A program made the position numbers and the translations under genes. From the NCBI RefSeq assembly GCF_900475315.1, contig NZ_LS483369.1, positions 1,736,001 to 1,800,000 on the forward strand: 64,000 bases of DNA, given 5' to 3'. The notes under the pieces were generated by a model. That model did no database searches. It was given only the letters and a program-made list of their open reading frames with translations, and was not told the origin of the DNA. This DNA comes from Neisseria cinerea. Its GTDB lineage: Bacteria > Pseudomonadota > Gammaproteobacteria > Burkholderiales > Neisseriaceae. Positions 1-64,000 of the stretch are shown here, one piece after another. How positions within the stretch are numbered: the stretch's first letter is position 1; each line of letters begins with the position of its first letter.

Positions 1-1021
1 CAACGGCGGCTTCGTTGGCGGCGTTCAATACGCAGGGCGCGGCTCCGCCTGCGTTCATGGCTTCATAGGCGAGCCTCAGGCAGGGGAAGCGGTCAAAGTC
101 GGGCTTTTGGAAGGTCAGCGCGGACAATGCGTCGAAATCAAGGTCGCCGACACCCGAATCGATGCGCTCGGGCAAGCCCAAACAATAAGCGATGGGCGTA
201 CGCATATCGGGATTGCCCAGTTGTGCCAACACGGAGCCGTCGCGGTAGCGCACCATGCTGTGTATCACGGATTGCGGATGGATGACGACTTCGAGTTTGT
301 CAGGCGGACAGTTGAACAGCCAATGCGCTTCAATCAGCTCCAAACCTTTGTTCATCATGGTGGCGGAATCGACGGAGATTTTGCGCCCCATGCTCCAATT
401 GGGGTGTTTGACCGCTTGGGCGGGCGTAATGCTGTCGAACGTGCCTAAATCGGTCGTTAAAAACGGGCCGCCGGAAGCGGTCAGGATAATCGAACGGATG
501 CCGTGTTCGTTCAGACGGCCTGTGTAATCGCGCGGCAAAACTTGGAAAATGGCGTTGTGTTCGCTGTCGACGGGCAACACTGCCGCGCCGTTTGCACGGG
601 CGGTTTCCATAAACAACGCGCCGGAAACCACCAACGTCTCTTTGTTCGCCAGATAAATGGTTTTGCCTTTTTGCGCCGCCGCCAGCGCGGAAGGCAGCCC
701 CGCCGCACCGACGATGGCGCACATGACACCGCTGACTTCATCGGCAGACGCAACGTCAACCAATGCCTGCGCGCCGTGTAAAACCTGCGTCGCCGTGCCG
801 TCGCGTTTCAACATGGCTTCAAGCCGGGCGGCATGTTCGGCATCGGCAACGACGGCATATTCGGGGCGGAGCGTTTGACATTGAGCCGCCAGTTTCTCAA
901 CCTGCTTATGCCCCGCCAGCGCGAATACGCGGAATTTTTCGGGATGGCGCGAAACAACGTCCAGCGTGCTTTCGCCTATGCTGCCGGTACTGCCTAATAT
1001 GGTCAGGACTTGTGGTGTCAT
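1..1021 (-). CDS. dxr: 1-deoxy-D-xylulose 5-phosphate reductoisomerase (partial, C-terminus beyond left edge)
   Basis: Catalyses the NADPH-dependent rearrangement and reduction of DXP to MEP, the first committed step of the non-mevalonate isoprenoid pathway, in the cytoplasm. The visible 340 codons start at the ATG whose complement is at 1019-1021. They show the dinucleotide-binding segment [15 protein letters not shown] near residue 8, the ANKETLV segment, the metal-ligand motif [10 protein letters not shown], and the active-site stretch [21 protein letters not shown]. About 55 C-terminal residues of a typical ~395-residue enzyme lie outside the window. It is the last visible gene of frr-uppS-cdsA-dxr; in many proteobacteria rseP and bamA follow. 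No clear Shine-Dalgarno precedes the start. Function is certain from the motifs and context. Confidence 0.96.
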
Positions 1022-1043
1022 AATGAGGATAACTTTATACCGG

Positions 1044-1072
1044 ATGCCGTCTGAAGCGTTTTCAGACGGCAT
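1044..1072. terminator. Inverted DUS pair between cdsA and dxr
   Basis: ATGCCGTCTGAA and its complement form a 12-bp stem with a 5-nt loop in the cdsA-dxr gap. Such pairs serve as uptake signal and hairpin. Here it lies inside an apparent operon and has no clear T-run, so readthrough into dxr is likely. Confidence 0.55.
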
Positions 1073-1076
1073 AGAA

Positions 1077-1874
1077 TCAATTTAAAACCGACATCATCGC
1101 CGCATAGACGCTGATGACGGCAATCAGGCTGTCGGTGCGGTCGAACACGCCGCCGTGTCCGGGCAGCAGGTTGCTGCTGTCTTTGATGCCTGCCGCGCGC
1201 TTGAGCCAGCTTTCCAAAAGGTCGCCGCATATGCTGACGACGGTCAGCACCAAACCGATTAACACGGTATCGAACCAGCCTGTATCGAATGCCAGCCAGC
1301 CGGCACCTCGTACGGCAGTCATGTACACTGCCACGCAAATCGCGCCGCCGATTGCGCCTTCCCAGCTCTTGCCGGGGCTGATTGCCGGTGCGATTTTGTG
1401 TTTGCCGAACGCCTTGCCGCTGAAATACGCGCAAACGTCGGCAACCCAGACCAGGCCCATGACGGCGAGCAGCGGCAGGGCATCATCGGGATGCGGGCGC
1501 AGGGATACGAGCGCGAACCAAAACGGCATGACCAGAAGCCAGCCGACGGCATAAACCTGCCAACCGCCGTTGAGCCTCCATTTGAATCTCAACCATAAAG
1601 GCATGATGGCGAGCCAAAATGCCAAAACAACATACCAAACCAAATTAGGCAGCATCCAGCCGCCCGCATAGGCAACCACGCCGAAAACCAAGGTTGCGGC
1701 AAGATAATGGTTGGTTTTGATTTTGCACAAGCCGCCCATACGGGCATATTCCCACAAGGCAATCAGGGCAATCAGTCCGCAAAATGCAGCCCACAACCAT
1801 TGCGGCGCGTAAAACAGCATGCCCAGCATCAGCGGCAGCAGCCACATAGCGGTTATTACCCGTTGTTTCAGCAT
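1077..1874 (-). CDS. cdsA: Phosphatidate cytidylyltransferase
   Basis: Makes CDP-diacylglycerol from phosphatidic acid and CTP, the branch point for phosphatidylethanolamine and phosphatidylglycerol synthesis, in the inner membrane. The 265-residue protein is almost entirely hydrophobic, with several predicted membrane helices from residue 8 onward. It ends with the family signature spanning [19 protein letters not shown] around residues 222-240, including the conserved KD and PGHGG. The length is normal. It lies 2 nt downstream of uppS, which implies translational coupling, and precedes dxr. The order frr-uppS-cdsA-dxr is the classical envelope/isoprenoid cluster. Confidence 0.96.
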
Positions 1875-1876
1875 AT

Positions 1877-2623
1877 TCAGTTCCTTTGCTGTTCGATAGG
1901 CAGTTGCTCGGAGGTGCGTCCGAACCGCCGTTCGCGTTTTTGGAACGAAGCGACGGCATCGTCCAAAGCCTTGCCGTCAAAATCGGGCCACAAAATATCG
2001 GTGAAATACAGTTCGGCATAAGCCATTTGCCAGAGCAGGAAATTACTGATGCGCGTTTCGCCGCCGGTGCGGATGAACAAATCCGGTTCCGGTGCATCGC
2101 CCAGCATCAAGTGTTTCGCCAGCGTGTCTTCCGTAATCTCGGATACGCCTTCGGCAATCAGTTTGTTTGCCGCCTGCAAAATGTCCCAACGTCCGCCGTA
2201 ATCGGCGGCAATGCTCAGGGTCAGGCCGGTATTGTTTGCCGTCAAGGCTTCCGCTTCTTCGATGCCTTGCAGAATCTGCCGATTAAAGCGTTCGCGGCTG
2301 CCCAGTATTTTCAGGCGCATATTGTTTTCGTGCAGACGGCGTACCTGTTTTTGCAAAGCCTGTAAAAACAGCCCCATCAGGAACGAAACTTCGTCTTCGG
2401 GGCGGCGCCAGTTTTCGGTTGAAAAGGCAAACACGGTCAGATATTGCACACCCAGTTTGGCGCAATGCTTCACCATATTTTCCAATGCGTCCAAACCGCG
2501 TTTGTGTCCCATTATGCGCGGGAGAAAACGTTTTTTCGCCCAACGGCCGTTGCCGTCCATAATTACGGCGATATGCTTGGGAATGGCGGTGTGTTCTAAA
2601 ACGGCCTGCGTGCTGCTTTTCAT
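1877..2623 (-). CDS. uppS: Undecaprenyl diphosphate synthase (cis-prenyltransferase)
   Basis: Adds isoprene units to farnesyl diphosphate to make C55-PP, the lipid carrier for peptidoglycan and surface glycans. The chosen ATG (complement 2621-2623) gives 248 residues and is preceded by GAAAGGCAG; an upstream in-frame start would add nine residues that lack similarity to the family. Motifs: HIAVIMDGNGRWAKKR with the catalytic Asp at residue 23, and the C-terminal substrate signature RTGGETRISNFLLWQ with FTDILWPDF. It sits between frr and cdsA and shares their strand. Confidence 0.95.
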   Translation of the reverse strand: MKSSTQAVLEHTAIPKHIAVIMDGNGRWAKKRFLPRIMGHKRGLDALENMVKHCAKLGVQYLTVFAFSTENWRRPEDEVSFLMGLFLQALQKQVRRLHENNMRLKILGSRERFNRQILQGIEEAEALTANNTGLTLSIAADYGGRWDILQAANKLIAEGVSEITEDTLAKHLMLGDAPEPDLFIRTGGETRISNFLLWQMAYAELYFTDILWPDFDGKALDDAVASFQKRERRFGRTSEQLPIEQQRN

Positions 2624-2638
2624 GTCTGCCTTTCGCGG

Positions 2639-2669
2639 TTCGGCGTTCAAATGCCGTCTGAACGCCGAA
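2639..2669. other. DUS in the loop of a 10-bp hairpin between frr and uppS
   Basis: TTCGGCGTTC and GAACGCCGAA pair across a loop that contains most of an ATGCCGTCTGAA element. Unlike the usual arrangement, the uptake sequence is mainly in the loop instead of being the stem. Confidence 0.5.
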
Positions 2670-2678
2670 CCGTGCAGG

Positions 2679-3236
2679 TTAAATTGCCATCAAATCTTCT
2701 TCTTTGGCAGTCAGGAGTTTGTCGGCTTCGGTAATGTATTTGTCGGTCAGTTTTTGAACCGCTTCTTCGCCGCGACGTGCCTCGTCTTCGGAAATTTCTT
2801 TGTCTTTGAGGAGTTTTTTGATGTGGTCGTTGGCATCGCGGCGCACGTTGCGGATGGAGACGCGGCCTTCTTCCGCTTCGCCGCGTACGACTTTAATCAG
2901 GTCTTTGCGGCGTTCCTCGGTCAGCATGGGCATCGGTACGCGGATCAAATCGCCGACGGCTGCCGGGTTCAGTCCCAAGTTTGAATCGCGGATGGCTTTC
3001 TCGACTTTGGCAGCCATATTGCTTTCAAACGGTTTCACGCCGATGGTGCGCGCGTCCAGAAGCGTTACGTTGGCAACTTGGCTGACGGGGACCATGCTGC
3101 CCCAGTATTCGACTTCCACTTGGTCGAGCAGGCCGGTATGCGCGCGGCCGGTACGCACTTTCGCCAGATTTTCTTTCAGTACTTCGACCGAACGCTGCAT
3201 CTTGCCTTCGGCTGTTTTTTGAATATCGTTGATCAT
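2679..3236 (-). CDS. frr: Ribosome recycling factor
   Basis: Works with EF-G to split post-termination ribosomes. The ATG with complement 3234-3236 gives 185 residues, the family length, starting [14 protein letters not shown]. Further upstream in-frame codons encode no conserved sequence. Typical RRF segments are visible: [20 protein letters not shown], the LTEERRKDL segment and the [15 protein letters not shown] helix near the C-terminus. AAAGAA upstream can act as ribosome binding site. It is the first gene of the frr-uppS-cdsA-dxr run. The usual partner pyrH is not immediately upstream. Confidence 0.97.
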
Positions 3237-3270
3237 ATTGTTCTTTCGGTAAGATAAGGTAAGCGGGCAG

Positions 3271-3303
3271 CCGTCTGAAACGCGCTTCAAACCTTTCAGA
3301 CGG
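3271..3303. terminator. Inverted DUS pair upstream of frr
   Basis: CCGTCTGAAA and TTTCAGACGG face each other across about 13 nt in the frr leader; the right copy is a full AT-DUS. Confidence 0.45.
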
Positions 3304-3368
3304 CATGAAAACTGTTAACTGCGAATAGTACCGTTATTCGGGCATGACGACAAGGTAGGCGGATTGGG

Positions 3369-3405
3369 GATGCCGTCTGAAGCGGTAGGCGTTTCAGACG
3401 GCATC
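3369..3405 (-). terminator. Inverted DUS terminator of the FUSC gene
   Basis: GATGCCGTCTGAA and TTCAGACGGCATC form a 13-bp stem with an 11-nt loop, 12 nt beyond the stop of the minus-strand FUSC gene. Confidence 0.6.
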
Positions 3406-3416
3406 GTGTTTGACCG

Positions 3417-4544
3417 TCAACTGTGTTCCCGTGTTTCAAGCAGGCTTTGGCGCAGGTGTTGGCGTTCGTGGGCATCCAGCCATTTGCGGCGGGTGCGTTG
3501 CAGCAGGATGACGAGGGCGGAAATTTCCTGACGCATATTGGTGCTGAGCCAGAGGAAGCCCTGCCATTGGTAGTGGAGGTGTTCGGCGAGGGCTTCCAGT
3601 TCGGGGTTGATGGCGGTGTCGATGCGGATGCGGCGGGCGTGTCTGCCGTTGATAAGGGCGACGGTTTGTTGCAGGTCGGTTTGGAGCAGGGTGAAGTGGC
3701 GGTCGAGCAGCCGGATTTCACTGCTGTTGAGTTTGGGAGATTGCAGCTTGGCGGCGGTGGTCAGGAGCAGCTCGGTGGTGTTGACGATTTTACGGTGGGC
3801 GTGCTGCATGGCTTCCATCATGGCGGGGTTGATGCGGCTTTCGCCCGATGTGGCGGCGAGGTGGCTGCGGCTTTTGACCATGCGTGCGTTGATTTGGCGC
3901 ATTTTCGCCATGTTCTCTTCGAGGCGTTCGCGGGTCATGCGCCTGCCGTTGCTGATTTCGGCAATCATTTTGCTGCAGTCGGTCAGGTTGTCGGCAAGCA
4001 TGAAACGCCACATCAGTGTGGATTTCAGCGGCAGAAGTTTGGCGGCGGCGATGGCAATGGCGGCGCCGATGAGGACGTTCATGGCGCGCATGAGTCCGCT
4101 GTCGAGCCATTCGTTGCCGTTGTCGCCGATGAGCATGCACATGGTCAGTCCGGCCAGCATGGGGACGTAACCGTTTTTGCCGACCGCCGCCCAACCGGCC
4201 AGTGCGCTTGCCGTGCCGACGGTAAGGTAGAAGAGGAGGTTGTCGTGGAAATAATGCTGGTTAAGCCATAAGACGCTCAAACCCGCGCCTAGGCCGATAA
4301 CTGTGCCGAGCATGCGTTCCACCGCCTTGGAGTAAATGGCTCCTTGGAACTGGAGCATGCCGAGGACGACGAAGACGGTCATGCCTATCCATTCGCCGTG
4401 TTGGAGGTGGAACATCCGGGCGGTGGCGGTGGCGAACAGGACGGCTCCGCCGAGCCGGACGGAGTGGATGAGGCGGCGGTAGCGGTAGCGTTCGTAGGAG
4501 TTGAGCCAGCGGCTGGAAAGGCGGTTGCGTTGTGAGGTGTTCAT
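3417..4544 (-). CDS. FUSC-family inner-membrane protein (putative aromatic-acid exporter)
   Basis: 375 residues. The N-terminal half (about residues 28-165) is a block of hydrophobic helices, including LGGAVLFATATARMF, MTVFVVLGMLQFQG and PMLAGLTMCMLIGDNG. The C-terminal half is soluble and helical, with repeated RxL/ExL heptad-like stretches. This layout matches the FUSC (fusaric-acid-resistance-like, YccS/AaeB-related) family, whose members are thought to export aromatic acids or other small organics with a periplasmic adaptor. The protein is shorter than AaeB/YccS (~650-700 residues), so it carries only one membrane half. No adaptor gene is adjacent. The substrate cannot be inferred. Confidence 0.75.
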   Translation of the reverse strand: MNTSQRNRLSSRWLNSYERYRYRRLIHSVRLGGAVLFATATARMFHLQHGEWIGMTVFVVLGMLQFQGAIYSKAVERMLGTVIGLGAGLSVLWLNQHYFHDNLLFYLTVGTASALAGWAAVGKNGYVPMLAGLTMCMLIGDNGNEWLDSGLMRAMNVLIGAAIAIAAAKLLPLKSTLMWRFMLADNLTDCSKMIAEISNGRRMTRERLEENMAKMRQINARMVKSRSHLAATSGESRINPAMMEAMQHAHRKIVNTTELLLTTAAKLQSPKLNSSEIRLLDRHFTLLQTDLQQTVALINGRHARRIRIDTAINPELEALAEHLHYQWQGFLWLSTNMRQEISALVILLQRTRRKWLDAHERQHLRQSLLETREHS

Positions 4545-4617
4545 ATCGGTTGCCGTCTGAAGCGGAAATGTGAAAAAGCACAGGCTTCCCGGGGAAGGGA
4601 GGGTCTGTGCTTGGTAT

Positions 4618-4693
4618 TGGTGCCGGAGAAGGGAATCGAACCCCCGACCTTCGCGTTACGAATGCGCTGCTCTACCGACTGAGCTACACCGGC
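4618..4693 (-). tRNA. tRNA-Thr (anticodon CGT)
   Basis: The complementary strand reads as a 76-nt cloverleaf with encoded CCA: acceptor GCCGGTG, D-arm GCTC..GAGC, anticodon loop TTCGTAA (anticodon CGT), T-arm with GGTTCGATTCC. Bases 6/67 (T-T) and 31/39 (A-C) do not pair, which is unusual but the overall fold is clear. It closely resembles enteric thrW. Confidence 0.93.
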
Positions 4694-4703
4694 TTTTTTC
4701 GTT

Positions 4704-4732
4704 ATGATATATATGAACGGTTGTTTCTGCAA
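4704..4732 (-). promoter_or_regulatory. Probable promoter of tRNA-Thr
   Basis: On the complementary strand TTGCAG and TATCAT are separated by exactly 17 nt and end 10 nt before the mature tRNA 5' end. Confidence 0.55.
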
Positions 4733-4797
4733 CTTTTTGGGCTGCTGGCAAAGTTTTGCACGTTATAATGCGGTTTGCTTCGTGAGGAGGGTCGGTG

Positions 4798-5283
4798 ATG
4801 TATGTGAACGAGAAATATCCCTATGCGGCTTTGTTTGCGGGGTTGGTGTTTTTGACGCTGCCGTTCGCACTGTCGGTGCATGATGCCTTGGCATTTGTGT
4901 TCGGACGGACGGGGTTGCTGGTGTCGGTGTCGGACGGCGGATTCGGCTGGCGTGGCGGTTGGGACGGCGTGGCGTGGTTTGTGTATGGCGTGTTTGCGTT
5001 TTTGAACCTGGTCGTGTCGGCGGGTCTGACGAAGCTGGCGTATAAGAAGATGATGCGGCGGCATTCCCGTTACGCGCTGTTTCTGTCGGGCGTGGCGGCT
5101 TGCGCGGCGGCGGCGGTGGCTTGGATTTTCGAGCTGTTGTTGGGCAGTGCCGCCTTGGGCGGGCTGCGCGGGGAGGCGGTGTTGGAATATGCGTTTGCCG
5201 TGTGGCTGGTGGCGATGCTGACGCTGCCCAAACGCTTGACGCGCGCGCCGGTGCAGCCGGTGGTGTTTCACAGGAAAAAATAG
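4798..5283 (+). CDS. Hypothetical small inner-membrane protein
   Basis: 161 residues with about four hydrophobic segments: PYAALFAGLVFLTLPFAL near residue 8, VAWFVYGVFAFLNLVVSAG near 60, ALFLSGVAACAAAAVAWIF near 98, and VLEYAFAVWLVAMLTL near 130. It ends in a basic tail, FHRKK. I do not recognise a family. The ATG at 4798 is preferred over the GTG directly before it, because GAGGAGG ends 7 nt upstream. It is followed by an inverted-DUS terminator and then rsmG on the same strand. A TATAAT at 4764-4769 could be its -10 box, but no good -35 is visible. Confidence 0.7.
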   Translation: MYVNEKYPYAALFAGLVFLTLPFALSVHDALAFVFGRTGLLVSVSDGGFGWRGGWDGVAWFVYGVFAFLNLVVSAGLTKLAYKKMMRRHSRYALFLSGVAACAAAAVAWIFELLLGSAALGGLRGEAVLEYAFAVWLVAMLTLPKRLTRAPVQPVVFHRKK

Positions 5284-5296
5284 GTTGGAACGTGAA

Positions 5297-5335
5297 ATGC
5301 CGTCTGAAACGCCGAGACGCGGTTTCAGACGGCAT
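5297..5335 (+). terminator. Inverted DUS terminator
   Basis: ATGCCGTCTGAAAC pairs with GTTTCAGACGGCAT and is followed by GTTTTT; it ends the small membrane-protein gene. Confidence 0.7.
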
Positions 5336-5379
5336 GTTTTTCCGTTAACATTACGCCTGAACATGGACAGGATAGGGAT

Positions 5380-6003
5380 ATGGAACGCAAAGAACGCCTG
5401 CAATCGGGTATCGCCGCATTGGGTTTGGATATTTCCGCAGCGGCACAGGACAGGCTTTTGGCCTATGTGGATTTGTTGAAAAAGTGGAACAAAACCTACA
5501 ATCTGACCGCCCTGCGCGACGAGGAAAAAATGATTGTCCATCATCTTTTGGACAGCCTGACGCTGCTGCCCCATATCGAGGGTGTGCAAACGATGCTGGA
5601 TGTCGGTTCGGGTGGCGGCCAGCCCGGCATTCCGGCGGCGGTGTGCCGTCCGGATGTGCAGATAACCCTTTTGGATGCGAATACGAAGAAAACGGCTTTT
5701 TTACAGCAGGCGGTTATCGAGTTGGGGTTGGACAATGTGCGCGTGGTATCCGGACGCGTGGAGGCGGTTTCGGACGTGCGTGCCGACGTGATTACCAGCC
5801 GTGCGTTTGCAGAACTGGCGGATTTTGTGTCGTGGACGGGGCATCTGTTGAAAGACGGCGGATACTGGGCGGCGATGAAGGGCGTATATCCGCAGGAAGA
5901 AATCGGCCGCCTGCCCGCCGGTGTTTTTGTAGAAAAAGTGGTGAAGGCCGATGTGCCGGATTTGGACGCGGAACGCCATATCGCCATCATTCGTAAACGC
6001 TGA
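5380..6003 (+). CDS. rsmG: 16S rRNA (guanine527-N7)-methyltransferase RsmG
   Basis: SAM-dependent methylation of G527 in the 530 loop of 16S rRNA (formerly GidB). 207 residues, the usual length. The SAM-binding motif MLDVGSGGGQPGIP lies at residues 72-85, followed by the acidic strand end TLLDANTKKTAFL and the ITSRAFA motif of the GidB family. The N-terminal segment LKKWNKTYNLTA is also diagnostic. It is followed about 100 nt later by parA on the same strand, the common rsmG-parA order near replication origins. Its common partner mnmG lies 2.3 kb away on the other strand. Confidence 0.97.
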   Translation: MERKERLQSGIAALGLDISAAAQDRLLAYVDLLKKWNKTYNLTALRDEEKMIVHHLLDSLTLLPHIEGVQTMLDVGSGGGQPGIPAAVCRPDVQITLLDANTKKTAFLQQAVIELGLDNVRVVSGRVEAVSDVRADVITSRAFAELADFVSWTGHLLKDGGYWAAMKGVYPQEEIGRLPAGVFVEKVVKADVPDLDAERHIAIIRKR

Positions 6004-6105
6004 CCGCACGTCGGTCGGTATGAATACCTTTTTGGTGCGGATAACGGTAAAATTCCGCATAGTTTTTCTTTTTTCAATTTATTTAGACGGGATATAGGTC
6101 GGTAC

Positions 6106-6879
6106 ATGAGTGCGAACATCCTTGCCATCGCCAATCAGAAGGGCGGTGTGGGTAAAACGACGACGACGGTCAATTTGGCGGCTTCGCTGGCATCGCGCGG
6201 CAAACGTGTGTTGGTGGTCGATTTGGATCCGCAGGGTAATGCGACGACGGGCAGCGGTATCGACAAGGCAAGTTTGGAATCCGGTGTTTATCAGGTCGTA
6301 CTGGGCGATGCGGACGTGCAGTCGGCGACGGTACGCAGCAAAGAGGGCGGATACGCTGTGTTGGGTGCGAACCGCGCGCTTGCCGGTGCGGAAATCGAGC
6401 TGGTGCAGGAAATCGCCCGGGAAGTGCGTTTGAAAAACGCGCTCAAGGCAGTGGCGGAAGATTACGACTTTATCCTGATCGACTGTCCGCCTTCGCTGAC
6501 GCTGTTGACGCTTAACGGGCTGGTGGCGGCGGGCGGCGTGATTGTGCCGATGTTGTGCGAATATTACGCGCTTGAGGGGATTTCCGATTTGATTGCGACC
6601 GTGCGCAAAATCCGTCAGGCGGTCAATCCCGATTTGGACATCACGGGCATCGTGCGTACGATGTACGACAGCCGCAGCAGGCTGGTTGCAGAAGTCAGCG
6701 AACAGTTGCGCAGCCATTTCGGGGATTTGCTTTTTGAAACCGTCATCCCGCGCAATATCCGCCTTGCGGAAGCGCCGAGCCACGGTATGCCGGTTATGGC
6801 TTATGATGCGCAGGCAAAGGGTACCAAGGCGTATCTTGCCTTGGCGGACGAGCTGATGGCGAGGGTGTCGGAAAAATAG
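6106..6879 (+). CDS. parA: ParA/Soj-family chromosome-partitioning ATPase
   Basis: ATPase that moves ParB-bound origin regions by nucleoid-dependent gradients. 257 residues. The deviant Walker A motif KGGVGKTTTTVNLA is at residues 12-25, Walker A' DLDPQGNATTG follows near 41, and Walker B FILIDCPPSLTLL near 125. It lies downstream of rsmG, as in many chromosomes near oriC. No parB follows directly: the gene ends in a DUS terminator and the next gene is on the opposite strand. It could also be an orphan MinD/ParA family member, but the length and neighbourhood favour Soj. Confidence 0.93.
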   Translation: MSANILAIANQKGGVGKTTTTVNLAASLASRGKRVLVVDLDPQGNATTGSGIDKASLESGVYQVVLGDADVQSATVRSKEGGYAVLGANRALAGAEIELVQEIAREVRLKNALKAVAEDYDFILIDCPPSLTLLTLNGLVAAGGVIVPMLCEYYALEGISDLIATVRKIRQAVNPDLDITGIVRTMYDSRSRLVAEVSEQLRSHFGDLLFETVIPRNIRLAEAPSHGMPVMAYDAQAKGTKAYLALADELMARVSEK

Positions 6880-6970
6880 GTAAATCCAAATCAGGATATC
6901 CGTGGCGTTATTTTTGTCCGTACCGAAATACCGGTGCCTTGATGTTTTTTAGCGGTGTGCATGAATATAA

Positions 6971-7002
6971 AAAATGCCGTCTGAAGTTCAGACGGCATTT
7001 TT
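6971..7002. terminator. Bidirectional inverted-DUS terminator between parA and the lipoprotein gene
   Basis: AAAATGCCGTCTGAA and TTCAGACGGCATTTT form a 15-bp stem. Poly-A and poly-T flanks suit termination in both directions, matching the convergent genes. Confidence 0.75.
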
Positions 7003-7019
7003 GTTTTTGAAAACGGTGG

Positions 7020-7505
7020 TTACGGTTTTTTGGGAAGCGGTTTATCGCAATGACCTGAAACAGCCAAATTCAGTTTTGAGATTGCTGCTTTGCCTGTTGT
7101 TTCGTCTACTTCTTCCAAGTTTGCACCGCCTACGAATACGCCCAATTTAATATATTGACGGATAAAGTGATTTTTCCCTGAAATAGCGTTTAGGGTAAGT
7201 AGGTTTTCTGAAAATTCAGATTCGGTTGCCAGTATATGGGGTTTGTCCCCATCGACTTCCGTATAAAAAAATACTTTGTCGGCTGATTCCCCCAAACAGT
7301 TTCCGTCAACATAAATATCTTTTTTCAAAGCCTTGCCTACAAAGCTGTCGCGATAGACATACACCCCTGATTTGCCGGTTGATGGAGGGTTGAAACGTTT
7401 GATTTGTTCAGATGTCTGTGTATCTGCCATTGGAACTGATGCACAGCCGGCTATTATAAGTGCAGTCATCAACGTGGCGGCAAAAGCTATATTTTTTGTA
7501 CCCAT
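7020..7505 (-). CDS. Lipoprotein, DUF2846-like
   Basis: 161 residues starting at the ATG with complement 7503-7505, preceded by GGAAAG at a good distance. The type II signal peptide has the lipobox LIIAGC, so the mature protein starts at Cys about residue 19. The rest resembles the DUF2846 family: GKSGVYVYRDSFVGKALKKDIYVDG and a short DGDK turn, a small beta-rich periplasmic domain of unknown role. It is convergent with parA and upstream of nothing on its own strand until the window's next block, so it is probably monocistronic. No function should be assumed. Confidence 0.75.
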   Translation of the reverse strand: MGTKNIAFAATLMTALIIAGCASVPMADTQTSEQIKRFNPPSTGKSGVYVYRDSFVGKALKKDIYVDGNCLGESADKVFFYTEVDGDKPHILATESEFSENLLTLNAISGKNHFIRQYIKLGVFVGGANLEEVDETTGKAAISKLNLAVSGHCDKPLPKKP

Positions 7506-7605
7506 TATATTTTCTTTCCAGTTCGGTTTGATATTTGGAGATATTATCTTCAAAGAATACTGTTTTCAATACTAAAACAGTTTCGAATCGAACTGTTGGT
7601 ATTAT

Positions 7606-8190
7606 TTAAAACAACGACTGCTGCGAGAGTAGGTTTCTGACGGGAGCGAAGTCTCGGCGGTGTTCGGGCAGCACGCCGTATTGTTTGAGGGCTTCCAGAT
7701 GCTGCTTTGTGCCGTAACCTTTGTGTTTGTCGAAACCGTATTGGGGATGGCGTTGCGCCAGTGCGTACATTTCTGCATCGCGTGCGGTCTTTGCCAAAAC
7801 GGATGCGGCGGAGATTTCGATGATTTTGCTGTCGCCTTTGACGACGGCTTCGGCAGGGATGCCTAAATGTTCTGGAATGCGGTTGCCGTCGATGAATATT
7901 TTTTCGGGACGCACAGCCAAACCGTCAACGGCGCGTTTCATGGCGAGCATGGTGGCGTGCAGGATGTTGAGGCTTGCGATTTCTTCGGGCGTGGCGGCGG
8001 CGACGTGCCACGCGGCCGCCTGATCTTTAATCATTTCGGCAAGCGCGTCGCGTTTTTTCTCGCTGAGTTTTTTGGAGTCGGTCAGTCCGGGCAGGTCGAA
8101 TGTTTCCGGAAGGATGACGGCGGCGGCAAACACGCTGCCGACTAAAGGTCCGCGTCCTGCCTCGTCCACGCCGGCGGTCAGTATGTGCAT
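7606..8190 (-). CDS. rnhB: Ribonuclease HII
   Basis: Removes ribonucleotides and RNA primers from RNA-DNA hybrids. 194 residues. The N-terminal catalytic pair is in [15 protein letters not shown] (Asp and Glu at residues 8-9), the third acidic site is in the FIDGNR segment, and the [11 protein letters not shown] region is typical for type 2 RNase H. It starts close to an 18-bp DUS hairpin separating it from mnmG upstream. Both run on the minus strand but are probably separate transcripts. Confidence 0.96.
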
Positions 8191-8208
8191 GATGTTTCCT
8201 GTCGGGAT

Positions 8209-8249
8209 GGTACGATGCCGTCTGAAAGGGCTTCAGACGGCATCGTACC
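8209..8249 (-). terminator. Extended DUS terminator of mnmG
   Basis: An 18-bp perfect stem (GGTACGATGCCGTCTGAA and its complement) with a 5-nt loop. The stem is extended beyond the DUS by six base pairs. It lies directly after the mnmG stop. Confidence 0.75.
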
Positions 8250-8256
8250 GATGTGT

Positions 8257-10143
8257 TTATTTCGCGTCTTTAAACCCGCGCTTCAAATGCACCATCAGCA
8301 ATGCCACTGCCGCAGGGGTTACGCCGGAAATGCGGCTTGCTTGTCCGACGGTTTCGGGTTTGTGCTGGTTGAGCTTTTGCTGCACTTCGGCGGACAAACC
8401 TTTGACTTTGCTGTAATTAATGTCGTCGGGCAGCTTTAAGGTTTCGATGTCACGGCGGCTGTCGATTTCTTCGTTTTGGCGGTCGATATAGCCTTGGTAT
8501 TTGACTTGGATTTCGACTTGTTCGACCACGCTGTCGGCAAGTGCGGTTTCAGGTTGTGCGTCAGGCAGGGTCATCAGCGCGGCGTAGTCGAGGTTCGGAC
8601 GGCGCAGGAGGTCGTGCAGGTTGGCTTCGCGGCTGAGTTTTTGGCCGAATACGCGCAGTTGCTCTTCTTCGGCGAGTTTTTGTGGCGTGTACCACGTTGT
8701 TTTCAAACGTTGGATTTCGCGTTCGATGGCTTCGCGTTTTTCGTTGAACATGCGCCATTGCGCTTCACCCACCAAGCCGATTTTGTAGCCGTCTTCGGTC
8801 AGGCGCATATCGGCGTTGTCTTCCCTGAGTTGCAGGCGGTATTCGGCGCGGCTGGTGAACATGCGGTAGGGTTCGTTCACGCCTTTGGTGATGAGGTCGT
8901 CCACCAATACGCCGAGATAGGCTTGTTCGCGGCGCAGCAGGAGCGGGTCTTGTTCGCGGACGTATTGCACGGCGTTTGCGCCTGCGAGCAGGCCTTGTGC
9001 GGCGGCTTCTTCGTAGCCCGTTGTGCCGTTGATTTGTCCGGCGAAGAAGAGGCCTTGGATGGTTTTGGTTTCGAGGCTGGCTTTGAGGTTGCGCGGGTCG
9101 AAGTAGTCGTATTCGATGGCGTAGCCAGGGCGCAGGATATGGGCGTTTTCAAGGCCCTTCATGCTGCGGACGAGGGCGATTTGGATGTCGAACGGCAGGC
9201 TGGTGGAGATACCGTTTGGATAGTATTCGTGCGTAGTCAGGCCTTCGGGTTCGAGGAAAATCTGATGGCTGTCTTTGTCGGCGAAGCGGTTGATTTTGTC
9301 TTCGATGGACGGACAATAACGCGGGCCGACGCCTTCGATTTTGCCGGTAAACATCGGGCTGCGGTCGAAGCCTGAGCGGATAATGTCGTGGGTTTGCAGG
9401 TTGGTATGCGTAATCCAGCAGGACACTTGGCGAGGGTGCATATCGGCGCTGCCACGTACGGACATTACGGGAACGGGCGTGTCGCCGGGCTGTTCGGTCA
9501 GTTGGGAGAAGTCAATCGTGCGCCCGTCAATACGCGGTGGCGTGCCGGTTTTCAGACGGCCTTGCGGCAGGTTCAATTCGCGCAAACGTCCGCCCAGCGA
9601 TTTGGCGGCGGGGTCGCCCGCGCGGCCGCCTTCGTAGTTTTCCAAACCGATGTGGATTTTGCCGGACAAAAACGTGCCTGCGGTCAACACGACGGCGCGT
9701 GCTTTAAACTCCACGCCCATCGCGGTAACCACGCCGCTGATGCGTTCGCCGTCGAGCGTTACGTCTTCGACGGCTTGTTGGAAAAGGTCGAGGTTTTCTT
9801 GGTTTTCCAACATCTCACGGATGGCGGCTTTATAAAGGATGCGGTCCGCCTGTGCGCGCGTGGCACGAACCGCCGCGCCTTTGCTGGCATTCAGGCGGCG
9901 GAACTGGATGCCTGATTTGTCGGTGGCTAATGCCATCGCGCCGCCGAGCGCATCGAGTTCGCGCACGAGATGTCCTTTGCCGATGCCGCCGATGGAGGGG
10001 TTGCACGACATTTGTCCGAGCGTTTCGATGTTGTGTGTGAGCAAAAGCGTCTGCGCGCCCATGCGTGCGGCGGCAAGCGCGGCTTCCGTGCCTGCGTGTC
10101 CGCCGCCGACGACGATAACGTCGTAGGTTTTGGGGTAAATCAT
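8257..10143 (-). CDS. mnmG: tRNA uridine-5-carboxymethylaminomethyl synthesis enzyme MnmG (GidA)
   Basis: With MnmE it installs the (carboxymethyl)aminomethyl group at U34 of tRNAs reading split codon boxes, using FAD and methylene-THF. The start at 10143 gives 628 residues beginning [18 protein letters not shown], with the FAD-binding [17 protein letters not shown] near residue 12. Other hallmarks are [16 protein letters not shown] near 48 and [14 protein letters not shown]. The C-terminal helical region ([18 protein letters not shown]) binds MnmE and tRNA. Its partner mnmE is at 42.9 kb in this window. Upstream in-frame codons run into a DUS pair and are not part of the protein. Confidence 0.97.
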
Positions 10144-10170
10144 GTGGGTCATGTGTGTATTGCCTGTCGG

Positions 10171-10210
10171 TTTTTCAGACGGCATTCCAAGCAGGATGCC
10201 GTCTGAAAAA
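10171..10210. terminator. Inverted DUS pair upstream of mnmG
   Basis: TTTTTCAGACGGCAT and ATGCCGTCTGAAAAA form a 15-bp stem with a 10-nt loop. Confidence 0.55.
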
Positions 10211-10283
10211 CGAAATGGATTCAAAAGTAAAGGTTTGGGATTGTACGCTTTTTTGCTTTGTTTTTACAGTGCGCGCGGGAAGA

Positions 10284-10310
10284 GAAAAGCCGCTTCGTGA
10301 AGAAGCGGCT
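10284..10310 (-). terminator. Intrinsic terminator of the AGCS symporter gene
   Basis: AGCCGCTTC and GAAGCGGCT form a 9-bp GC-rich stem with a 5-nt loop, followed on the minus strand by TTTTCTCTTCC. It contains no DUS. Confidence 0.75.
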
Positions 10311-10326
10311 CCGGTAAGGGCGGGAT

Positions 10327-11754
10327 TTACCAAACGTCGGATTTGATACGGCGTTTCAGACCCGGATGTTCAGAAAGTTTGAATTCGGGGTCTTTGCCCA
10401 TTTTCAGCTTGGCTGTGTAATCGCGCAGCAGCATGAATGCCAAGGGCGAGAGCAACAGGATGGCGATGAGGTTAATCCATGCCATGATGCCCATTGCCAT
10501 GTCTGCCATATCCCATACCAAGGGTACGTTGGCAACCGCGCCGAAGTAGACCCATGCCAAAACCAGCATACGGAAAACGGCGGTAACCAGCCAATGGCTC
10601 TTGATGAATTGGACGTTGGACTCGGCATAGGCATAGTTGCCGATAACGGTTGAAAAGGCAAACATAAACAGGATGACGGCAAGGAAGCCCGCGCCCCATT
10701 GGCCCACTTGGCTGACAATCGCCGCCTGCGTCAACGCCGCACCGCTCAGGTCACCGTAAGGCTGTTGATAGGTCAAGACGATAAAGGCGGTGCATGAGCA
10801 GACGATGATGGTATCGACGAAAACGCCCAACATTTGAATCATGCCTTGGGAGACGGGATGTTTCACTTCGGCAGCGGCGGCGGCATTCGGTGCGGAACCC
10901 ATACCCGCCTCATTGGAATACAGGCCGCGTTTGATACCCTGCATCATGGTGGTTGAAATCAGGCCGCCGAGGAAACCGCCTGCAGCCGAATCGAAGTTGA
11001 ACGCGTTGGAGAAAATCTGACCGAACACGTCAGGAATCAGGGAAATATTGGTAGCAATGATGAAGAGTGCTATGACGAGGTATAAAACCGCCATCAGCGG
11101 AACGATGATTTCCGCGGCTTTGGATACGCGGCGGATACCGCCGAAGATAATCGGGGCGGTCAGAATGACCAGAGCGACGCCGACATAGTGTTGGTCCCAG
11201 CCCCATGCCGCTTTGGTGGTATCGGCGATGGTATTGGTCTGTACGGCTTCAAATACAAAGCCGAAACAGAAAATCAGGCTCAGGGCGAACAAAACGCCCA
11301 GCCATTTTTGTCCCAGGCCTTGCGTGATGTAGTAGGCAGGACCGCCGCGGAAGTGGTGGTTGTCGTAGTCCCGGACTTTAAAGAGTTGGGCCAGCGAAGA
11401 TTCGACAAACGCCGAACTCATGCCGATTAAGGCGGTTACCCACATCCAGAACACTGCGCCCGGCCCGCCGAGTTTGATGGCAATTGCCACACCGGCGATG
11501 TTGCCCACACCTACGCGGCTGGCAAGGCCGGTTACAAATGCTTGAAACGGGGTGATGCCGTGAGGGTCGTCCCCCTGTTTGCGGCCGCCGATCATTTCTT
11601 TGATACTGCGTCCGAGCAGGCGGAATTGGACGAAACCTGTGGCAATGGTAAAGAAAATACCCGTACCCAAAAGCATATAAACCAAGTATGACCACATCGG
11701 GTCGTTGATGGTGCCGACCCAGCCGTGCAGCCATTCGGTGAAGTTTCCGTTCAT
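10327..11754 (-). CDS. Sodium:alanine (AGCS family) symporter
   Basis: Inner-membrane Na+- or H+-coupled uptake of small amino acids such as alanine or glycine. 475 residues from the ATG with complement 11752-11754, which has a GAGGAA ribosome binding site. Around ten hydrophobic segments are visible. AGCS hallmarks include GGRKQGDDPHGITPFQAF near residue 65, GVGNIAGVAIAIKLGGPGA near 88, and GLYSNEAGMGSAPNAAAAA near 270. The substrate cannot be refined from sequence. It is monocistronic with its own terminator. Confidence 0.92.
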   Translation of the reverse strand: MNGNFTEWLHGWVGTINDPMWSYLVYMLLGTGIFFTIATGFVQFRLLGRSIKEMIGGRKQGDDPHGITPFQAFVTGLASRVGVGNIAGVAIAIKLGGPGAVFWMWVTALIGMSSAFVESSLAQLFKVRDYDNHHFRGGPAYYITQGLGQKWLGVLFALSLIFCFGFVFEAVQTNTIADTTKAAWGWDQHYVGVALVILTAPIIFGGIRRVSKAAEIIVPLMAVLYLVIALFIIATNISLIPDVFGQIFSNAFNFDSAAGGFLGGLISTTMMQGIKRGLYSNEAGMGSAPNAAAAAEVKHPVSQGMIQMLGVFVDTIIVCSCTAFIVLTYQQPYGDLSGAALTQAAIVSQVGQWGAGFLAVILFMFAFSTVIGNYAYAESNVQFIKSHWLVTAVFRMLVLAWVYFGAVANVPLVWDMADMAMGIMAWINLIAILLLSPLAFMLLRDYTAKLKMGKDPEFKLSEHPGLKRRIKSDVW

Positions 11755-11943
11755 CGTATGTTCCTCTAAAGTTGAAGTTGTCCGGGTGCGGCGGTGCATC
11801 CGGAGCGTATCCGTATTCCACAGACAGGTTAACAGGTTTTAAATTTTGTAAATGCTATTCTAGCAGATTGTCAACAAATTCAGAAAAATTTACATCGCCG
11901 TCCGTCGAGGCGTTAGAATCCTATTTTGTTTGGAGGGAGTAAG

Positions 11944-12936
11944 ATGAAACTGCCTGTTTTTGCCGTAACTTCGGGCGAGCCTGCCGGTATCGGGCCCGAT
12001 ATCTGTCTGGATTTGGCGTTTGCCCGCCTGCCTTGCCGCTGCGTGGTTTTGGGCGATAAAAACCTGTTGGGCGCACGTGCCGGGGCTCTGGGGAAAGATG
12101 TCGTCCTGCGCGACTTTGATCCGGAATCAGGCGGTATATCGGAAGACGGCATACTCGAAGTGCTGCATATTCCGACTGCAGAACCGGTCGAGGCCGGGAG
12201 GCTTAATCCCGCCAATGCCGCTTATGTGCTGCAACTTTTAGACACTGCGCTCACAGGCATTTCAGACGGCATCTTCGACGGCATCGTCACTGCGCCTTTA
12301 CACAAAGGCATCATCAACGATGCACATGCCTGTACGGGATTTTTCAGCGGACATACCGAGTATCTGGCGGAAAAAAGCGGCACGGGGCAGGTTGTGATGA
12401 TGCTTGCCGGCAAAGGCCTGCGTGTCGCCCTCGTAACGACCCATCTGCCGTTAAAAGATGTTGCCGCTGCCATTACGCAGCCGTTGATAGAGTCGGTTGT
12501 CCGCATCCTGCATCACGATTTAAAACACAAATTCGGCATCAAAAATCCCAAAATCCTTGTCGCCGGACTTAATCCCCACGCCGGCGAAGGCGGACACCTC
12601 GGACATGAAGAAATTGAAATCATCATTCCGACGCTAGAAAAACTACGCCTCGAAGGCATCGATGCAGCCGGCCCTTTCCCGGCAGATACGCTGTTTCAAC
12701 CGTTTATGCTGGAGGGTGCGGATGCCGTACTGGCCATGTACCACGACCAAGGGCTGCCCGTGTTGAAATATCACAGTTTCGGACAGGGTACGAACATTAC
12801 GCTGGGTCTGCCCTTTATCCGCACCTCCGTCGATCACGGCACGGCGCTTGACTTGGCGGCAACCGGCAGGGCGGATTCAGGCAGCCTGATAACTGCCGTG
12901 GAGACTGCTGTCGAAATGGCAGGGCGGAAGGTTTGA
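11944..12936 (+). CDS. pdxA: 4-hydroxythreonine-4-phosphate dehydrogenase
   Basis: NAD(P)-dependent oxidation of 4-phosphohydroxy-L-threonine in pyridoxal phosphate biosynthesis. 330 residues from the ATG at 11944, preceded by GGAGGGAG. Motifs: TSGEPAGIGPD at the N-terminus, the metal-binding His residues in TTHLPLKDV, GLNPHAGEGGHLGHEE and MYHDQGLPVLKY, all intact. The segment ISDGIFDGIVTAP near residue 108 encodes a DUS-like sequence (TTCAGACGGCAT) in frame. It is divergent from the symporter and convergent with rne, separated from rne by two terminators. Confidence 0.96.
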   Translation: MKLPVFAVTSGEPAGIGPDICLDLAFARLPCRCVVLGDKNLLGARAGALGKDVVLRDFDPESGGISEDGILEVLHIPTAEPVEAGRLNPANAAYVLQLLDTALTGISDGIFDGIVTAPLHKGIINDAHACTGFFSGHTEYLAEKSGTGQVVMMLAGKGLRVALVTTHLPLKDVAAAITQPLIESVVRILHHDLKHKFGIKNPKILVAGLNPHAGEGGHLGHEEIEIIIPTLEKLRLEGIDAAGPFPADTLFQPFMLEGADAVLAMYHDQGLPVLKYHSFGQGTNITLGLPFIRTSVDHGTALDLAATGRADSGSLITAVETAVEMAGRKV

Positions 12937-12946
12937 ACGCAATCAT

Positions 12947-12983
12947 AAAAAAGCCGTCTGAAATTGGTTCGGACGGCTTTTTT
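12947..12983 (+). terminator. Terminator of pdxA (DUS-like)
   Basis: AAAAAAGCCGTCTGAA pairs with TTCGGACGGCTTTTTT with one mismatch-type wobble; the loop is 5 nt. Confidence 0.75.
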
Positions 12984-13093
12984 ATCAAAATCTCATGATG
13001 GGTTGAGACACATCTGCGGTTTTGCTTTTTCTTTGTAAGCCGCCTTTTCAATACAGTCCGGCGGTTCGGATGATGCGGTGCAAATATGGTTTT

Positions 13094-13142
13094 AAAGACG
13101 GCAAAAGGGGTTCTGCAAAACAGAACCCCTTTTGCCGTCTTT
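13094..13142 (-). terminator. 22-bp perfect hairpin, bidirectional terminator of rne
   Basis: The left arm begins AAAGACGGCAAAAGGGG and ends TTCTG; the right arm is its exact 22-nt complement, and the loop is CAAAA. It is not a DUS. It lies between convergent pdxA and rne and is strong enough to stop both. Confidence 0.8.
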
Positions 13143-13157
13143 TTTACCGTTGCCGTA

Positions 13158-15899
13158 TCAGTCTTTTCTGGTTTCAATCAGAATCATGTTTTCAGCGGGA
13201 ACGGTTACCGGTTCAAGTGGCTTGGGCTGTTCGGAACGACGCATGCCGCGTTCGGTTTGAACTTCGGGTTGAGCCGCCCATGCCTTTAATGCGGCGGTAT
13301 CGGTTTCAACCAGGATGAGCCCGTCGCTTTGTTCGGGTTCTTGCACCTGACTTGCGGCGGCAGTGGCGTTTTCAGACGGCATTTCCTGTGCTTCGGCTTT
13401 CGGTGCTACGCCTTCGGGAAGGATGGCAGCAACGGCCTGACGGATTTTTTCTGCCGCATCATAAACCAGTGCGTCGTTGTTTGAAACGGCGGGAGATGCT
13501 GTCGGAACGTCCCTTTCTGTAACCGGTTCGGTAATGCTGACGGTAATCGGAGCATTTGCATCGTTTTCCCCGAAAACATGGGCGACAGCGGAACGGACTT
13601 TGTCGGCGGTATCGCGGATATTCAGGTATTGTTCGATTTTAGAGGCAGAGGGGATGTTGCGTTTCTTACCATTTTGCCGGCGGTCGCGCTTGGTGTCGCG
13701 TCCTGCCCGTTCTTTGCCTTCGCGTTTGCCGCGTTCTTGGCGGCTGCGATCGGACTGCTGCCTGCTGCCTTTGCCTTCTGCCGCGACCGGTTCGGAGGGT
13801 ACGTTTTGCTCTGTCTGTATGCCCGTTTCGACAGCGGCTGCGGTTTCGGCGGCAATTTGGTTGCGTTCGTTGCGGTTGACGTTGCGGCGGCGTTTGCCGG
13901 ACGGGACTTCGGTTTCAGACGGCATGGTATCCGCAACGGGGGCAGGAGCCTGATTGATGCGTTCTTGGATTTCCGCTTCATTGGCACGTTCGGCAGCACG
14001 GTTGTTGCGTCCGTTGCGGCGTCTGCCGTCATTGTTGTGCGTCTCGGCTTTTGCGTTACGGGCCGGCTGTTCGTCGTCTTTGCCGGCAACTTCGCGGACT
14101 TCTACCTTGCTGCCTTCGCGTTTACTGCGGCGCGGTGTTTGACGGCGGCTGTTGTTACGGTTTGCTGCGGTGCGTTTTCCGGAGGTTTCTGCAACGGGCT
14201 GGGCTTCGGTTGTGCTGCTGCCGAAAATACGTTTCAGCCATGCTTTGAAGCTGTCCCACCAGGAATTTTGTTTTTTCTCGGCAACTATCGGTGCGGGTTG
14301 TGTATGGCGCACGCCTTTGACGGCGGGTTCGGGACGGGCGGCTTTGGCTTTTTCGCTGCCGAAAGGTTTGGCGGATTCGTCTTCTTCCGGCTCGGCAACG
14401 CGTTTGTAGCTCGGTTCGCCGTCTTCTTCTACGTCATCGATGCGGATGCGGTTGATTTCGTAGTGCGGATTTTCCAAGTGGATGTTTGGAATCAGGACGA
14501 CGTTCACATCCAAGCGCTCTTCCATCGCAAACAGCTCGGCGCGTTTCTCGTTCAACAAGAAGGTGGCAACATCGACAGGCACTTGTGCGCGTACTTCGCC
14601 GGTGTTGTCTTTCATTGCTTCTTCTTGAATGATGCGCAAAACGTGCAGGGCGGTGGATTCGATGCCGCGGATGACGCCGGTGCCGGCACAGCGCGGACAC
14701 GCAACATGGCTGCTTTCGCCCAAAGCCGGTTTCAAACGTTGACGGCTCAATTCCAAAAGGCCGAAGCGGGACAGTTTGCCCATTTGCACGCGTGCGCGGT
14801 CTTTTTTGAGCGCGTCGCGCAGGACGTTTTCAACATCGCGCTGGTGTTTCGGATTTTCCATGTCAATGAAGTCGATGACGACCAAACCGCCCAAGTCGCG
14901 CAGGCGCATTTGGCGGGCGACCTCTTCGGCGGCCTCCATATTGGTTTTGAACGCGGTGTCTTCAATGTCAGAGCCGCGTGTGGCACGTGCAGAGTTAACG
15001 TCGATGGAAACCAGGGCTTCGGTATGGTCGATGACGATCGCGCCGCCGGAAGGCAGGCTGACGCTGCGTGAAAACGCGCTTTCGATTTGATGTTCGATTT
15101 GGAAGCGGGAAAACAGCGGCGTGTGGTCTTCGTAGAGTTTCAGACGGCCTATATTGCCCGGCATGACGTAGCTCATGAACTCGGCAACTTGGTCGTAAAC
15201 TTCTTGATTGTCCACCAAAATCTCGCCGATGTCGGGACGGAAATAGTCGCGGATGGCTCGGATCAGCAGCGAGCTTTCCATAAAGAGCAGGTAGGGGTCA
15301 TGATGTGCTTTTCCTGCTTCCTCGATGGCCTGCCAGAGTTGTTTGAGGTAGTTCAAGTCCCATTCCAACTCTTCCGCACTGCGGCCGATACCGGCGGTAC
15401 GGGCGATGATGCTCATGCCGTTCGGAATGTCGAGTTCCGCCATGGCGGCTTTCAACTCTTGACGCTCTTCACCTTCAATACGGCGGGATACGCCGCCGCC
15501 GCGGGGGTTGTTCGGCATCAATACCAGATAACGTCCGGCGAGGCTGATGAAGGTGGTCAGCGCCGCGCCTTTGTTGCCGCGCTCGTCTTTTTCGATTTGG
15601 ACGATGACTTCCATGCCTTCTTTGAGCACGTCTTGGATGCGCGCGCGTCCGCCTTCGTAGTCTTGGAAATATGAGCGGGAGACTTCTTTAAACGGCAAGA
15701 AGCCGTGGCGGTCGGTTCCGTAATCCACGAAACACGCTTCCAGCGACGGCTCGATGCGGGTAATGATGCCTTTGTAGATATTACCTTTGCGCTGTTCTTT
15801 ACCCAGCGTTTCGATGTCCAAGTCCAAAAGGTTTTGGCCATCGACGATGGCAACGCGCAGCTCTTCGGCCTGCGTTGCGTTAAATAACATTCTTTTCAT
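13158..15899 (-). CDS. rne: Ribonuclease E
   Basis: Essential endoribonuclease and degradosome scaffold for mRNA decay and rRNA/tRNA maturation. 913 residues from the ATG with complement 15897-15899, preceded by GAGG. The N-terminal catalytic half has an S1 domain (about residues 37-120), the catalytic Asp motifs IDVNSARATRG and VVIDFIDMENPKH, and the zinc-link CPRCAGTGVIRG. From about residue 510 the protein is low-complexity, rich in Arg, Glu and Asn (RNNSRRQTPRRSKREG), as in degradosome-scaffolding tails. Two DUS copies are translated in this tail (MPSE). It is divergent from rluC, the same arrangement as in E. coli. Confidence 0.96.
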   Translation of the reverse strand: MKRMLFNATQAEELRVAIVDGQNLLDLDIETLGKEQRKGNIYKGIITRIEPSLEACFVDYGTDRHGFLPFKEVSRSYFQDYEGGRARIQDVLKEGMEVIVQIEKDERGNKGAALTTFISLAGRYLVLMPNNPRGGGVSRRIEGEERQELKAAMAELDIPNGMSIIARTAGIGRSAEELEWDLNYLKQLWQAIEEAGKAHHDPYLLFMESSLLIRAIRDYFRPDIGEILVDNQEVYDQVAEFMSYVMPGNIGRLKLYEDHTPLFSRFQIEHQIESAFSRSVSLPSGGAIVIDHTEALVSIDVNSARATRGSDIEDTAFKTNMEAAEEVARQMRLRDLGGLVVIDFIDMENPKHQRDVENVLRDALKKDRARVQMGKLSRFGLLELSRQRLKPALGESSHVACPRCAGTGVIRGIESTALHVLRIIQEEAMKDNTGEVRAQVPVDVATFLLNEKRAELFAMEERLDVNVVLIPNIHLENPHYEINRIRIDDVEEDGEPSYKRVAEPEEDESAKPFGSEKAKAARPEPAVKGVRHTQPAPIVAEKKQNSWWDSFKAWLKRIFGSSTTEAQPVAETSGKRTAANRNNSRRQTPRRSKREGSKVEVREVAGKDDEQPARNAKAETHNNDGRRRNGRNNRAAERANEAEIQERINQAPAPVADTMPSETEVPSGKRRRNVNRNERNQIAAETAAAVETGIQTEQNVPSEPVAAEGKGSRQQSDRSRQERGKREGKERAGRDTKRDRRQNGKKRNIPSASKIEQYLNIRDTADKVRSAVAHVFGENDANAPITVSITEPVTERDVPTASPAVSNNDALVYDAAEKIRQAVAAILPEGVAPKAEAQEMPSENATAAASQVQEPEQSDGLILVETDTAALKAWAAQPEVQTERGMRRSEQPKPLEPVTVPAENMILIETRKD

Positions 15900-16254
15900 G
15901 ATCACCTCGTGGGCAGGCGGCGTTCAGACGGCACATGCCCGGTTCGGCACTCCGGAATGCTGGGTTTTCCGATGTTCTCGGATGGAACCGGTAATCAGTT
16001 TTTGAGTTGAAAATCCGCAGGGATGCACGTTCCGAGGAACCGTGTGCGGAAGAGTCGGATAAAGAAGGCAATAAAGATCGATGCGGCGGTCTGTCTGCCG
16101 CGTTCCGAGCGGTATGGTCGGAAAAATGGGAGGCCGGCTTCTTCTTGTTATCGTTATGCCTGTGTTTTCGGGCGGTTTGCGTTTGGGGCTTGGGCCCGGC
16201 TGCCGTCTTACTTCCGCTCCGAAACGGCAAAATCAATTCAAACTTGACTACGTT

Positions 16255-16283
16255 CTGCGCCTGCCGGCTTGGAACAGGCGCAG
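16255..16283. other. 9-bp GC-rich hairpin in the rne leader region
   Basis: CTGCGCCTG and CAGGCGCAG form a perfect stem with an 11-nt loop. Confidence 0.6.
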
Positions 16284-16337
16284 GGAAAATGCTTTGCGGA
16301 GTGCTTTTTTAATATAAAATCCGATTTTAACAGTAAA

Positions 16338-16377
16338 CCGTTTCAGGGCGCGTCGGGCGCGCTTTTTGCTGAAACGG
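16338..16377. other. Two-tier hairpin just upstream of rluC
   Basis: Outer arms CCGTTTCAG and CTGAAACGG enclose an inner stem GCGCG/CGCGC followed by TTTTT. It ends 15 nt before the rluC start codon. It could act as an attenuator in the rluC leader or as a leader element of the divergent rne transcript. Confidence 0.6.
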
Positions 16378-16392
16378 ACGTTCGGATTATAG

Positions 16393-17385
16393 ATGAAAAC
16401 GCACGAAATAAGCAAAGATTCGGTCAGCTTGATAGGGGTTGCCGAACATGAGGCGGGTCAACGCCTTGATAACTATCTGATAAAAATCCTCAAGGGTGTT
16501 CCCAAGAGCCATATCCACCGCATTATCCGCGCCGGCGAGGTGCGGTTGAACAAGAAACGCTGCAAACCCGACAGCCGTATTGCGGAGGGAGATACGGTGC
16601 GGATTCCGCCTGTGCGCGTGGCGGAGAAGAAAATGCCGTCTGAAAGGCGTGCCGCCGTACCGGCTCGTGCGTTTGAGGCGGTGTATGAGGATGACGCGCT
16701 GCTGGTGGTCAATAAGCCTTCCGGCGTGGCGGTGCACGGCGGCAGCGGCGTGAGTTTCGGCGTTATCGAACAGTTGCGCCGCGCCCGTCCGGAGGCAAAG
16801 TATTTGGAGTTGGTCCACCGTTTGGACAAGGATACGAGCGGCTTGTTGATGGTGGCGAAGAAACGCAGCGCGCTCGTCAAACTTCACGAAGCCATCCGTA
16901 ACGACCACCCCAAAAAAATCTACCTTGCGCTGGGGGTGGGCAAACTGCCGGACGACAATTTCCATGTCAAACTGCCCTTGTTCAAATATACCGGCGCACA
17001 AGGCGAAAAGATGGTACGCGTCAGCGAGGACGGGCAGGCTGCGCATACGGTGTTCCGTGTGTTAAGCCGTTTTTCAGACGGCATTTTGCACGGTGTCGGG
17101 CTGTCGCACCTGACTTTGGTGCGGGCAACGCTGAAAACGGGTCGTACGCACCAAATCCGCGTGCATCTGCAATCTCAAGGCTGTCCGATTGCGGGCGACG
17201 AACGCTACGGCGATTATCAGGCGAACCGTCGTTTGCAGAAGTTGGGTTTGAAGCGGATGTTTTTGCACGCGTCCGAGCTGCACTTGAACCATCCGCTCAC
17301 GGGTGAGCCGCTGGTGTTGAAGGCGGAGCTGCCGCCGGACTTGGCGCAGTTTGCGGTGATGTTGGAAAACGGGACGAAAATGTGA
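16393..17385 (+). CDS. rluC: 23S rRNA pseudouridine synthase RluC
   Basis: Isomerises U955, U2504 and U2580 of 23S rRNA in E. coli. 330 residues: an N-terminal S4-like RNA-binding domain (about residues 20-80), then the RluA-type catalytic domain with the invariant HRLDKDTSGLLM near residue 142 carrying the catalytic Asp, and the LKTGRTHQIRVHL segment near 237. In-frame DUS code the linker KKMPSERRAA (about residue 78) and the loop FSDGILHG. It is divergent from rne as in E. coli, which favours RluC over RluD. Confidence 0.93.
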   Translation: MKTHEISKDSVSLIGVAEHEAGQRLDNYLIKILKGVPKSHIHRIIRAGEVRLNKKRCKPDSRIAEGDTVRIPPVRVAEKKMPSERRAAVPARAFEAVYEDDALLVVNKPSGVAVHGGSGVSFGVIEQLRRARPEAKYLELVHRLDKDTSGLLMVAKKRSALVKLHEAIRNDHPKKIYLALGVGKLPDDNFHVKLPLFKYTGAQGEKMVRVSEDGQAAHTVFRVLSRFSDGILHGVGLSHLTLVRATLKTGRTHQIRVHLQSQGCPIAGDERYGDYQANRRLQKLGLKRMFLHASELHLNHPLTGEPLVLKAELPPDLAQFAVMLENGTKM

Positions 17386-17387
17386 AC

Positions 17388-17422
17388 CCCGATGCCGTCT
17401 GAAGCCTTCAGACGGCATCGGG
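17388..17422. terminator. Extended DUS hairpin between rluC and lpxB
   Basis: CCCGATGCCGTCTGAA and TTCAGACGGCATCGGG form a 16-bp perfect stem with a 3-nt loop. Confidence 0.7.
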
Positions 17423-17450
17423 ACGTGAAAGTATGTGGGGACAGACGAAT

Positions 17451-18605
17451 ATGGTTGATAAAAAAAGCCCTTTGATTGCCGTCAGTGTCGGCGAAGCGTC
17501 GGGCGACCTGTTGGGGGCGCACCTGATACGCGCCATCCGAAAGCGTTGCCCGCAGGCGCGGTTTACCGGCATCGGCGGGGAACTGATGAAGGCGGAAGGT
17601 TTCGAGAGCCTTTATGATCAGGAGCGGCTGGCGGTGCGCGGTTTTGCCGAGGTGGTAAAACGCCTGCCGGAAATTTTACGGATACGCAGGGGGCTGGTAC
17701 GGGATTTGCTGGCTTTGCAGCCCGATGTGTTTGTCGGCATCGATGCGCCCGATTTCAATCTGGGTGTGGCGGAAAAACTGAAACGGGCGGGCATTCCGAC
17801 CGTGCATTATGTCAGTCCGTCGGTTTGGGCGTGGCGGCGGGAACGCGTGGGCAAAATCGTGTATCAGGTCAACCGCGTGCTGTGCCTGTTCCCGATGGAG
17901 CCGCAGCTTTATCTTGATGCGGGCGGACGTGCGGAGTTTGTCGGTCATCCGATGGCGCAGCTTATGCCCTTGGAAGACGACCGTGAAACGGCGCGGCAAA
18001 CTTTGGGCGTGGATGCCGGCATCCCCGTATTCGCCCTGCTGCCCGGCAGCCGCGTCAGCGAAATCGATTATATGGCGCCGGTGTTTTTTCAGACGGCATT
18101 ATTGTTGTTGGAACGCTATCCCGCCGCACGCTTCCTGCTGCCTGCCGCAACGGAGGCGACAAAGCGGCGTTTGGCGGAAGTTTTGCAGCGGCCGGAGTTT
18201 GCCGGATTACCGTTGACGGTAACCGACAGACAGTCTGAAACGGTGTGCAGGGCGGCGGATGCGGTGCTGGTAACGAGCGGTACGGCAACTTTGGAGGTGG
18301 CGCTGTGCAAGCGTCCGATGGTCATCAGCTACAAGATTTCGCCGTTGACCTATGCTTATGTGAAACGCAAAATCAAAGTGTCGCATGTCGGCCTGCCGAA
18401 TATCCTGTTGGGTAAGGAGGTCGTGCCGGAGCTGCTTCAACATGATGCCGTACCGGAAAAACTGGCGGCGGCGTTGGCGGACTGGTACGAACACCCCGAT
18501 AAGGTTGCCGCGCTGCAACGGGATTTCAGGGTGTTGCACCTGCTGTTGAAAAAAGATACGGCGGATTTGGCCGCGCGTGCGGTTTTGGAAGAGGCGGGAT
18601 GTTGA
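17451..18605 (+). CDS. lpxB: Lipid-A-disaccharide synthase
   Basis: Condenses UDP-2,3-diacylglucosamine with lipid X (GT19 family), forming the lipid A disaccharide at the inner membrane. 384 residues from MVDKKSPLIAVSVGEASGD; an ATG 18 nt upstream would add MWGQTN and cannot be excluded. Family motifs are present: VSVGEASGDLLGAHLIRAI at the N-terminus, GIGGELMKAEG, YVSPSVWAWRRERVGKI near 115, and FVGHPMAQ. FFQTAL near 208 is encoded by a DUS. The gene stands apart from other lpx genes, behind a terminator. Confidence 0.96.
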   Translation: MVDKKSPLIAVSVGEASGDLLGAHLIRAIRKRCPQARFTGIGGELMKAEGFESLYDQERLAVRGFAEVVKRLPEILRIRRGLVRDLLALQPDVFVGIDAPDFNLGVAEKLKRAGIPTVHYVSPSVWAWRRERVGKIVYQVNRVLCLFPMEPQLYLDAGGRAEFVGHPMAQLMPLEDDRETARQTLGVDAGIPVFALLPGSRVSEIDYMAPVFFQTALLLLERYPAARFLLPAATEATKRRLAEVLQRPEFAGLPLTVTDRQSETVCRAADAVLVTSGTATLEVALCKRPMVISYKISPLTYAYVKRKIKVSHVGLPNILLGKEVVPELLQHDAVPEKLAAALADWYEHPDKVAALQRDFRVLHLLLKKDTADLAARAVLEEAGC

Positions 18606-18639
18606 GCGGTTAATGATATGCCGATACGGAGCCTGTCAG

Positions 18640-18680
18640 CAAAATGCCGTCTGAACAATATCTTTTCAGACGGCATTTTG
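18640..18680. terminator. Bidirectional DUS terminator, lpxB/dapB
   Basis: CAAAATGCCGTCTGAA and TTCAGACGGCATTTTG form a 16-bp stem between convergent genes. Confidence 0.75.
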
Positions 18681-18688
18681 TATGGGGG

Positions 18689-19507
<819 letters not shown>

Positions 19508-19885
19508 TTATTGTTTGTCTGCGTTTTGTTTCGCGCGGAGGGCTTCGGCGGCATTTTGGAGGGCGTCGCCTTCGGCGCGGACGAGCACGCCGTTTTCAAA
19601 ATAGACGGTCAGATTGCTGCGTTCTTTGATGATGCCGTTGCGGGAGGTGTTGAAGGTATAGTCCCAGCGGTCGGTATGGAATGCGTTGTGCAACATGGGG
19701 CTGCCGAGCAGTAGCAGGACTTGGTCTTTGGTCATGCCGGCGCGGAGGGAGGCGACGGCGCGGGGTTCGAGTTCGTTGCCCTGTATGATTTTGAGTTTGT
19801 ACGAGGGGAACAGTGAAACGCGTTCGACGCTGCACGCGGTCAGGCTGAACAGGGCGGAAAGGACGAGTATAAGGGTTTTGTTCAC
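19508..19885 (-). CDS. bamE: Outer-membrane assembly lipoprotein BamE (SmpA)
   Basis: Accessory lipoprotein of the BAM beta-barrel assembly machine. 125 residues with a type II signal peptide and lipobox SLTAC (Cys about residue 18). The SmpA/OmlA domain is clear: a QGNELEP segment, LRAGMTKDQVLLLLGSPML, then WDYTFNTSRNG and a beta strand LTVYFENGVLVR. The C-terminus is a charged helix. It is divergent from fur, a common pairing in beta- and gammaproteobacteria, and is followed by dapB. Confidence 0.94.
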   Translation of the reverse strand: MNKTLILVLSALFSLTACSVERVSLFPSYKLKIIQGNELEPRAVASLRAGMTKDQVLLLLGSPMLHNAFHTDRWDYTFNTSRNGIIKERSNLTVYFENGVLVRAEGDALQNAAEALRAKQNADKQ

Positions 19886-19947
19886 GGGAGAACCTTTCTG
19901 TGCAAATCAGGATGTCTAGTGTAGCACTGCTTGAATATTTTATAAAA

Positions 19948-19966
19948 GCGAACGATAATCATACGC
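19948..19966. promoter_or_regulatory. Fur-box-like site between bamE and fur
   Basis: The 19-mer centred on GATAATCAT matches 13 of 19 positions of the Fur consensus GATAATGATAATCATTATC by eye. Its position suits iron-dependent control of bamE or fur. Binding is untested. Confidence 0.45.
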
Positions 19967-20111
19967 TTAAGCGGTATTTCACCCTGTCTGTGTCCGACTG
20001 CCCGTCCGCCGTTGCGGTTTTGCTATTGCAAACTGCTATGGTGTGATAGTGGGCAAGCAGGCTGAAATTGCGTATTATAGCGTCTATTATTTTACAGGGA
20101 TATTGAATATT

Positions 20112-20546
20112 ATGGAAAAATTCAGCAACATTGCGCAACTGAAAGACAGTGGACTGAAAGTTACCGGCCCGCGTTTGAAGATTTTGGATTTGTTCGAGAC
20201 TCATGCGGAAGAGCATTTGAGTGCCGAGGATGTGTACCGTATTTTGTTGGAAGAGGGTGTGGAAATCGGTGTGGCAACGATTTACCGTGTGCTGACCCAG
20301 TTTGAGCAGGCGGGTATTCTGCAACGCCATCATTTTGAAACGGGCAAGGCGGTTTATGAGTTGGACAAGGGCGACCACCATGACCATATCGTCTGTGTGA
20401 AATGTGGCGAGGTAACGGAATTCCATAATCCCGAAATCGAAGCCCTGCAAGACAAAATCGCGGAAGAAAACGGCTACCGCATTGTCGATCACGCGCTGTA
20501 TATGTACGGTGTGTGCAGCGGTTGCCAGACTAAGGGCAAACGTTAA
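20112..20546 (+). CDS. fur: Ferric uptake regulator
   Basis: Fe2+-dependent repressor of iron-uptake genes. 144 residues from the ATG at 20112 ([14 protein letters not shown]); upstream in-frame codons lie in the promoter. The N-terminal winged helix (residues 1-83) ends with [17 protein letters not shown]. The metal sites are visible in [23 protein letters not shown] and CSGCQTK, i.e. two CxxC pairs and the His cluster. It is divergent from bamE. It probably controls hpuAB in this window, since hpuAB is a known Fur target in pathogenic Neisseria. Confidence 0.97.
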
Positions 20547-20566
20547 ATCCGGACGGTTTGTTTTTT

Positions 20567-20598
20567 CAGACGGCATTCGTCATTTCGAATGCCGTCTG
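20567..20598 (+). terminator. DUS hairpin after fur
   Basis: CAGACGGCATTCG and CGAATGCCGTCTG form a 13-bp stem with a 6-nt loop, between fur and aat. Confidence 0.65.
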
Positions 20599-20617
20599 TG
20601 TTTTATGGAGGACTGAT

Positions 20618-21346
20618 ATGGGTATTCCGTTGCTTGCGCCCGGAGATTATGCGTTCCCCGATCCTGCCCGTGCATTGTCGGAGTACGAAGGGCTGGTCGG
20701 TGTGAGCAGGGATTTGGATGCGGGGAGGCTGCTTGAGGCGTATCGGCATGGCGTGTTTCCGTGGTTTTCCCGGGATGGGTGGTTTTTTTGGTATGCGGTC
20801 GGGCCCCGTGCGGTGGTGTTTCCCGACAGGCTGCATATTCCGCGTTCGCTGGCGAAAACGCTGCGCAACAGGGCATATAGGGTGACGGCAAACGGCTGTT
20901 TTGAACGCGTTGTGGCGCAGTGTGCGGACATGGTGAGGCCCGGGCAGGACGGCACTTGGATTGCGCCTGAGTTTCAGACGGCATACCTTCAGCTGCATGA
21001 AATGGGATACGCGCATTCGTTTGAGTGCCATTATCCCGATGAAAACGGTAAAACGAGGTTGGCGGGCGGGTTTTACGGCGTTCAGATCGGTAGGGTGTTT
21101 TATGGCGAATCGATGTTCGCATTACAACCGGATGCGTCAAAAATCGCGTTTGCCTGCGCCGTGCCGTTTCTCGCGTCTTTGGGTGTGGAACTGATAGACT
21201 GCCAGCAGGACACGGAACATATGCGCCGTTTCGGATCGGAATTGCTGCCGTTTGCGGATTTTGCCGCCCGGCTCCGAAGCCTGAATGCCGTACCTTTGAA
21301 AGAGGCGGTAGGCTGCTGCGAAGTGGCGTGCAACAGGTTGGGATAG
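20618..21346 (+). CDS. aat: Leucyl/phenylalanyl-tRNA-protein transferase
   Basis: Adds Leu or Phe to N-terminal Arg/Lys of proteins, marking them for ClpAP via ClpS (N-degron pathway). 242 residues from the ATG at 20618 with GGAGGA upstream. Conserved segments: [14 protein letters not shown] near residue 38, [41 protein letters not shown] and [19 protein letters not shown]. The FQTAY portion is coded by an in-frame DUS. It lies downstream of fur but is separated by a terminator. Confidence 0.95.
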
Positions 21347-21359
21347 CGGTTCTTGTGTG

Positions 21360-21406
21360 AAAATGCCGTCTGAAACTTGAAAACATCAGGTTTCAGACGG
21401 CATTTT
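21360..21406. terminator. Bidirectional DUS terminator, aat/gapA
   Basis: AAAATGCCGTCTGAAAC and GTTTCAGACGGCATTTT form a 17-bp stem. Confidence 0.75.
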
Positions 21407-21416
21407 GTTTGACGGG

Positions 21417-22448
21417 TTATTTGAGCGGGCGTACTTCCAAACCGAACATACGGCGTGCAGTGTTCAGCATTTGACAGCTGAATCCCCATTCGTTGTCATA
21501 CCATGCGAAGACTTTAACCATGTTGCCGTCGACGACTTTGGTCAGCGTTGAGTCGAAGTGGCTGGCTTCGGTGGTGTGGTTGAAGTCCATGGAAACAAGC
21601 GGCAGGGTGTTGTAGCCCAAAACACCTTTGAGCTCGCCTTCTTCGGAGGCGGCTTTCAGCAGTGCGTTGATTTCTTCGGCTGTCGTGTCGCGTTCGGCCT
21701 GGAAGCTTAAATCGACCAGGGAAACGTTGACGGTCGGTACGCGGATGGCAAGCCCGTCGAGTTTGCCTTTCAATTCGGGCAGTACCAGTCCGACGGCTTT
21801 TGCCGCGCCGGTTTTGGTCGGAATCATGTTCTCTATGCCGCTGCGTGCCCGGCGGAGGTCTTTGTGGCGTACGTCGGTTACGGTCTGGTCGTTGGTCAGG
21901 GCATGGATGGTCGTCATCGCGCCTTTGACGATGCCGACGCTTGCGCTCAATACTTTGGCGACGGGGGCGAGGCAGTTGGTGGTGCAGGAGGCGTTGGAAA
22001 CGACGGTCATGTCGTCGGTCAGGACGCCGTCGTTTACGCCGTAAACGACGGTCGCATCGATATCATCGCCGCCCGGTGCGGAAATGAGGACTTTTTTCGC
22101 GCCGCTTTCCAGATGTATTTTGGCTTTTTCTTTGCTGGTAAACGCGCCGGTACATTCCATGACCAAATCTACGCCGAGTTCTTTCCACGGCAGTTCGGCG
22201 GGATTTCGGGTGGAGAAGTAGGGAATTTTGTCGCCGTTGATGATGAGGTGGCTGCCGTCATGGGATACGTCGGCGTCAAAGCGGCCGTGCACGGTGTCGA
22301 ATTTGGTGAGGTGGGCGTTGGTTTCAAGGCTGCCGCTGGCGTTGACGGCGACGATTTGGAGCTGGTCTTGGATTTTATAGTCGTAGATGGCGCGCAAAAC
22401 CTGGCGGCCGATGCGTCCGTAGCCGTTGATGGCGACTTTGATGCCCAT
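21417..22448 (-). CDS. gapA: Glyceraldehyde-3-phosphate dehydrogenase
   Basis: NAD-dependent glycolytic/gluconeogenic enzyme. 343 residues. NAD-binding [13 protein letters not shown] at residues 8-20; the catalytic Cys is in [16 protein letters not shown]; the His is in the HALTNDQ segment; the C-terminal [13 protein letters not shown] is canonical. The locus corresponds by context to meningococcal gapA-1, which has been described as surface-exposed and involved in adhesion. No secretion signal is visible, so such exposure would be moonlighting. Confidence 0.96.
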
Positions 22449-22603
22449 AGTATTGTCCTTTTGTGGGGTTGTGGTGAATTTTGGGGCAAATTATAGCAAA
22501 TTCGTAGTAGTGTGTAATTAATATTTTATTGAAAACGGGTTGTGCCGCCGTAAGGACGGGAAGGTGCGGGCGGTACGGATGCAGGGAGGCAAAGGTTAAC
22601 GAA

Positions 22604-22632
22604 ATGCCGTCTGAAATGAGTTCGGACGGCAT
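22604..22632 (-). terminator. DUS-like terminator of the RnfB-like gene
   Basis: ATGCCGTCTGAA pairs with TTCGGACGGCAT across 5 nt, 10 nt past the stop codon. Confidence 0.55.
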
Positions 22633-22641
22633 GGAGGGGTA

Positions 22642-23481
22642 TTATGGCGCGGTGTTTTGTGCGGCTTCCTGTTTGGCTTTGTATTGTTTGAGGTATTCCA
22701 GTGCGGCCGCTTTTTCGTTGTCGCTGCCGTATTTCATATCGCGTTGCGCCCGGCGCAGTTCTGCACGTTCGCGTGCTTCGGCAATTTGTTTGGCCTGATA
22801 GTCTTTCCGGTTGTCGGCGGCAACGAGCCGGTCTTGCTGGTTTTGTGCCTTTGCCATGGCTTTGGCGATGAGGTCGGCAGGGTTAAATGCTGTTTTTCCC
22901 GGTGTGTCGGGGGTTTGCCGGCGGGTGTTGCGGACGGCTGCTTCCCGTTCGGCAAGCATGGCTTTGCGTTCGGCTGTTTCCTGCCGTTTGCGTTCGTTAT
23001 GCCTGAGATAACGCGTGCGGGCGTGTTCGGCAGCGGCAAAACGGCTGTCTGTGGACAGGCTGAAACGGCGTGCGCGCGGCAGGAAAGTATCGGAAACGGG
23101 CTGCATGTGGATGCAGTCGACGGGGCAGGGGGCGATGCAGAGTCCGCAGCCGGTACATTCGTCGGCGATGACGGTGTGCATGAATTTGCTCGCACCCATG
23201 ATGGCATCGGTAGGGCAGGCGCGGATGCAGGCAGTGCAGCCGATACAGGCGGATTCGTCTATCCATGCCAGTGCTTTGGGCTGTTTTTTTGACGGTTCGG
23301 CAACAGGTTTGCCGAGCAGGGCGGAAATGTCCCGAATGACGGCTTCTCCGCCCGGGGCGCAGAGGTTGTGCGCTTCGCCTTGCAGTATGGCTACGGCATA
23401 GGGCAGGCAGCCTTCATAGCCGCATTCTCGGCATTGAGTTTGGGGAAGGAGGCGGTCGATGTCGTCGGCTGTGGTGGTCAT
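22642..23481 (-). CDS. RnfB/RsxB-like iron-sulfur electron-transfer protein
   Basis: 279 residues from the ATG with complement 23479-23481; no strong ribosome binding site is seen. Residues 12-60 carry the RnfB-type cluster motif [14 protein letters not shown]. They are followed by two ferredoxin 4Fe-4S motifs, [16 protein letters not shown] and [16 protein letters not shown] (about residues 78-125). The C-terminal 130 residues are a charged helical tail (Ala/Glu/Arg/Lys rich). It lacks the N-terminal membrane anchor of RnfB, and no rnfACDGE genes are adjacent. It may be a soluble electron donor instead of a true Rnf subunit. Confidence 0.85.
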
Positions 23482-23627
23482 GGTGTTAAATTGCGGAATC
23501 GGAAGGGGATATTTTAGCAGAATTGTGTGCCGCAACTGTTTCGGATGATATGCGGTGTTTTGTTATAATGGGGCGGCGTGTGCTGTTTCAGACGGCATTT
23601 TGTCTGTTTTTCCTGTTCGGACGGTCT

Positions 23628-25610
23628 ATGAACGAATTTTCGCTTGCTCCTATTGTGATTGTTTTGCTGGTGTCGGTTATTGCGGTGGTTTTGTGCCGCA
23701 AGTTTAACATCCCTTCTATGTTGGGCTACCTGCTCGTGGGTTTTTTGGCGGGTCCGGGTATGTTCAGCCTGATTCCGAAAAGTCATGCGACGGATTATTT
23801 GGGTGAGATCGGAATTGTGTTCTTGATGTTCAGTATAGGCTTGGAGTTTTCGCTGCCCAAGCTGAGGGCAATGAGGCGGCTGGTGTTCGGGCTGGGCGGT
23901 TTGCAGGTCGGTATTACGATGCTGTCGGTGATAGGCATCCTTATGCTGACGGGTGTGCCGTTCAATTGGGCATTCGCCGTGTCGGGTGCGTTAGCGATGT
24001 CGTCTACGGCGATTGTGAGCCGGATTTTGTCGGAAAAGACGGAATTGGGGCAGACGCACGGCCAGATGGTAATGGGCGTGTTGTTGATGCAGGATATTGC
24101 AGTTGTTCCGCTGATGATTCTGATTCCTGCGTTGTCGGGGAATGGCGGGGAAGGCAGCCTGTGGGCGGCACTAGGCCTTGCCGGATTGAAAATGCTGATT
24201 ACGCTGGGCGTATTATTCGTCGTCGGCAGCAAAGTCATGTCGCGCTGGTTCAGGTTAGTTGCCAAACGCAAGTCGTCTGAACTATTTATGATAAATGTCC
24301 TGCTGGTAACCTTGGGTGTGGCTTATCTGACTGAGCTGGAAGGTTTGTCTATGGCGTTGGGCGCATTCGTTGCCGGCATGCTGCTTTCGGAAACGGAATA
24401 CCGTTTCCAGGTGGAGGACGACATCCGTCCGTTCCGTGACATCTTGCTCGGTTTCTTCTTTATTACGGTTGGTATGAAGCTGGATGTGCAGGCCTTGATC
24501 GGCGGCTGGCAGCAGGTATTGATGCTGTTGGCCATTTTGCTGATTTTGAAGGCGTTGGTTGTATTTGCCATTGCATTCAAAATGAGGCATTCGGTTGCCG
24601 ATAGTTTGAAAACCGCCCTGTACTTGGCACAGGGGGGTGAGTTTGGCTTTGTTATGCTGGCAATATCCAGCCAAATCAATATGGTTTCCCTTGAGTTGGA
24701 GCAGGCGGCGACGGCAGCGGTGCTACTGTCTATGATTATCGCCCCTTTTGTGTTGGGCAGCAGCGATGCGCTGGTAGGGCGTTTGGCCAAGTCAAGCTGG
24801 GATATGAAGTCGCTTGACTTGCACAGTATGTTGGTGGAAACCATGAGCAAGTCAGACCATGTGTTGGTTATCGGTTTTGGCAGGGGCGGGCAGACGGTCG
24901 GACGCGTGCTTGCCCAAGAGGGTATCCCGTATTTCGCACTTGATTTGGATATTGCGCGTGTACAAGTCGCGAGAAGTGCCGGCGAGCCGGTATCGTTTGG
25001 TGATGCGAAACGCCGGGAAGTATTGGAAGCCGCTGGTTTGGGGCGGGCAAAAATGGTGGTGGTCACACTGAATAATATGCATGAAACGCAGCATGTCTTG
25101 GACAATGTGTTGTCTATGTATCCCAATATGCCGGTATATGTACGCGCCACAAATGACGACTATGTGAAAACATTTACCGAGATGGGGGTGGAGGAGGCCG
25201 TGTCGGATACCAAAGAAACCAGTTTGGTGTTGGCAAGCTACGCCATGTTGGGGAATGGGGCGTCATATCACCATGTCCATCAAACCATTACCAATATCCG
25301 GCACAGCCGTTATGCCTCATTGGAGGGTTTGTTTGTCGGCAGTGATGATGGGGCTGGATTCTGGGAAAACGGAAAAACGGTTTGCCGCCATGCTTTTTCT
25401 TTGGTGCAAGATGCTTATATCGTCGGGAAAACAGTCGGTGAATTGCCTTTGGAAGCATACGGTATCAAACTGCTGTTTATCCGCCGCCGTACCGCGAGGA
25501 TTGAAAACCCTGAATCTTCTTTTGTGTTGGAAAGCGGCGATATCTTGGTAATTGTAGGTAGGAAGGATGAAATTATTTCTTTTGAAAACTGGAGTTTGCA
25601 GGGAAGTTGA
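23628..25610 (+). CDS. CPA2-family K+/H+ antiporter with TrkA-N domain (KefB/KefC-like)
   Basis: 660 residues from the ATG at 23628. The N-terminal two thirds form about twelve hydrophobic segments of the Na+/H+ exchanger fold, with the conserved GYLLVGFLAGPGM near residue 30 and MSSTAIVSRIL in the transport core. A cytosolic RCK/TrkA-N domain begins around residue 400 with VIGFGRGGQTVGRVLAQEGI and DAKRREVLEAAGL. A TrkA-C-like segment ends the protein. KefB/KefC are glutathione-gated K+ efflux systems; no kefF/kefG ancillary gene is adjacent, so the gating ligand is unknown. Confidence 0.9.
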   Translation: MNEFSLAPIVIVLLVSVIAVVLCRKFNIPSMLGYLLVGFLAGPGMFSLIPKSHATDYLGEIGIVFLMFSIGLEFSLPKLRAMRRLVFGLGGLQVGITMLSVIGILMLTGVPFNWAFAVSGALAMSSTAIVSRILSEKTELGQTHGQMVMGVLLMQDIAVVPLMILIPALSGNGGEGSLWAALGLAGLKMLITLGVLFVVGSKVMSRWFRLVAKRKSSELFMINVLLVTLGVAYLTELEGLSMALGAFVAGMLLSETEYRFQVEDDIRPFRDILLGFFFITVGMKLDVQALIGGWQQVLMLLAILLILKALVVFAIAFKMRHSVADSLKTALYLAQGGEFGFVMLAISSQINMVSLELEQAATAAVLLSMIIAPFVLGSSDALVGRLAKSSWDMKSLDLHSMLVETMSKSDHVLVIGFGRGGQTVGRVLAQEGIPYFALDLDIARVQVARSAGEPVSFGDAKRREVLEAAGLGRAKMVVVTLNNMHETQHVLDNVLSMYPNMPVYVRATNDDYVKTFTEMGVEEAVSDTKETSLVLASYAMLGNGASYHHVHQTITNIRHSRYASLEGLFVGSDDGAGFWENGKTVCRHAFSLVQDAYIVGKTVGELPLEAYGIKLLFIRRRTARIENPESSFVLESGDILVIVGRKDEIISFENWSLQGS

Positions 25611-25630
25611 ATAAAGCGTGGAAATAATGC

Positions 25631-25659
25631 TTGCATGAATTCGGGTTATTTGGTTAAAT
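25631..25659 (+). promoter_or_regulatory. Probable promoter of the tRNA-Val/Asp cluster
   Basis: TTGCAT and TTAAAT are separated by exactly 17 nt, ending about 21 nt before the first tRNA. Confidence 0.55.
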
Positions 25660-25680
25660 AGCGTTTTCCCAGAAAAATTC

Positions 25681-25756
25681 GGGTGATTAGCTCAGTTGGT
25701 AGAGCGTCTGCCTTACAAGCAGAATGTCGGCGGTTCGACTCCGTCATCACCCACCA
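25681..25756 (+). tRNA. tRNA-Val (anticodon TAC), copy 1
   Basis: 76-nt cloverleaf with encoded CCA: acceptor GGGTGAT/ATCACCC, D-arm GCTC..GAGC, anticodon loop CTTACAA, T-arm with GGTTCGACTCC. Identical to copy 2. Confidence 0.97.
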
Positions 25757-25789
25757 AGTTTCCTTTCACTGTTGTTAAACAGTGGATGC

Positions 25790-25866
25790 GCGGTGGTAGC
25801 TCAGTTGGTTAGAGTACCGGCCTGTCACGCCGGGGGTCGCGGGTTCGAGCCCCGTCCGCCGCGCCA
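25790..25866 (+). tRNA. tRNA-Asp (anticodon GTC), copy 1
   Basis: 77-nt cloverleaf with encoded CCA: acceptor GCGGTGG/CCGCCGC, anticodon stem CCGGC/GCCGG around the loop CTGTCAC, T-arm GGTTCGAGCCC. Identical to copy 2. Confidence 0.96.
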
Positions 25867-25910
25867 AATCTTAAAAATACTGTGTTAACTTTACAGTATT
25901 AAACATAATT

Positions 25911-25986
25911 GGGTGATTAGCTCAGTTGGTAGAGCGTCTGCCTTACAAGCAGAATGTCGGCGGTTCGACTCCGTCATCACCCACCA
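25911..25986 (+). tRNA. tRNA-Val (anticodon TAC), copy 2
   Basis: Exact duplicate of the gene 230 bp upstream. Confidence 0.97.
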
Positions 25987-26019
25987 AGTTTCCTTTCATT
26001 GTTGTTAAACAGTGGATGC

Positions 26020-26096
26020 GCGGTGGTAGCTCAGTTGGTTAGAGTACCGGCCTGTCACGCCGGGGGTCGCGGGTTCGAGCCCCGTCCGCCGCGCCA
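26020..26096 (+). tRNA. tRNA-Asp (anticodon GTC), copy 2
   Basis: Exact duplicate of the tRNA-Asp 230 bp upstream; a T-rich hairpin follows. Confidence 0.96.
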
Positions 26097-26102
26097 AATC
26101 TT

Positions 26103-26131
26103 AAAAATACCGACCTTAGGTTGGTATTTTT
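26103..26131 (+). terminator. Terminator of the tRNA cluster
   Basis: AAAAATACCGACC and GGTTGGTATTTTT pair (one G-T wobble) with a 3-nt loop and a T-rich tail. Confidence 0.8.
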
Positions 26132-26178
26132 ATTTGTCTATTGTTTGTTCACTGGAAAGTTATACACAGTAGATTCGG

Positions 26179-26465
26179 TTAAGCACCGCGTTTTGCCATT
26201 ATATTGGCGATAATTTTACAGGCTTGAATGACCGAGATTGTATCTCGGACGGCGTCAACGCCTGAACGGGTGATCTGTTTGTTGATGTATCGTGCTTCCG
26301 ATTACGTGAGTTTTGAGAAGTCATAGCCGAATTGTCCATTTGCCGCCTGTCGCGGGTGAAAGCATTGCGAAATGCCTCCCGATATCTTTCAAGCGGACTG
26401 GAACAACTTTCCACCACCAACCGTGCGGCAAAGACAAAATCATCGCTCCCAAGCTCTCCCGCCAT
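26179..26465 (-). pseudogene. Degenerate coding remnant downstream of the tRNA cluster
   Basis: No intact gene fits here. One frame encodes a protein-like stretch (VESCSSPLERYREAFRNAF) starting at 26465. A different frame encodes FGYDFSKLT, an in-frame TAA, then SEARYINKQITRSGVDAVRD and a natural stop at 26179. That second frame is the same frame as the 68-codon ORF upstream (26440-26646). Together they look like one gene broken by frameshifts and stops. I do not recognise the family. Confidence 0.4.
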
Positions 26466-26646
26466 CCAAATCTATCATTCCGCCGATTTCGAATTGCGCG
26501 GCAAATGCTGCCGAAAAGGCTTCTCCAAGCCGTTCCGACAAAACAGGGGAAATCAGCACGAACAACTTTTCCGCATCCTGCTTTTCCATATCCACCGACT
26601 CCAAACGGTCGGTATCTTTATCGTATAAAACATAAAACGGTATCAT
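26440..26646 (-). CDS. Hypothetical 68-residue protein, possibly a truncated gene
   Basis: Begins MIPFYVLYDKDTDRLESVDM and is mostly charged, with an amphipathic middle (LGEAFSAAFAAQFEIGG). Its ATG overlaps the stop of the upstream 74-codon ORF as ATGA, which suggests translational coupling in a two-gene unit. It ends abruptly at a TGA, and its frame continues in the remnant downstream, so the C-terminus may have been lost. No homologous family is recognised. Confidence 0.45.
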   Translation of the reverse strand: MIPFYVLYDKDTDRLESVDMEKQDAEKLFVLISPVLSERLGEAFSAAFAAQFEIGGMIDLDGGRAWER

Positions 26647-26867
26647 TCCACACCTATAACAAATATGACTTTATCCCTCTGCCGTTGCGGCAACGACAAC
26701 GCATAAGCCTTTAATTTATCCTTGTTTTCCTCACTCAAATAGCGCAAATCCATAGGAACTATATCCGCTTTATCCAAATGTTTTTGTATGGTTTCGCGTT
26801 GTTTACGCCAATTTCGCGGCGTATCCGAAAAATAACGGTTGAACGCTTCAACCCTGTCTTCGGGCAT
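26643..26867 (-). CDS. Hypothetical 74-residue protein, possibly N-terminally truncated
   Basis: Charged, helical: MPEDRVEAFNRYFSDTPRNW at the start and QRQRDKVIFVIGVE at the end. The open frame extends about 10 codons further upstream (ITIRPTSD) without a standard start, so the true N-terminus may be missing or may use another start. It overlaps the following ORF by ATGA. The low GC of this stretch differs from the flanking housekeeping genes. Function unknown. Confidence 0.45.
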   Translation of the reverse strand: MPEDRVEAFNRYFSDTPRNWRKQRETIQKHLDKADIVPMDLRYLSEENKDKLKAYALSLPQRQRDKVIFVIGVE

Positions 26868-27077
26868 ATCGGACGTTGGTCTAATCGTTATCGGGGGTTA
26901 ATTCTACTTTGTTCCGATATATGTGTTTTGATAAGGTGGGAGTAATTATCTCGCTGTATTCGGATATTTTGTGCCGCTGTCGCTCGGTAAACGGTAAGAT
27001 GGGAATGATTGGTTCGTTGCATCGAACAGTCGGTGAATGGTTGGGGTTTTATCGGCGCAGATATGTCGGATGTTTTT
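26868..27077. other. Intergenic stretch without recognisable gene
   Basis: AT-rich sequence between the remnant cluster and the fabF terminator. I see no intact gene, tRNA or named repeat in it. Confidence 0.4.
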
Positions 27078-27113
27078 AAAATGCCGTCTGAAATTGTTCA
27101 GACGGCATTTTTT
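27078..27113 (-). terminator. Inverted DUS terminator of fabF
   Basis: AAAATGCCGTCTGAA and TTCAGACGGCATTTT, 15-bp stem, 4-nt loop, 18 nt past the fabF stop. Confidence 0.75.
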
Positions 27114-27130
27114 ACGGATACTGAGGGAAG

Positions 27131-28378
27131 TCAGTCTTTAAAACGTTTGAACACCAGCGTACCGTTGGTGCCGCCGAAGCCGAAGGAATTGGAGATGGCG
27201 ACGTCGATTTTCGCATCGCGTGCTTCGTTGGCGCAGTAGTCCAGATCGCAACCCGCTTCGATGTCTTGTTCAAAGATGTTGATGGTCGGCGGGGATTTTT
27301 GCTCGTGTACCGCCAACACGCTGTACAACGCTTCTACACCGCCTGCCGCGCCGAGCAGGTGGCCGGTCATGGATTTGGTGGAGTTGACGATAACTTTGCG
27401 GGCGTGGTCGCCTAGCGCGCGCTTGAGGGCTTTGGTTTCGTTGGCATCGCCCAAAGGAGTCGATGTACCGTGTGCGTTGACGTAATCAACGTCTTCAGGA
27501 TTCAGGCCGGCATCTTTCAGGGCGCGGGTAACTGCCAACGCAGGGCCTTCTTCGTTCGGAGCGGTAATGTGGTAAGCATCGGAACTCATGCCGAAGCCGA
27601 CGATTTCGGCGTAAATTTTCGCGCCGCGTTTTTTGGCGTGTTCCAATTCTTCCAACACCAATACGCCCGCGCCTTCGCCGATAACAAAACCGTCGCGGCC
27701 TTTGTCCCACGGACGGGAAGCGGTGGCGGGATCGTCGTTGCGGGTGGAGAGGGCTTTCATCGCAGCAAAACCGCCTACGCCCAAAGTGCTGATCGCGCCT
27801 TCGGCACCGCCTGCAATCATCACGTCGGCGTCGCCGTATTTAATCAGTCGGGCGGAGTCGCCGATGGAGTGGGCACCGGTGGTACAGGCGGAAACCATGC
27901 CGTAGCTGGGGCCGCGGTAGCCTTTGAGAATGGTTACATGACCTGAAATCAGGTTAATCAGCGAGCCGGGAATGAAGAAAGGATTGATTTTGCGTGCTCC
28001 GCCTTCGAGTACTGCTTTGCCTGTGGCTTCGATGCTGGGCAGGCCGCCGATGCCGGAGCCGATGTTTACGCCGACACGGTCTTTATCGAGGTTTTCTACA
28101 TCGTCCAAACCCGAATCGGCAATTGCCTGCAGTGCGGCGGCGATGCCGTAGTGGATAAATACGTCCATGCGGCGTGCTTCTTTTGCACTGATGTAATCGC
28201 CGATATTGAAATCGCGGACTTCACCGGCGATTTGGCTGTTGATGTCGGATGCGTCAAAGCGGGTAATCTTGCCGATGCCGCTTTTGCCTGCGAGCAGGTT
28301 GTTCCATGCTTCTGCAACGCTGTTGCCGACAGGGGAAACTTGACCTAAGCCTGTAATGACTACTCTTCTCTGACTCAT
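27131..28378 (-). CDS. fabF: 3-oxoacyl-[acyl-carrier-protein] synthase II
   Basis: Elongating condensing enzyme of type II fatty-acid synthesis. 415 residues. The catalytic Cys lies in SACTTGAHSIGD (about residue 166), and the two active-site His residues are in NAHGTSTPLGDANE and KSMTGHLLGAAGGVE. GFGGTNGTLVF near the C-terminus is typical. It lies downstream of acpP on the same strand, as in most bacteria, but a terminator-like hairpin lies in the 163-nt gap. Other fab genes are absent from the window. Confidence 0.97.
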   Translation of the reverse strand: MSQRRVVITGLGQVSPVGNSVAEAWNNLLAGKSGIGKITRFDASDINSQIAGEVRDFNIGDYISAKEARRMDVFIHYGIAAALQAIADSGLDDVENLDKDRVGVNIGSGIGGLPSIEATGKAVLEGGARKINPFFIPGSLINLISGHVTILKGYRGPSYGMVSACTTGAHSIGDSARLIKYGDADVMIAGGAEGAISTLGVGGFAAMKALSTRNDDPATASRPWDKGRDGFVIGEGAGVLVLEELEHAKKRGAKIYAEIVGFGMSSDAYHITAPNEEGPALAVTRALKDAGLNPEDVDYVNAHGTSTPLGDANETKALKRALGDHARKVIVNSTKSMTGHLLGAAGGVEALYSVLAVHEQKSPPTINIFEQDIEAGCDLDYCANEARDAKIDVAISNSFGFGGTNGTLVFKRFKD

Positions 28379-28486
28379 GATAATCTCGCTGTTGGTTGTC
28401 GGTGCGGCATATGGGTGTGTCGGGCATATGCCGTCTGGAATTCCCGGCAGGTATTTAAACGGAGTTTAAGCAGTTTGCCATATAAG

Positions 28487-28520
28487 GGAAAAGCCTCTAT
28501 TGCACGGTGCAGCAGAGGCT
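28487..28520 (-). terminator. Hairpin terminator after acpP
   Basis: On the minus strand AGCCTCTGCTGCA and TGCAATAGAGGCT pair imperfectly and are followed by TTTTCCC. Partial termination would set the high acpP to fabF ratio. Confidence 0.65.
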
Positions 28521-28541
28521 GTTGTGTCGGGCGATGACCGA

Positions 28542-28778
28542 TTAGCCGTTGTGGGCGTTGATGTAGTCGATAGCCAGTTGGACTGTGGTGATTTTTTCAG
28601 CATCTTCGTCAGGGATTTCGCAGCCGAAAGCTTCTTCCAGAGCCATAACCAGTTCTACGGTATCCAAAGAGTCTGCGCCCAAGTCGTCTTGGAAAGAAGA
28701 TTCGTTTTTCACGTCGGCTTCATTTACGCCCAGTTGTTCAGCAACAATTTTCTTAACTTGTTGTTCGATGTTTGACAT
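28542..28778 (-). CDS. acpP: Acyl carrier protein
   Basis: 78-residue, highly acidic ACP that carries acyl chains on a 4'-phosphopantetheine arm. The attachment Ser is in the canonical [14 protein letters not shown] motif at about residue 37. The length and sequence are typical of primary-metabolism ACP. A good ribosome binding site (AAGGAACG) precedes the ATG. It is the first gene of acpP-fabF and has its own promoter. Confidence 0.98.
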
Positions 28779-28873
28779 GTCAGTCGTTCCTTTATGCCTT
28801 GCGGCAGGTTGTTTAAGGGAAATAAATCGGTGGTATTGTACCGACTTTTAATAGAGTTTTCTATCTAATGCCT

Positions 28874-28901
28874 ATTATATCAATATTTGCGGATTTGTAC
28901 A
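28874..28901 (-). promoter_or_regulatory. Probable acpP promoter
   Basis: A perfect TATAAT on the minus strand, with TGTACA 16 nt upstream as a weak -35. Confidence 0.45.
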
Positions 28902-29008
28902 TTTTTGGGTGGTGCCGGTTTTAACGTTCAAATTTGATATGTATGCCGTGTCCGGCATGTGATTTCGGTTAAAATGGCAACATTTCCATCTGGAGCAGGA
29001 AGCCCGTT

Positions 29009-30019
29009 ATGTATTCATTTGCCCGCCGTATTCTATTTGCGCTTGATGCCGAAAAGGCACACCATTTCACACTCAATGCCCTCAACACGGTTTATAAGCT
29101 CGGTCTGATTCCGGTAACCGACAACAAGGCTACCAAATCTGTCAGGCTGATGGGCATGGATTTGCCCAACCCTGTCGGACTTGCCGCAGGGCTCGATAAA
29201 AACGGCGAATACATAGATGCTTTGGCCGCGCTCGGCTTCGGTTTCATCGAAATCGGTACGGTAACGCCCAAACCGCAGCCCGGTAACCCGCAGCCGCGCC
29301 TCTTTCGTGTTCCCGAACGCCAAGGCATCATTAACCGCATGGGTTTCAACAACCACGGTATCGACATCATGATACGCAACATCGAAAAAAGTAAATTCAG
29401 TGGCGTATTGGGCATCAACATCGGCAAAAACGCCGTAACACCTATCGAAAACGCTGCCGATGATTATTTAATCTGCCTCGAAAAAGCCTACGCACACGCA
29501 AGTTACATTACCGTCAATATTTCATCGCCCAACACTAAAAACCTCCGCGCGCTGCAAGGTGGCGACGAGTTGAGCGCATTGCTTGAGGCTTTGAAAAACA
29601 AACAGGCACAGCTTGCCTCTGCACACGGGAAATATGTTCCGCTCGCCGTCAAAATCGCCCCCGATTTGGATGAAGCACAAATCGAAGACATCGCCCACGT
29701 TGTCAAATCCGTTGAAATGGATGGCATCATCGCTACCAATACCACCATCGACAAATCAAGCCTAGGCAGCCATCCGCTTGCAGGCGAGCAGGGCGGTCTA
29801 AGCGGTCTGCCCGTTTATGAAAAAAGCAACCAAGTGCTGAAAACATTGGCGGAACACATAGACGGCAAACTGCCCATTATCGGCGTAGGCGGTATTATGG
29901 ACGGTGGGGACGCAGCAGAGAAAATCCGCTTGGGCGCAACTGCCGTCCAGGTGTACAGCGGATTGATATACAAAGGTCCGGCATTGGTCAAAGAATGTTT
30001 GAAGGCTTTGGCGCGATGA
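29009..30019 (+). CDS. pyrD: Dihydroorotate dehydrogenase (quinone), class 2
   Basis: FMN enzyme that oxidises dihydroorotate to orotate with membrane quinone in pyrimidine synthesis. 336 residues, class 2 length. The N-terminal amphipathic helices (YSFARRILFALDAEKAHHF) bind the membrane. Other signatures: GLAAGLDKNGEYIDAL near residue 58, NRMGFNNHG near 111, VNISSPNTKNLR with the catalytic Ser, and the FMN-binding GVGGIMDGGDA near the C-terminus. It is followed by a DUS-like terminator. Confidence 0.97.
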   Translation: MYSFARRILFALDAEKAHHFTLNALNTVYKLGLIPVTDNKATKSVRLMGMDLPNPVGLAAGLDKNGEYIDALAALGFGFIEIGTVTPKPQPGNPQPRLFRVPERQGIINRMGFNNHGIDIMIRNIEKSKFSGVLGINIGKNAVTPIENAADDYLICLEKAYAHASYITVNISSPNTKNLRALQGGDELSALLEALKNKQAQLASAHGKYVPLAVKIAPDLDEAQIEDIAHVVKSVEMDGIIATNTTIDKSSLGSHPLAGEQGGLSGLPVYEKSNQVLKTLAEHIDGKLPIIGVGGIMDGGDAAEKIRLGATAVQVYSGLIYKGPALVKECLKALAR

Positions 30020-30031
30020 TGCGTCCCGCTC

Positions 30032-30075
30032 AAAATGCCATCTGAAAGCACGTTTTGCCGTTCAGACGGCATTTT
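30032..30075 (+). terminator. DUS terminator of pyrD (one mismatch)
   Basis: AAAATGCCATCTGAA pairs with TTCAGACGGCATTTT; the left DUS carries a G-to-A change. Confidence 0.65.
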
Positions 30076-30210
30076 CATTTCCTTTTTCCGCCTGCCGCCC
30101 TTTGAAAATCCCTTATTCAAATGATAAAAAGAGCTCGGGCGTTTGCTTGGAGGAAGGCAGGTAATCCAATTTGAAGGACGCGGAAGCCGATACGTTAAAA
30201 AGGATGAAAA

Positions 30211-30492
30211 ATGGAAAACGGGCAACGGAATAAACGGTTTCCCTTGGAAAAACGAATTTTTTATCTGGAGCATTCGGGGCGGTATCTGATGATTTGCGCC
30301 TTATCGGATTATTCCCAAAACAAACATACTGTCGTTATGGCAAATTTCATCTATCCGGATGAAAAAACGGATTGGCGGAATTTGGATGATTTATTCAATG
30401 AGTTGGTTTTAGAGGAATTGCAGGCTTCATTTATGGATTGGTATCCGACTGTTGAAGAGGCAATCAACCGTCATTTGGAAGACTTTTCGTAA
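30211..30492 (+). CDS. Hypothetical 93-residue acidic protein
   Basis: No recognised family. The sequence is acidic with many aromatic residues (KRIFYLEHSGRYLMICAL, NELVLEELQASFMDWYP) and has no signal or membrane segment, so it is probably a small cytosolic protein. It precedes, by 78 nt, a second low-GC gene (30571-31029). Both are inserted between pyrD and polA. The size, acidity and pairing recall immunity-type or accessory island genes, but this is inference only. Confidence 0.6.
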   Translation: MENGQRNKRFPLEKRIFYLEHSGRYLMICALSDYSQNKHTVVMANFIYPDEKTDWRNLDDLFNELVLEELQASFMDWYPTVEEAINRHLEDFS

Positions 30493-30570
30493 CAGGCGTC
30501 AATCGAAAGGGGCGTAATGATGGGGCAGGCAAACCGACGCGTGAACACGAAGCAGGCAACCGGGGAAAAA

Positions 30571-31029
30571 ATGAACCTTGATTTAACCGCTCAAAAAGTC
30601 AGCTTTTCATGGAAGGATATTCTGTGGGGGTATGAGAATAAATACTTGGGTTGGGCTGATGTAGTAGCTTATGCCCGAAAAATGACGCTTTCAGATCATG
30701 ATGAACGCGTGTTCAAGCTATCTTTAATCAACAAATCCAATATTCTTGAATTAAAACCTGTTCTGGAAGATTTGGCTTCGGAAATGAGTGGTTATTCCCC
30801 TAAAAATTGGCTGTACGTCCTCTTAAGCGATGTATTCCATAGAAAAGAAGAATTTGAGGATCCTTTGGGGGAAGTTGAAAAAATTTATGCAGATTTCGAT
30901 TATCCGGAAGAAATAGAATCATTTGTCAGATATATGCCGCCTAAAGACGGTTATGTTCCTTCTGCCCACAGCTATGAAGAAAATATTGTCCGGCTGTATC
31001 TCAATTGGGCAAAATATTTGGGCAGATAA
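30571..31029 (+). CDS. Hypothetical protein, DUF2247-like
   Basis: 152 residues from the ATG at 30571 (MNLDLTAQKVSFSWKDILWG), with GGGG upstream; an ATG at 30517 would add 18 poorly conserved residues. The pattern SWKDILWGYENKYLGWADVV, with a central LEDLASEMSG and a C-terminal RLYLNWAKYL, resembles the uncharacterised DUF2247 family as I remember it. It is soluble and acidic. The GC content is clearly lower than in pyrD and polA on either side. A DUS terminator follows. Function unknown. Confidence 0.6.
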   Translation: MNLDLTAQKVSFSWKDILWGYENKYLGWADVVAYARKMTLSDHDERVFKLSLINKSNILELKPVLEDLASEMSGYSPKNWLYVLLSDVFHRKEEFEDPLGEVEKIYADFDYPEEIESFVRYMPPKDGYVPSAHSYEENIVRLYLNWAKYLGR

Positions 31030-31042
31030 GGCAGGCTAGATT

Positions 31043-31080
31043 CAAATGCCGTCTGAAATGGGCTTTCAGACGGCATTTTG
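31043..31080 (+). terminator. Inverted DUS terminator upstream of polA
   Basis: CAAATGCCGTCTGAAA and TTTCAGACGGCATTTTG, 16-bp stem, loop about 5 nt. Confidence 0.7.
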
Positions 31081-31131
31081 ATTATCCCTTATAATTAGGT
31101 CATTTTTATTTTCTCATCAGCAGATACTATC

Positions 31132-33924
31132 ATGGCAACCATTCACACCCTTCTCCTCGTCGACGGCTCTTCTTATCTCTACCGCGCTTATCACGCGATG
31201 GCGCAGTTGTCCGCGCCTGACGGTGCGCCGACGGGTGCGCTTTACGGCGTATTGAACATGTTGCGCCGGCTGCGGGCGGATTATGTGCATGATTATTGCG
31301 CGGTGGTGTTTGATGCGAAGGGCAAGAATTTCCGCCACGAGATGTTCCCCGACTACAAGGCGACGCGCCCGCCGATGCCGGACGATTTGCGCCCGCAGGC
31401 GGAAGCCTTGCCGGATTTGGTGCGGCTGATGGGCTGGCCGGTGCTGGTGATTCCGCAAGTCGAAGCGGACGACGTCATCGGCACTTTGGCTAAGATGGCC
31501 GGCGAAGCAGGTTGGAATGTGGTGGTGTCCACCGGCGATAAGGATATGGCGCAGTTGGTGAACGAGCGCGTGACGCTGGTGAACACGATGAGCGGCGAAA
31601 CGCTGGACATTGAAGGCGTGAAGGAGAAATTCGGCGTGCGCCCCGACCAAATCCGCGATTATCTCGCGCTGATGGGCGACAAGGTGGATAACGTGCCGGG
31701 CGTGGAGAAGTGCGGCCCGAAAACGGCGGTGAAGTGGCTGGAAGCCTACGGCTCGCTGGCTGGTGTGATGGAACACGCTGCGGAAATCAAGGGCAAGGTC
31801 GGCGAAAACCTGCAAGCCGCGCTGCCCCAACTGCCGCTTTCGTATGATTTGGTGACGATTAAAACCGATGTGGACTTGCACACCGAGCTTTCAGACGGCC
31901 TCGAAAGCCTGCGCCGCACTTCTCCGAAATGGTCGCAGCTTGCGGTCGATTTCAAACGCTGGGGCTTCCGCACTTGGCTGAAAGAAGCGGAAAGCCGTAT
32001 GCACGAAGCGGCGGACGGCGATTTGTTCGGCAGCGATACGATAGGCGAACAGGCGGCGTTGGACATGGAAACGTCGTCTGAAAGGCTACCTGAAAAAGCC
32101 GTTGCCCCCGAAAAGCTGGATTATCAAACCGTTACCACCGAAGCGCAGTTTGTCGCCTTGTTGGACAAACTGTCGCGGGCGGACGCCATCGGCATCGATA
32201 CGGAAACCACGTCCCTAGACGCGATGAACGCCGCGCTGGTCGGCATCAGCATCGCGTTCCAAGCAGGCGAAGCGGTTTACATCCCCGTAGGGCACAGCCT
32301 GACTGCCGCGCCCGAACAGCTTGATTTGCAATACGTATTAGGTCGTCTGAAACCGTATTTGGAAAACCCCGCCCTGAAGAAAATCGGGCAAAACCTCAAA
32401 TACGACCAACACGTTTTCGCCAACTACGGCATCGCCCTGAACGGCATTGCCGGCGACGCCATGCTCGCTTCCTACATCATCGAAAGCCATCTCGGACACG
32501 GCTTGGACGAATTGTCCGAACGCTGGCTGGGCTTGGAAACCATTACCTACGAATCGTTGTGCGGTAAAGGCGCGAAGCAAATCGGTTTTGCCGATGTCGC
32601 CATCGGGCAGGCGACCGAATACGCCGCCCAAGACGCCGATTTCGCCCTGCGCCTCGAAGCGCACCTGCGCGCGCAAATGGATGCCAAACAGCTTGAAATG
32701 TATGAAAAAATGGAGCTGCCCGTCGCGCAAGTATTGTTTGAAATGGAACGCAACGGCGTACAAATCGACCGAGCCGAACTCGCCCGCCAAAGCGCAGAAC
32801 TCGGCGCCGAGCTGATGAAGCTCGAACAAGAAGCCTACGCCGCCGCAGGCCAGCCGTTCAACCTCAACTCGCCCAAACAGCTGCAAGAAATCCTGTTCGA
32901 CAAAATGGGCATCCCCACCAAAGGCCTGAAAAAAACCGCCAAAGGCGGCATTTCCACCAACGAAGCCGTGCTCGAACAGCTCGCGCCCGACTACCCCCTG
33001 CCCAAAATCATCCTGCAAAACCGCAGCCTGGCGAAACTCAAATCCACCTACACCGACAAACTGCCCGAAATGATTTCCCCCAAAGACGGCCGCGTGCATA
33101 CCACCTACGCCCAAGCCGTCGCCATCACAGGCCGCCTCGCCAGCAACAACCCCAACCTGCAAAACATCCCCATCCGCACCGCCGAAGGCCGCCGTGTGCG
33201 CCGCGCCTTCACCGCACCGCAAGGCAGCGTCATCGTTTCCGCCGACTATTCCCAAATCGAGCTGCGCATCATGGCGCACCTCTCCGGCGACAAAACCCTC
33301 ATCGCCGCGTTCCAAAACGGCGAAGACGTACACCGCCGCACCGCCGCCGAAGTATTCGGTATCGCCCCTGAAAACGTCTCGTCCGAACAACGCCGCTACG
33401 CCAAAACCATCAACTTCGGCCTCATTTACGGCATGGGCCAATACGGCCTCGCCAAGTCATTGGGCATCGACAACATCTCCGCCAAAAACTTTATCGACCG
33501 CTACTTCGCCCGCTACCCCGGCGTCGCCGAATATATGCAGCGCACCAAAGAACAAGCCGCCGCCCAAGGTTTCGTCGAAACCCTGTTCGGCCGCCGCCTC
33601 TACCTGCCCGACATCCGCAACAAAAACGCCAACGCCCGCGCCGGAGCAGAACGCGCCGCCATCAACGCCCCCATGCAAGGCACCGCCTCCGACCTCATCA
33701 AACGCGCCATGATAGACGTGTCCCGCTGGCTGGTTTCAGACGACCTGAAAAGCAAACTGATTATGCAGGTGCATGACGAACTGGTGCTGGAAGTCCCCGA
33801 AGCCGAACTGGATTCGGTCAAAGAAAAACTGCCGCAGATTATGGCGAAAGTGGACGAAGGGATGTTGAAAGTACCGCTGGTGGCGGAGGTTGGCGTGGGT
33901 ATGAATTGGGAAGAGGCGCATTGA
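31132..33924 (+). CDS. polA: DNA polymerase I
   Basis: Repair and Okazaki-maturation polymerase. 930 residues. The 5' nuclease domain occupies about residues 1-290 (LLVDGSSYLYRAYHA, VSTGDKDMAQLV, MGDKVDNVPGV). The 3'-5' exonuclease domain keeps the DxE motif in GIDTETTSLDA, so proofreading is probably active. Polymerase motifs: A, SADYSQIELRIMAHL; B, RRYAKTINFGLIYGMGQYG; C, MQVHDELVLEV. Codon style changes within the gene: the first 1.1 kb uses G-ending codons. The segment between the foreign-dialect uptake sites at 32340 and 33735 is strongly C-ending. The last 180 bp return to the first style. This suggests a recombinant allele. Confidence 0.97.
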   Translation: MATIHTLLLVDGSSYLYRAYHAMAQLSAPDGAPTGALYGVLNMLRRLRADYVHDYCAVVFDAKGKNFRHEMFPDYKATRPPMPDDLRPQAEALPDLVRLMGWPVLVIPQVEADDVIGTLAKMAGEAGWNVVVSTGDKDMAQLVNERVTLVNTMSGETLDIEGVKEKFGVRPDQIRDYLALMGDKVDNVPGVEKCGPKTAVKWLEAYGSLAGVMEHAAEIKGKVGENLQAALPQLPLSYDLVTIKTDVDLHTELSDGLESLRRTSPKWSQLAVDFKRWGFRTWLKEAESRMHEAADGDLFGSDTIGEQAALDMETSSERLPEKAVAPEKLDYQTVTTEAQFVALLDKLSRADAIGIDTETTSLDAMNAALVGISIAFQAGEAVYIPVGHSLTAAPEQLDLQYVLGRLKPYLENPALKKIGQNLKYDQHVFANYGIALNGIAGDAMLASYIIESHLGHGLDELSERWLGLETITYESLCGKGAKQIGFADVAIGQATEYAAQDADFALRLEAHLRAQMDAKQLEMYEKMELPVAQVLFEMERNGVQIDRAELARQSAELGAELMKLEQEAYAAAGQPFNLNSPKQLQEILFDKMGIPTKGLKKTAKGGISTNEAVLEQLAPDYPLPKIILQNRSLAKLKSTYTDKLPEMISPKDGRVHTTYAQAVAITGRLASNNPNLQNIPIRTAEGRRVRRAFTAPQGSVIVSADYSQIELRIMAHLSGDKTLIAAFQNGEDVHRRTAAEVFGIAPENVSSEQRRYAKTINFGLIYGMGQYGLAKSLGIDNISAKNFIDRYFARYPGVAEYMQRTKEQAAAQGFVETLFGRRLYLPDIRNKNANARAGAERAAINAPMQGTASDLIKRAMIDVSRWLVSDDLKSKLIMQVHDELVLEVPEAELDSVKEKLPQIMAKVDEGMLKVPLVAEVGVGMNWEEAH
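32340..32351 (+). repeat. AG-mucDUS in polA
   Basis: AGGTCGTCTGAA, the uptake dialect of N. mucosa/sicca-type species, at the left border of the C-rich polA segment. Confidence 0.8.
33735..33746 (-). repeat. AG-mucDUS in polA
   Basis: The complement of AGGTCGTCTGAA, at the right border of the C-rich polA segment. Confidence 0.8.
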
Positions 33925-33969
33925 GATGTTATGGCGTTTAACAGATTGTTTTGGGAAAGGGATAAAGTA

Positions 33970-35961
33970 ATGAATGTTCAAGATTTAATTAAGGAAGGTT
34001 TAGCGTTATTCAATAACAAAAAATTTGACGAAGCGATTGAAAAGCTGAATCAGGCTTTAGATGGAATTGAAGATAAGGATAGCCAAATTGAGGAGCAAAA
34101 CGATATTCAGTTTTTGCTAGGATGCTGTTATTTCGAACAGGCGAGGAAATCCAAAGGAGAGATTGCGATTAAGTTGTTCGATCAGGCAGTTGAACACTAC
34201 CAACAACAATTGCGGCTTGCCGAACAGCTGGAAGACAAGCAAAAAATCCTTCAAGAACAAATATGTGCCCAATGTTTGTTAGGCCGTTGCTATTTAGAGC
34301 AGGCAATGAAAGCTGAAGGCAAGGAGTCGGAACAGTTATTTGGACAGGCAGTTGAACACTACCAACAACAATTGAGTCTTTCCGAACAGCTGGCAGACAA
34401 GCAAAACAGCCTTCAACAACAAATCTATGCCCAATCTTGGCTTGGCCTCTGCTATTTAGAGCAGGCGATGAAAGCCAAAGGCAAGGGCAAGGAGTCGGAA
34501 CAGTTATTTGGACGGGCAGTTGAGCATTTCCAACAGCAATTGAGCCTTGCCGAACAGCTGGAAGATAAACAAAACAGCCTTCAACAGCAAATCAATGCCC
34601 AATCTTGGCTTGGTCGTTGTGATTTCGAACAAGCAATTGCTATTAAAGATAGTAAAGATAATTCCAAAATTTTGTTAAAAAGAGCTACTGGACACTTTTT
34701 GTATGTTTTGGAACAACTGAAACAATTAGATGATGAACTGAAAAAGAAAAAAATCCAAAGGAAAATTTATCGGTATTTAAAGGAAATTTATTTTCTTAGA
34801 GAAATATGGACGCTTTACTTTAAGTGGAAAAAGCAAGAAATACAGGAAAATTTATTTGAAAACCGAGAGGGTAATTTAACCGATGCTATCTCAACTATTC
34901 TGGCGGTTTTAAATATTCCGCCTTTCGAATCGGATAAGATTCCTTTTGCCCATTACACTTCGCCTTCAGTATGCGAAAGATTATTCGGCATTGTCAGCGA
35001 TCAAACTAATGATAAAGCCAATGATCAAACCGATGATCAAACCGATGATAAAGACCCTGTTGACAGTAACAAAGTCAGTCCGATGAGAATCGGTAGCTCC
35101 ACTTATATGAATGACCCGACTGAAGGAGAAGGGCTGTTGGAGTTGCTGAACCTGCAGGATTTGGAATTGGAAAACAAGGCAGATTGCCCCGCCTATAATG
35201 CTTTCTTTACCTGTTTCTCCAGCCGCGTAAACGATTTGAATCAGTTCCGTTTGTATGGCAAAGAAAACGGCGTGGAAGCATCGGGCTGCTGCTTGGTATT
35301 TAATAAAAGTGGGGATTGGTTGAAAGAGCCTGATGTTTCTGCTTCGTTCAAAAGTTTTACAAATAAACAGAATGAAGGTTTCAACGAACCAATAGAGGCA
35401 GATGTAACGGGTTCGAAAGATGAAAACCTGCCGCTTTATCAGGTAGCTTATATCGCTTATTACGATGAATATATTGCTAAGGAAAAATGTGGGAAATGGT
35501 TGTTGAATAAGAATAATCAAAGTTTTGGTATCCGATTAAAGCCTGTAGGAAAAAATCCAAGTTTGTATCAATTGCGTATCGACAAGCTTGAAGAAGCGTT
35601 GATAGAGTTAATGGAAAAATCCAATAATATCAGCGATGAAGACAAAAAAGCTTTGGAGTATATCCGCTATCTGTTTAAAGATTTTGCTTTCCGCGACGAG
35701 GAAGAGTTCCGCCTGCTGAAAATCGAACAAATCGGTTCTAAAGAAATTAAATATTGTCAGAATACAAAATCCGTCTATCTGCCTTATGCCGATATACGCG
35801 ATATTGTGGATGAAGTGATTTTGGGGACGAATTACGAAAAGAGCGGAAAAGAGCGCAAGGCGGAAGTGTTTCAGCACTTAATGCGGAAATATTATCCAAA
35901 CGTTAAAGTTTCCCGCTCGTCACTGCCGATTAATGCCAATCCGCCGATTAAGAAGGATTAG
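33970..35961 (+). CDS. TPR-repeat protein with C-terminal DUF2971-like domain
   Basis: 663 residues from MNVQDLIKEGLALFNNKKFD. Residues 1-230 are tetratricopeptide-like helices, including three to four near-identical 54-56-residue units (LGRCYLEQAMKA, LFGQAVEHYQQQ, LAEQLEDKQ). A charged helical linker follows, and then a low-complexity stretch (DQTNDKANDQTDDQTDDKDP). From about residue 315 a domain begins with FAHYTSPSVCERLFG and later SSTYMNDPTEGEGLLELL, the pattern of DUF2971 proteins, continuing to EEEFRLLKIEQIG. There is no signal peptide. Low GC compared with polA, 45 nt upstream. Function unknown; TPR arrays usually mediate protein binding. Confidence 0.8.
   Translation: MNVQDLIKEGLALFNNKKFDEAIEKLNQALDGIEDKDSQIEEQNDIQFLLGCCYFEQARKSKGEIAIKLFDQAVEHYQQQLRLAEQLEDKQKILQEQICAQCLLGRCYLEQAMKAEGKESEQLFGQAVEHYQQQLSLSEQLADKQNSLQQQIYAQSWLGLCYLEQAMKAKGKGKESEQLFGRAVEHFQQQLSLAEQLEDKQNSLQQQINAQSWLGRCDFEQAIAIKDSKDNSKILLKRATGHFLYVLEQLKQLDDELKKKKIQRKIYRYLKEIYFLREIWTLYFKWKKQEIQENLFENREGNLTDAISTILAVLNIPPFESDKIPFAHYTSPSVCERLFGIVSDQTNDKANDQTDDQTDDKDPVDSNKVSPMRIGSSTYMNDPTEGEGLLELLNLQDLELENKADCPAYNAFFTCFSSRVNDLNQFRLYGKENGVEASGCCLVFNKSGDWLKEPDVSASFKSFTNKQNEGFNEPIEADVTGSKDENLPLYQVAYIAYYDEYIAKEKCGKWLLNKNNQSFGIRLKPVGKNPSLYQLRIDKLEEALIELMEKSNNISDEDKKALEYIRYLFKDFAFRDEEEFRLLKIEQIGSKEIKYCQNTKSVYLPYADIRDIVDEVILGTNYEKSGKERKAEVFQHLMRKYYPNVKVSRSSLPINANPPIKKD
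34111..34640 (+). repeat. Tandem 162-168-bp repeats in the TPR gene
   Basis: Equivalent positions (TATTTAGAGC or TATTTCGAAC) recur at 34129, 34291, 34453 and, varied, 34621, so the period is 162, 162 and 168 bp. Units two and three are nearly identical at the DNA level. Confidence 0.8.
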
Positions 35962-35965
35962 CCAG

Positions 35966-36040
35966 CAGTAGGTCGGATACTTGTATCCGACAAAAGCCTG
36001 CCATCTCAAAAGCCGTCGGATTCGATAATCCGACCTACTG
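35966..36040. repeat. REP-like element pair with 13-bp terminal inverted repeats
   Basis: CAGTAGGTCGGAT at the left and ATCCGACCTACTG at the right. Inside are two hairpins, GTCGGATAC-TT-GTATCCGAC and GTCGGATT-cgat-AATCCGAC. It lies 5 bp past the TPR gene stop. Confidence 0.75.
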
Positions 36041-36110
36041 AAACTGGGTATCGGGTGTAGGGTGTGTGCGGCACGCACGCATGCGGTGTTTGAAACCCAA
36101 AAACCCATCC

Positions 36111-36154
36111 AAGGTCGTCTGAAAAACCTGTTACAGAGTTTTTCAGACGACCTT
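36111..36154. terminator. Inverted AG-mucDUS hairpin
   Basis: AAGGTCGTCTGAAAAAC and its exact complement, 17-bp stem and 10-nt loop. It is the terminator design of the window but in the N. mucosa/sicca uptake dialect. Confidence 0.75.
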
Positions 36155-36232
36155 TATTCTTCCTGCCGACAGGCTACAATCACGGGCGCAGTTTCCTTCA
36201 TGGGTTCAGTACGACCTAGGTATGCGGTTTTA

Positions 36233-36244
36233 AGGTCGTCTGAA
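36233..36244 (+). repeat. AG-mucDUS upstream of mscS
   Basis: AGGTCGTCTGAA in the mscS leader. Confidence 0.8.
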
Positions 36245-36315
36245 ATATAGACAGGCTTGCCGCAAACCGAATAATATCCGAATTTCCAATCATCCTTTAA
36301 CCAGAAATAAAAATC

Positions 36316-37161
36316 ATGAATTTCAATCTTGAAAACCTCTCTTCATTCTCAGGCTGGGAAAGCCTTATTGAAACCGGCATGGCATTCGGTACCAACCTCG
36401 TTGCCGCGCTGGTGATTTTCTTTGTCGGCAGATGGATAGCCTCCCGCCTCGTTATTTTGATGAAAGCCGCGCTGACCCGCGCCAAAGTAGATAGGACGCT
36501 CGTCAGCTTTCTGGGCAACGTAGCCAATATCGGCCTATTAATCCTGATTATTATTGCCGCGTTGGGCAAGTTGGGCATTCCGACCACGTCGGTTACCGCA
36601 TTAATCGGCGGCGCGGGCTTGGCGGTAGCTTTGTCGCTGAAAGACCAACTGTCGAACTTTGCCGCCGGTGCGCTGATTATCCTGTTCCGTCCGTTTAAGG
36701 TTGGTGATTTCATCAAAGTCAACGGTTTCGAAGGTACCGTGAGCGAAATCAAAATGGTGCAGACCGCTCTGAGTACGCCGGACAATGAAGAGGTCATCCT
36801 GCCCAACAGTATTGTCATGAGCAACAGCATCATCAACCGTTCCTCTAATCCGCTGTGCCGCGTACACGTGGTAGTGGGTGTAGATTATGCTTGTGATTTG
36901 AAGGAGGCTAAGGCAGCTGTTTTGAGGGCCGCCACCGAGCATCCTTTATATGTGCAGACACCAGGCAGGGAAGCGGCAGTACACATTACTAATTTGGCCG
37001 ACAGCGCCATCGAAATCACACTTTGGGCGTGGACGAACGAAGCCGATTTGGGCGCGTTCCGCTTCGGTTTGAACGAACAAGTGGTTGAAAACCTGCGTGC
37101 AGCACAAATCAATATCCCCTTCCCACAGCGCGATGTACGCATTATTACGCCGAAAGACTGA
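36316..37161 (+). CDS. mscS: Small-conductance mechanosensitive channel MscS
   Basis: Homoheptameric inner-membrane channel that releases solutes on hypo-osmotic shock. 281 residues. TM1 and TM2 lie at residues about 22-95. The pore helix TM3 has the Gly/Ala-rich pattern ALIGGAGLAVALSLKDQLSNFAAG at about residues 95-118. The beta domain carries FRPFKVGDFIKV and LPNSIVMSNSIINRS. The length matches E. coli MscS (286). Its leader carries foreign-dialect uptake sites, and an AT-DUS terminator lies downstream. Confidence 0.95.
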   Translation: MNFNLENLSSFSGWESLIETGMAFGTNLVAALVIFFVGRWIASRLVILMKAALTRAKVDRTLVSFLGNVANIGLLILIIIAALGKLGIPTTSVTALIGGAGLAVALSLKDQLSNFAAGALIILFRPFKVGDFIKVNGFEGTVSEIKMVQTALSTPDNEEVILPNSIVMSNSIINRSSNPLCRVHVVVGVDYACDLKEAKAAVLRAATEHPLYVQTPGREAAVHITNLADSAIEITLWAWTNEADLGAFRFGLNEQVVENLRAAQINIPFPQRDVRIITPKD

Positions 37162-37211
37162 GTTTAATACGGGTAAGCTGAATTAAAACCTTATTACGTA
37201 TCCGGTATGCC

Positions 37212-37273
37212 CGTTAATCGGTAAAAAATGCCGTCTGAAACCTAAATTATCGGGTTTCAGACGGCATTTTGTT
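37212..37273. repeat. Left 62-bp direct repeat flanking the hpu island (contains DUS terminator)
   Basis: Identical to 42818-42879 except one T/C change. It includes the inverted DUS pair starting AAAAAATGCCGTCTGAAACC, which also terminates mscS. Confidence 0.9.
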
Positions 37274-37477
37274 TTTAAAATCCTATCTGATTGGGAAATG
37301 CCGGACTGATTTCAGCAAAATATTACCCGACTCCCGCAAATTTCAACGGATTGTATGAAATGCCGTTTAAATTGGAAGGAAGGGAGCATTCGCCAACCAA
37401 ATCTGATTTATCAAGTTTCCCATAGGCTCTCATTTGCCGGACGTTGCCTGCAAGGGGAGGTAACCTTTGGCATCATA
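37274..37477. other. Non-coding stretch between direct repeat and hpuB
   Basis: About 200 bp with no gene that I recognise. It may contain the hpuB transcription end, but no clear hairpin is seen. Confidence 0.35.
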
Positions 37478-39895
37478 TTAGAATTTTGCTTCTAAAGTCA
37501 GATTGTAACTTCTGCCTGGAGAAGTAAAACGTTGTATACCGGCATGGGTTTTGTTGTCGACGCGGTTAACTGTACCGAATTCTCGGATGCTGCGCAGCGA
37601 TTCCCAAGTGTAGTACTGCTTGTTGGTAATGTTGTACGCGGCAGCGCGGAGCGTAACCTGTTTGCCGATGTTGAGGTAGGCGGCAAGGTCGAAAAGTGTA
37701 TAGGCTTTGCTGTGCTTGGCAAACGGCCACGGGTTGTTCAAATCATCGCTGCTGTGGACGGTGTCAGACGGTTTTTTAGCTGCGGTGTGTGTCAGGTACG
37801 CATTGAGGCCCCAGCGTTTGGAAGGAGCGTCGTAGCCCAGATTGTAAACGGCAGACCACGGAGAAAGGGCATTAATAGGGGTTTCTTGTCCGTTGTTCTG
37901 CTTGGCCTTGCCTTTGATGTAGCTGACGTTGACACCAGCGTGCGTGCCTTGCGGCAAACCGATGCTGTCGAGATTCCATGTGCCGTTAAATTCCAAACCT
38001 TTCACCCATGCCGAGGAGCGGTTTTGGTTTTGCCAGACGGGCGAGCTGACCAATGCAGTACCGTCGGAAATTGGAGCGTAGTTGGGGCTGTTGGGATTAT
38101 CGGAAGATACGCCCATGTAGGTCAGTTCGATAAAATTACGGTAGCGGGTTTGGAAACCGGAGAATTTAAAGTTTCCTGCTTTGCCGCTGCCGGCAAGTCC
38201 CAGCTCAAAGTTTTTGGCGGTTTCTGCCTTCAGGTTGGGGTTGGCTTTAAGGTAGAAGTCAGGATGCGGGAACAAGAGCCAGGTTTCATCCGAAGTCGGC
38301 GCGCGGAAGCCTGTACTGTATTTCGCCAGAAGATTCAGACGCGGCGTGAATTTCCAGTCTAGTCCTAAGCCGTAGCTGAAACCGCTGTGTGTACGGGAGC
38401 TGCCAAGATGGGGAAGTTGGCTGCGAATAGCGGTGGAGTAGTTAGGGTTGTCCTTGGCTTTGCTGCTACTCCTATCGTAACGAACCCCGGCATTGAGGCG
38501 GTATTGGCTGCTGTCGCCGAATTGGAAGGTGTTGTTCCAGTAGGCAAAACGGTTTTTAGACGAGCTTTCGACCAGCATAGTCAATTCTTGGTTGTTGGAC
38601 GTTTGATATTTCGGGTCGTATAGGCGTACCCAATAGCTATGATCTCTATTGCCGTTGTCGTTTTGGGAACCACCCAATCCGTATTGCATTGCCCATACTA
38701 ATTTGGAAAAGTCGATTTGTTTTTCGGCATCGGCACCGAATTGGGTATTTTTTTGACGGATGTTGCGGAACATATGGTACACGTCGCTGTTCACACCGCT
38801 GCGATTATAATCCGTCGGCAAATCCCAGGTCCAAGTGCTCATGTCGATGGTTTGACGGTCGTAACGCAGGTTGAGGCTGTCCCATGGTCCTTTTTCAAGT
38901 TGGTTTTTATATTCAAAACCGATGCGTTTGCGGTAGGAAATATCTTGACGGGAACGGGTATCGCCCAATGCCTCGCCTTTCCAGTTTGCCGCCCACATAT
39001 TAGATAATTCGGTCGTCGTGCGGTCGGTGCGTGAATCTTCGTAAATCCAGCCGATACGGTTTTGATCGTTGAAGTTGTAACCCAGCTTGAACAGGGTGCT
39101 TATGTTTTCCCAATTTTGAGGGTCAGGTTTGCTGCGCGCTATGCCGCGGCTGCCGTAGTTGGTACTGCCGGCATTCGGACTCCAGCTTTGTTTGTTGTCG
39201 GTGATGATGGTATCGGCAGCGTCGCTGTTGTTTTTGGTTTCTTTACCGAAACGGCGGGTATAAACCATCAATGCATCCAGACCCAGCCAAGTTCCTGCGG
39301 CGGTTATGCTGCTGAATTTCTGGCTGTTGCGTCCGATATAGCCGCCTTTAATGCCCAAATGGTAGGGCTTTTCTTCGGAAACATAGTCGCTTGCAGATTT
39401 GGTTTTATAGTTGACGGCACCGCCCAATGCACCGCTGCCGGATTTGAGCGAGTCCGCACCTTTGGTGAGGGTTACTTCCGAGAAATTTTCAGGTTCGGAA
39501 GTGTTGCGGTTTGCATTGAAGTTGCCGTATGCACCGAACAACTCTTGGAATGCTTCAGACGACCTGCTTTCTGCTTGTGCCAGTCCGTCCACATTGATGG
39601 CGACGCGGTCTTTGTCGACACCGCGTATGGTAAAACCGTTGGAACCGGAGCGCCCGCCTTCGACGACGCTGATGCCCGGATCGTAGCGCACCAAGTCGCT
39701 TTCGTCGGATACCATCTGTTTGTCCAATGCCTGACGGTGGATTTTCTCTTCGCCGAGTTTCTGGACTTTGCGGCCGCCGATGACTTTGATTTCATTCAAG
39801 CTTTGATGTGCTTGTGGTGCGGGGTCGGCAGCGAAGGCAGGGAAAGTTTGGCTGATAATGGCTGCCAGCAGTACGGGTTTGAAGGGGAAGGACAT
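37478..39895 (-). CDS. hpuB: TonB-dependent haemoglobin-haptoglobin receptor HpuB
   Basis: Outer-membrane TonB-dependent receptor that, with lipoprotein HpuA, extracts haem iron from haemoglobin and its haptoglobin complex. 805 residues. The signal peptide ends ..FPAFA; the TonB-box-like LNEIKVIGG is near residue 33. The plug domain carries SGSNGFTIRGVDKDRVAINV and KSGSGALGGAVNYKT. The 22-strand barrel ends in the typical C-terminal Phe (LEAKF). The conserved segments match meningococcal HpuB closely as I remember it, while loops near residues 230-260 and 300 differ. Transcribed after hpuA with a 55-nt gap. An in-frame AG-mucDUS lies at 39554. Confidence 0.96.
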   Translation of the reverse strand: MSFPFKPVLLAAIISQTFPAFAADPAPQAHQSLNEIKVIGGRKVQKLGEEKIHRQALDKQMVSDESDLVRYDPGISVVEGGRSGSNGFTIRGVDKDRVAINVDGLAQAESRSSEAFQELFGAYGNFNANRNTSEPENFSEVTLTKGADSLKSGSGALGGAVNYKTKSASDYVSEEKPYHLGIKGGYIGRNSQKFSSITAAGTWLGLDALMVYTRRFGKETKNNSDAADTIITDNKQSWSPNAGSTNYGSRGIARSKPDPQNWENISTLFKLGYNFNDQNRIGWIYEDSRTDRTTTELSNMWAANWKGEALGDTRSRQDISYRKRIGFEYKNQLEKGPWDSLNLRYDRQTIDMSTWTWDLPTDYNRSGVNSDVYHMFRNIRQKNTQFGADAEKQIDFSKLVWAMQYGLGGSQNDNGNRDHSYWVRLYDPKYQTSNNQELTMLVESSSKNRFAYWNNTFQFGDSSQYRLNAGVRYDRSSSKAKDNPNYSTAIRSQLPHLGSSRTHSGFSYGLGLDWKFTPRLNLLAKYSTGFRAPTSDETWLLFPHPDFYLKANPNLKAETAKNFELGLAGSGKAGNFKFSGFQTRYRNFIELTYMGVSSDNPNSPNYAPISDGTALVSSPVWQNQNRSSAWVKGLEFNGTWNLDSIGLPQGTHAGVNVSYIKGKAKQNNGQETPINALSPWSAVYNLGYDAPSKRWGLNAYLTHTAAKKPSDTVHSSDDLNNPWPFAKHSKAYTLFDLAAYLNIGKQVTLRAAAYNITNKQYYTWESLRSIREFGTVNRVDNKTHAGIQRFTSPGRSYNLTLEAKF
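39554..39565 (-). repeat. AG-mucDUS in hpuB
   Basis: The complement of AGGTCGTCTGAA inside the plug-domain coding sequence. Confidence 0.8.
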
Positions 39896-39950
39896 TTTTT
39901 GCCTCTTAAGATGTACTGATTATCGGTTTATCGGGATGATTGACGTGCGG

Positions 39951-40943
39951 TTACTTGCTGACAGGTGTCAAACTTGTATCCGTCGTATTGCGGTCGTCAT
40001 CATTCTTCACGCCGCCGAATACGGTATCCAACGATTTATCGGCATCGAAGGTTACTTTGCCGCCTATGTTGACTTCTGTTTTATCGCCGTCAAATTGACC
40101 GAAGAATTTTCCTTCGACTTTTCCGTTTTTACCGTCTGATTCGGCAGTGCCTGAGAAATCAACGCCGTTGATGCCTACATCTTTCATTACGACGTCCGGA
40201 CCGTAATCCGCATTACCCAAAATCGTGCCGCCAAGTTTGTTGGTGTTGAAATTGGCTGTCAGCAGTGAAAGCTTGGGAGCGGTCTTTTCAGACGACTTAT
40301 AGGGGTTTTTGGGCTCGTAGGTAGAGGTAACGAAATTGCCGTTGCGTACGCGTACTGCCCAAACTTCGTATGTAGTCTTGCCTTTTGCCACAGTACTGTC
40401 AGACGGAGTGTAATAAGACGGTTTCGCCGTTCCGACGGGTTTGCCGCCGACAAACAGGTCTGCCGTGCCGTCTGCATTTATCCATGCGCCGAATTTGAGG
40501 TGGTCCTGTTTGGTTGCTGGGGCATCAGTAAATTGTCCGGAACTGCTGCAGCAGACAAACAGCTTGCCGCCTTCGGATAAAGGCTGACCTTCGTGGCGGG
40601 TACGGACTACATAGGATGGGCTTGAGTAGGAAGGGATAATCGGGTCGGAATATGAGCTGATGTTGTAATAGTTGCCGGAAGGGGTTTGGTAGACATATTG
40701 TTTATCGGTATAGCTGCCCCATGATGTTTTCACTTCGAGTTCTGCTTCATGCAAGCTGCCGCCTTTTCCGGAAAGGGTGTTGATGGTTTTTATTGCACTG
40801 CTTTCATCGCTCAACTTGATATTAGCGATGGGCTGCGCCGTTGGTATGGAAACAGGAACTTTCGGCTCGGATGCACCTCCTCCTGCACAGGCAGTCAGAA
40901 TCAGAGAGGTGGCCGCAGAAATTGCGGATATGTTGATTTTCAT
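39951..40943 (-). CDS. hpuA: Haemoglobin-haptoglobin utilisation lipoprotein HpuA
   Basis: Surface lipoprotein partner of HpuB. 330 residues from the ATG with complement 40941-40943, with GTGAG upstream. Type II signal peptide with lipobox LTAC at about residue 18, followed by AGGGASE. The C-terminal half has the acidic turns and Gly-rich strands of the SLP barrel type (KVEGKFFGQFDGDKTEVNIG). In pathogenic Neisseria a poly-G tract after the lipobox makes hpuA phase-variable. Here the three Gly codons are GGA GGA GGT, so there is no homopolymer. It is the first gene of hpuA-hpuB and is divergent from slam2, whose product exports HpuA. Confidence 0.95.
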   Translation of the reverse strand: MKINISAISAATSLILTACAGGGASEPKVPVSIPTAQPIANIKLSDESSAIKTINTLSGKGGSLHEAELEVKTSWGSYTDKQYVYQTPSGNYYNISSYSDPIIPSYSSPSYVVRTRHEGQPLSEGGKLFVCCSSSGQFTDAPATKQDHLKFGAWINADGTADLFVGGKPVGTAKPSYYTPSDSTVAKGKTTYEVWAVRVRNGNFVTSTYEPKNPYKSSEKTAPKLSLLTANFNTNKLGGTILGNADYGPDVVMKDVGINGVDFSGTAESDGKNGKVEGKFFGQFDGDKTEVNIGGKVTFDADKSLDTVFGGVKNDDDRNTTDTSLTPVSK

Positions 40944-41264
40944 AACAAATCTCACTTATTTAGTATTAATGTTTTATGAAATAATGATAAGTATTACTAA
41001 TATTATTGAGATATTGTGTAATAATTATGCAGTTTTGGCAATATCTTTACGGGTTTTGAAAGGGAATATTAGGAAGTAGGTTACTTGATGATTTGGTGTT
41101 GGAACTTTACTTCAGTTGTTTGATTTGATGTTGCTATTCCATGGTGGATGGCGAATATTGGGTGATAGTGTGGATTAAACTATTGCTTTGGATTTGCAAG
41201 ATATATTTTAGGGGTATTTGGTGTATTGATGCGATGTACACACATATATTTCGGATGATTTTGA
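40944..41264. promoter_or_regulatory. hpuA-slam2 divergent promoter region
   Basis: 321 bp, very AT-rich compared with the window. It holds the Fur-box-like site. Individual -35/-10 boxes cannot be chosen with confidence because of the composition. Confidence 0.5.
40980..40998 (-). promoter_or_regulatory. Fur-box-like site upstream of hpuA
   Basis: A 19-mer with ATCATTAT on the minus strand; 13 of 19 consensus positions match by eye. It lies 37 nt before the hpuA start. Fur control of hpuAB is established in N. meningitidis. Confidence 0.6.
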
Positions 41265-42809
41265 ATGTTAAGAATAAAACAAAAAATGTTTTTGGCATCT
41301 TTATGTTGCCTGTTGCATTCCGTAGTTTTGGCTGAATTGCCCAAAGGCGGTATCCGGCGGGATGCGCCTTCTCAGGATGCTGCCGTACAGGTGCAGCAAA
41401 AACAATGGCTGGATATTTTGTCTGGAGAAGAAAGGTCGTCTGAAAAGGATGAAAATGTTGCTAAACCGAATGTAATCGGAGATGAGTTTTTAGCGGCAAA
41501 CCCGCGTATTCTTGAGAGCGCGCTAATTCAAGCGCTTAACGGCAATAGCGCGGATTTGGTTTTTTCGCTTGCCGCCCTTTACCGCAAACAGCCCAACCAT
41601 AATCCAAAGCTGATTGCACGTGCTGATGCTTTGCTGGCAAAGTTGAAAGGACGGACTTCCGAAGCGGTCGAGCGTTATCGTACCCTTTATGAATCCGACG
41701 TTTCAGACGACCGCATATTGTTGGATTTGGCGGCGGCAGAGTTTCAGGATTATCGTTTGAGCGAGGCGGCGGCGCATTTCCATCATGTCGCACAACGCGA
41801 TATACCCGCCCCCGTTTTGGAAAACGTCAAACGTTTTCAAGAAGCCGTCAAGCAGCAGACAGAATGGAAATGGTCCGGCGGAATCAGCCCCGTACATAAC
41901 AACAATGCCAACAACGCTGCTCCGCGTTACTGCATCGAAACAAGGGGGCAAACCGCATGCAGTGTTACCTTACCTGTCAGTGCCAACGGCTTGAATTACG
42001 AATTGAACACCGAAAAACTCACCCCATTGTATGGGCATCACGCCGTCAAATTCCGCGCCAACCTCAACGGCACAAGCTATTTTTTCGACCGGAAATCGGC
42101 TTATGACGATGCGTTCGGCAGGGCTTATTTGGGCTGGCAGCGCAAGGATGGCAAACAAACCGTCAGCGTTTTACCGTTTTATCAGGCACAGTTGGCGGGC
42201 AGCAGCGAATTTGACGGCAAAAAAGAAAACAACCGCCGCGCCGTGCCTTATATGCTGGCACACGGGGTCGGCATTCAGGCTTCATATACGGTCAGGTTCG
42301 GACGGGATATGCAGTTTTACAGTTCGTTGGAACGATATCGGCGGTACCATAGGGAGAATGCCCGTGCGGAACGTAATGATGGTTGGCAGGACAGTCTGTA
42401 TGTGTCGTTGGCGCGGCGTTTCGGAAATTCGGCAACTGTGTTTGGCGGCTGGCAGTTTGCACGGTTTGTTCCGGAACGCGGAATAGTGCGTGGCGCGGTT
42501 AACAATGCGGCGTACAACCGTAACAGTGTCAATGTGGGCTGGGTACGGCAATGGCAGGAATTGGGTGGTTTGAACAGTCGGATTGCCGTGTCTTATGCCC
42601 GCCGCAATTATAAGGGTATGGCCGCATTCGCTACTGAGGCGCAGCGTAACCGTGAATGGAACGTATCGTTTGGATTGAGTCACGACCGTTTGTCCTACAA
42701 GGGTATTGTACCGACGCTAACGTACAGTTTCGGTAAAACGAGCAGCAATATGCGGTATGCGGAACGCCGGAATAGCCAGATATTGTTCGGGGCGGATTGG
42801 CGGTTTTAA
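41265..42809 (+). CDS. slam2: Surface lipoprotein assembly modulator Slam2 (DUF560 family)
   Basis: Outer-membrane protein needed to deliver HpuA to the cell surface; Slam2 is known to be selective for HpuA. 514 residues. The signal peptide ends LHSVVLA at about residue 23. Residues 30-200 are TPR-like helices (LIQALNGNSADLVFSLAALY, AVERYRTLYESD). From about residue 205 there are alternating aromatic strands of a 14-strand barrel, ending in GADWRF with C-terminal Phe. The start has no clear ribosome binding site; an ATG seven codons later is possible. AG-mucDUS lies at 41433. Adjacency to hpuAB supports Slam2, not Slam1. Confidence 0.92.
   Translation: MLRIKQKMFLASLCCLLHSVVLAELPKGGIRRDAPSQDAAVQVQQKQWLDILSGEERSSEKDENVAKPNVIGDEFLAANPRILESALIQALNGNSADLVFSLAALYRKQPNHNPKLIARADALLAKLKGRTSEAVERYRTLYESDVSDDRILLDLAAAEFQDYRLSEAAAHFHHVAQRDIPAPVLENVKRFQEAVKQQTEWKWSGGISPVHNNNANNAAPRYCIETRGQTACSVTLPVSANGLNYELNTEKLTPLYGHHAVKFRANLNGTSYFFDRKSAYDDAFGRAYLGWQRKDGKQTVSVLPFYQAQLAGSSEFDGKKENNRRAVPYMLAHGVGIQASYTVRFGRDMQFYSSLERYRRYHRENARAERNDGWQDSLYVSLARRFGNSATVFGGWQFARFVPERGIVRGAVNNAAYNRNSVNVGWVRQWQELGGLNSRIAVSYARRNYKGMAAFATEAQRNREWNVSFGLSHDRLSYKGIVPTLTYSFGKTSSNMRYAERRNSQILFGADWRF
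41433..41444 (+). repeat. AG-mucDUS in slam2
   Basis: AGGTCGTCTGAA, in frame, coding a loop after the signal peptide region. Confidence 0.8.
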
Positions 42810-42817
42810 CGGTTAAA

Positions 42818-42879
42818 CGTTAATCGGTAAAAAATGCCGTCTGAAACCTAAATCATCGGGTTTCAGACGGCATTTTGTT
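42818..42879. repeat. Right 62-bp direct repeat flanking the hpu island (contains DUS terminator)
   Basis: 61 of 62 positions equal 37212-37273. It ends slam2 and precedes mnmE by 34 bp. Confidence 0.9.
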
Positions 42880-42913
42880 ATAATTGCCGCTGTTTTGATT
42901 TTCAGGGGGTCTT

Positions 42914-44260
42914 ATGTCGGACAATGATTCGACCATTGCGGCGGTGGCGACTGCGCCCGGGCGCGGCGGCGTGGGCGTGGTTCGTGTGTCGGGGAAAAAC
43001 CTGTTGCCGATGGCGCAGGCTTTGTGCGGGAAAACGCCTCTTCCGCGCGTGGCGACATATGCAGATTTTAAAGATGTGAACGGCGAAGCAATCGACAACG
43101 GCCTTTTGCTGTTTTTTGCTGCACCGGCAAGTTTTACGGGTGAAGATGTCATCGAACTTCAGGGACACGGCGGGCCGGTAGTGATGGAGATGCTGCTGAA
43201 CCGCTGTTTGGAATTGGGCGCGCGCCTTGCCGAACCGGGGGAGTTTACGAAGCGTGCGTTTTTAAACGATAAATTGGATTTGGCGCAGGCGGAGGGCGTG
43301 GCGGATTTGATCGATGCGTCGAGCCGGACGGCGGCACGTTTGGCATTGCGTTCGCTCAAGGGTGATTTTTCGCGGCGGATTCACGGTTTGGTCGATGATT
43401 TGGTTACGTTGCGCATGCTGGTTGAGGCGACGTTGGATTTTCCCGAGGAAGACATTGATTTTCTCGAAGCGGCGGATGCGCGCGGCAAATTGGAAGGTTT
43501 GCGCCGTTCGGTCGATGAGGTGCTGGCAAATGCCCGGCAGGGTGCGATTTTGCGCGAGGGCATGAATGTGGTGCTGGTCGGTGCGCCGAATGTGGGTAAG
43601 TCGAGCCTGCTGAATGCTCTGGCGGGTGACGAAGTGGCGATTGTTACCGATATTGCGGGTACGACCCGTGATGCGGTCAGGGAACGTATCCTGATTGACG
43701 GTGTGCCGGTGCATATTGTGGATACGGCAGGTTTGCGCGAGACGGATGACGTGGTCGAGCGTATCGGCATCGAACGCAGCCGCAAGGCGGTATCGGAGGC
43801 GGATGTCGCGCTGGTGTTGGTCGATCCGCGCGAGGGTTTGAATGAAAAGACGCGGATGATTTTGGATACGTTGCCGTCGGATTTGAAACGCATTGAAATT
43901 CACAGCAAGTCGGATTTGCACACGGGTGCGGCGGTTGCTTTTGAAACGGGTGCGGATACAGTGATTCCGTTGTCGGCGAAAACGGGTGCGGGTTTGGATG
44001 TGTTGAGGCAGACGCTGTTGCGCGAGGTTGGCTGGCAGGGCGAGGGCGAGGGGCTATTTTTGGCGCGTGCGCGGCATTTGAACGCGCTTAAGGCTGCGCA
44101 AGGGGAATTGGAACTGGCGGCTTTGTGCGGCAACGGTCAAATCGAGCTGCTTGCGGAACATTTGCGCTTGGCTCAGGTTGCTTGCGGCGAAATTACGGGG
44201 GAATTTACCGCAGATGATTTGCTCGGCGTGATTTTTTCGAGATTCTGTATCGGCAAATAG
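42914..44260 (+). CDS. mnmE: tRNA modification GTPase MnmE (TrmE)
   Basis: Partner of MnmG in U34 modification of tRNA. 448 residues, the usual length. N-terminal folate-binding domain ([20 protein letters not shown]). The inserted G domain (about residues 216-375) has G1 [15 protein letters not shown]2 DIAGTTRD and G3 [10 protein letters not shown]. The C-terminal helix ends in the catalytic CIGK. It lies immediately right of the hpu island and ends at a DUS terminator shared with the convergent pabB-pabC fusion. Confidence 0.97.
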
Positions 44261-44280
44261 GGTAGAAACGCCGGTTGATA

Positions 44281-44319
44281 ATGCCGTCTGAACCTTGTGG
44301 AAACAGGTTCGGACGGCAT
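44281..44319. terminator. DUS-like bidirectional terminator, mnmE/pabB
   Basis: ATGCCGTCTGAACCT and AGGTTCGGACGGCAT form a 15-bp stem with one wobble; T-run follows. Confidence 0.7.
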
Positions 44320-44329
44320 TTTTGCATAT

Positions 44330-46225
44330 TCAGGCAAGGGCGGCGGCAAATACGCCGCGCAAGGCGTTGGAGAGGCGGATTTCTTCGGCGTGTTCCAGTA
44401 TGTCGCGGGTGATGTATGTTTCGATGACTGCGTCCGCACCCAAGTAGGCTTGCGGCTGCTGCAACACGGCTTGGCGCATGACGCCGTTGAGGATGTCCAA
44501 ATCCAGAGACGGGGTGAGCCATTGTCCTTGGTATTTGACGAACACGTTGCTTCTGCCGCCTTCGAGCAGGAGGCCGTCTGAATTGAAAAACAGGCTGTCG
44601 AACGCGCCTTGTGTTTCGGCGGTTTGCCATGCTTGGTCGAAGAGGGCGCGGCGGGTGGTTTTGAAGCGGCGCAGGTAGTTGCGGCACGGGAGGGATTGCG
44701 GGGCGGGGATGACGCGCTGCGGGGCGGGCAGCTCGGCGGTGGCGGCATGGCTGAGGATGAGGTCGTCTGAAACGAGTTCGGCTTTCAGGCGGAAGAGGCC
44801 GTCGGGCAGTTTGGCGATGTATTGCCGGATTCGGGTTTCGCCATCGTCGGGCAGGGGCAGGTTGAGGGCTTGGGCGGAGGTTTTCAGACGGCCTAAATGC
44901 AGGTCGAGCAGGCGGCATTGCCTGTTTTCCACGCGCATGGTTTCGAAGATGCCGAAGGCGGGGCGCAATTCGTTGAGGAAACGGGCTTTCCAGCCGCATT
45001 CCCGATATTCGGCGGCGGGGTCGCTGTCGATGACGATGCCGGAACCGACACCGTACACCCCTTGATAGAGTGGATTAACTTTAAACCGGTACGGCGTTGC
45101 CTCGCCTTGCCGTACTATCTGTACTGTCTGCGGCTTCGTCGCCTTGTCCTGATTTGTTAATCCACTATCTAGGTCGTCTGAAACTGAGTTAGAAACGGGT
45201 TTGAGCGACAGGGTGCGGATGACGACGTTGAATATGCCTTCAAACCCCAGCCCGCCCGCGCAGGGTTTCAGGTAGCCGATGCTGCCGGTGTACAGGCCGC
45301 GCGGTTCGGCTTCGAGTGATTCGATAATCTGCATACTCATGCGTTTGGGCGCGCCGGTGATGCTGCCGCAGGGGAAGGCTGCGCGGAGGATGTCGGCGGC
45401 GGTAATGTGCGGCAGGGCTTGGGCTTGGATGGTGCTGGTCATCTGCCAGACGCTGCCGAAACGGGATACTTTAAACGGTTCGGGCACGCTCACTTTGCCG
45501 GTTTGGGCGATTTTGCCGAGGTCGTTGCGCAGCAAATCGACAATCATCACGTTTTCGGCGCGGTTTTTCGGGTCGGATTGCAACTCGGCGGCGCGGCGTT
45601 CGTCTTGCCCGTCGCCCAAAATCGGCGCGGTGCCTTTCATCGGTTCGGTGCTGATGGTGCCGTCCGAACCGATTTTGAGGAAGAGTTCGGGCGAGAAACA
45701 CAGCGTCCACGCGGATTTCCCTGCCGCATCGGGCAGGTGGGACAAGACGGCATAGGGGACGGGTTGGCGCAGGCGGCGGTAGAGGCTGACGGGATTGCCG
45801 TAGGCTTGCAGGTGCAGGCGGGTGGTGTAGTTGATTTGATAGGTGTCGCCGCGCCGGATGGCTTCGTGGATTTGGCGGATGTGGTCGAGGTAATCGGCTT
45901 CGGATACGGAGGATTGCGGCGTGGAAATACCCGCGGGGAGGTCGTCTGAATGTTGGGCAAGCCAGCTTTCGGCATCGATGTCGGCGCAGTCGGCAAACCA
46001 GTGCAGGGCAAGATTGCCGCCGCGTTCGGACGCTATCCCCATCAGCGGCAAACCGAATTCGTAGTCTGCAAACAACACAGCATGCAGCCCTTTTTGCCAG
46101 CCCTTGTGCAGCGTATCGTTTAGCGAATCCAGTTCGTTATGATGGAAAAGGCGGCTTTCCACATGATTTTGATAGAGTTTTGCGCGGCCGCTCACGGCAT
46201 CGTCAAACAGGGCGAAATAGGGCAT
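44330..46225 (-). CDS. pabB: Aminodeoxychorismate synthase component I fused to 4-amino-4-deoxychorismate lyase
   Basis: Bifunctional folate-pathway enzyme making p-aminobenzoate from chorismate. 631 residues. The chorismate-binding domain (about 60-370) has YQINYTTRLHLQ, EPMKGTAPILGDG, ENVMIVDLLRNDLG and GSITGAPKRMSMQIIE. The class IV aminotransferase-fold lyase domain (about 395-631) starts RPAFGIFETMR. The synthase end is interrupted, before GVGSGIVIDSD, by about 36 residues (including DKATKPQTVQIVRQGEATPY) encoded by an in-frame Correia element. The reading frame stays open, but activity may be affected. Three AG-mucDUS and two AG-DUS lie within the gene. Confidence 0.92.
   Translation of the reverse strand: MPYFALFDDAVSGRAKLYQNHVESRLFHHNELDSLNDTLHKGWQKGLHAVLFADYEFGLPLMGIASERGGNLALHWFADCADIDAESWLAQHSDDLPAGISTPQSSVSEADYLDHIRQIHEAIRRGDTYQINYTTRLHLQAYGNPVSLYRRLRQPVPYAVLSHLPDAAGKSAWTLCFSPELFLKIGSDGTISTEPMKGTAPILGDGQDERRAAELQSDPKNRAENVMIVDLLRNDLGKIAQTGKVSVPEPFKVSRFGSVWQMTSTIQAQALPHITAADILRAAFPCGSITGAPKRMSMQIIESLEAEPRGLYTGSIGYLKPCAGGLGFEGIFNVVIRTLSLKPVSNSVSDDLDSGLTNQDKATKPQTVQIVRQGEATPYRFKVNPLYQGVYGVGSGIVIDSDPAAEYRECGWKARFLNELRPAFGIFETMRVENRQCRLLDLHLGRLKTSAQALNLPLPDDGETRIRQYIAKLPDGLFRLKAELVSDDLILSHAATAELPAPQRVIPAPQSLPCRNYLRRFKTTRRALFDQAWQTAETQGAFDSLFFNSDGLLLEGGRSNVFVKYQGQWLTPSLDLDILNGVMRQAVLQQPQAYLGADAVIETYITRDILEHAEEIRLSNALRGVFAAALA
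44760..44771 (+). repeat. AG-mucDUS in pabB fusion
   Basis: AGGTCGTCTGAA in the lyase-domain coding region. Confidence 0.8.
45066..45171. mobile_element. Correia repeat enclosed element (short form) inside pabB
   Basis: About 106 bp with terminal inverted repeats AGTGGATTAAC (45069) and GTTAATCCACT (45156), flanked by TA-containing ends. The interior has the diagnostic GTACGGCGTTGCCTCGCCTT and GGCTTCGTCGCCTTGTCCTG blocks. It is a non-autonomous MITE of Neisseria. It is translated in frame on the minus strand. Confidence 0.92.
45171..45182 (+). repeat. AG-mucDUS abutting the Correia element
   Basis: AGGTCGTCTGAA overlaps the last base of the element; translated as part of VSDDL. Confidence 0.75.
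45939..45950 (+). repeat. AG-mucDUS in pabB fusion
   Basis: AGGTCGTCTGAA in the N-terminal third of the gene. Confidence 0.8.
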
Positions 46226-46392
46226 GGTGGTTCAGTCAAATGGTTTGATTATACGCCCTTTTTACACATATTTTCAGATGATTCGGCAAATATCGGCAAA
46301 ATGTAATTTTATGTAGAGGATGCGTGCAACAAGGTGTAAAATTATGAAAACGAATTTCGATTTTCAACCTGAAATACAATAAGGAGACCTTT

Positions 46393-47322
46393 ATGACAGA
46401 CCACCAGCTGCAACCGTTTGAAAGTGTGGAATTGGGCGAAAAGCAAGATCAGCTCCAAGTATTTGAAAAAGCTGTTTTGGAACATGAAGGCAAAGGTTCT
46501 GCCGAAGATTCCGGTACAGCCCCGCTGCCCGAAAACTACCCCTACCGCAAACGTATGCGCCGTGCCGTATACGAAGCCGAAAAAGCCAAACTGCAAATCG
46601 AGCTGCTGAAAGTGCAAAGCTGGGTTAAAGACTCCGGTCAACGCATCGTCAGCCTGTTTGAAGGTCGGGATGCGGCAGGTAAGGGCGGTACCATCAAACG
46701 CTTTATGGAACATTTAAATCCGCGTGGCGCGCGCGTGGTTGCTTTGGAGAAACCAACCACTACCGAACGCGGACAATGGTATTTCCAACGCTATGTTCAA
46801 AATCTGCCGACTGCAGGTGAAATGGTGTTCTTCGACCGCTCATGGTACAACCGCGCCGGCGTAGAACGCGTGATGGGCTTCTGCGAACCTAACGAATATA
46901 TGCTCTTTATGCGCCAAACCCCCGAATTGGAGCGTATGCTCGTTGCCAGCGGCATCCATCTGTTTAAATTCTGGTTCTCCGTATCCCGTGAAGAACAACT
47001 GCGCCGCTTCATTTCCCGCCGCGACGACCCCCTGAAACACTGGAAACTCTCCCCCGTGGACATCCAGTCGCTCGACCGTTGGGACGACTATACCGAAGCT
47101 AAAAACGCCATGTTCTTCCATACCCACACCGGCGACGCGCCTTGGGTCATTATACGTTCCGACGACAAAAAACGCGCCCGTTTGAACTGTATCCGCTACT
47201 TCCTGCATCAGCTGGACTATCCGGGCAAAGACGTGAAAGCCATCGGCAAAGTGGACGATAAAATCGTTCTTGTTCCCGATACGCGTTACAAAGAGAAAAC
47301 CATCGATATCGGTCATGACTGA
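46393..47322 (+). CDS. ppk2: Polyphosphate kinase 2
   Basis: Transfers phosphate between polyphosphate and nucleoside diphosphates, mainly making GTP/ATP from polyP. 309 residues, one-domain PPK2. Walker A is FEGRDAAGKGGTIKRF near residue 89. Walker B is in FFDRSWYNRAGVERVMG near 144, and the lid segment SRRDDPLKHWKLSP near 208. AAGGAGACC gives a strong ribosome binding site. It is monocistronic, with a DUS terminator facing aldA. Confidence 0.95.
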   Translation: MTDHQLQPFESVELGEKQDQLQVFEKAVLEHEGKGSAEDSGTAPLPENYPYRKRMRRAVYEAEKAKLQIELLKVQSWVKDSGQRIVSLFEGRDAAGKGGTIKRFMEHLNPRGARVVALEKPTTTERGQWYFQRYVQNLPTAGEMVFFDRSWYNRAGVERVMGFCEPNEYMLFMRQTPELERMLVASGIHLFKFWFSVSREEQLRRFISRRDDPLKHWKLSPVDIQSLDRWDDYTEAKNAMFFHTHTGDAPWVIIRSDDKKRARLNCIRYFLHQLDYPGKDVKAIGKVDDKIVLVPDTRYKEKTIDIGHD

Positions 47323-47339
47323 TTACCGGTGAAACCGTA

Positions 47340-47381
47340 AAAATGCCGTCTGAACCTGAAATCGGGTTCAGACGGCATTTT
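47340..47381. terminator. Bidirectional DUS terminator, ppk2/aldA
   Basis: AAAATGCCGTCTGAACC and GGTTCAGACGGCATTTT, 17-bp stem. Confidence 0.75.
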
Positions 47382-47403
47382 CTATCGGGGTTTCAAAGCG
47401 CTA

Positions 47404-48846
47404 TTAAATGTCGGTTTCCAGATAAACGACTTGGGTTTGCAGATATTCTTCCAAACCGTGTTTGCCGTCCGCGCCGCCGATACCGGATTTTTTCCAACCG
47501 GCATGGAAGCCCTGCATGGCTTCGAAGTTTTCGCGGTTGATGTAGGTTTCGCCGAATTGCAGACGGCGGGTAACGTAGAAGGCTTCGTTTAAATTAGTCG
47601 TATAAACAGAACTGGTCAGACCGAATTCGCAATCATTTGCCAAGGCGATGACTTGGTCGAGCGTGTCGAAAGTGGAAACAGGCAGGACGGGGCCGAAGGT
47701 TTCTTCCTTCATGATGTCCATGTTGTTGTCGGTGTCGGTCAGCAGGGTCGGCTCGAAGAAATAGCCGCGTCCTTCGGCACGTTTGCCGCCGCAAACCAAT
47801 TTCGCACCTTGTTTGACGGCGCGTTCCACTTTTTCGGCAACGGCTTTGACAGCACGCTCTTCAATCAGCGGCCCCATTTCCAGCGCGCCTGCTTCGGCTT
47901 CAGCAGGGTTGCCGTAGCGCACGCCTTTCATGGCGGCGGTCATTTTTTCAATGAACGCGTCTTTCAGGCTGCTGTGGACATAGACGCGCTCGGCGCAGTT
48001 GCAGATTTGACCGGTGTTGCCGACGCGCGAAGCCAAGATGGATTTCACCGCCAAGTCCAAATCCGCATCTTTCAAAACGATGGCAGGCGCTTTGCCGCCG
48101 AGTTCCAGTGAAACTTTGGTGATGTTGGCAGAAGCGGCTTCCATCACTTGGCGGCCCGCTTCGACGGAGCCGGTCAGGCTGACCATATCGACTTGCGGAT
48201 GGGCGGACAAGGCATTGCCGATTTCCGCGCCGGGGCCGTTCACCACGTTGAACACGCCTGCGGGCAGTCCGACCGCATCGACGATTTCGGCGAAGATGTG
48301 GCAGTTGATCGGGGTCACGCTGCTGGGTTTGACGACGATGGTGTTGCCCGTTACCAAAGCGGGACCCATTTTGCGGGCAATCAGGAAGAAGGGGAAGTTC
48401 CACGGCAAAATGCCGGCGATTACGCCCAGCGGACGTTTGAACAATAAAATATTTTCACGCGGGCGGTCGCTTTGGATGATTTCGCCTTCATAACGGCGCG
48501 CCCATTCGGCTTGGTAATCGAGATAGTCGGCGGTGAACATGACTTCCACGCGCGCCAAGTCTTTGGTTTTGCCGCCTTCGGCAACGATGGTGTCGGTCAG
48601 TTCGTCGGCGCGTTCGCGTATGCCTTGGGCGATTTTGTGCAAATACGCGCCGCGTTCGACCGCAGGCAGCTGCTCCCATGCCGGTTGCGCCGCACGCGCC
48701 GCCGCTACGGCACGGTCAACGTCCGCTTTGCCGCCTTTGGGTTCGCGGGCGATGGTTTCTTCGGTGGACGGGTTCAATACGTCGCGCCATTCGCCGTTGA
48801 AGTCGTTTTCAAAGCGACCGTTGATGTACATGGCCAATTGTTTCAT
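47404..48846 (-). CDS. aldA: Aldehyde dehydrogenase A (lactaldehyde/glycolaldehyde dehydrogenase-like)
   Basis: NAD-dependent oxidation of aldehydes to acids. 480 residues of the ALDH superfamily. NAD site SLTGSVEAGRQVM near residue 226, catalytic Glu in SLELGGKAP near 250, catalytic Cys in NTGQICNCAERVYVH near 283, and ETFGPVLPVSTFD near 383. It is closest in pattern to E. coli AldA (lactaldehyde dehydrogenase), but the physiological substrate in Neisseria cannot be read from the sequence. The AraC-type regulator directly upstream on the same strand could be its activator. Confidence 0.92.
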   Translation of the reverse strand: MKQLAMYINGRFENDFNGEWRDVLNPSTEETIAREPKGGKADVDRAVAAARAAQPAWEQLPAVERGAYLHKIAQGIRERADELTDTIVAEGGKTKDLARVEVMFTADYLDYQAEWARRYEGEIIQSDRPRENILLFKRPLGVIAGILPWNFPFFLIARKMGPALVTGNTIVVKPSSVTPINCHIFAEIVDAVGLPAGVFNVVNGPGAEIGNALSAHPQVDMVSLTGSVEAGRQVMEAASANITKVSLELGGKAPAIVLKDADLDLAVKSILASRVGNTGQICNCAERVYVHSSLKDAFIEKMTAAMKGVRYGNPAEAEAGALEMGPLIEERAVKAVAEKVERAVKQGAKLVCGGKRAEGRGYFFEPTLLTDTDNNMDIMKEETFGPVLPVSTFDTLDQVIALANDCEFGLTSSVYTTNLNEAFYVTRRLQFGETYINRENFEAMQGFHAGWKKSGIGGADGKHGLEEYLQTQVVYLETDI

Positions 48847-48953
48847 TTCGGGTTCTCCAGTTTTGTAGTCAGATGTAGTTTTAGTTTATTCCCAAATAAA
48901 TTACCGTACAAGTTTCTTTACATGCGGATTTCGGGTTTTAAATTAAATGCGGC

Positions 48954-49868
48954 TTACCGGTTTTCTTTTTTGGTTTCCGCAGGCGTGCTGCCGAAATATT
49001 GCCTGAATGCCTGAGTAAAGCTGGAAACGTGGCGGTAGCCGCATAAATATGCGGTTTCGCCTATGCTTTTACCCCCGTTTTGCAACAGATAGAGCGCGTG
49101 CTGCATTTGTTTGTGGTGCAGCCACTCGCTTGCGGTAATGCCGAAATGGTCGCGCATGCGGCGTTGCAGCGTCCTTTCGCTGATGTTCAGCGCGTCTGTC
49201 AGCCGGTTGACATGGTGTGCGCCGTTGGCAAATGCCTCGTTCAGGATGCGGCTGAAGTTTTCAGACGGCATGGTGTTTGCTTCCGCCGTTTCTCCTGCCG
49301 CCGGTCCGATGCTGTCCGACACCGTGTCCCACAAATCCGACAGCAGCCGCAACACGTCTGCCTCGCGGCGCAATGTTTCGCCCAAATGCCCCCTTGGGGC
49401 AGGTTGCAGGCAAGATGCCGCCAAGCCGCGCAGATTTGGGGACAAATCCCATATTCTGACCGGTTCGCGGTAAAGTATGGGTGTAAAACCCGCATACTCC
49501 GGACGCAGCAGCCATTGCTCCATACCTTTAATTGTCATTTTGACCGTTTTGCCGCCTCGATAAAGATAGCGGCTGAACAGGACTTCTTCCCCGACTGAAA
49601 TCAGGATGACCTTGCCGCCGTCCGCATCGATTTGGAATCGGCTCCGGTTGATGCCGAAGTTCAAAGAGCCTTCTAGCAAAAGTACGAACGACACATAAGG
49701 TTCGGCGAGGCGGCTGCTGCAAAAATCACACCGTGCCGTTACCGTGCCGCCGTGGATGGAAATGCCGTTGGATAAAGTATCGAAACGGTAGCTGCCTTCG
49801 ACATAATCTCCGCCCCCGCTGTTAACCAGGTTGACGAATTGGCTGCTGTTCAAATATTCTTCTGCCAT
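48954..49868 (-). CDS. AraC-family transcriptional regulator
   Basis: 304 residues from the ATG with complement 49866-49868 (MAEEYLNSSQFVNLVNSGGG), with AAGAA upstream. The N-terminal 200 residues form a beta-rich ligand-binding or dimer domain without recognised ligand motif (YVSFVLLLEGSLNFGIN). The C-terminal AraC double helix-turn-helix spans about 215-300 (LTDALNISERTLQRRMRDHF and CGYRHVSSFTQAFRQYFGSTP). A DUS encodes the linker NTMPSENF. A Fur-box-like site lies 12 nt before the start. It may regulate aldA or an iron-related function; neither is shown. Confidence 0.88.
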   Translation of the reverse strand: MAEEYLNSSQFVNLVNSGGGDYVEGSYRFDTLSNGISIHGGTVTARCDFCSSRLAEPYVSFVLLLEGSLNFGINRSRFQIDADGGKVILISVGEEVLFSRYLYRGGKTVKMTIKGMEQWLLRPEYAGFTPILYREPVRIWDLSPNLRGLAASCLQPAPRGHLGETLRREADVLRLLSDLWDTVSDSIGPAAGETAEANTMPSENFSRILNEAFANGAHHVNRLTDALNISERTLQRRMRDHFGITASEWLHHKQMQHALYLLQNGGKSIGETAYLCGYRHVSSFTQAFRQYFGSTPAETKKENR

Positions 49869-49879
49869 GGTTATTTCTT

Positions 49880-49898
49880 GAGAAAAATTATCATTTGA
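49880..49898 (-). promoter_or_regulatory. Fur-box-like site before the AraC-family gene
   Basis: A 19-mer containing ATGATAAT on the minus strand; 13 of 19 positions match the Fur consensus by eye. Confidence 0.4.
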
Positions 49899-50045
49899 AA
49901 GATAACATTTTTCACTTCGGTAAACAATCCGCTGCCGGGTCACGGCATTTTCACAACACTTACCGTCCGTATGCCGTCTGAAAATTGCCCGTCTTTCCGA
50001 TAAGCCTTAAAATACACGCCGTCAAACCTATCGTTTTGCCTGCAC

Positions 50046-50846
50046 ATGAGTCCCTTCCCTTTTATCGAAATGAAAGATGTCGCCTTTGCGTATGGCGACC
50101 GCCCGATTCTGAAGAACATCAATTTCAGTATTCCGCAAGGCAATTTTGCTGCCGTAATGGGCGGTTCGGGCAGCGGCAAAACCACGCTGATGAGGCTGAT
50201 TACAGGACAGATTCGTCCGCAGTCCGGGCAGGTTCTGATTGAAGGACGGGATTTGGCGGGCTTTTCGGCTGACGAGTTGTATGAACACCGCCGCCGTATG
50301 GGTGTGTTGTTCCAACACGGCGCACTGTTTACCGATTTGTCTGTATTTGACAATATTGCTTTCCCGATGCGCGAACTGACGCAGCTGCCGGAAGCGGTGA
50401 TTCGAGATTTGGTTTTGTTGAAACTGAACGCGGTCGGTCTGCGCGGCGTGGAAAACCTGATGCCGTCCGAGTTGTCCGGTGGGATGTCGCGCCGCGTCGC
50501 GCTTGCCCGCACGATTGCGCTCGACCCTGAAATCATGTTGTACGACGAGCCGTTTACCGGCCTCGATCCGATTTCCTTGGGCGTGATTGCCCACTTGATC
50601 AGCCGCGTCAACAAGGCTTTGCGTTCGACCAGCATTATGGTAACGCACGACATTGAAAAATCTTTGGAAATCGTCGATCAGGTGATTTTCTTGGCGCACG
50701 GCGAAATTATGTTCTCCGGCTCACCGCAGGAAATGCGCGAACTGGATTCGCCTTGGGTGCGCCAGTTTGTCGGCGGGCTGGCAGACGGCCCCGTAGCATA
50801 CCGTTATCCGGCGCAAACGTCGCTGCATCAGGACCTGTTGGGATAA
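50046..50846 (+). CDS. mlaF: Mla ABC transporter ATP-binding protein
   Basis: Energises the MlaFEDB complex that moves phospholipids between inner and outer membrane. 266 residues. Walker A GGSGSGKTTLMR near residue 38, Q-loop LFQHGALF, signature LSGGMSRRVALARTIA near 140, Walker B IMLYDEPFTGLDP near 160 and the H-loop THDIEKS. First gene of mlaFEDCBA. In meningococcus the same locus has also been linked to glutamate uptake (GltT), so both names occur. Confidence 0.94.
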   Translation: MSPFPFIEMKDVAFAYGDRPILKNINFSIPQGNFAAVMGGSGSGKTTLMRLITGQIRPQSGQVLIEGRDLAGFSADELYEHRRRMGVLFQHGALFTDLSVFDNIAFPMRELTQLPEAVIRDLVLLKLNAVGLRGVENLMPSELSGGMSRRVALARTIALDPEIMLYDEPFTGLDPISLGVIAHLISRVNKALRSTSIMVTHDIEKSLEIVDQVIFLAHGEIMFSGSPQEMRELDSPWVRQFVGGLADGPVAYRYPAQTSLHQDLLG

Positions 50847-50893
50847 ATGAGTTGATGCCGTCTGAAACCGTTGAACTTTACATATAGAAATTT

Positions 50894-51670
50894 ATGAATT
50901 TTATCCGTTCCGTCGGGGCGAAAACCCTCGGCTTTATTCAATCCCTCGGCAGTATTACGCTGTTTCTGCTGAACATTCTGGCGAAGTCCGGTACGGCTTT
51001 CGTCCGTCCGCGCCTGAGCGTGCGCCAAGTGTATTTCGCCGGCGTGCTGTCGGTGTTGATTGTTGCCGTTTCAGGGCTGTTTGTCGGCATGGTCTTGGGT
51101 TTGCAGGGCTATACGCAGTTGTCGAAATTCAAATCTGCCGATATTTTGGGCTATATGGTCGCGGCGTCACTGTTGCGCGAACTGGGTCCGGTGTTGGCGG
51201 CGATTCTGTTTGCCAGCAGCGCGGGCGGTGCGATGACCAGCGAAATCGGTTTGATGAAAACGACCGAACAGCTCGAAGCGATGAACGTGATGGCGGTCAA
51301 CCCTGTCGCCCGCGTGGTTGCGCCGCGCTTTTGGGCGGGCGTGTTTTCCATGCCGCTTTTGGCTTCGATTTTCAACGTGGCGGGTATTTTCGGCGCGTAT
51401 TTGGTCGGTGTAACCTGGCTGGGCTTGGACAGCGGCATTTTCTGGTCGCAAATGCAGAACAACATTACGATCCATTACGATGTAATCAACGGTCTGATTA
51501 AATCTGCCGCGTTCGGCGTGGCGGTAACGCTGATTGCCGTACATCAGGGCTTCCACTGCGTGCCGACTTCGGAAGGCATTTTGCGCGCCAGCACGCGTAC
51601 GGTGGTTTCGTCCGCCCTGACGATTTTGGCGATAGACTTTGTGTTGACCGCGTGGATGTTTACAGATTGA
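50894..51670 (+). CDS. mlaE: Mla ABC transporter permease
   Basis: Inner-membrane permease, 258 residues with about five to six hydrophobic segments of the MlaE fold. Characteristic stretches are VLIVAVSGLFVGMVLGLQGY near residue 50, LRELGPVLAAILFASSAGGAMTSEIG near 95 and VAPRFWAGVFSMPLLASIFN near 140. It follows mlaF by 47 nt and precedes mlaD by 51 nt on the same strand. Confidence 0.94.
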   Translation: MNFIRSVGAKTLGFIQSLGSITLFLLNILAKSGTAFVRPRLSVRQVYFAGVLSVLIVAVSGLFVGMVLGLQGYTQLSKFKSADILGYMVAASLLRELGPVLAAILFASSAGGAMTSEIGLMKTTEQLEAMNVMAVNPVARVVAPRFWAGVFSMPLLASIFNVAGIFGAYLVGVTWLGLDSGIFWSQMQNNITIHYDVINGLIKSAAFGVAVTLIAVHQGFHCVPTSEGILRASTRTVVSSALTILAIDFVLTAWMFTD

Positions 51671-51721
51671 CAGGCCGTCTGAAAACGAAACAAAAAACAT
51701 TTGGATATTCAAGGAACTTTA

Positions 51722-52219
51722 ATGAAAAAGAATGTATTGGAATTTTGGGTCGGACTGTTTGTCCTGCTCGGCGTGGCAGCGGTCGGCTTTCTCGCTTTCC
51801 GCGTGGCGGGCGGCGCGGCGTTCGGCAATTCCGGCAAGACTTATACCGTATATGCCGATTTCAGCGACATCGGCGGCTTAAAGGCCAATGCGCCGATCAA
51901 ATCCGCAGGCGTATTGGTCGGACGTGTCGGCTCCATCGAGCTTGACCCGAAATCCTATCAGGCGAAAGTCCGTCTCGATTTGGACAGCAAATATCAGTTC
52001 AGTAGCGACGTTTCCGCACAAATCCTGACCTCCGGCCTGTTGGGCGAACAATATATCGGCCTGCAACAAGGCGGCGACACCGAGAATCTTGCCGCAGGCG
52101 ATACTATTTCCGTTACCAGCTCCGCCATGGTTCTGGAAAACCTAATCGGTAAATTCATGACCAGCTTCGCCGAGAAAAACGCGGCGGGCGGCGACAATGC
52201 AGCAAAAGCTACCGAATAA
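51722..52219 (+). CDS. mlaD: Mla outer-membrane lipid asymmetry protein MlaD (MCE domain)
   Basis: Periplasmic hexameric MCE ring anchored in the inner membrane that binds phospholipid. 165 residues from the ATG at 51722 with AAGGAAC upstream. One N-terminal membrane anchor (FWVGLFVLLGVAAVGFLAF), then a single MCE domain (TVYADFSDIGGLKANAPIKS, VLVGRVGSIELDP) and a C-terminal helix rich in Ala (AEKNAAGGDNAAKATE). Slightly shorter than the E. coli protein (183). Confidence 0.94.
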   Translation: MKKNVLEFWVGLFVLLGVAAVGFLAFRVAGGAAFGNSGKTYTVYADFSDIGGLKANAPIKSAGVLVGRVGSIELDPKSYQAKVRLDLDSKYQFSSDVSAQILTSGLLGEQYIGLQQGGDTENLAAGDTISVTSSAMVLENLIGKFMTSFAEKNAAGGDNAAKATE

Positions 52220-52255
52220 ACGTACACCATCATATTCAAACTAGGACACTTAATC

Positions 52256-52846
52256 ATGAAAAAAACCTCTTTCATCAGCGCATTGAGCATCAGCATCTTG
52301 AGCATCAGCATGGCGGTTGCCGCCCCTGCCGACGCAGTGAACCAAATCCGTCAGAACGCCACTCAAGTATTGAGCATCTTAAAAAACGGCGATGCCGGCA
52401 CTGCTCGCCAAAAAGCCGAAGCTTACGCGACACCTTATTTCGATTTCCAACGTATGACCGCACTGGCGGTCGGCAACCCTTGGCGTACCGCGTCTGACGC
52501 GCAAAAACAAGCGTTGACCAAAGAATTTCAAACCCTGCTGATACGCACTTACTCCGGTACCATGTTGAAATTCAAAAACGCCAACGTCAACGTTAAAGAC
52601 AACCCTATTATCAATAAAGGTGGCAAAGAAATCATCGTCCGAGCCGAAGTCGGCGTACCCGGGCAAAAACCCGTCAACATGGACTTCACTACCTACCAAA
52701 GCGGCAACAAATACCGTGCCTACAACGTCGCCATCGAAGGAGCGAGCTTGGTAACCGTTTACCGCAACCAATTCGGCGAAATTATCAAAGCGAAAGGCGT
52801 GGACGGGCTGATTGCCGAGTTGAAGGCTAAAAACAGCGGCAAATGA
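52256..52846 (+). CDS. mlaC: Mla periplasmic phospholipid-binding protein
   Basis: Soluble shuttle between MlaD and MlaA. 196 residues with a signal peptide ending SMAVAAP near residue 22-24. The MlaC/Ttg2D fold shows in PYFDFQRMTALAVGNPWRTAS, FQTLLIRTYSGTMLKF and VYRNQFGEIIKAKGVDGLIAEL. An unusual repeated DNA segment near the start (GCATCAGCATCTTGAGCATC) encodes SISILSISM in the signal peptide; it is a short near-tandem repeat and could slip. Confidence 0.94.
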   Translation: MKKTSFISALSISILSISMAVAAPADAVNQIRQNATQVLSILKNGDAGTARQKAEAYATPYFDFQRMTALAVGNPWRTASDAQKQALTKEFQTLLIRTYSGTMLKFKNANVNVKDNPIINKGGKEIIVRAEVGVPGQKPVNMDFTTYQSGNKYRAYNVAIEGASLVTVYRNQFGEIIKAKGVDGLIAELKAKNSGK

Positions 52847-52901
52847 CCAACAATCCATGCCGTCCGTCTGAGGGCGGCATGAGTTTTTCCAAGCAAACAC
52901 T

Positions 52902-53180
52902 ATGCATACAGAATTCAATAACGAAACATTGCGCGTCAGCGGCGACATTACCGTCAAAACCCTGACCGGGGAGACTTTTGAGCGGTTTCAACAACAATGC
53001 CGTCTGAAAGGAATCGTTGCCGTCGACTTCAGCGGCGTCAACCATGCCGATTCCGCATGCGTGTCGTTACTGCTCGAAATATTGCGCCGGCGCAAAGACA
53101 GTATCAGGCTGACCGGCATTCCCGAATCCGTGCGCGCACTGTCTGAACTGTACGAAATCAAAGACTGGCTGAAATCATGA
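52902..53180 (+). CDS. mlaB: STAS-domain protein MlaB
   Basis: Cytoplasmic subunit that binds MlaF and is needed for its activity. 92 residues, a single STAS domain: LRVSGDITVKTLTGETFERF, VAVDFSGVNHADSACVSLLLE (with the conserved DS pair), and IRLTGIPESVRALSELYEI. The DUS inside is translated (QQCRLKG). Its stop overlaps the mlaA start as ATGA. Confidence 0.92.
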   Translation: MHTEFNNETLRVSGDITVKTLTGETFERFQQQCRLKGIVAVDFSGVNHADSACVSLLLEILRRRKDSIRLTGIPESVRALSELYEIKDWLKS

Positions 53181-53992
53181 AAAAAACCGCCTACGCCATC
53201 CTCCTGCTGATTGGATTCGCCTCGGCCCCTTCATTTGCAGAAACCCGTCCTGCCGATCCTTATGAAGGGTATAACCGCGCCGTCAGCAGGTTTAACGATC
53301 AAGCCGACCGCTACATTTTCGCCCCTGTCGCACGCGGCTACCGCAAAGTTACCCCGCAACCCGTCCGTACAGGTATTTCCAATTTCTTCAATAACCTGCG
53401 CGATGTGGTCAGTTTCGGCAGCAATATCTTGCGCTTGGACATCAAACGCGCAAGCGAAGACCTTGTCCGTGTCGGCATTAATACCACTTTCGGTTTGGGC
53501 GGGCTCATCGATATCGCCGGTGCAGGCGGCATACCCGATAACAAAAATACATTGGGCGATACATTTGCCACATGGGGCTGGAAAAACAGCAATTATTTCG
53601 TAATGCCCATTTTCGGCCCGTCCACAGTCCGCGATGCGCTTGGTACGGGTATTACCACTGTTTATCCGCCCAAGAATATCGTTTTCCATACCCCCGCCGG
53701 ACGTTGGGGAACGACGGCCTTATCCGCCGTCAATACCCGTGAAGGCCTGCTTGACCTGACCGACGGCCTGGACGATGCTGCCATCGACAAATACAGCTAC
53801 ACACGCGACCTCTATATGAAGGTACGTGCCCGGCAGACCGGTGCGGCACCTGTTGAAAATCCTGAAGAGAACATCGACATCGATGAATTGGTAGAAAGTT
53901 CCGAAACCGGTGCGGCGGAAACTGCCGTTCAAGAAGGTTCTACCCCCGAGATGCAGGCAGAACAGCCGGAGGGTATCGAAACGCAACCTTAA
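53177..53992 (+). CDS. mlaA: Outer-membrane phospholipid-retrieval protein MlaA (VacJ)
   Basis: Ring-shaped outer-membrane protein that removes mislocalised phospholipids from the outer leaflet. 271 residues. VacJ core: DPYEGYNRAVSRFNDQADRY, VRTGISNFFNNLRDVVSFG, NTTFGLGGLIDIAGAGGIP, NTLGDTFATWGW and YFVMPIFGPSTVRDALG. The signal peptide ends SAPSFAETRPAD and has no lipobox Cys, unlike E. coli MlaA. An acidic tail of about 45 residues (ENIDIDELVESSETGAAETA) follows the core. Overlaps mlaB by 4 nt. Confidence 0.94.
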   Translation: MKKTAYAILLLIGFASAPSFAETRPADPYEGYNRAVSRFNDQADRYIFAPVARGYRKVTPQPVRTGISNFFNNLRDVVSFGSNILRLDIKRASEDLVRVGINTTFGLGGLIDIAGAGGIPDNKNTLGDTFATWGWKNSNYFVMPIFGPSTVRDALGTGITTVYPPKNIVFHTPAGRWGTTALSAVNTREGLLDLTDGLDDAAIDKYSYTRDLYMKVRARQTGAAPVENPEENIDIDELVESSETGAAETAVQEGSTPEMQAEQPEGIETQP

Positions 53993-53997
53993 AACCA

Positions 53998-54029
53998 TGC
54001 CGTCTGAAACATCCTGTTCGGGCGGTATT
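53998..54029 (+). terminator. Imperfect DUS hairpin after mlaA
   Basis: ATGCCGTCTGAA and TTCGGGCGGTAT pair with mismatches, so it is probably a weak or partial terminator. Confidence 0.4.
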
Positions 54030-54117
54030 CCCCATTCTGCCAAATCAGACATCCCGAGGAAGCGGATTGGGCTATAATATCCCCTTGTGCAGAACGTGCG
54101 ACAGTAAAGGAAAAACC

Positions 54118-54480
54118 ATGTACGAAGTCAACCGCAGCGTATTCGTCCTCATTCCCCTAGAACCTTTTTGGAACTGGCTGCAAAGCTTGCCGGGCAACCA
54201 TCTGGACGGGCTGACCCTCGAAGACATACAGGCAGATGCCAATTCCTACCTTGTCCGCCCGTGTGAAACTGCCGACGAAGTATGGGATGAAATCGAGGCG
54301 CGTTTCGAAGATATTTTTGCCGCCGAACTTGCCGATTGGTGCGAAGACGAGCGCGAGTGGCCCACACTCGATGCCGATATTTTCAATGAATGGTTCGATA
54401 TTCAGCTTTCCACCGTGATTACCGACCTTGAGCACGAACCGCTTGCCCGCGAAGCTTTCCAACCCATTAACCTGAACTGA
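54118..54480 (+). CDS. Hypothetical acidic protein downstream of mlaA
   Basis: 120 residues from the ATG at 54118 with AAAGGA upstream. Strongly acidic with many Trp (FWNWLQSLPG, EVWDEIEARFEDIF, WCEDEREWPTLDADIF, EWFDIQLS). No signal peptide or membrane segment. I do not recognise the family. Its stop overlaps the ATG of the following thioesterase (TGATG), so it heads a tight three-gene unit that may be read from the mla promoter. Confidence 0.75.
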   Translation: MYEVNRSVFVLIPLEPFWNWLQSLPGNHLDGLTLEDIQADANSYLVRPCETADEVWDEIEARFEDIFAAELADWCEDEREWPTLDADIFNEWFDIQLSTVITDLEHEPLAREAFQPINLN

Positions 54481-54863
54481 TGAAGCTGACCGTCCGCAAT
54501 TACCACCTTGACGGTTACGGTCATGTGAACAATGCGCGCTACCTCGAATTCCTCGAGGAAGCGCGTTGGGCGTTTTTTGAGGAGCGCGGACTGCTGCATG
54601 AATTGTCAGACCTCATGCTCATTGTCGCCCGCATCGATATCCGTTACAGCCGTCCTGCCGTAGAGGGAGACGTATTGCAGTTTTCATGCCGTCTGAAAAC
54701 GCCCGGTATGCGCCGTATCGTATTGACCCAAACCATTACGCTACCGAACGGAAAAACTGCAGCCGAAGCCGATATCACCCTGATGCCGGTCAGCGCAAAA
54801 ACACAGCGTACCGTCAGCCTCCCCGTTACACTCGCACACGCATTGGAAGACTTGTCCGAATGA
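54480..54863 (+). CDS. Acyl-CoA thioesterase (hotdog fold, YbgC/4HBT family)
   Basis: 127 residues. The N-terminal active-site region LDGYGHVNNARYLEFLEEARWAFF is the 4-hydroxybenzoyl-CoA thioesterase signature, with a Gly where YbgC has the catalytic Asp-Ala (D-x-x-G/G-H-V-N variant typical of FadM/YneP-like proteins). IDIRYSRPAVEGDVLQ follows. It probably hydrolyses acyl-CoA; the substrate is unknown. A translated DUS lies near residue 70. It overlaps both neighbours by 1-4 nt. Confidence 0.85.
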   Translation: MKLTVRNYHLDGYGHVNNARYLEFLEEARWAFFEERGLLHELSDLMLIVARIDIRYSRPAVEGDVLQFSCRLKTPGMRRIVLTQTITLPNGKTAAEADITLMPVSAKTQRTVSLPVTLAHALEDLSE

Positions 54864-55348
54864 AAAAAATACTCACTGCCGCCGCCGTCGTATTGGTCGG
54901 CATCCTTATTGCCGCCGTTCTGATTCCCGACAGCAAAACCGCTCCCGCATTTTCGCTGCCCGACATGAACGGCAAAACCGTTTCCCATGCCGACCTTCAG
55001 GGTAGGGTAACCCTGATTAATTTTTGGTTTCCCTCCTGTCCCGGTTGCGTGAGCGAAATGCCCAAAGTGATTAAAACGGCGCATGACTACAAAAATAAAG
55101 ATTTCCAAGTCCTCGCCGTTGCACAACCTATCGATCCGATAGAAAGCGTCCGCCAATACATTAAAGACTACGGTTTGCCCTTTACCGTCATGTATGATGC
55201 GGATAAAGCTGTCGGACAGGCGTTCGGCACGCAGGTTTATCCGACTTCCGTCCTCATCGGCAAAAAAGGCGAAATCCTCAAAACCTATGTCGGCGAACCT
55301 GATTTCGGTAAGCTCTATCAAGAAATCGATACCGCACTGGCACAATAG
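54860..55348 (+). CDS. TlpA-like periplasmic thioredoxin-fold protein
   Basis: 162 residues. N-terminal membrane anchor or uncleaved signal (LTAAAVVLVGILIAAVLI). Thioredoxin fold of the TlpA/ResA group with the active site FWFPSCPGCVSEMP (CPGC, about residues 59-62). The cis-Pro is in QVYPTSVLIG. Probably a reductant for periplasmic disulfides, for example in cytochrome c maturation. Starts at ATGA overlapping the thioesterase stop. Confidence 0.88.
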   Translation: MKKILTAAAVVLVGILIAAVLIPDSKTAPAFSLPDMNGKTVSHADLQGRVTLINFWFPSCPGCVSEMPKVIKTAHDYKNKDFQVLAVAQPIDPIESVRQYIKDYGLPFTVMYDADKAVGQAFGTQVYPTSVLIGKKGEILKTYVGEPDFGKLYQEIDTALAQ

Positions 55349-55361
55349 CGCGTTTGCGTTC

Positions 55362-55427
55362 ATGCCGTCTGAAAGCATAAGAGCGGGAATATATCTGCAT
55401 TCCCGCTCTTATGCTTTCAGACGGCAT
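55362..55427. terminator. 29-bp perfect hairpin extended from a DUS pair
   Basis: ATGCCGTCTGAAAGCATAAG plus GAGCGGGAAT... on the left is fully complementary to the right arm, with an 8-nt loop. It ends flush with the stop codon of the minus-strand acetyltransferase. It is by far the longest stem in the window. Confidence 0.8.
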
Positions 55428-55943
55428 TTAATCATCCAGCAGATTTTTTTTCACCACTGCGGGATTGCCCGCTGCCAAAGAGTAGGGCGGAATGTCTTTC
55501 GTTACTACGGAACCTGCACCGACAACCGAACCGCGCCCGATGGTTACGCCAGCCATCACAATAACCCTCCTGCCCAGCCAAACATCGTCTTCCAGCGAAA
55601 TCGGACGGATTTCCGTATAGCCCTCAAAGCGTTTTTTTGAACGGTCAAACTTGTGGTTATTTGAATAAAACAGACATTCCGGCCCCATCATCACATTCTT
55701 GCCGATTGTCAAACCACGGCAGATTTCACAGTTTACCCCGATACCGGAACCATCGCCCAAAACCGTATCCGGGAACACATAGGCACCGCGTTCGATATTG
55801 ACCCCGCGTCCGATATGCGGAGAAACCCGCCGTGCCAGAAATACGCGTACGCTTTTGCCGATGATGCCGATACCGCGCATATGAGACGGCGGCAATAGGG
55901 AACCGGCGAAGCGCAGCAGCAGGGAAAAAAACTTCACCCTCAT
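55428..55943 (-). CDS. Left-handed beta-helix O-acetyltransferase
   Basis: 171 residues from the ATG with complement 55941-55943, which has GGAGG upstream. Hexapeptide repeats run from about residue 50 ([37 protein letters not shown]) to [20 protein letters not shown]. The catalytic His is probably in FYSNNHKFD, and the C-terminus has the LAAGNPAVV motif of NodL/LacA/WbbJ-type acetyltransferases. The N-terminus is an amphipathic basic helix. Substrate probably a sugar of a surface glycan; not determinable here. Confidence 0.87.
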
Positions 55944-56078
55944 AAAACCTCCTTCAGAGTAACCTTTTTGCATTTTATCGAATATACTCTTGACGTAACA
56001 ACAGAAAATAGAGAGAATGTCGGACTTGTCTGTAGCATAGGTACATCCCCTATGCCCGCTTTTTTGAAAGGAAATCAA

Positions 56079-56294
56079 ATGAAACAAGGCACTCACCCGA
56101 ATTATCACGAAGTTAACGTTACCTGCTCTTGCGGCAACAAATTCGTAACCAAATCCGCAATGGAAAAAGAAAACTTCAACATCGAGGTTTGCTCCCTGTG
56201 CCACCCGTTCTATACCGGCACCCAAAAAATCGTTGATACCACCGGTCGCGTGGACAAATTTAACAACAAATTCGGCAACCTGTTCAAACGTTGA
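56079..56294 (+). CDS. rpmE: 50S ribosomal protein L31 (zinc-binding type)
   Basis: 71 residues from the ATG at 56079, with GAAAGGAAATC upstream. Cys residues at CSCGN and [10 protein letters not shown] form the zinc site of the C+ type, as opposed to Zur-regulated C- paralogues. [10 protein letters not shown] at the C-terminus is typical. Followed by a strong intrinsic terminator. Confidence 0.96.
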
Positions 56295-56313
56295 TTGCCG
56301 CTTTGCAAGAATT

Positions 56314-56346
56314 AAGCCTTGCCATCATTTCGATGGCAGGGCTTTT
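56314..56346 (+). terminator. Intrinsic terminator of rpmE
   Basis: AAGCCTTGCCATC and GATGGCAGGGCTT pair (one mismatch) and are followed by TTTTAAT. No DUS. Confidence 0.8.
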
Positions 56347-56394
56347 TAATATTTGGCACACTGACTTCTTATCTATATTTTGATGGCGTTGAAG

Positions 56395-56423
56395 TTGACA
56401 TCTACAAAGTTTAATGTTTGAAT
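56395..56423 (+). promoter_or_regulatory. Possible cadD promoter with metal-repressor-like half sites
   Basis: TTGACA followed after 17 nt by TTGAAT. The stretch to the start codon contains two TTTGAAT half sites resembling operators of ArsR/CadC-type repressors in Gram-positive cad loci. No repressor gene is present. Confidence 0.4.
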
Positions 56424-56455
56424 ACATTAAAAAATATATTTGAATGAGATGTTTT

Positions 56456-57085
56456 ATGATTCAAAATGTTGTTACTTCAATAATACTGTATTCTGGGACA
56501 GCCGTAGACTTACTTATTATCCTAATGTTATTTTTTGCCAAAAGAAAAAGCAGAAAAGACATCATTAACATCTATTTAGGACAATTTCTAGGCTCTGTTA
56601 GTCTGATATTGCTAAGTTTGCTTTTTGCATTTGTCTTAGATTATATTCCTAGTAAAGAGATTTTAGGTTTGCTCGGCTTGATTCCAATTTTCCTAGGTCT
56701 CAAAGTTTTGCTTTTAGGAGATTCTGATGGAGAGGCTATTGCCAAAGAGGGTTTGCGCAAAGATAATAAAAACCTGATTTTTCTAGTCGCTATGATTACT
56801 TTTGCAAGTTGTGGTGTTGACAATATTGGTGTCTTTGTCCCATATTTTACTACCTTAAATTTAGCGAATTTGATAGTGGCTTTACTTACCTTTCTAGTCA
56901 TGATTTATCTCTTGGTTTTTTCTGCCCAAAAATTAGCACAAGTCCCTTCTGTTGGAGAAACTTTGGAAAAATATAGCAGATGGTTTGTTGCCGTTGTTTA
57001 TTTAGGATTGGGGATATATATCCTGGTTGAAAACAACAGTTTTGATATGCTATGGACTGTGTTGGGTCAGGAAAAAATATTATGA
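56456..57085 (+). CDS. cadD: CadD-family cadmium resistance transporter
   Basis: 209 residues from MIQNVVTSIILYSGTAVDLL (an ATG 12 nt upstream is possible). Five to six membrane helices. Signature stretches: SGTAVDLLIILMLFFAKRK, LGLLGLIPIFLGLKVLLLGDSDGE, ASCGVDNIGVFVPYF and SRWFVAVVYLGLGIYILVEN. CadD is a Gram-positive cadmium permease described in staphylococci and streptococci. The gene is very AT-rich, has no DUS and has its own terminator, which strongly suggests transfer from a Gram-positive donor. Confidence 0.9.
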   Translation: MIQNVVTSIILYSGTAVDLLIILMLFFAKRKSRKDIINIYLGQFLGSVSLILLSLLFAFVLDYIPSKEILGLLGLIPIFLGLKVLLLGDSDGEAIAKEGLRKDNKNLIFLVAMITFASCGVDNIGVFVPYFTTLNLANLIVALLTFLVMIYLLVFSAQKLAQVPSVGETLEKYSRWFVAVVYLGLGIYILVENNSFDMLWTVLGQEKIL

Positions 57086-57102
57086 AAAAGATAGTATTTG
57101 CA

Positions 57103-57128
57103 AAGACTGCCATGTGCAGTCTTTTTTG
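57103..57128 (+). terminator. Terminator of cadD, Gram-positive style
   Basis: AAAGACTGC and GCAGTCTTT with loop CATGT and a run of T. It is AT-rich and not DUS-based (position within about 2 nt). Confidence 0.75.
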
Positions 57129-57230
57129 TTGCCGGTCTTTTTTTGTCTGATGCCGTCTGAAGCAGTCTCTGCACGACCTTTGTGCGAATATTTGCTACAC
57201 TTGGCAATCCGTCCATTTCTTCTCACGCTT

Positions 57231-58880
57231 ATGCTGACCTATACCCCACCCGATGCCCGCCCTCCCACAAAAACCCATGAAAAACCGTGGCTGCTGATGC
57301 TGATGGCGTTTGCCTGGTTGTGGCCGGGTGTATTTTCACATGATTTATGGAATCCTGCCGAACCTGCCGTTTATACCGCCGTCGAAGCATTGACAGACAG
57401 CCGCGTTCCTTTGGTTGCCCATCTGTTCGGGCATGCCGACTTCGGCATACCGCCCGTTTATCTTTGGGTTGCCGCCGCGTTCAAAAATTTGCTGTCGCCG
57501 TGGGCTGCCGACCCATACGATGCCGCACGCTTTGCAGGCGTATTTTTTGCCGTTATCGGACTGACTTCCTGCGGCTTTGCCGGTTTCAACTTTTTGGGCA
57601 GACACCACGGGCGTAGCGTTGTTTTAATCCTTATCGGCTGTATCGGGCTGATTCCGATCGTACACTTTCTCAATCCTGCCGCCGCCGCTTTTGCCGCCGC
57701 AGGGCTGGTGTTGCACGGTTATTCTTTGGCGTGCCGCCGTGTGATTGCCGCCTCTTTCCTGCTCGGTACGGGTTGGACGCTGATGTCGTTGGCAGCAGGT
57801 TATCCGGCAGCATTTGCCCTGATGCTGCCCTTGCCCATATTGATGTTTTTCCGTCCGTGGCAAAGCAGGCGTTTGATTTTGACGGCAGTGGCATCACTTG
57901 CTTTTTCTTTGCCGCTTATGACCGTTTACCCGCTGCTCTTGGCAAAAACGCAGCCTGCACTGTTTGTACAATGGTCGGATTATCATATGTTCGGCACCTT
58001 TGGCGGTTTGCGGCACGTTCAGACGGCATTTAATTTATTTTATTATCTGAAAAATCTGCTTTGGTTTGCATTGCCTGCGTTGCCGCTGGCGGTTTGGACG
58101 GTTTGCCGCACACGCCTGTTTGCGACAGATTGGGGGATTTTGGGCGTCGTCTGGATGGTTGCCGTCATGGTGCTGCTTGCCGTCAATCCTCAGCGTTTTC
58201 AGGATAACCTCGTTTGGCTGCTGCCACCGCTTGCCCTGTTCGGCGCGGCGCAGCTGGACAGCCTGAGGCGCAGTGCGGCGGCTTTTGTCAACTGGTTCGG
58301 CGTTATGACATTCGGACTGTTCGCCGTATTTCTGTGGATAGGGTTTTTCGCCATCAATTACGGTTGGCCCGCCAAACTTGCCGAACGTGCCGCATATTTC
58401 AGCCCGTATTATGTTCCTGATATCGATCCCATTCCCATGACCGTTGCCATATTGTTTACCCCCCTGTGGCTGTGGGCAATTACCCGTAGGCACATACGCG
58501 GCAGGCAGGCAGTAACCAACTGGGCCGCAGGCGTTACCCTGACATGGGCGCTGTTGATGACGCTGTTTCTACCGTGGCTGGACGCGGCAAAAAGCCATGC
58601 GCCGGTCGTACGGGGCATGGAGGCATCGCTTTCTTCGGAATTGAAACAGAAACTTGCAGACGGCATTGAGTGTATCAGCATAGACAGCGGCGATCTGCAC
58701 ACACGAACCGTCTGGACGCAGTACGGTACATTGCCGCATCATATCGGCGATACCCGATGCCGCTACCGTATAACCCGACTGCCTAAAAATGCCGATATAC
58801 CGCAGGGCTGGCAGACGGTATGGCAGGGTTCGCGTCCGCGCGATAAAGGCAGTAGATTTGCCCTTATTCAGAAAACTTGA
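57231..58880 (+). CDS. GT-C glycosyltransferase, ArnT/PMT-like integral membrane protein
   Basis: 549 residues from MLTYTPPDARPP; earlier in-frame codons overlap the cadD terminator. About ten to eleven membrane segments follow. The first periplasmic loop carries FSHDLWNPAEPAVYTAVEAL, the acidic DxxxxxE pattern of ArnT/PMT-type enzymes that use polyprenyl-phosphate sugars. A small soluble C-terminal domain (ISIDSGDLHTRTVWTQYGTL) ends the protein. Substrate unknown; lipid A or protein glycan modification are options. VQTAFN near residue 265 is DUS-encoded. Confidence 0.8.
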   Translation: MLTYTPPDARPPTKTHEKPWLLMLMAFAWLWPGVFSHDLWNPAEPAVYTAVEALTDSRVPLVAHLFGHADFGIPPVYLWVAAAFKNLLSPWAADPYDAARFAGVFFAVIGLTSCGFAGFNFLGRHHGRSVVLILIGCIGLIPIVHFLNPAAAAFAAAGLVLHGYSLACRRVIAASFLLGTGWTLMSLAAGYPAAFALMLPLPILMFFRPWQSRRLILTAVASLAFSLPLMTVYPLLLAKTQPALFVQWSDYHMFGTFGGLRHVQTAFNLFYYLKNLLWFALPALPLAVWTVCRTRLFATDWGILGVVWMVAVMVLLAVNPQRFQDNLVWLLPPLALFGAAQLDSLRRSAAAFVNWFGVMTFGLFAVFLWIGFFAINYGWPAKLAERAAYFSPYYVPDIDPIPMTVAILFTPLWLWAITRRHIRGRQAVTNWAAGVTLTWALLMTLFLPWLDAAKSHAPVVRGMEASLSSELKQKLADGIECISIDSGDLHTRTVWTQYGTLPHHIGDTRCRYRITRLPKNADIPQGWQTVWQGSRPRDKGSRFALIQKT

Positions 58881-59008
58881 GAAAGTAATTTAAAAACAGC
58901 GCATTAACTCTAATTTCTGGATTAAGTGTATGCAATCGCATATAATTGTGCGATTAAGTGTTTATGAAACAGCCGTTTTACAGGCATCACACAGGAGCAA
59001 CAATCATC

Positions 59009-59614
59009 ATGATGACCCTTTATTCCGGCATTACCTGCCCCTTCAGCCACCGCTGCCGCTTCGTCTTATACGAAAAAGGCATGGACTTTGAAATCAAAGA
59101 CGTCGATATTTACAACAAACCCGAAGACCTCGCCGTCATGAATCCGTATAACCAAGTTCCCGTACTGGTCGAGCGCGATTTGGTGCTGCATGAGTCCAAT
59201 ATCATCAACGAATACATTGACGAACGTTTCCCCCATCCGCAGCTTATGCCCGGCGATCCCGTTATGCGCGGCCGGGGACGCTTGGTGTTGTACCGCATGG
59301 AAAAAGAACTGTTCAGCCTCGTTCAAATTTTGGAGAACCCTGCCTCCACCAATAAGGAGCAGGCAAAAGCGCGCGAAGCCATCGGCAACGGTCTGACCAT
59401 GCTCGCCCCTTCATTCAGTAAAAACAAATATATTCTCGGCGATGACTTTTCCATGATTGACGTCGCCCTCGCACCGCTGTTGTGGCGGCTTGACCATTAC
59501 GATATCAAATTGGGCAAAAGTGCCGCGCCGCTGCTCAAATACGCCGAACGGATTTTCCAACGCGAAGCCTTTATCGATGCGCTGACACCTGCGGAAAAGG
59601 CGATGCGCAAATAA
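59009..59614 (+). CDS. sspA: Stringent starvation protein A
   Basis: RNA-polymerase-associated GST-fold regulator, active under starvation and acid stress in E. coli. 201 residues from MMTLYSGITCPFSHRCRF, with AGGAG upstream. GST N-domain (NPYNQVPVLVERDLVLHESNIINEYID) and all-helical C-domain (FSMIDVALAPLLWRLDHY). The start used here leaves out an upstream ATG (58958) whose leader is not conserved. Followed by sspB. Confidence 0.95.
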   Translation: MMTLYSGITCPFSHRCRFVLYEKGMDFEIKDVDIYNKPEDLAVMNPYNQVPVLVERDLVLHESNIINEYIDERFPHPQLMPGDPVMRGRGRLVLYRMEKELFSLVQILENPASTNKEQAKAREAIGNGLTMLAPSFSKNKYILGDDFSMIDVALAPLLWRLDHYDIKLGKSAAPLLKYAERIFQREAFIDALTPAEKAMRK

Positions 59615-59618
59615 GTTT

Positions 59619-59654
59619 GAAATGCCTGTAAAACCTGACGGTTTCAGGCATTTC
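59619..59654 (+). terminator. Hairpin between sspA and sspB
   Basis: GAAATGCCTGTAAAACC and GGTTTCAGGCATTTC are nearly complementary. Not a DUS. Probably partial termination. Confidence 0.65.
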
Positions 59655-59682
59655 TATATTCAGGCACATCATGGGGCACATT

Positions 59683-60066
59683 ATGACCACTTCCACCAAA
59701 CCTTATATCCTCCGCGCACTTTGCGAATGGTGTAGCGACAACGCCTTTACCCCCCACATCCTTGTCTGGGTAAACGAGCATACGCGCGTTCCCATGCAGT
59801 ATGTCCGCGACAATGAAATCATGCTCAACATCGGTGCAACCGCCACCCAAAACCTTCAAATCGACAACGATTGGGTCAGCTTTTCCGCCCGTTTCGGCGG
59901 AAAGGCACACGATATATGGATACCTGTCGGACACGTCCTCAGCCTTTTTGCACGGGAGACTGGAGAAGGTATGGGGTTTGAATTGGAGGAGTACAGCCCT
60001 GATTCCCCGGTAGAACCGGAGCCTCAGACCGTGCCTGCTAAAAAAGGTCTGAAATTGGTCAAATAA
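59683..60066 (+). CDS. sspB: ClpXP protease specificity-enhancing factor SspB
   Basis: Adaptor that delivers ssrA-tagged proteins to ClpXP. 127 residues from MTTSTKPYILRALCEWC; an ATG 12 nt earlier is possible. The SspB core is HILVWVNEHTRVPMQYVRDNEIMLNIG, VSFSARFGGKAHDIWIPVGHVLSLFARE. A flexible linker leads to the C-terminal ClpX-binding tail KKGLKLVK. It follows sspA as in many proteobacteria. Confidence 0.94.
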   Translation: MTTSTKPYILRALCEWCSDNAFTPHILVWVNEHTRVPMQYVRDNEIMLNIGATATQNLQIDNDWVSFSARFGGKAHDIWIPVGHVLSLFARETGEGMGFELEEYSPDSPVEPEPQTVPAKKGLKLVK

Positions 60067-60070
60067 ATCT

Positions 60071-60105
60071 ATGCCGTCTGAACGGAATCGCGTTTCAGAC
60101 GGCAT
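60071..60105 (+). terminator. Inverted DUS terminator after sspB
   Basis: ATGCCGTCTGAAC and GTTTCAGACGGCAT with a 9-nt loop and T-rich tail. Confidence 0.7.
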
Positions 60106-60202
60106 TTTATCCTATGGGCATAAACGGAATCCATTTATCGGCAAAACCTGTTTCGGCGTATCGAAACCGTGTTGCCCCTGTCAATTCGATATTGGGACAT
60201 TG

Positions 60203-60246
60203 AAAATGCCGTCTGAACCTGCGATACGGGCTTCAGACGGCATTTT
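60203..60246 (-). terminator. Inverted DUS terminator of the YqeY-like gene
   Basis: AAAATGCCGTCTGAA and TTCAGACGGCATTTT around a 14-nt loop, 17 nt past the stop. Confidence 0.7.
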
Positions 60247-60263
60247 GCCTTATATTCGGGCAA

Positions 60264-60710
60264 TCAGGCGGTCAGTACGGCTTTCAAGATTTTGTTGACT
60301 TCACCCATGTCGGCTTTACCTGCGAGGCGGGTTTTCAGCAGCCCCATGACTTTACCCATATCTGCCATACCTGCCGCGCCGATTTCGGCAACGGCAGCTT
60401 CGACCTCGCTACGGATTTCGTCGGCGGAAAGCATTTGGGGAAGGTAGCGGTGTAGTACCTCGATTTCGGCGTTTTCTTTGTCTGCTAAATCCTGGCGGCC
60501 GGCTTCAGTATAGATTTTTGCGCTGTCTTTGCGCTGTTTGACCATTTTGGTCAGGATGGAGGTGATTTTGGCATCGTCCGCTTCGGTGCGTTCGTCCACC
60601 TCAAACTGTTTGATGGCGGCGTTGATGAGGCGGATGGTGCCGAGCGACAATTGGTCTTTGGCACGCATGGCCGTTTTCATGTCTTCGGTAAGGTGGATTT
60701 TCAGGCTCAT
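60264..60710 (-). CDS. GatB/YqeY domain-containing protein
   Basis: 148 residues, the stand-alone YqeY family related to the tRNA-binding tail domain of GatB. Segments: LTEDMKTAMRAKDQLSLGTIRLINAAIKQ at the N-terminus, KMVKQRKDSAKIYTEAGRQDLADKE, and the C-terminal MGKVMGLLKTRLAGKADMG with the KxLL motif of the GatB family. Exact role uncertain. It lies downstream of rpsU on the same strand; the rpsU-yqeY(-dnaG) order is common. Confidence 0.9.
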   Translation of the reverse strand: MSLKIHLTEDMKTAMRAKDQLSLGTIRLINAAIKQFEVDERTEADDAKITSILTKMVKQRKDSAKIYTEAGRQDLADKENAEIEVLHRYLPQMLSADEIRSEVEAAVAEIGAAGMADMGKVMGLLKTRLAGKADMGEVNKILKAVLTA

Positions 60711-60935
60711 GATGTTCTCGCTGGAAGGGTTTCAGATTCGGATTCTAAGGTTAAGGGAAGGTGAATCAATCCCCGTACATAAGGATAGTAAGTTTTTGTG
60801 TGTCGGTAGGGCGGGTATTGTCAGGACATATCCGGTATCAACCGGTTCGTACTGTCGGGCTTCCGAGTTTGGTTAATGGTTAATAACGGCAGTCCGTGTG
60901 TTTCTGGCGGAAAATGGGCTCGCTGTCAGGCGATA
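60711..60935. other. Intergenic leader of the YqeY-like gene
   Basis: About 225 bp between the rpsU terminator and the yqeY start. I see no gene or repeat in it; it presumably carries the yqeY promoter. Confidence 0.4.
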
Positions 60936-60971
60936 AACAAAACACACCGCAGAGCAGGTCTTGCGGTGTGT
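60936..60971 (-). terminator. Intrinsic terminator of rpsU
   Basis: ACACACCGCA and TGCGGTGTGT form a 10-bp stem. On the minus strand the hairpin is followed by TTTTGTTT. Confidence 0.75.
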
Positions 60972-61015
60972 CCTCATATCACAGGGCTGACCTGTAATCT
61001 GTACTGCTTGGATGT

Positions 61016-61228
61016 TTAGTACATCTTAGGAGGCAGTTGTTGGCTGCGCAGGCGTTTTTGCAGGCGTTTTACAGCTGCCGCTTTTTTGCGTTTGCGTTCG
61101 GTAGTCGGTTTTTCGTAGGCTTCGCGGGCGCGCAGCTCGGTCAGCAGACCGGTTTTTTCTACGGCGCGTTTGAAACGGCGCATGGCGACTTCAAATGGTT
61201 CATTCTCTTTTACGCGGATTGCAGGCAT
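61016..61228 (-). CDS. rpsU: 30S ribosomal protein S21
   Basis: 70 residues from the ATG with complement 61226-61228 ([20 protein letters not shown]), with AAAGGAAAT upstream. Strongly basic: [18 protein letters not shown]-type tail ([20 protein letters not shown]). Needed for translation initiation, located at the 3' end of 16S rRNA. Upstream in-frame codons are leader sequence. Confidence 0.97.
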
Positions 61229-61412
61229 TTTATTTCCTTTAATAAATTCTGTTGTTTCATCTGCCCATAATATCGATGGAAAGGATAGGGCAGACGGTGT
61301 TATAGGTTTTCCGTATCTCTGTGCCTTTCGGCGGCGGGATACGCGCCGTGATGGAAACATCACCTCCTAACGGGTCGGCTTATGCCGTGAACTGCTTAAC
61401 TTAAAAAAGCAG

Positions 61413-61424
61413 AAAAAAAAAAAA
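61413..61424. repeat. A12 homopolymer upstream of rpsU
   Basis: Twelve consecutive A on the plus strand in the rpsU upstream region. Confidence 0.8.
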
Positions 61425-61525
61425 TAATTTTCCGATTTTCTTATATTTGCGGTTTGGTGTCAATGTGGTTTGATAAAAATGCCGCCGGGGCTTTAGGGTG
61501 TTTTCTTTCAGACGGCATCGATACG

Positions 61526-63355
61526 TCAGCGTGCAGGAACGGTGCCCATACGCTGTTTAAGTGGGATGTAGGGTGTCCCGAAGAGGCCGGCGTAGTAGGC
61601 GGCATTGGTCATCACTTTTTTGACATAGTCTCGCGTTTCGGAAAACGGGATGGTTTCGGCATATACCGCACCCTCAAGGGGGATATCTGCCTGCCATCGG
61701 CGCGCTCTGCCGGGGCCGGCGTTATAGCCTGCGGTAGCGAGGACTTCGTTGTTTTGCAGGCGGCGTTTGGTGTCTGCCATATACCACGTTCCCATACGGA
61801 TATTACCGTCGGCGGTGTAAAGTTGTGCGGCATCCATACCGATTTTTCCGGCAATTTCGCGTGCTGTGGCAGGCATGACCTGCATCAACCCCTGCGCGCC
61901 CACGCCGGATTGCGCGCCCATGACGAAACGGCTTTCTTGACGAATCAGGCCGTAAACCCACGCCGGATCGACATCGGCATTTTGCGCGTGGCGGATTACA
62001 GTGTCTTTAAATGGCGAAATGTAGCGCAATGTGTAGTTGAGTTTATGGTCGGTGCGTTCTGCGCTGTTGATCGCCATGTCGTAAAACTTATGGTTGAACG
62101 CGGTTTGCGCGGCGGTCAGCAGGTTGTCCTCATCGAAGCCGCGTGTGGCAAAACGCCATTCCGCCTGAGCCTGACGGCGCATTTTTGCATCGCCGGCAGA
62201 TTGGCTGTTTTGGAACAATACCAGTGCGCGTTTGACTGGACCGTCTTCCGACATGCGGCGGACGTTGTTTGTGTCGGCATCGGGAACATTGTTGCGCGTA
62301 TCAATTTTCCGACCCAACTCTTCCCCTGCCAGTACGGCATAAAAATTTCTACCTGTTGCGGCTGCCTGTTCATAGAGTTTTGCTGCCTGCTGCAAGTTGC
62401 CCAGCGCAGCATGGCTGCGTGCCAGCCAGTAGAGCCAGGTCGGGCTCTTTTGCAGTTTTTCGGGCATATGCGAGATAACGGAAGCCAGTTCGTCCCAACG
62501 TCGGGCACGCATGGTGGCACGGGCGTACCATTCGATTTGGTCGTCGGTCAGTTGTCTGCGGTCGGAAACTTTGCCGTAATAGTCTAAGGCGGCGGGTACA
62601 TTGAGGTTTTGCGATTGATGCTGCCCCAGTACGCCCCACGCGAAACTGCGTTGTTCGGGGCTTAAACCGCTTTCCATTTCGGACAGCAGGGCGGCGGCAT
62701 TCGGCGATTTGCGTGCTTCTTTGCCGATGACGTTCAACAGGGCATATTCGCGCGATCCTTGAGTACCGGCATCAAGCGGGCTGCCCAATGCGGCTGCCAG
62801 ATTGCGTGCGTCTGTGGTTTGGCTGTTGGCCAACAGTCCGCGAACGCGCCTCCAGGCATCGTTGCTGTCCAACAAGCCGGATGCGGCTGCCTGTTCCAAC
62901 AGTTTGGTGCAGCCCGAAGGCAGTTTGCCCGTATTTTTGACCAGTTCGGCGGCACGTCCGTAGTCGTTGCGTTTCAAGTCGGCATAGCATTCGACTTCTT
63001 GGGTGCGTCCCTCAGGTTCGAGTTTGGCGTATTCTTGTTCAAATAGTTTCCACTGCTTGCGTGCGCCTAAGGATTTGAGCCACTCGTTGCGGACATTTTC
63101 CGTCATCGCACTGTTGCCGGCATTTTCCAAATAGGCTGCGACGGCGGCATCGTTGTTCTGTTTTGCCGCATCAAGCGCAGAAGGGTAGTTGCTGTAATCT
63201 TCCAGTGTTTTTTCTTCAGGTTCGGCAGGGCGGGACGGAACGGCCGATGATTCGGCGGCCTTTATCTCGCCTCCGGGCGCGTTTGTCGAAGAGCATGCGG
63301 CGAGTGCCAAAGCAGCAAGCAGTGGCAGTGAATGCTTTAGAATGAATGGATGCAT
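61526..63355 (-). CDS. ltgA: Lytic murein transglycosylase LtgA
   Basis: Lipoprotein of the soluble-lytic-transglycosylase (Slt70) family that cleaves peptidoglycan to 1,6-anhydro-muropeptides. In gonococcus LtgA contributes to release of cytotoxic fragments. 609 residues. Signal peptide with lipobox LALAAC (Cys at residue 21). An alpha-superhelical U-domain covers about residues 60-430. The SLT catalytic domain has GLIRQESRFVMGAQSGVGAQ (catalytic Glu), GLMQVMPATAREIA and AGYNAGPGRARRW. The start is the first ATG. A DUS follows its stop. Confidence 0.95.
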   Translation of the reverse strand: MHPFILKHSLPLLAALALAACSSTNAPGGEIKAAESSAVPSRPAEPEEKTLEDYSNYPSALDAAKQNNDAAVAAYLENAGNSAMTENVRNEWLKSLGARKQWKLFEQEYAKLEPEGRTQEVECYADLKRNDYGRAAELVKNTGKLPSGCTKLLEQAAASGLLDSNDAWRRVRGLLANSQTTDARNLAAALGSPLDAGTQGSREYALLNVIGKEARKSPNAAALLSEMESGLSPEQRSFAWGVLGQHQSQNLNVPAALDYYGKVSDRRQLTDDQIEWYARATMRARRWDELASVISHMPEKLQKSPTWLYWLARSHAALGNLQQAAKLYEQAAATGRNFYAVLAGEELGRKIDTRNNVPDADTNNVRRMSEDGPVKRALVLFQNSQSAGDAKMRRQAQAEWRFATRGFDEDNLLTAAQTAFNHKFYDMAINSAERTDHKLNYTLRYISPFKDTVIRHAQNADVDPAWVYGLIRQESRFVMGAQSGVGAQGLMQVMPATAREIAGKIGMDAAQLYTADGNIRMGTWYMADTKRRLQNNEVLATAGYNAGPGRARRWQADIPLEGAVYAETIPFSETRDYVKKVMTNAAYYAGLFGTPYIPLKQRMGTVPAR

Positions 63356-63735
63356 CGAATTTCCTTAAAAATTGAAACCCTGAAACAATCAGGGTTGGAA
63401 GATAAGATGCCGTCTGAACCGGCATTTTCTGGATTATATGCTGAAAATGCATTGCTTTCAGAACACTTTTGGTATCATAAGATATATTTTTCAATAATTT
63501 ACCGTTTTGGCGTGTGGTGTCGCACATTCAGGGGATCCCGCGCGGTATCGTTTGGGTTTCTGCCGTCAATCGGTTTTGTTGACAAAAAAATACTTTCCCG
63601 ATAGTATCATACGGAAACTAACTTGCCGATTTGACACAGCTTGCGGGCATAACAGCTAAAGCGTTCCGACAATTTCAGCTTTATCTTTTACGCCCGTTGT
63701 GCCCGACATCGGGCGTTGTTGTATGGAAAAAAACG
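63356..63735. promoter_or_regulatory. ltgA-metN divergent intergenic region
   Basis: 380 bp, no gene. It holds a DUS at about 63408, AT-rich sequence serving ltgA, the metN promoter listed separately, and a ~120-nt metN leader with a small GCCCG/CGGGC hairpin near 63695-63715. I recognise no named riboswitch. Confidence 0.5.
63579..63607 (+). promoter_or_regulatory. Strong promoter of metN
   Basis: Perfect -35 TTGACA and -10 TAGTAT with exactly 17-nt spacing. Confidence 0.7.
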
Positions 63736-64000
63736 ATGATTATCTTGAATAATGTTTCCAAACGCTATCAGACGCGCGACAAAGCATGGTTTGCCGCCGT
63801 CGAGCCGACGCATTTGGAAATAAAAGACGGCGAAATTTTCGGTCTGATGGGCTATTCTGGCGCGGGCAAATCCACCCTGTTGCGCCTGATTAACCTGTTG
63901 GAACGTCCCGACACGGGCAAGGTCAACGTTTGCGGACAAGAGCTGACTGCGCTCGATGCCGCCGCATTGCGTCAGGCGCGGCAGAATATCGGCATGGTAT
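63736..64000 (+). CDS. metN: Methionine ABC transporter ATP-binding protein (partial, C-terminus beyond right edge)
   Basis: 88 codons visible, starting MIILNNVSKRYQTRDKAWFA. Walker A is GYSGAGKSTLLRLINLLERP (GxSGAGKS with Tyr where most have Glu/Pro-rich turns), followed by ELTALDAAALRQARQNIGMV, the region before the Q-loop. The sequence and the ltgA neighbourhood match the neisserial metNIQ locus, where MetQ is the lipoprotein GNA1946. Signature and Walker B motifs lie outside the window. Confidence 0.88.
   Translation, partial: MIILNNVSKRYQTRDKAWFAAVEPTHLEIKDGEIFGLMGYSGAGKSTLLRLINLLERPDTGKVNVCGQELTALDAAALRQARQNIGMV

Follow-up and report, generated by a model that had tools for sequence, protein, structure and literature searches.

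How three genes for haemoglobin-iron use came to lie between two nearly identical hairpins is the question raised by the hpuB-hpuA-slam2 locus of the Neisseria cinerea genome under study (G000). Each hairpin is an inverted pair of DUS, elements already known for steering DNA uptake and for ending transcripts; in the accessible text of two studies, inverted DUS pairs at gene ends are taken as transcription terminators (PMC2397512, PMC3630211). An earlier, sequence-only reading proposed that the two copies are the ends of a mobile cassette. The window, the whole stretch of DNA that was analysed (64,000 nt, positions 1-64,000), was therefore compared with other Neisseria genomes, one per species, 46 in all with G000 included.

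The repeat pair

The left copy (37212-37273) lies between mscS on the forward strand and hpuB on the reverse strand, and the right copy (42818-42879) lies between slam2 and mnmE, both on the forward strand; neither copy is assigned to a strand itself. On recomputation, the positions, the direct orientation and the identity at 61 of 62 positions given by the sequence-only reading were exact, and an inverted pair of the 12-mer DUS was present in each copy as described. Pfam analysis over the module and its neighbours identified a TonB receptor, HpuA (PF16960), SlipAM/TPR_Slam, MnmE and MscS; the three genes said to be bracketed by the repeats do lie between the copies with Pfam support. The long, near-identical direct repeats at both ends that an excisable cassette should have are present.

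The 62-bp match breaks off sharply on both sides. Between the left copy and the hpuB stop codon there are 204 bp, and the right copy starts 8 bp past the slam2 stop and ends 34 bp ahead of the mnmE start. Each hairpin folds strongly and in a terminator-like manner on either strand, with energies of -29.3 to -31 kcal/mol (-31 and -29.3 kcal/mol for the left copy) and z-scores of -9.3 to -10.6. In everyday life, each copy is most likely an ordinary bidirectional terminator.

Kinship of the hairpin

The native gene at the right end of the module, mnmE (42914-44260, forward strand), was used to define the close relatives. The MnmE protein has 90-91% amino acid identity to those of G005, G014, G019, G022 and G039, whereas none of the other listed full-length matches exceeds 81%; these five genomes were therefore taken as the close relatives of G000.

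A search for the 36-base hairpin with up to 3 mismatches gave 8 matches in 7 of the 46 genomes. The left and right copies were the only two in G000, with no third locus within 3 mismatches. Four close relatives (G014, G019, G022 and G039) had one match each with 1 mismatch, all of them beginning 17 bp beyond the hpuB stop and in the same orientation relative to hpuB as the left copy. The single matches in G013 and G036, each with 3 mismatches, were at other loci. The left copy agrees with the hpuB-downstream terminator of the four relatives at 34 of 36 hairpin positions, and the right copy at 35 of 36. Judged by this kinship, the 62-bp repeat is the hpuB terminator of the clade, duplicated. 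The possibility that the sequence is instead a common terminator found at many unrelated loci, which the sequence-only reading had named as an argument against itself, was rejected, since at up to 3 mismatches the 46 genomes held only the two copies in G000, the sites after hpuB and the two 3-mismatch singles.

The surroundings of the left copy are less regular. The hairpin stands 212 bp from the hpuB stop in G000 versus 17 bp in the relatives, and the 204-bp spacer that separates the left repeat from the end of hpuB (37274-37477, no strand assigned) had no match at E 0.001 in the 45 other Neisseria genomes. In N. bergeri (G005), the hairpin is absent after hpuB and other sequence is found there.

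Gene order around mnmE

In four of the five close relatives (G005, G014, G022 and G039), the gene order is mnmE(+), hpuB(-), hpuA(-), slam2(+), pabBC(-); in G019, slam2 still adjoins pabBC and the other side is rearranged. In G000, the cassette precedes mnmE, which is followed by a terminator and then by pabBC with no gene between the two. This terminator (44281-44319, no strand assigned) occupies the site of the cassette in the four relatives and is identical to the slam2-ending terminator of N. bergeri. More distant genomes have other neighbours. The homology of G000 to the relatives begins at 42827-42834, depending on the relative, stops at 44259 and resumes at 44277, and both of these joints fall at DUS hairpins.

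At the position of the right copy, upstream of mnmE, a DUS-type hairpin is present in all five close relatives, with a different loop and, in G014 and G019, with one base altered in the left arm. In this upstream region, the full 260 bp can be aligned among G005, G019 and G039, whereas only 68-87 bp align when these are compared with G014, G022 and G000, starting from the first DUS base or at most 8 bases off. Differing left neighbours thus meet the hairpin at the DUS, indicating that it has been a joint more than once. The neighbour in four of the five relatives is a large autotransporter gene of one cluster (L179:14571-19001, L199:3560-8584, L200:11940-16350 and L202:3406-7755; Peptidase_S6 by Pfam in the two tested), the region in G022 lying outside the stretch covered, while G000 has the TPR gene, mscS and hpu. 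In G014, the autotransporter gene is one small gene away from polA.

Upstream of mnmE, a TATAAT box directly abuts the 3' arm of the hairpin, both in the window (42860-42914) and in L179, L181, L199, L200 and L202. Terminator and promoter may overlap at this site. A consensus promoter scan gave sites no more numerous than in shuffled sequences, and none before mnmE.

The position of alignment ends was surveyed in stretches of five genomes and the window. Of 314 ends, 74 fell within 25 bp of a DUS, versus a mean of 16.0 and a maximum of 28 in 1000 random draws, and outside ORFs of at least 250 codons 41 of 200 were near a DUS, versus a mean of 14.9 and a maximum of 30 at random places; ends that recur across several genomes lack independence, and alignments tend to be broken off at DUS that both sequences carry, and the counts are only a hint that alignment ends may cluster at DUS.

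Origin of the module and its flanks

The gene hpuB (37478-39895, reverse strand) encodes a TonB-dependent haemoglobin-haptoglobin receptor of Family A type, as identified by Pfam and NCBIfam, with 94% amino acid identity to G007, G023, G026 and G036 versus 77-78% to the close clade. The adjacent hpuA (39951-40925, reverse strand) encodes a Family A Slam-dependent surface lipoprotein (PF16960, NF041636) with 92-93% identity to the same four Family A genomes; the query stretch starts at the first upstream ATG-type start in the open frame, and the listed ORF opens at 40955. As given in the accessible text of the HpuAB family survey, Family A has an hpuA without poly-G and 53-56 nt between hpuA and hpuB (PMC3783016). 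The locus likewise has no poly-G at the hpuA start, and 55 bp separate the hpuA stop (39951) from the hpuB start (39895).

Family A sequence does not extend through the whole module. Within hpuB, a native (Family B) patch of about 70 bp was located at 37616-37685 on the reverse strand (gene nt 2211-2280), in which 17 informative sites in a row are of B type; the sites before it are A, as are 6 of the 8 after it. The first 1000 nt of slam2 (41265-42264, forward strand) are of Family A type, with 89-97% nucleotide identity to Family A in 100-nt windows and informative sites that are also A. Towards the 3' end of the gene the informative sites switch from A to B, and the last 545 nt (42265-42809, forward strand) are mostly native (Family B), following about 100-200 nt in which the two types are mixed. 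In a tree of the slam2 3' end, Family A and two outgroup genomes were split from G000 and Family B with a support of 0.999. Like both repeats, the 3' third of slam2 looks native to the clade. On the hpuB side, the 70-bp patch is the only native sequence in the gene end and most of the last informative sites are Family A, which counts against this account of native ends.

A block of polA, a TPR gene and mscS (31146-37136, forward strand) precedes the left repeat and is of mucosa/sicca type. The polA gene has 95-96% nucleotide identity to G018, G021 and G026 and 92%, together with part of the TPR gene, to N. sicca (G023), and 91% over 1160 bp to the close relative G014. The order polA-TPR-mscS is also found in G023, and the three genes look to have been imported as one block. 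The TPR gene (33931-35961) has internal repeats that align at several sites in the counterpart from N. sicca, as in copy-number variation.

The DUS dialect was used as a further indicator of origin. The imported stretches (31146-37211 and 37274-42264) contain 1 canonical DUS and 10 mucDUS versus 68 and 5 in the rest of the window (Fisher p 1.1e-8). According to the portions of two reports that were available, N. sicca and strains of N. mucosa have this variant as their main DUS (PMC2911385, PMC3630211). Sampled stretches of G007, G018, G023 and G026 had 62, 65, 81 and 42 mucDUS, respectively, versus 2-4 canonical DUS. The stretches of G021 and G036 were canonical (44 to 4 and 79 to 7), indicating that these genomes are not typical donors despite their close polA or hpuB match. 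The gene interior and, separately, the polA-mscS block appear to have come from the mucosa/sicca (mucDUS) group, the donor being identifiable by group only. Both repeat copies carry canonical DUS and so look like native islands beside imported DNA. Import of the whole island from the mucosa group was rejected on the basis of the mosaic sites in slam2 and the canonical DUS in the repeats.

Alternative explanations

In the sequence-only reading, a 5.6-kb cassette entered, as a circle or by transformation, at a single repeat between mscS and mnmE and can leave by one crossover. The geometry of the repeats is right for such a cassette, and its right end is at a DUS hairpin native to the region upstream of mnmE. 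However, mscS belongs to a separate import and is not a native neighbour of mnmE. In all 22 other genomes with an ortholog (at least 58% amino acid identity), the two genes are either on different contigs or separated by 33 kb or more, so that mscS is no conserved neighbour. The single 62-bp copy joining mscS to mnmE that the proposal predicts was found neither at these orthologs nor in the hairpin search of the 46 genomes, in which no hairpin at mnmE outside G000 matched within 3 mismatches, the close relatives having another loop there. No empty site was seen among the genomes compared, and the interior is foreign, whereas both the repeats and the end of slam2 have a native look. Part of the proposal stands, as the joints do coincide with DUS terminators; the island would not, however, have arrived as a unit with its own repeats, its interior having apparently been swapped in between native-looking ends. 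The extension of the proposal to the patchy presence of hpuAB was not borne out. The hpuB gene was present in 19 of the 46 genomes, G000 included (E ≤1e-100), and none of the 18 other hpu loci had comparable repeats: their 800-bp flanks shared ungapped direct matches of at most 8-16 bp, the exception being G041 with 29 bp of a plain DUS hairpin, in a comparison that farther or gapped repeats would escape. Furthermore, the meningococcal losses published in the accessible text of one study occurred via dRS3 or IS (PMC3352162). On balance, entry of the module as a ready-made cassette is unlikely.

The possibility was also considered that the repeat records no cassette movement at all. Terminators of different origin, one belonging to hpuB and the other to slam2 or mnmE, could have been made alike by gene conversion between their DUS arms. 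A hint of such exchange comes from N. polysaccharea (G022), whose hairpin upstream of mnmE (contig C106, about 300-350; L181) has 25 bp, 13 of flank plus the DUS arm, in common with its own hpuB terminator, as though sequence had passed between them; a 22-bp exact core of this flank and DUS occurs once elsewhere, in G014, and is thus rare but not unique. Conversion alone leaves the changed gene order unexplained, and the identity extends 16 bp to the left of the hairpin, into sequence in which no homology between the partners would be expected. We give this explanation a modest chance. A resemblance arising by chance or selection would require no event, since the DUS arms are common to all strong terminators of this kind. 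However, 210 comparisons among the window's 15 inverted DUS pairs, in both orientations, gave a best score of 41/62 for any other two hairpins. Genome-wide, the left and right copies matched with 108 bits, and the next-best match among the 40 of 754 candidates scored had 69.8 bits over about 44 bp. The loop, moreover, is found at no third locus in G000 within 3 mismatches and recurs with 1 mismatch in the 45 other genomes only after hpuB. Chance was rejected on the window comparison and the bit scores, and such a resemblance is now hardly credible. A one-step permutation of mnmE and the cassette via a circle was likewise rejected, as it predicts mixed loops and a long post-mnmE stretch of the relatives, both of which are absent.

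Discussion

We consider it fairly probable, on comparative sequence evidence, that the repeat is a duplicated native hpuB terminator, the scar of recombination at DUS terminators that left the cassette across mnmE from where it lies in four of the five close relatives, with Family A alleles swapped in. From the kinship of the repeat, the changed gene order, the joints at DUS and the mucosa/sicca interior, all seen in the sequence, we infer that the cassette would have changed sides of mnmE by homologous crossovers between direct DUS terminators. A possible route is a tandem duplication of mnmE and the cassette followed by two deletions; alternatively, a circle may have been excised and have re-entered. 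The repeat would have been left as a scar, perhaps evened out by gene conversion, and transformation would have replaced the interior with Family A alleles between the native ends. Loop-out of the present 5.6-kb module by one crossover, leaving mscS-repeat-mnmE, is possible, and plausible for repeats of 62 bp. Strict crossover schemes predict mixed loops, one of them of the type upstream of mnmE. Both copies have the hpuB loop and a common left flank of 16 bp, and conversion or an unseen step is therefore needed. The greater distance of the hairpin from hpuB, with its unmatched spacer, and the N. bergeri locus, which has no hairpin at hpuB, also count against the duplicated-terminator explanation.

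The minimal mobile element (MME) of Neisseria was reportedly introduced by Saunders and Snyder in 2002. As described in the available parts of two reports, an MME has conserved flanking genes, a content that differs between strains or species, and transfer by homologous recombination only (PMC8627216, PMC9778887). The locus resembles an MME in that polA, mnmE and pabBC enclose different genes depending on the genome: upstream of mnmE either TPR-mscS-hpu or the autotransporter gene is found, and the interval between mnmE and pabBC is occupied by hpu in four relatives and is free of genes in G000. Homologous exchange is again indicated, with no integrase or IS inside the cassette, and no transposase or integrase was identified by Pfam and NCBIfam among the five genes of 36316-44260. 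Three features set the locus apart from an MME: the cassette has the opposite position relative to one flanking gene, direct copies of its own terminator enclose it, and exchange also appears to have taken place inside the cassette genes.

In N. meningitidis, HpuA/B is given as a repeat-flanked genomic island, GI 56, without IS (PMC8627216). An hpuAB island, flanking repeats and the lack of IS are shared with the present locus, but the repeat here is a DUS-pair terminator at another locus; the type of the GI 56 repeat is unstated in the accessible part of that source. Repeats at the meningococcal hpuAB are reported in the excerpted text of PMC3352162 to be dRS3, Correia and REP elements, and loss of the genes there to occur by dRS3 recombination or by replacement with an IS1106-like element. 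Loss by recombination between repeats on both sides is the parallel to the present locus, in which the flanking repeats are DUS terminators, not dRS3 or IS1106-like elements. According to the sections available of the HpuAB family survey, only hpuAB is found in isolates of N. cinerea, in one of which it is of Family B, and hpuAB has often been transferred between species (PMC3783016). In the present locus, a breakpoint inside slam2 and a B patch inside hpuB were located. The accessible portions of the studies of DUS terminators treat abundance, tract length and dialects and describe no direct pair bracketing a module (PMC2397512, PMC3630211). No account of a direct repeat of DUS terminators around hpuAB was found in the accessible text of the non-subscription literature on hpuAB, MME, DUS terminators and slam2.

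A broader and doubtful proposition is that DUS-pair terminators might be general recombination joints for shuffling, relocating and losing modules, with duplication of a terminator as a bystander effect, and that hpu may have moved across mnmE in this way and may still be excisable as a circle spread by transformation. If it is true that DUS hairpins are joints for module movement, the choice of DNA for uptake would be coupled to the place where it lands. The mnmE gene is a clear test case, being flanked on both sides by a DUS-type terminator and on one side or the other, depending on the species, by the haemoglobin-iron cassette. The apparent swapping of receptor alleles inside native ends would mean, in addition, that the address of the module and its protein content evolve apart.
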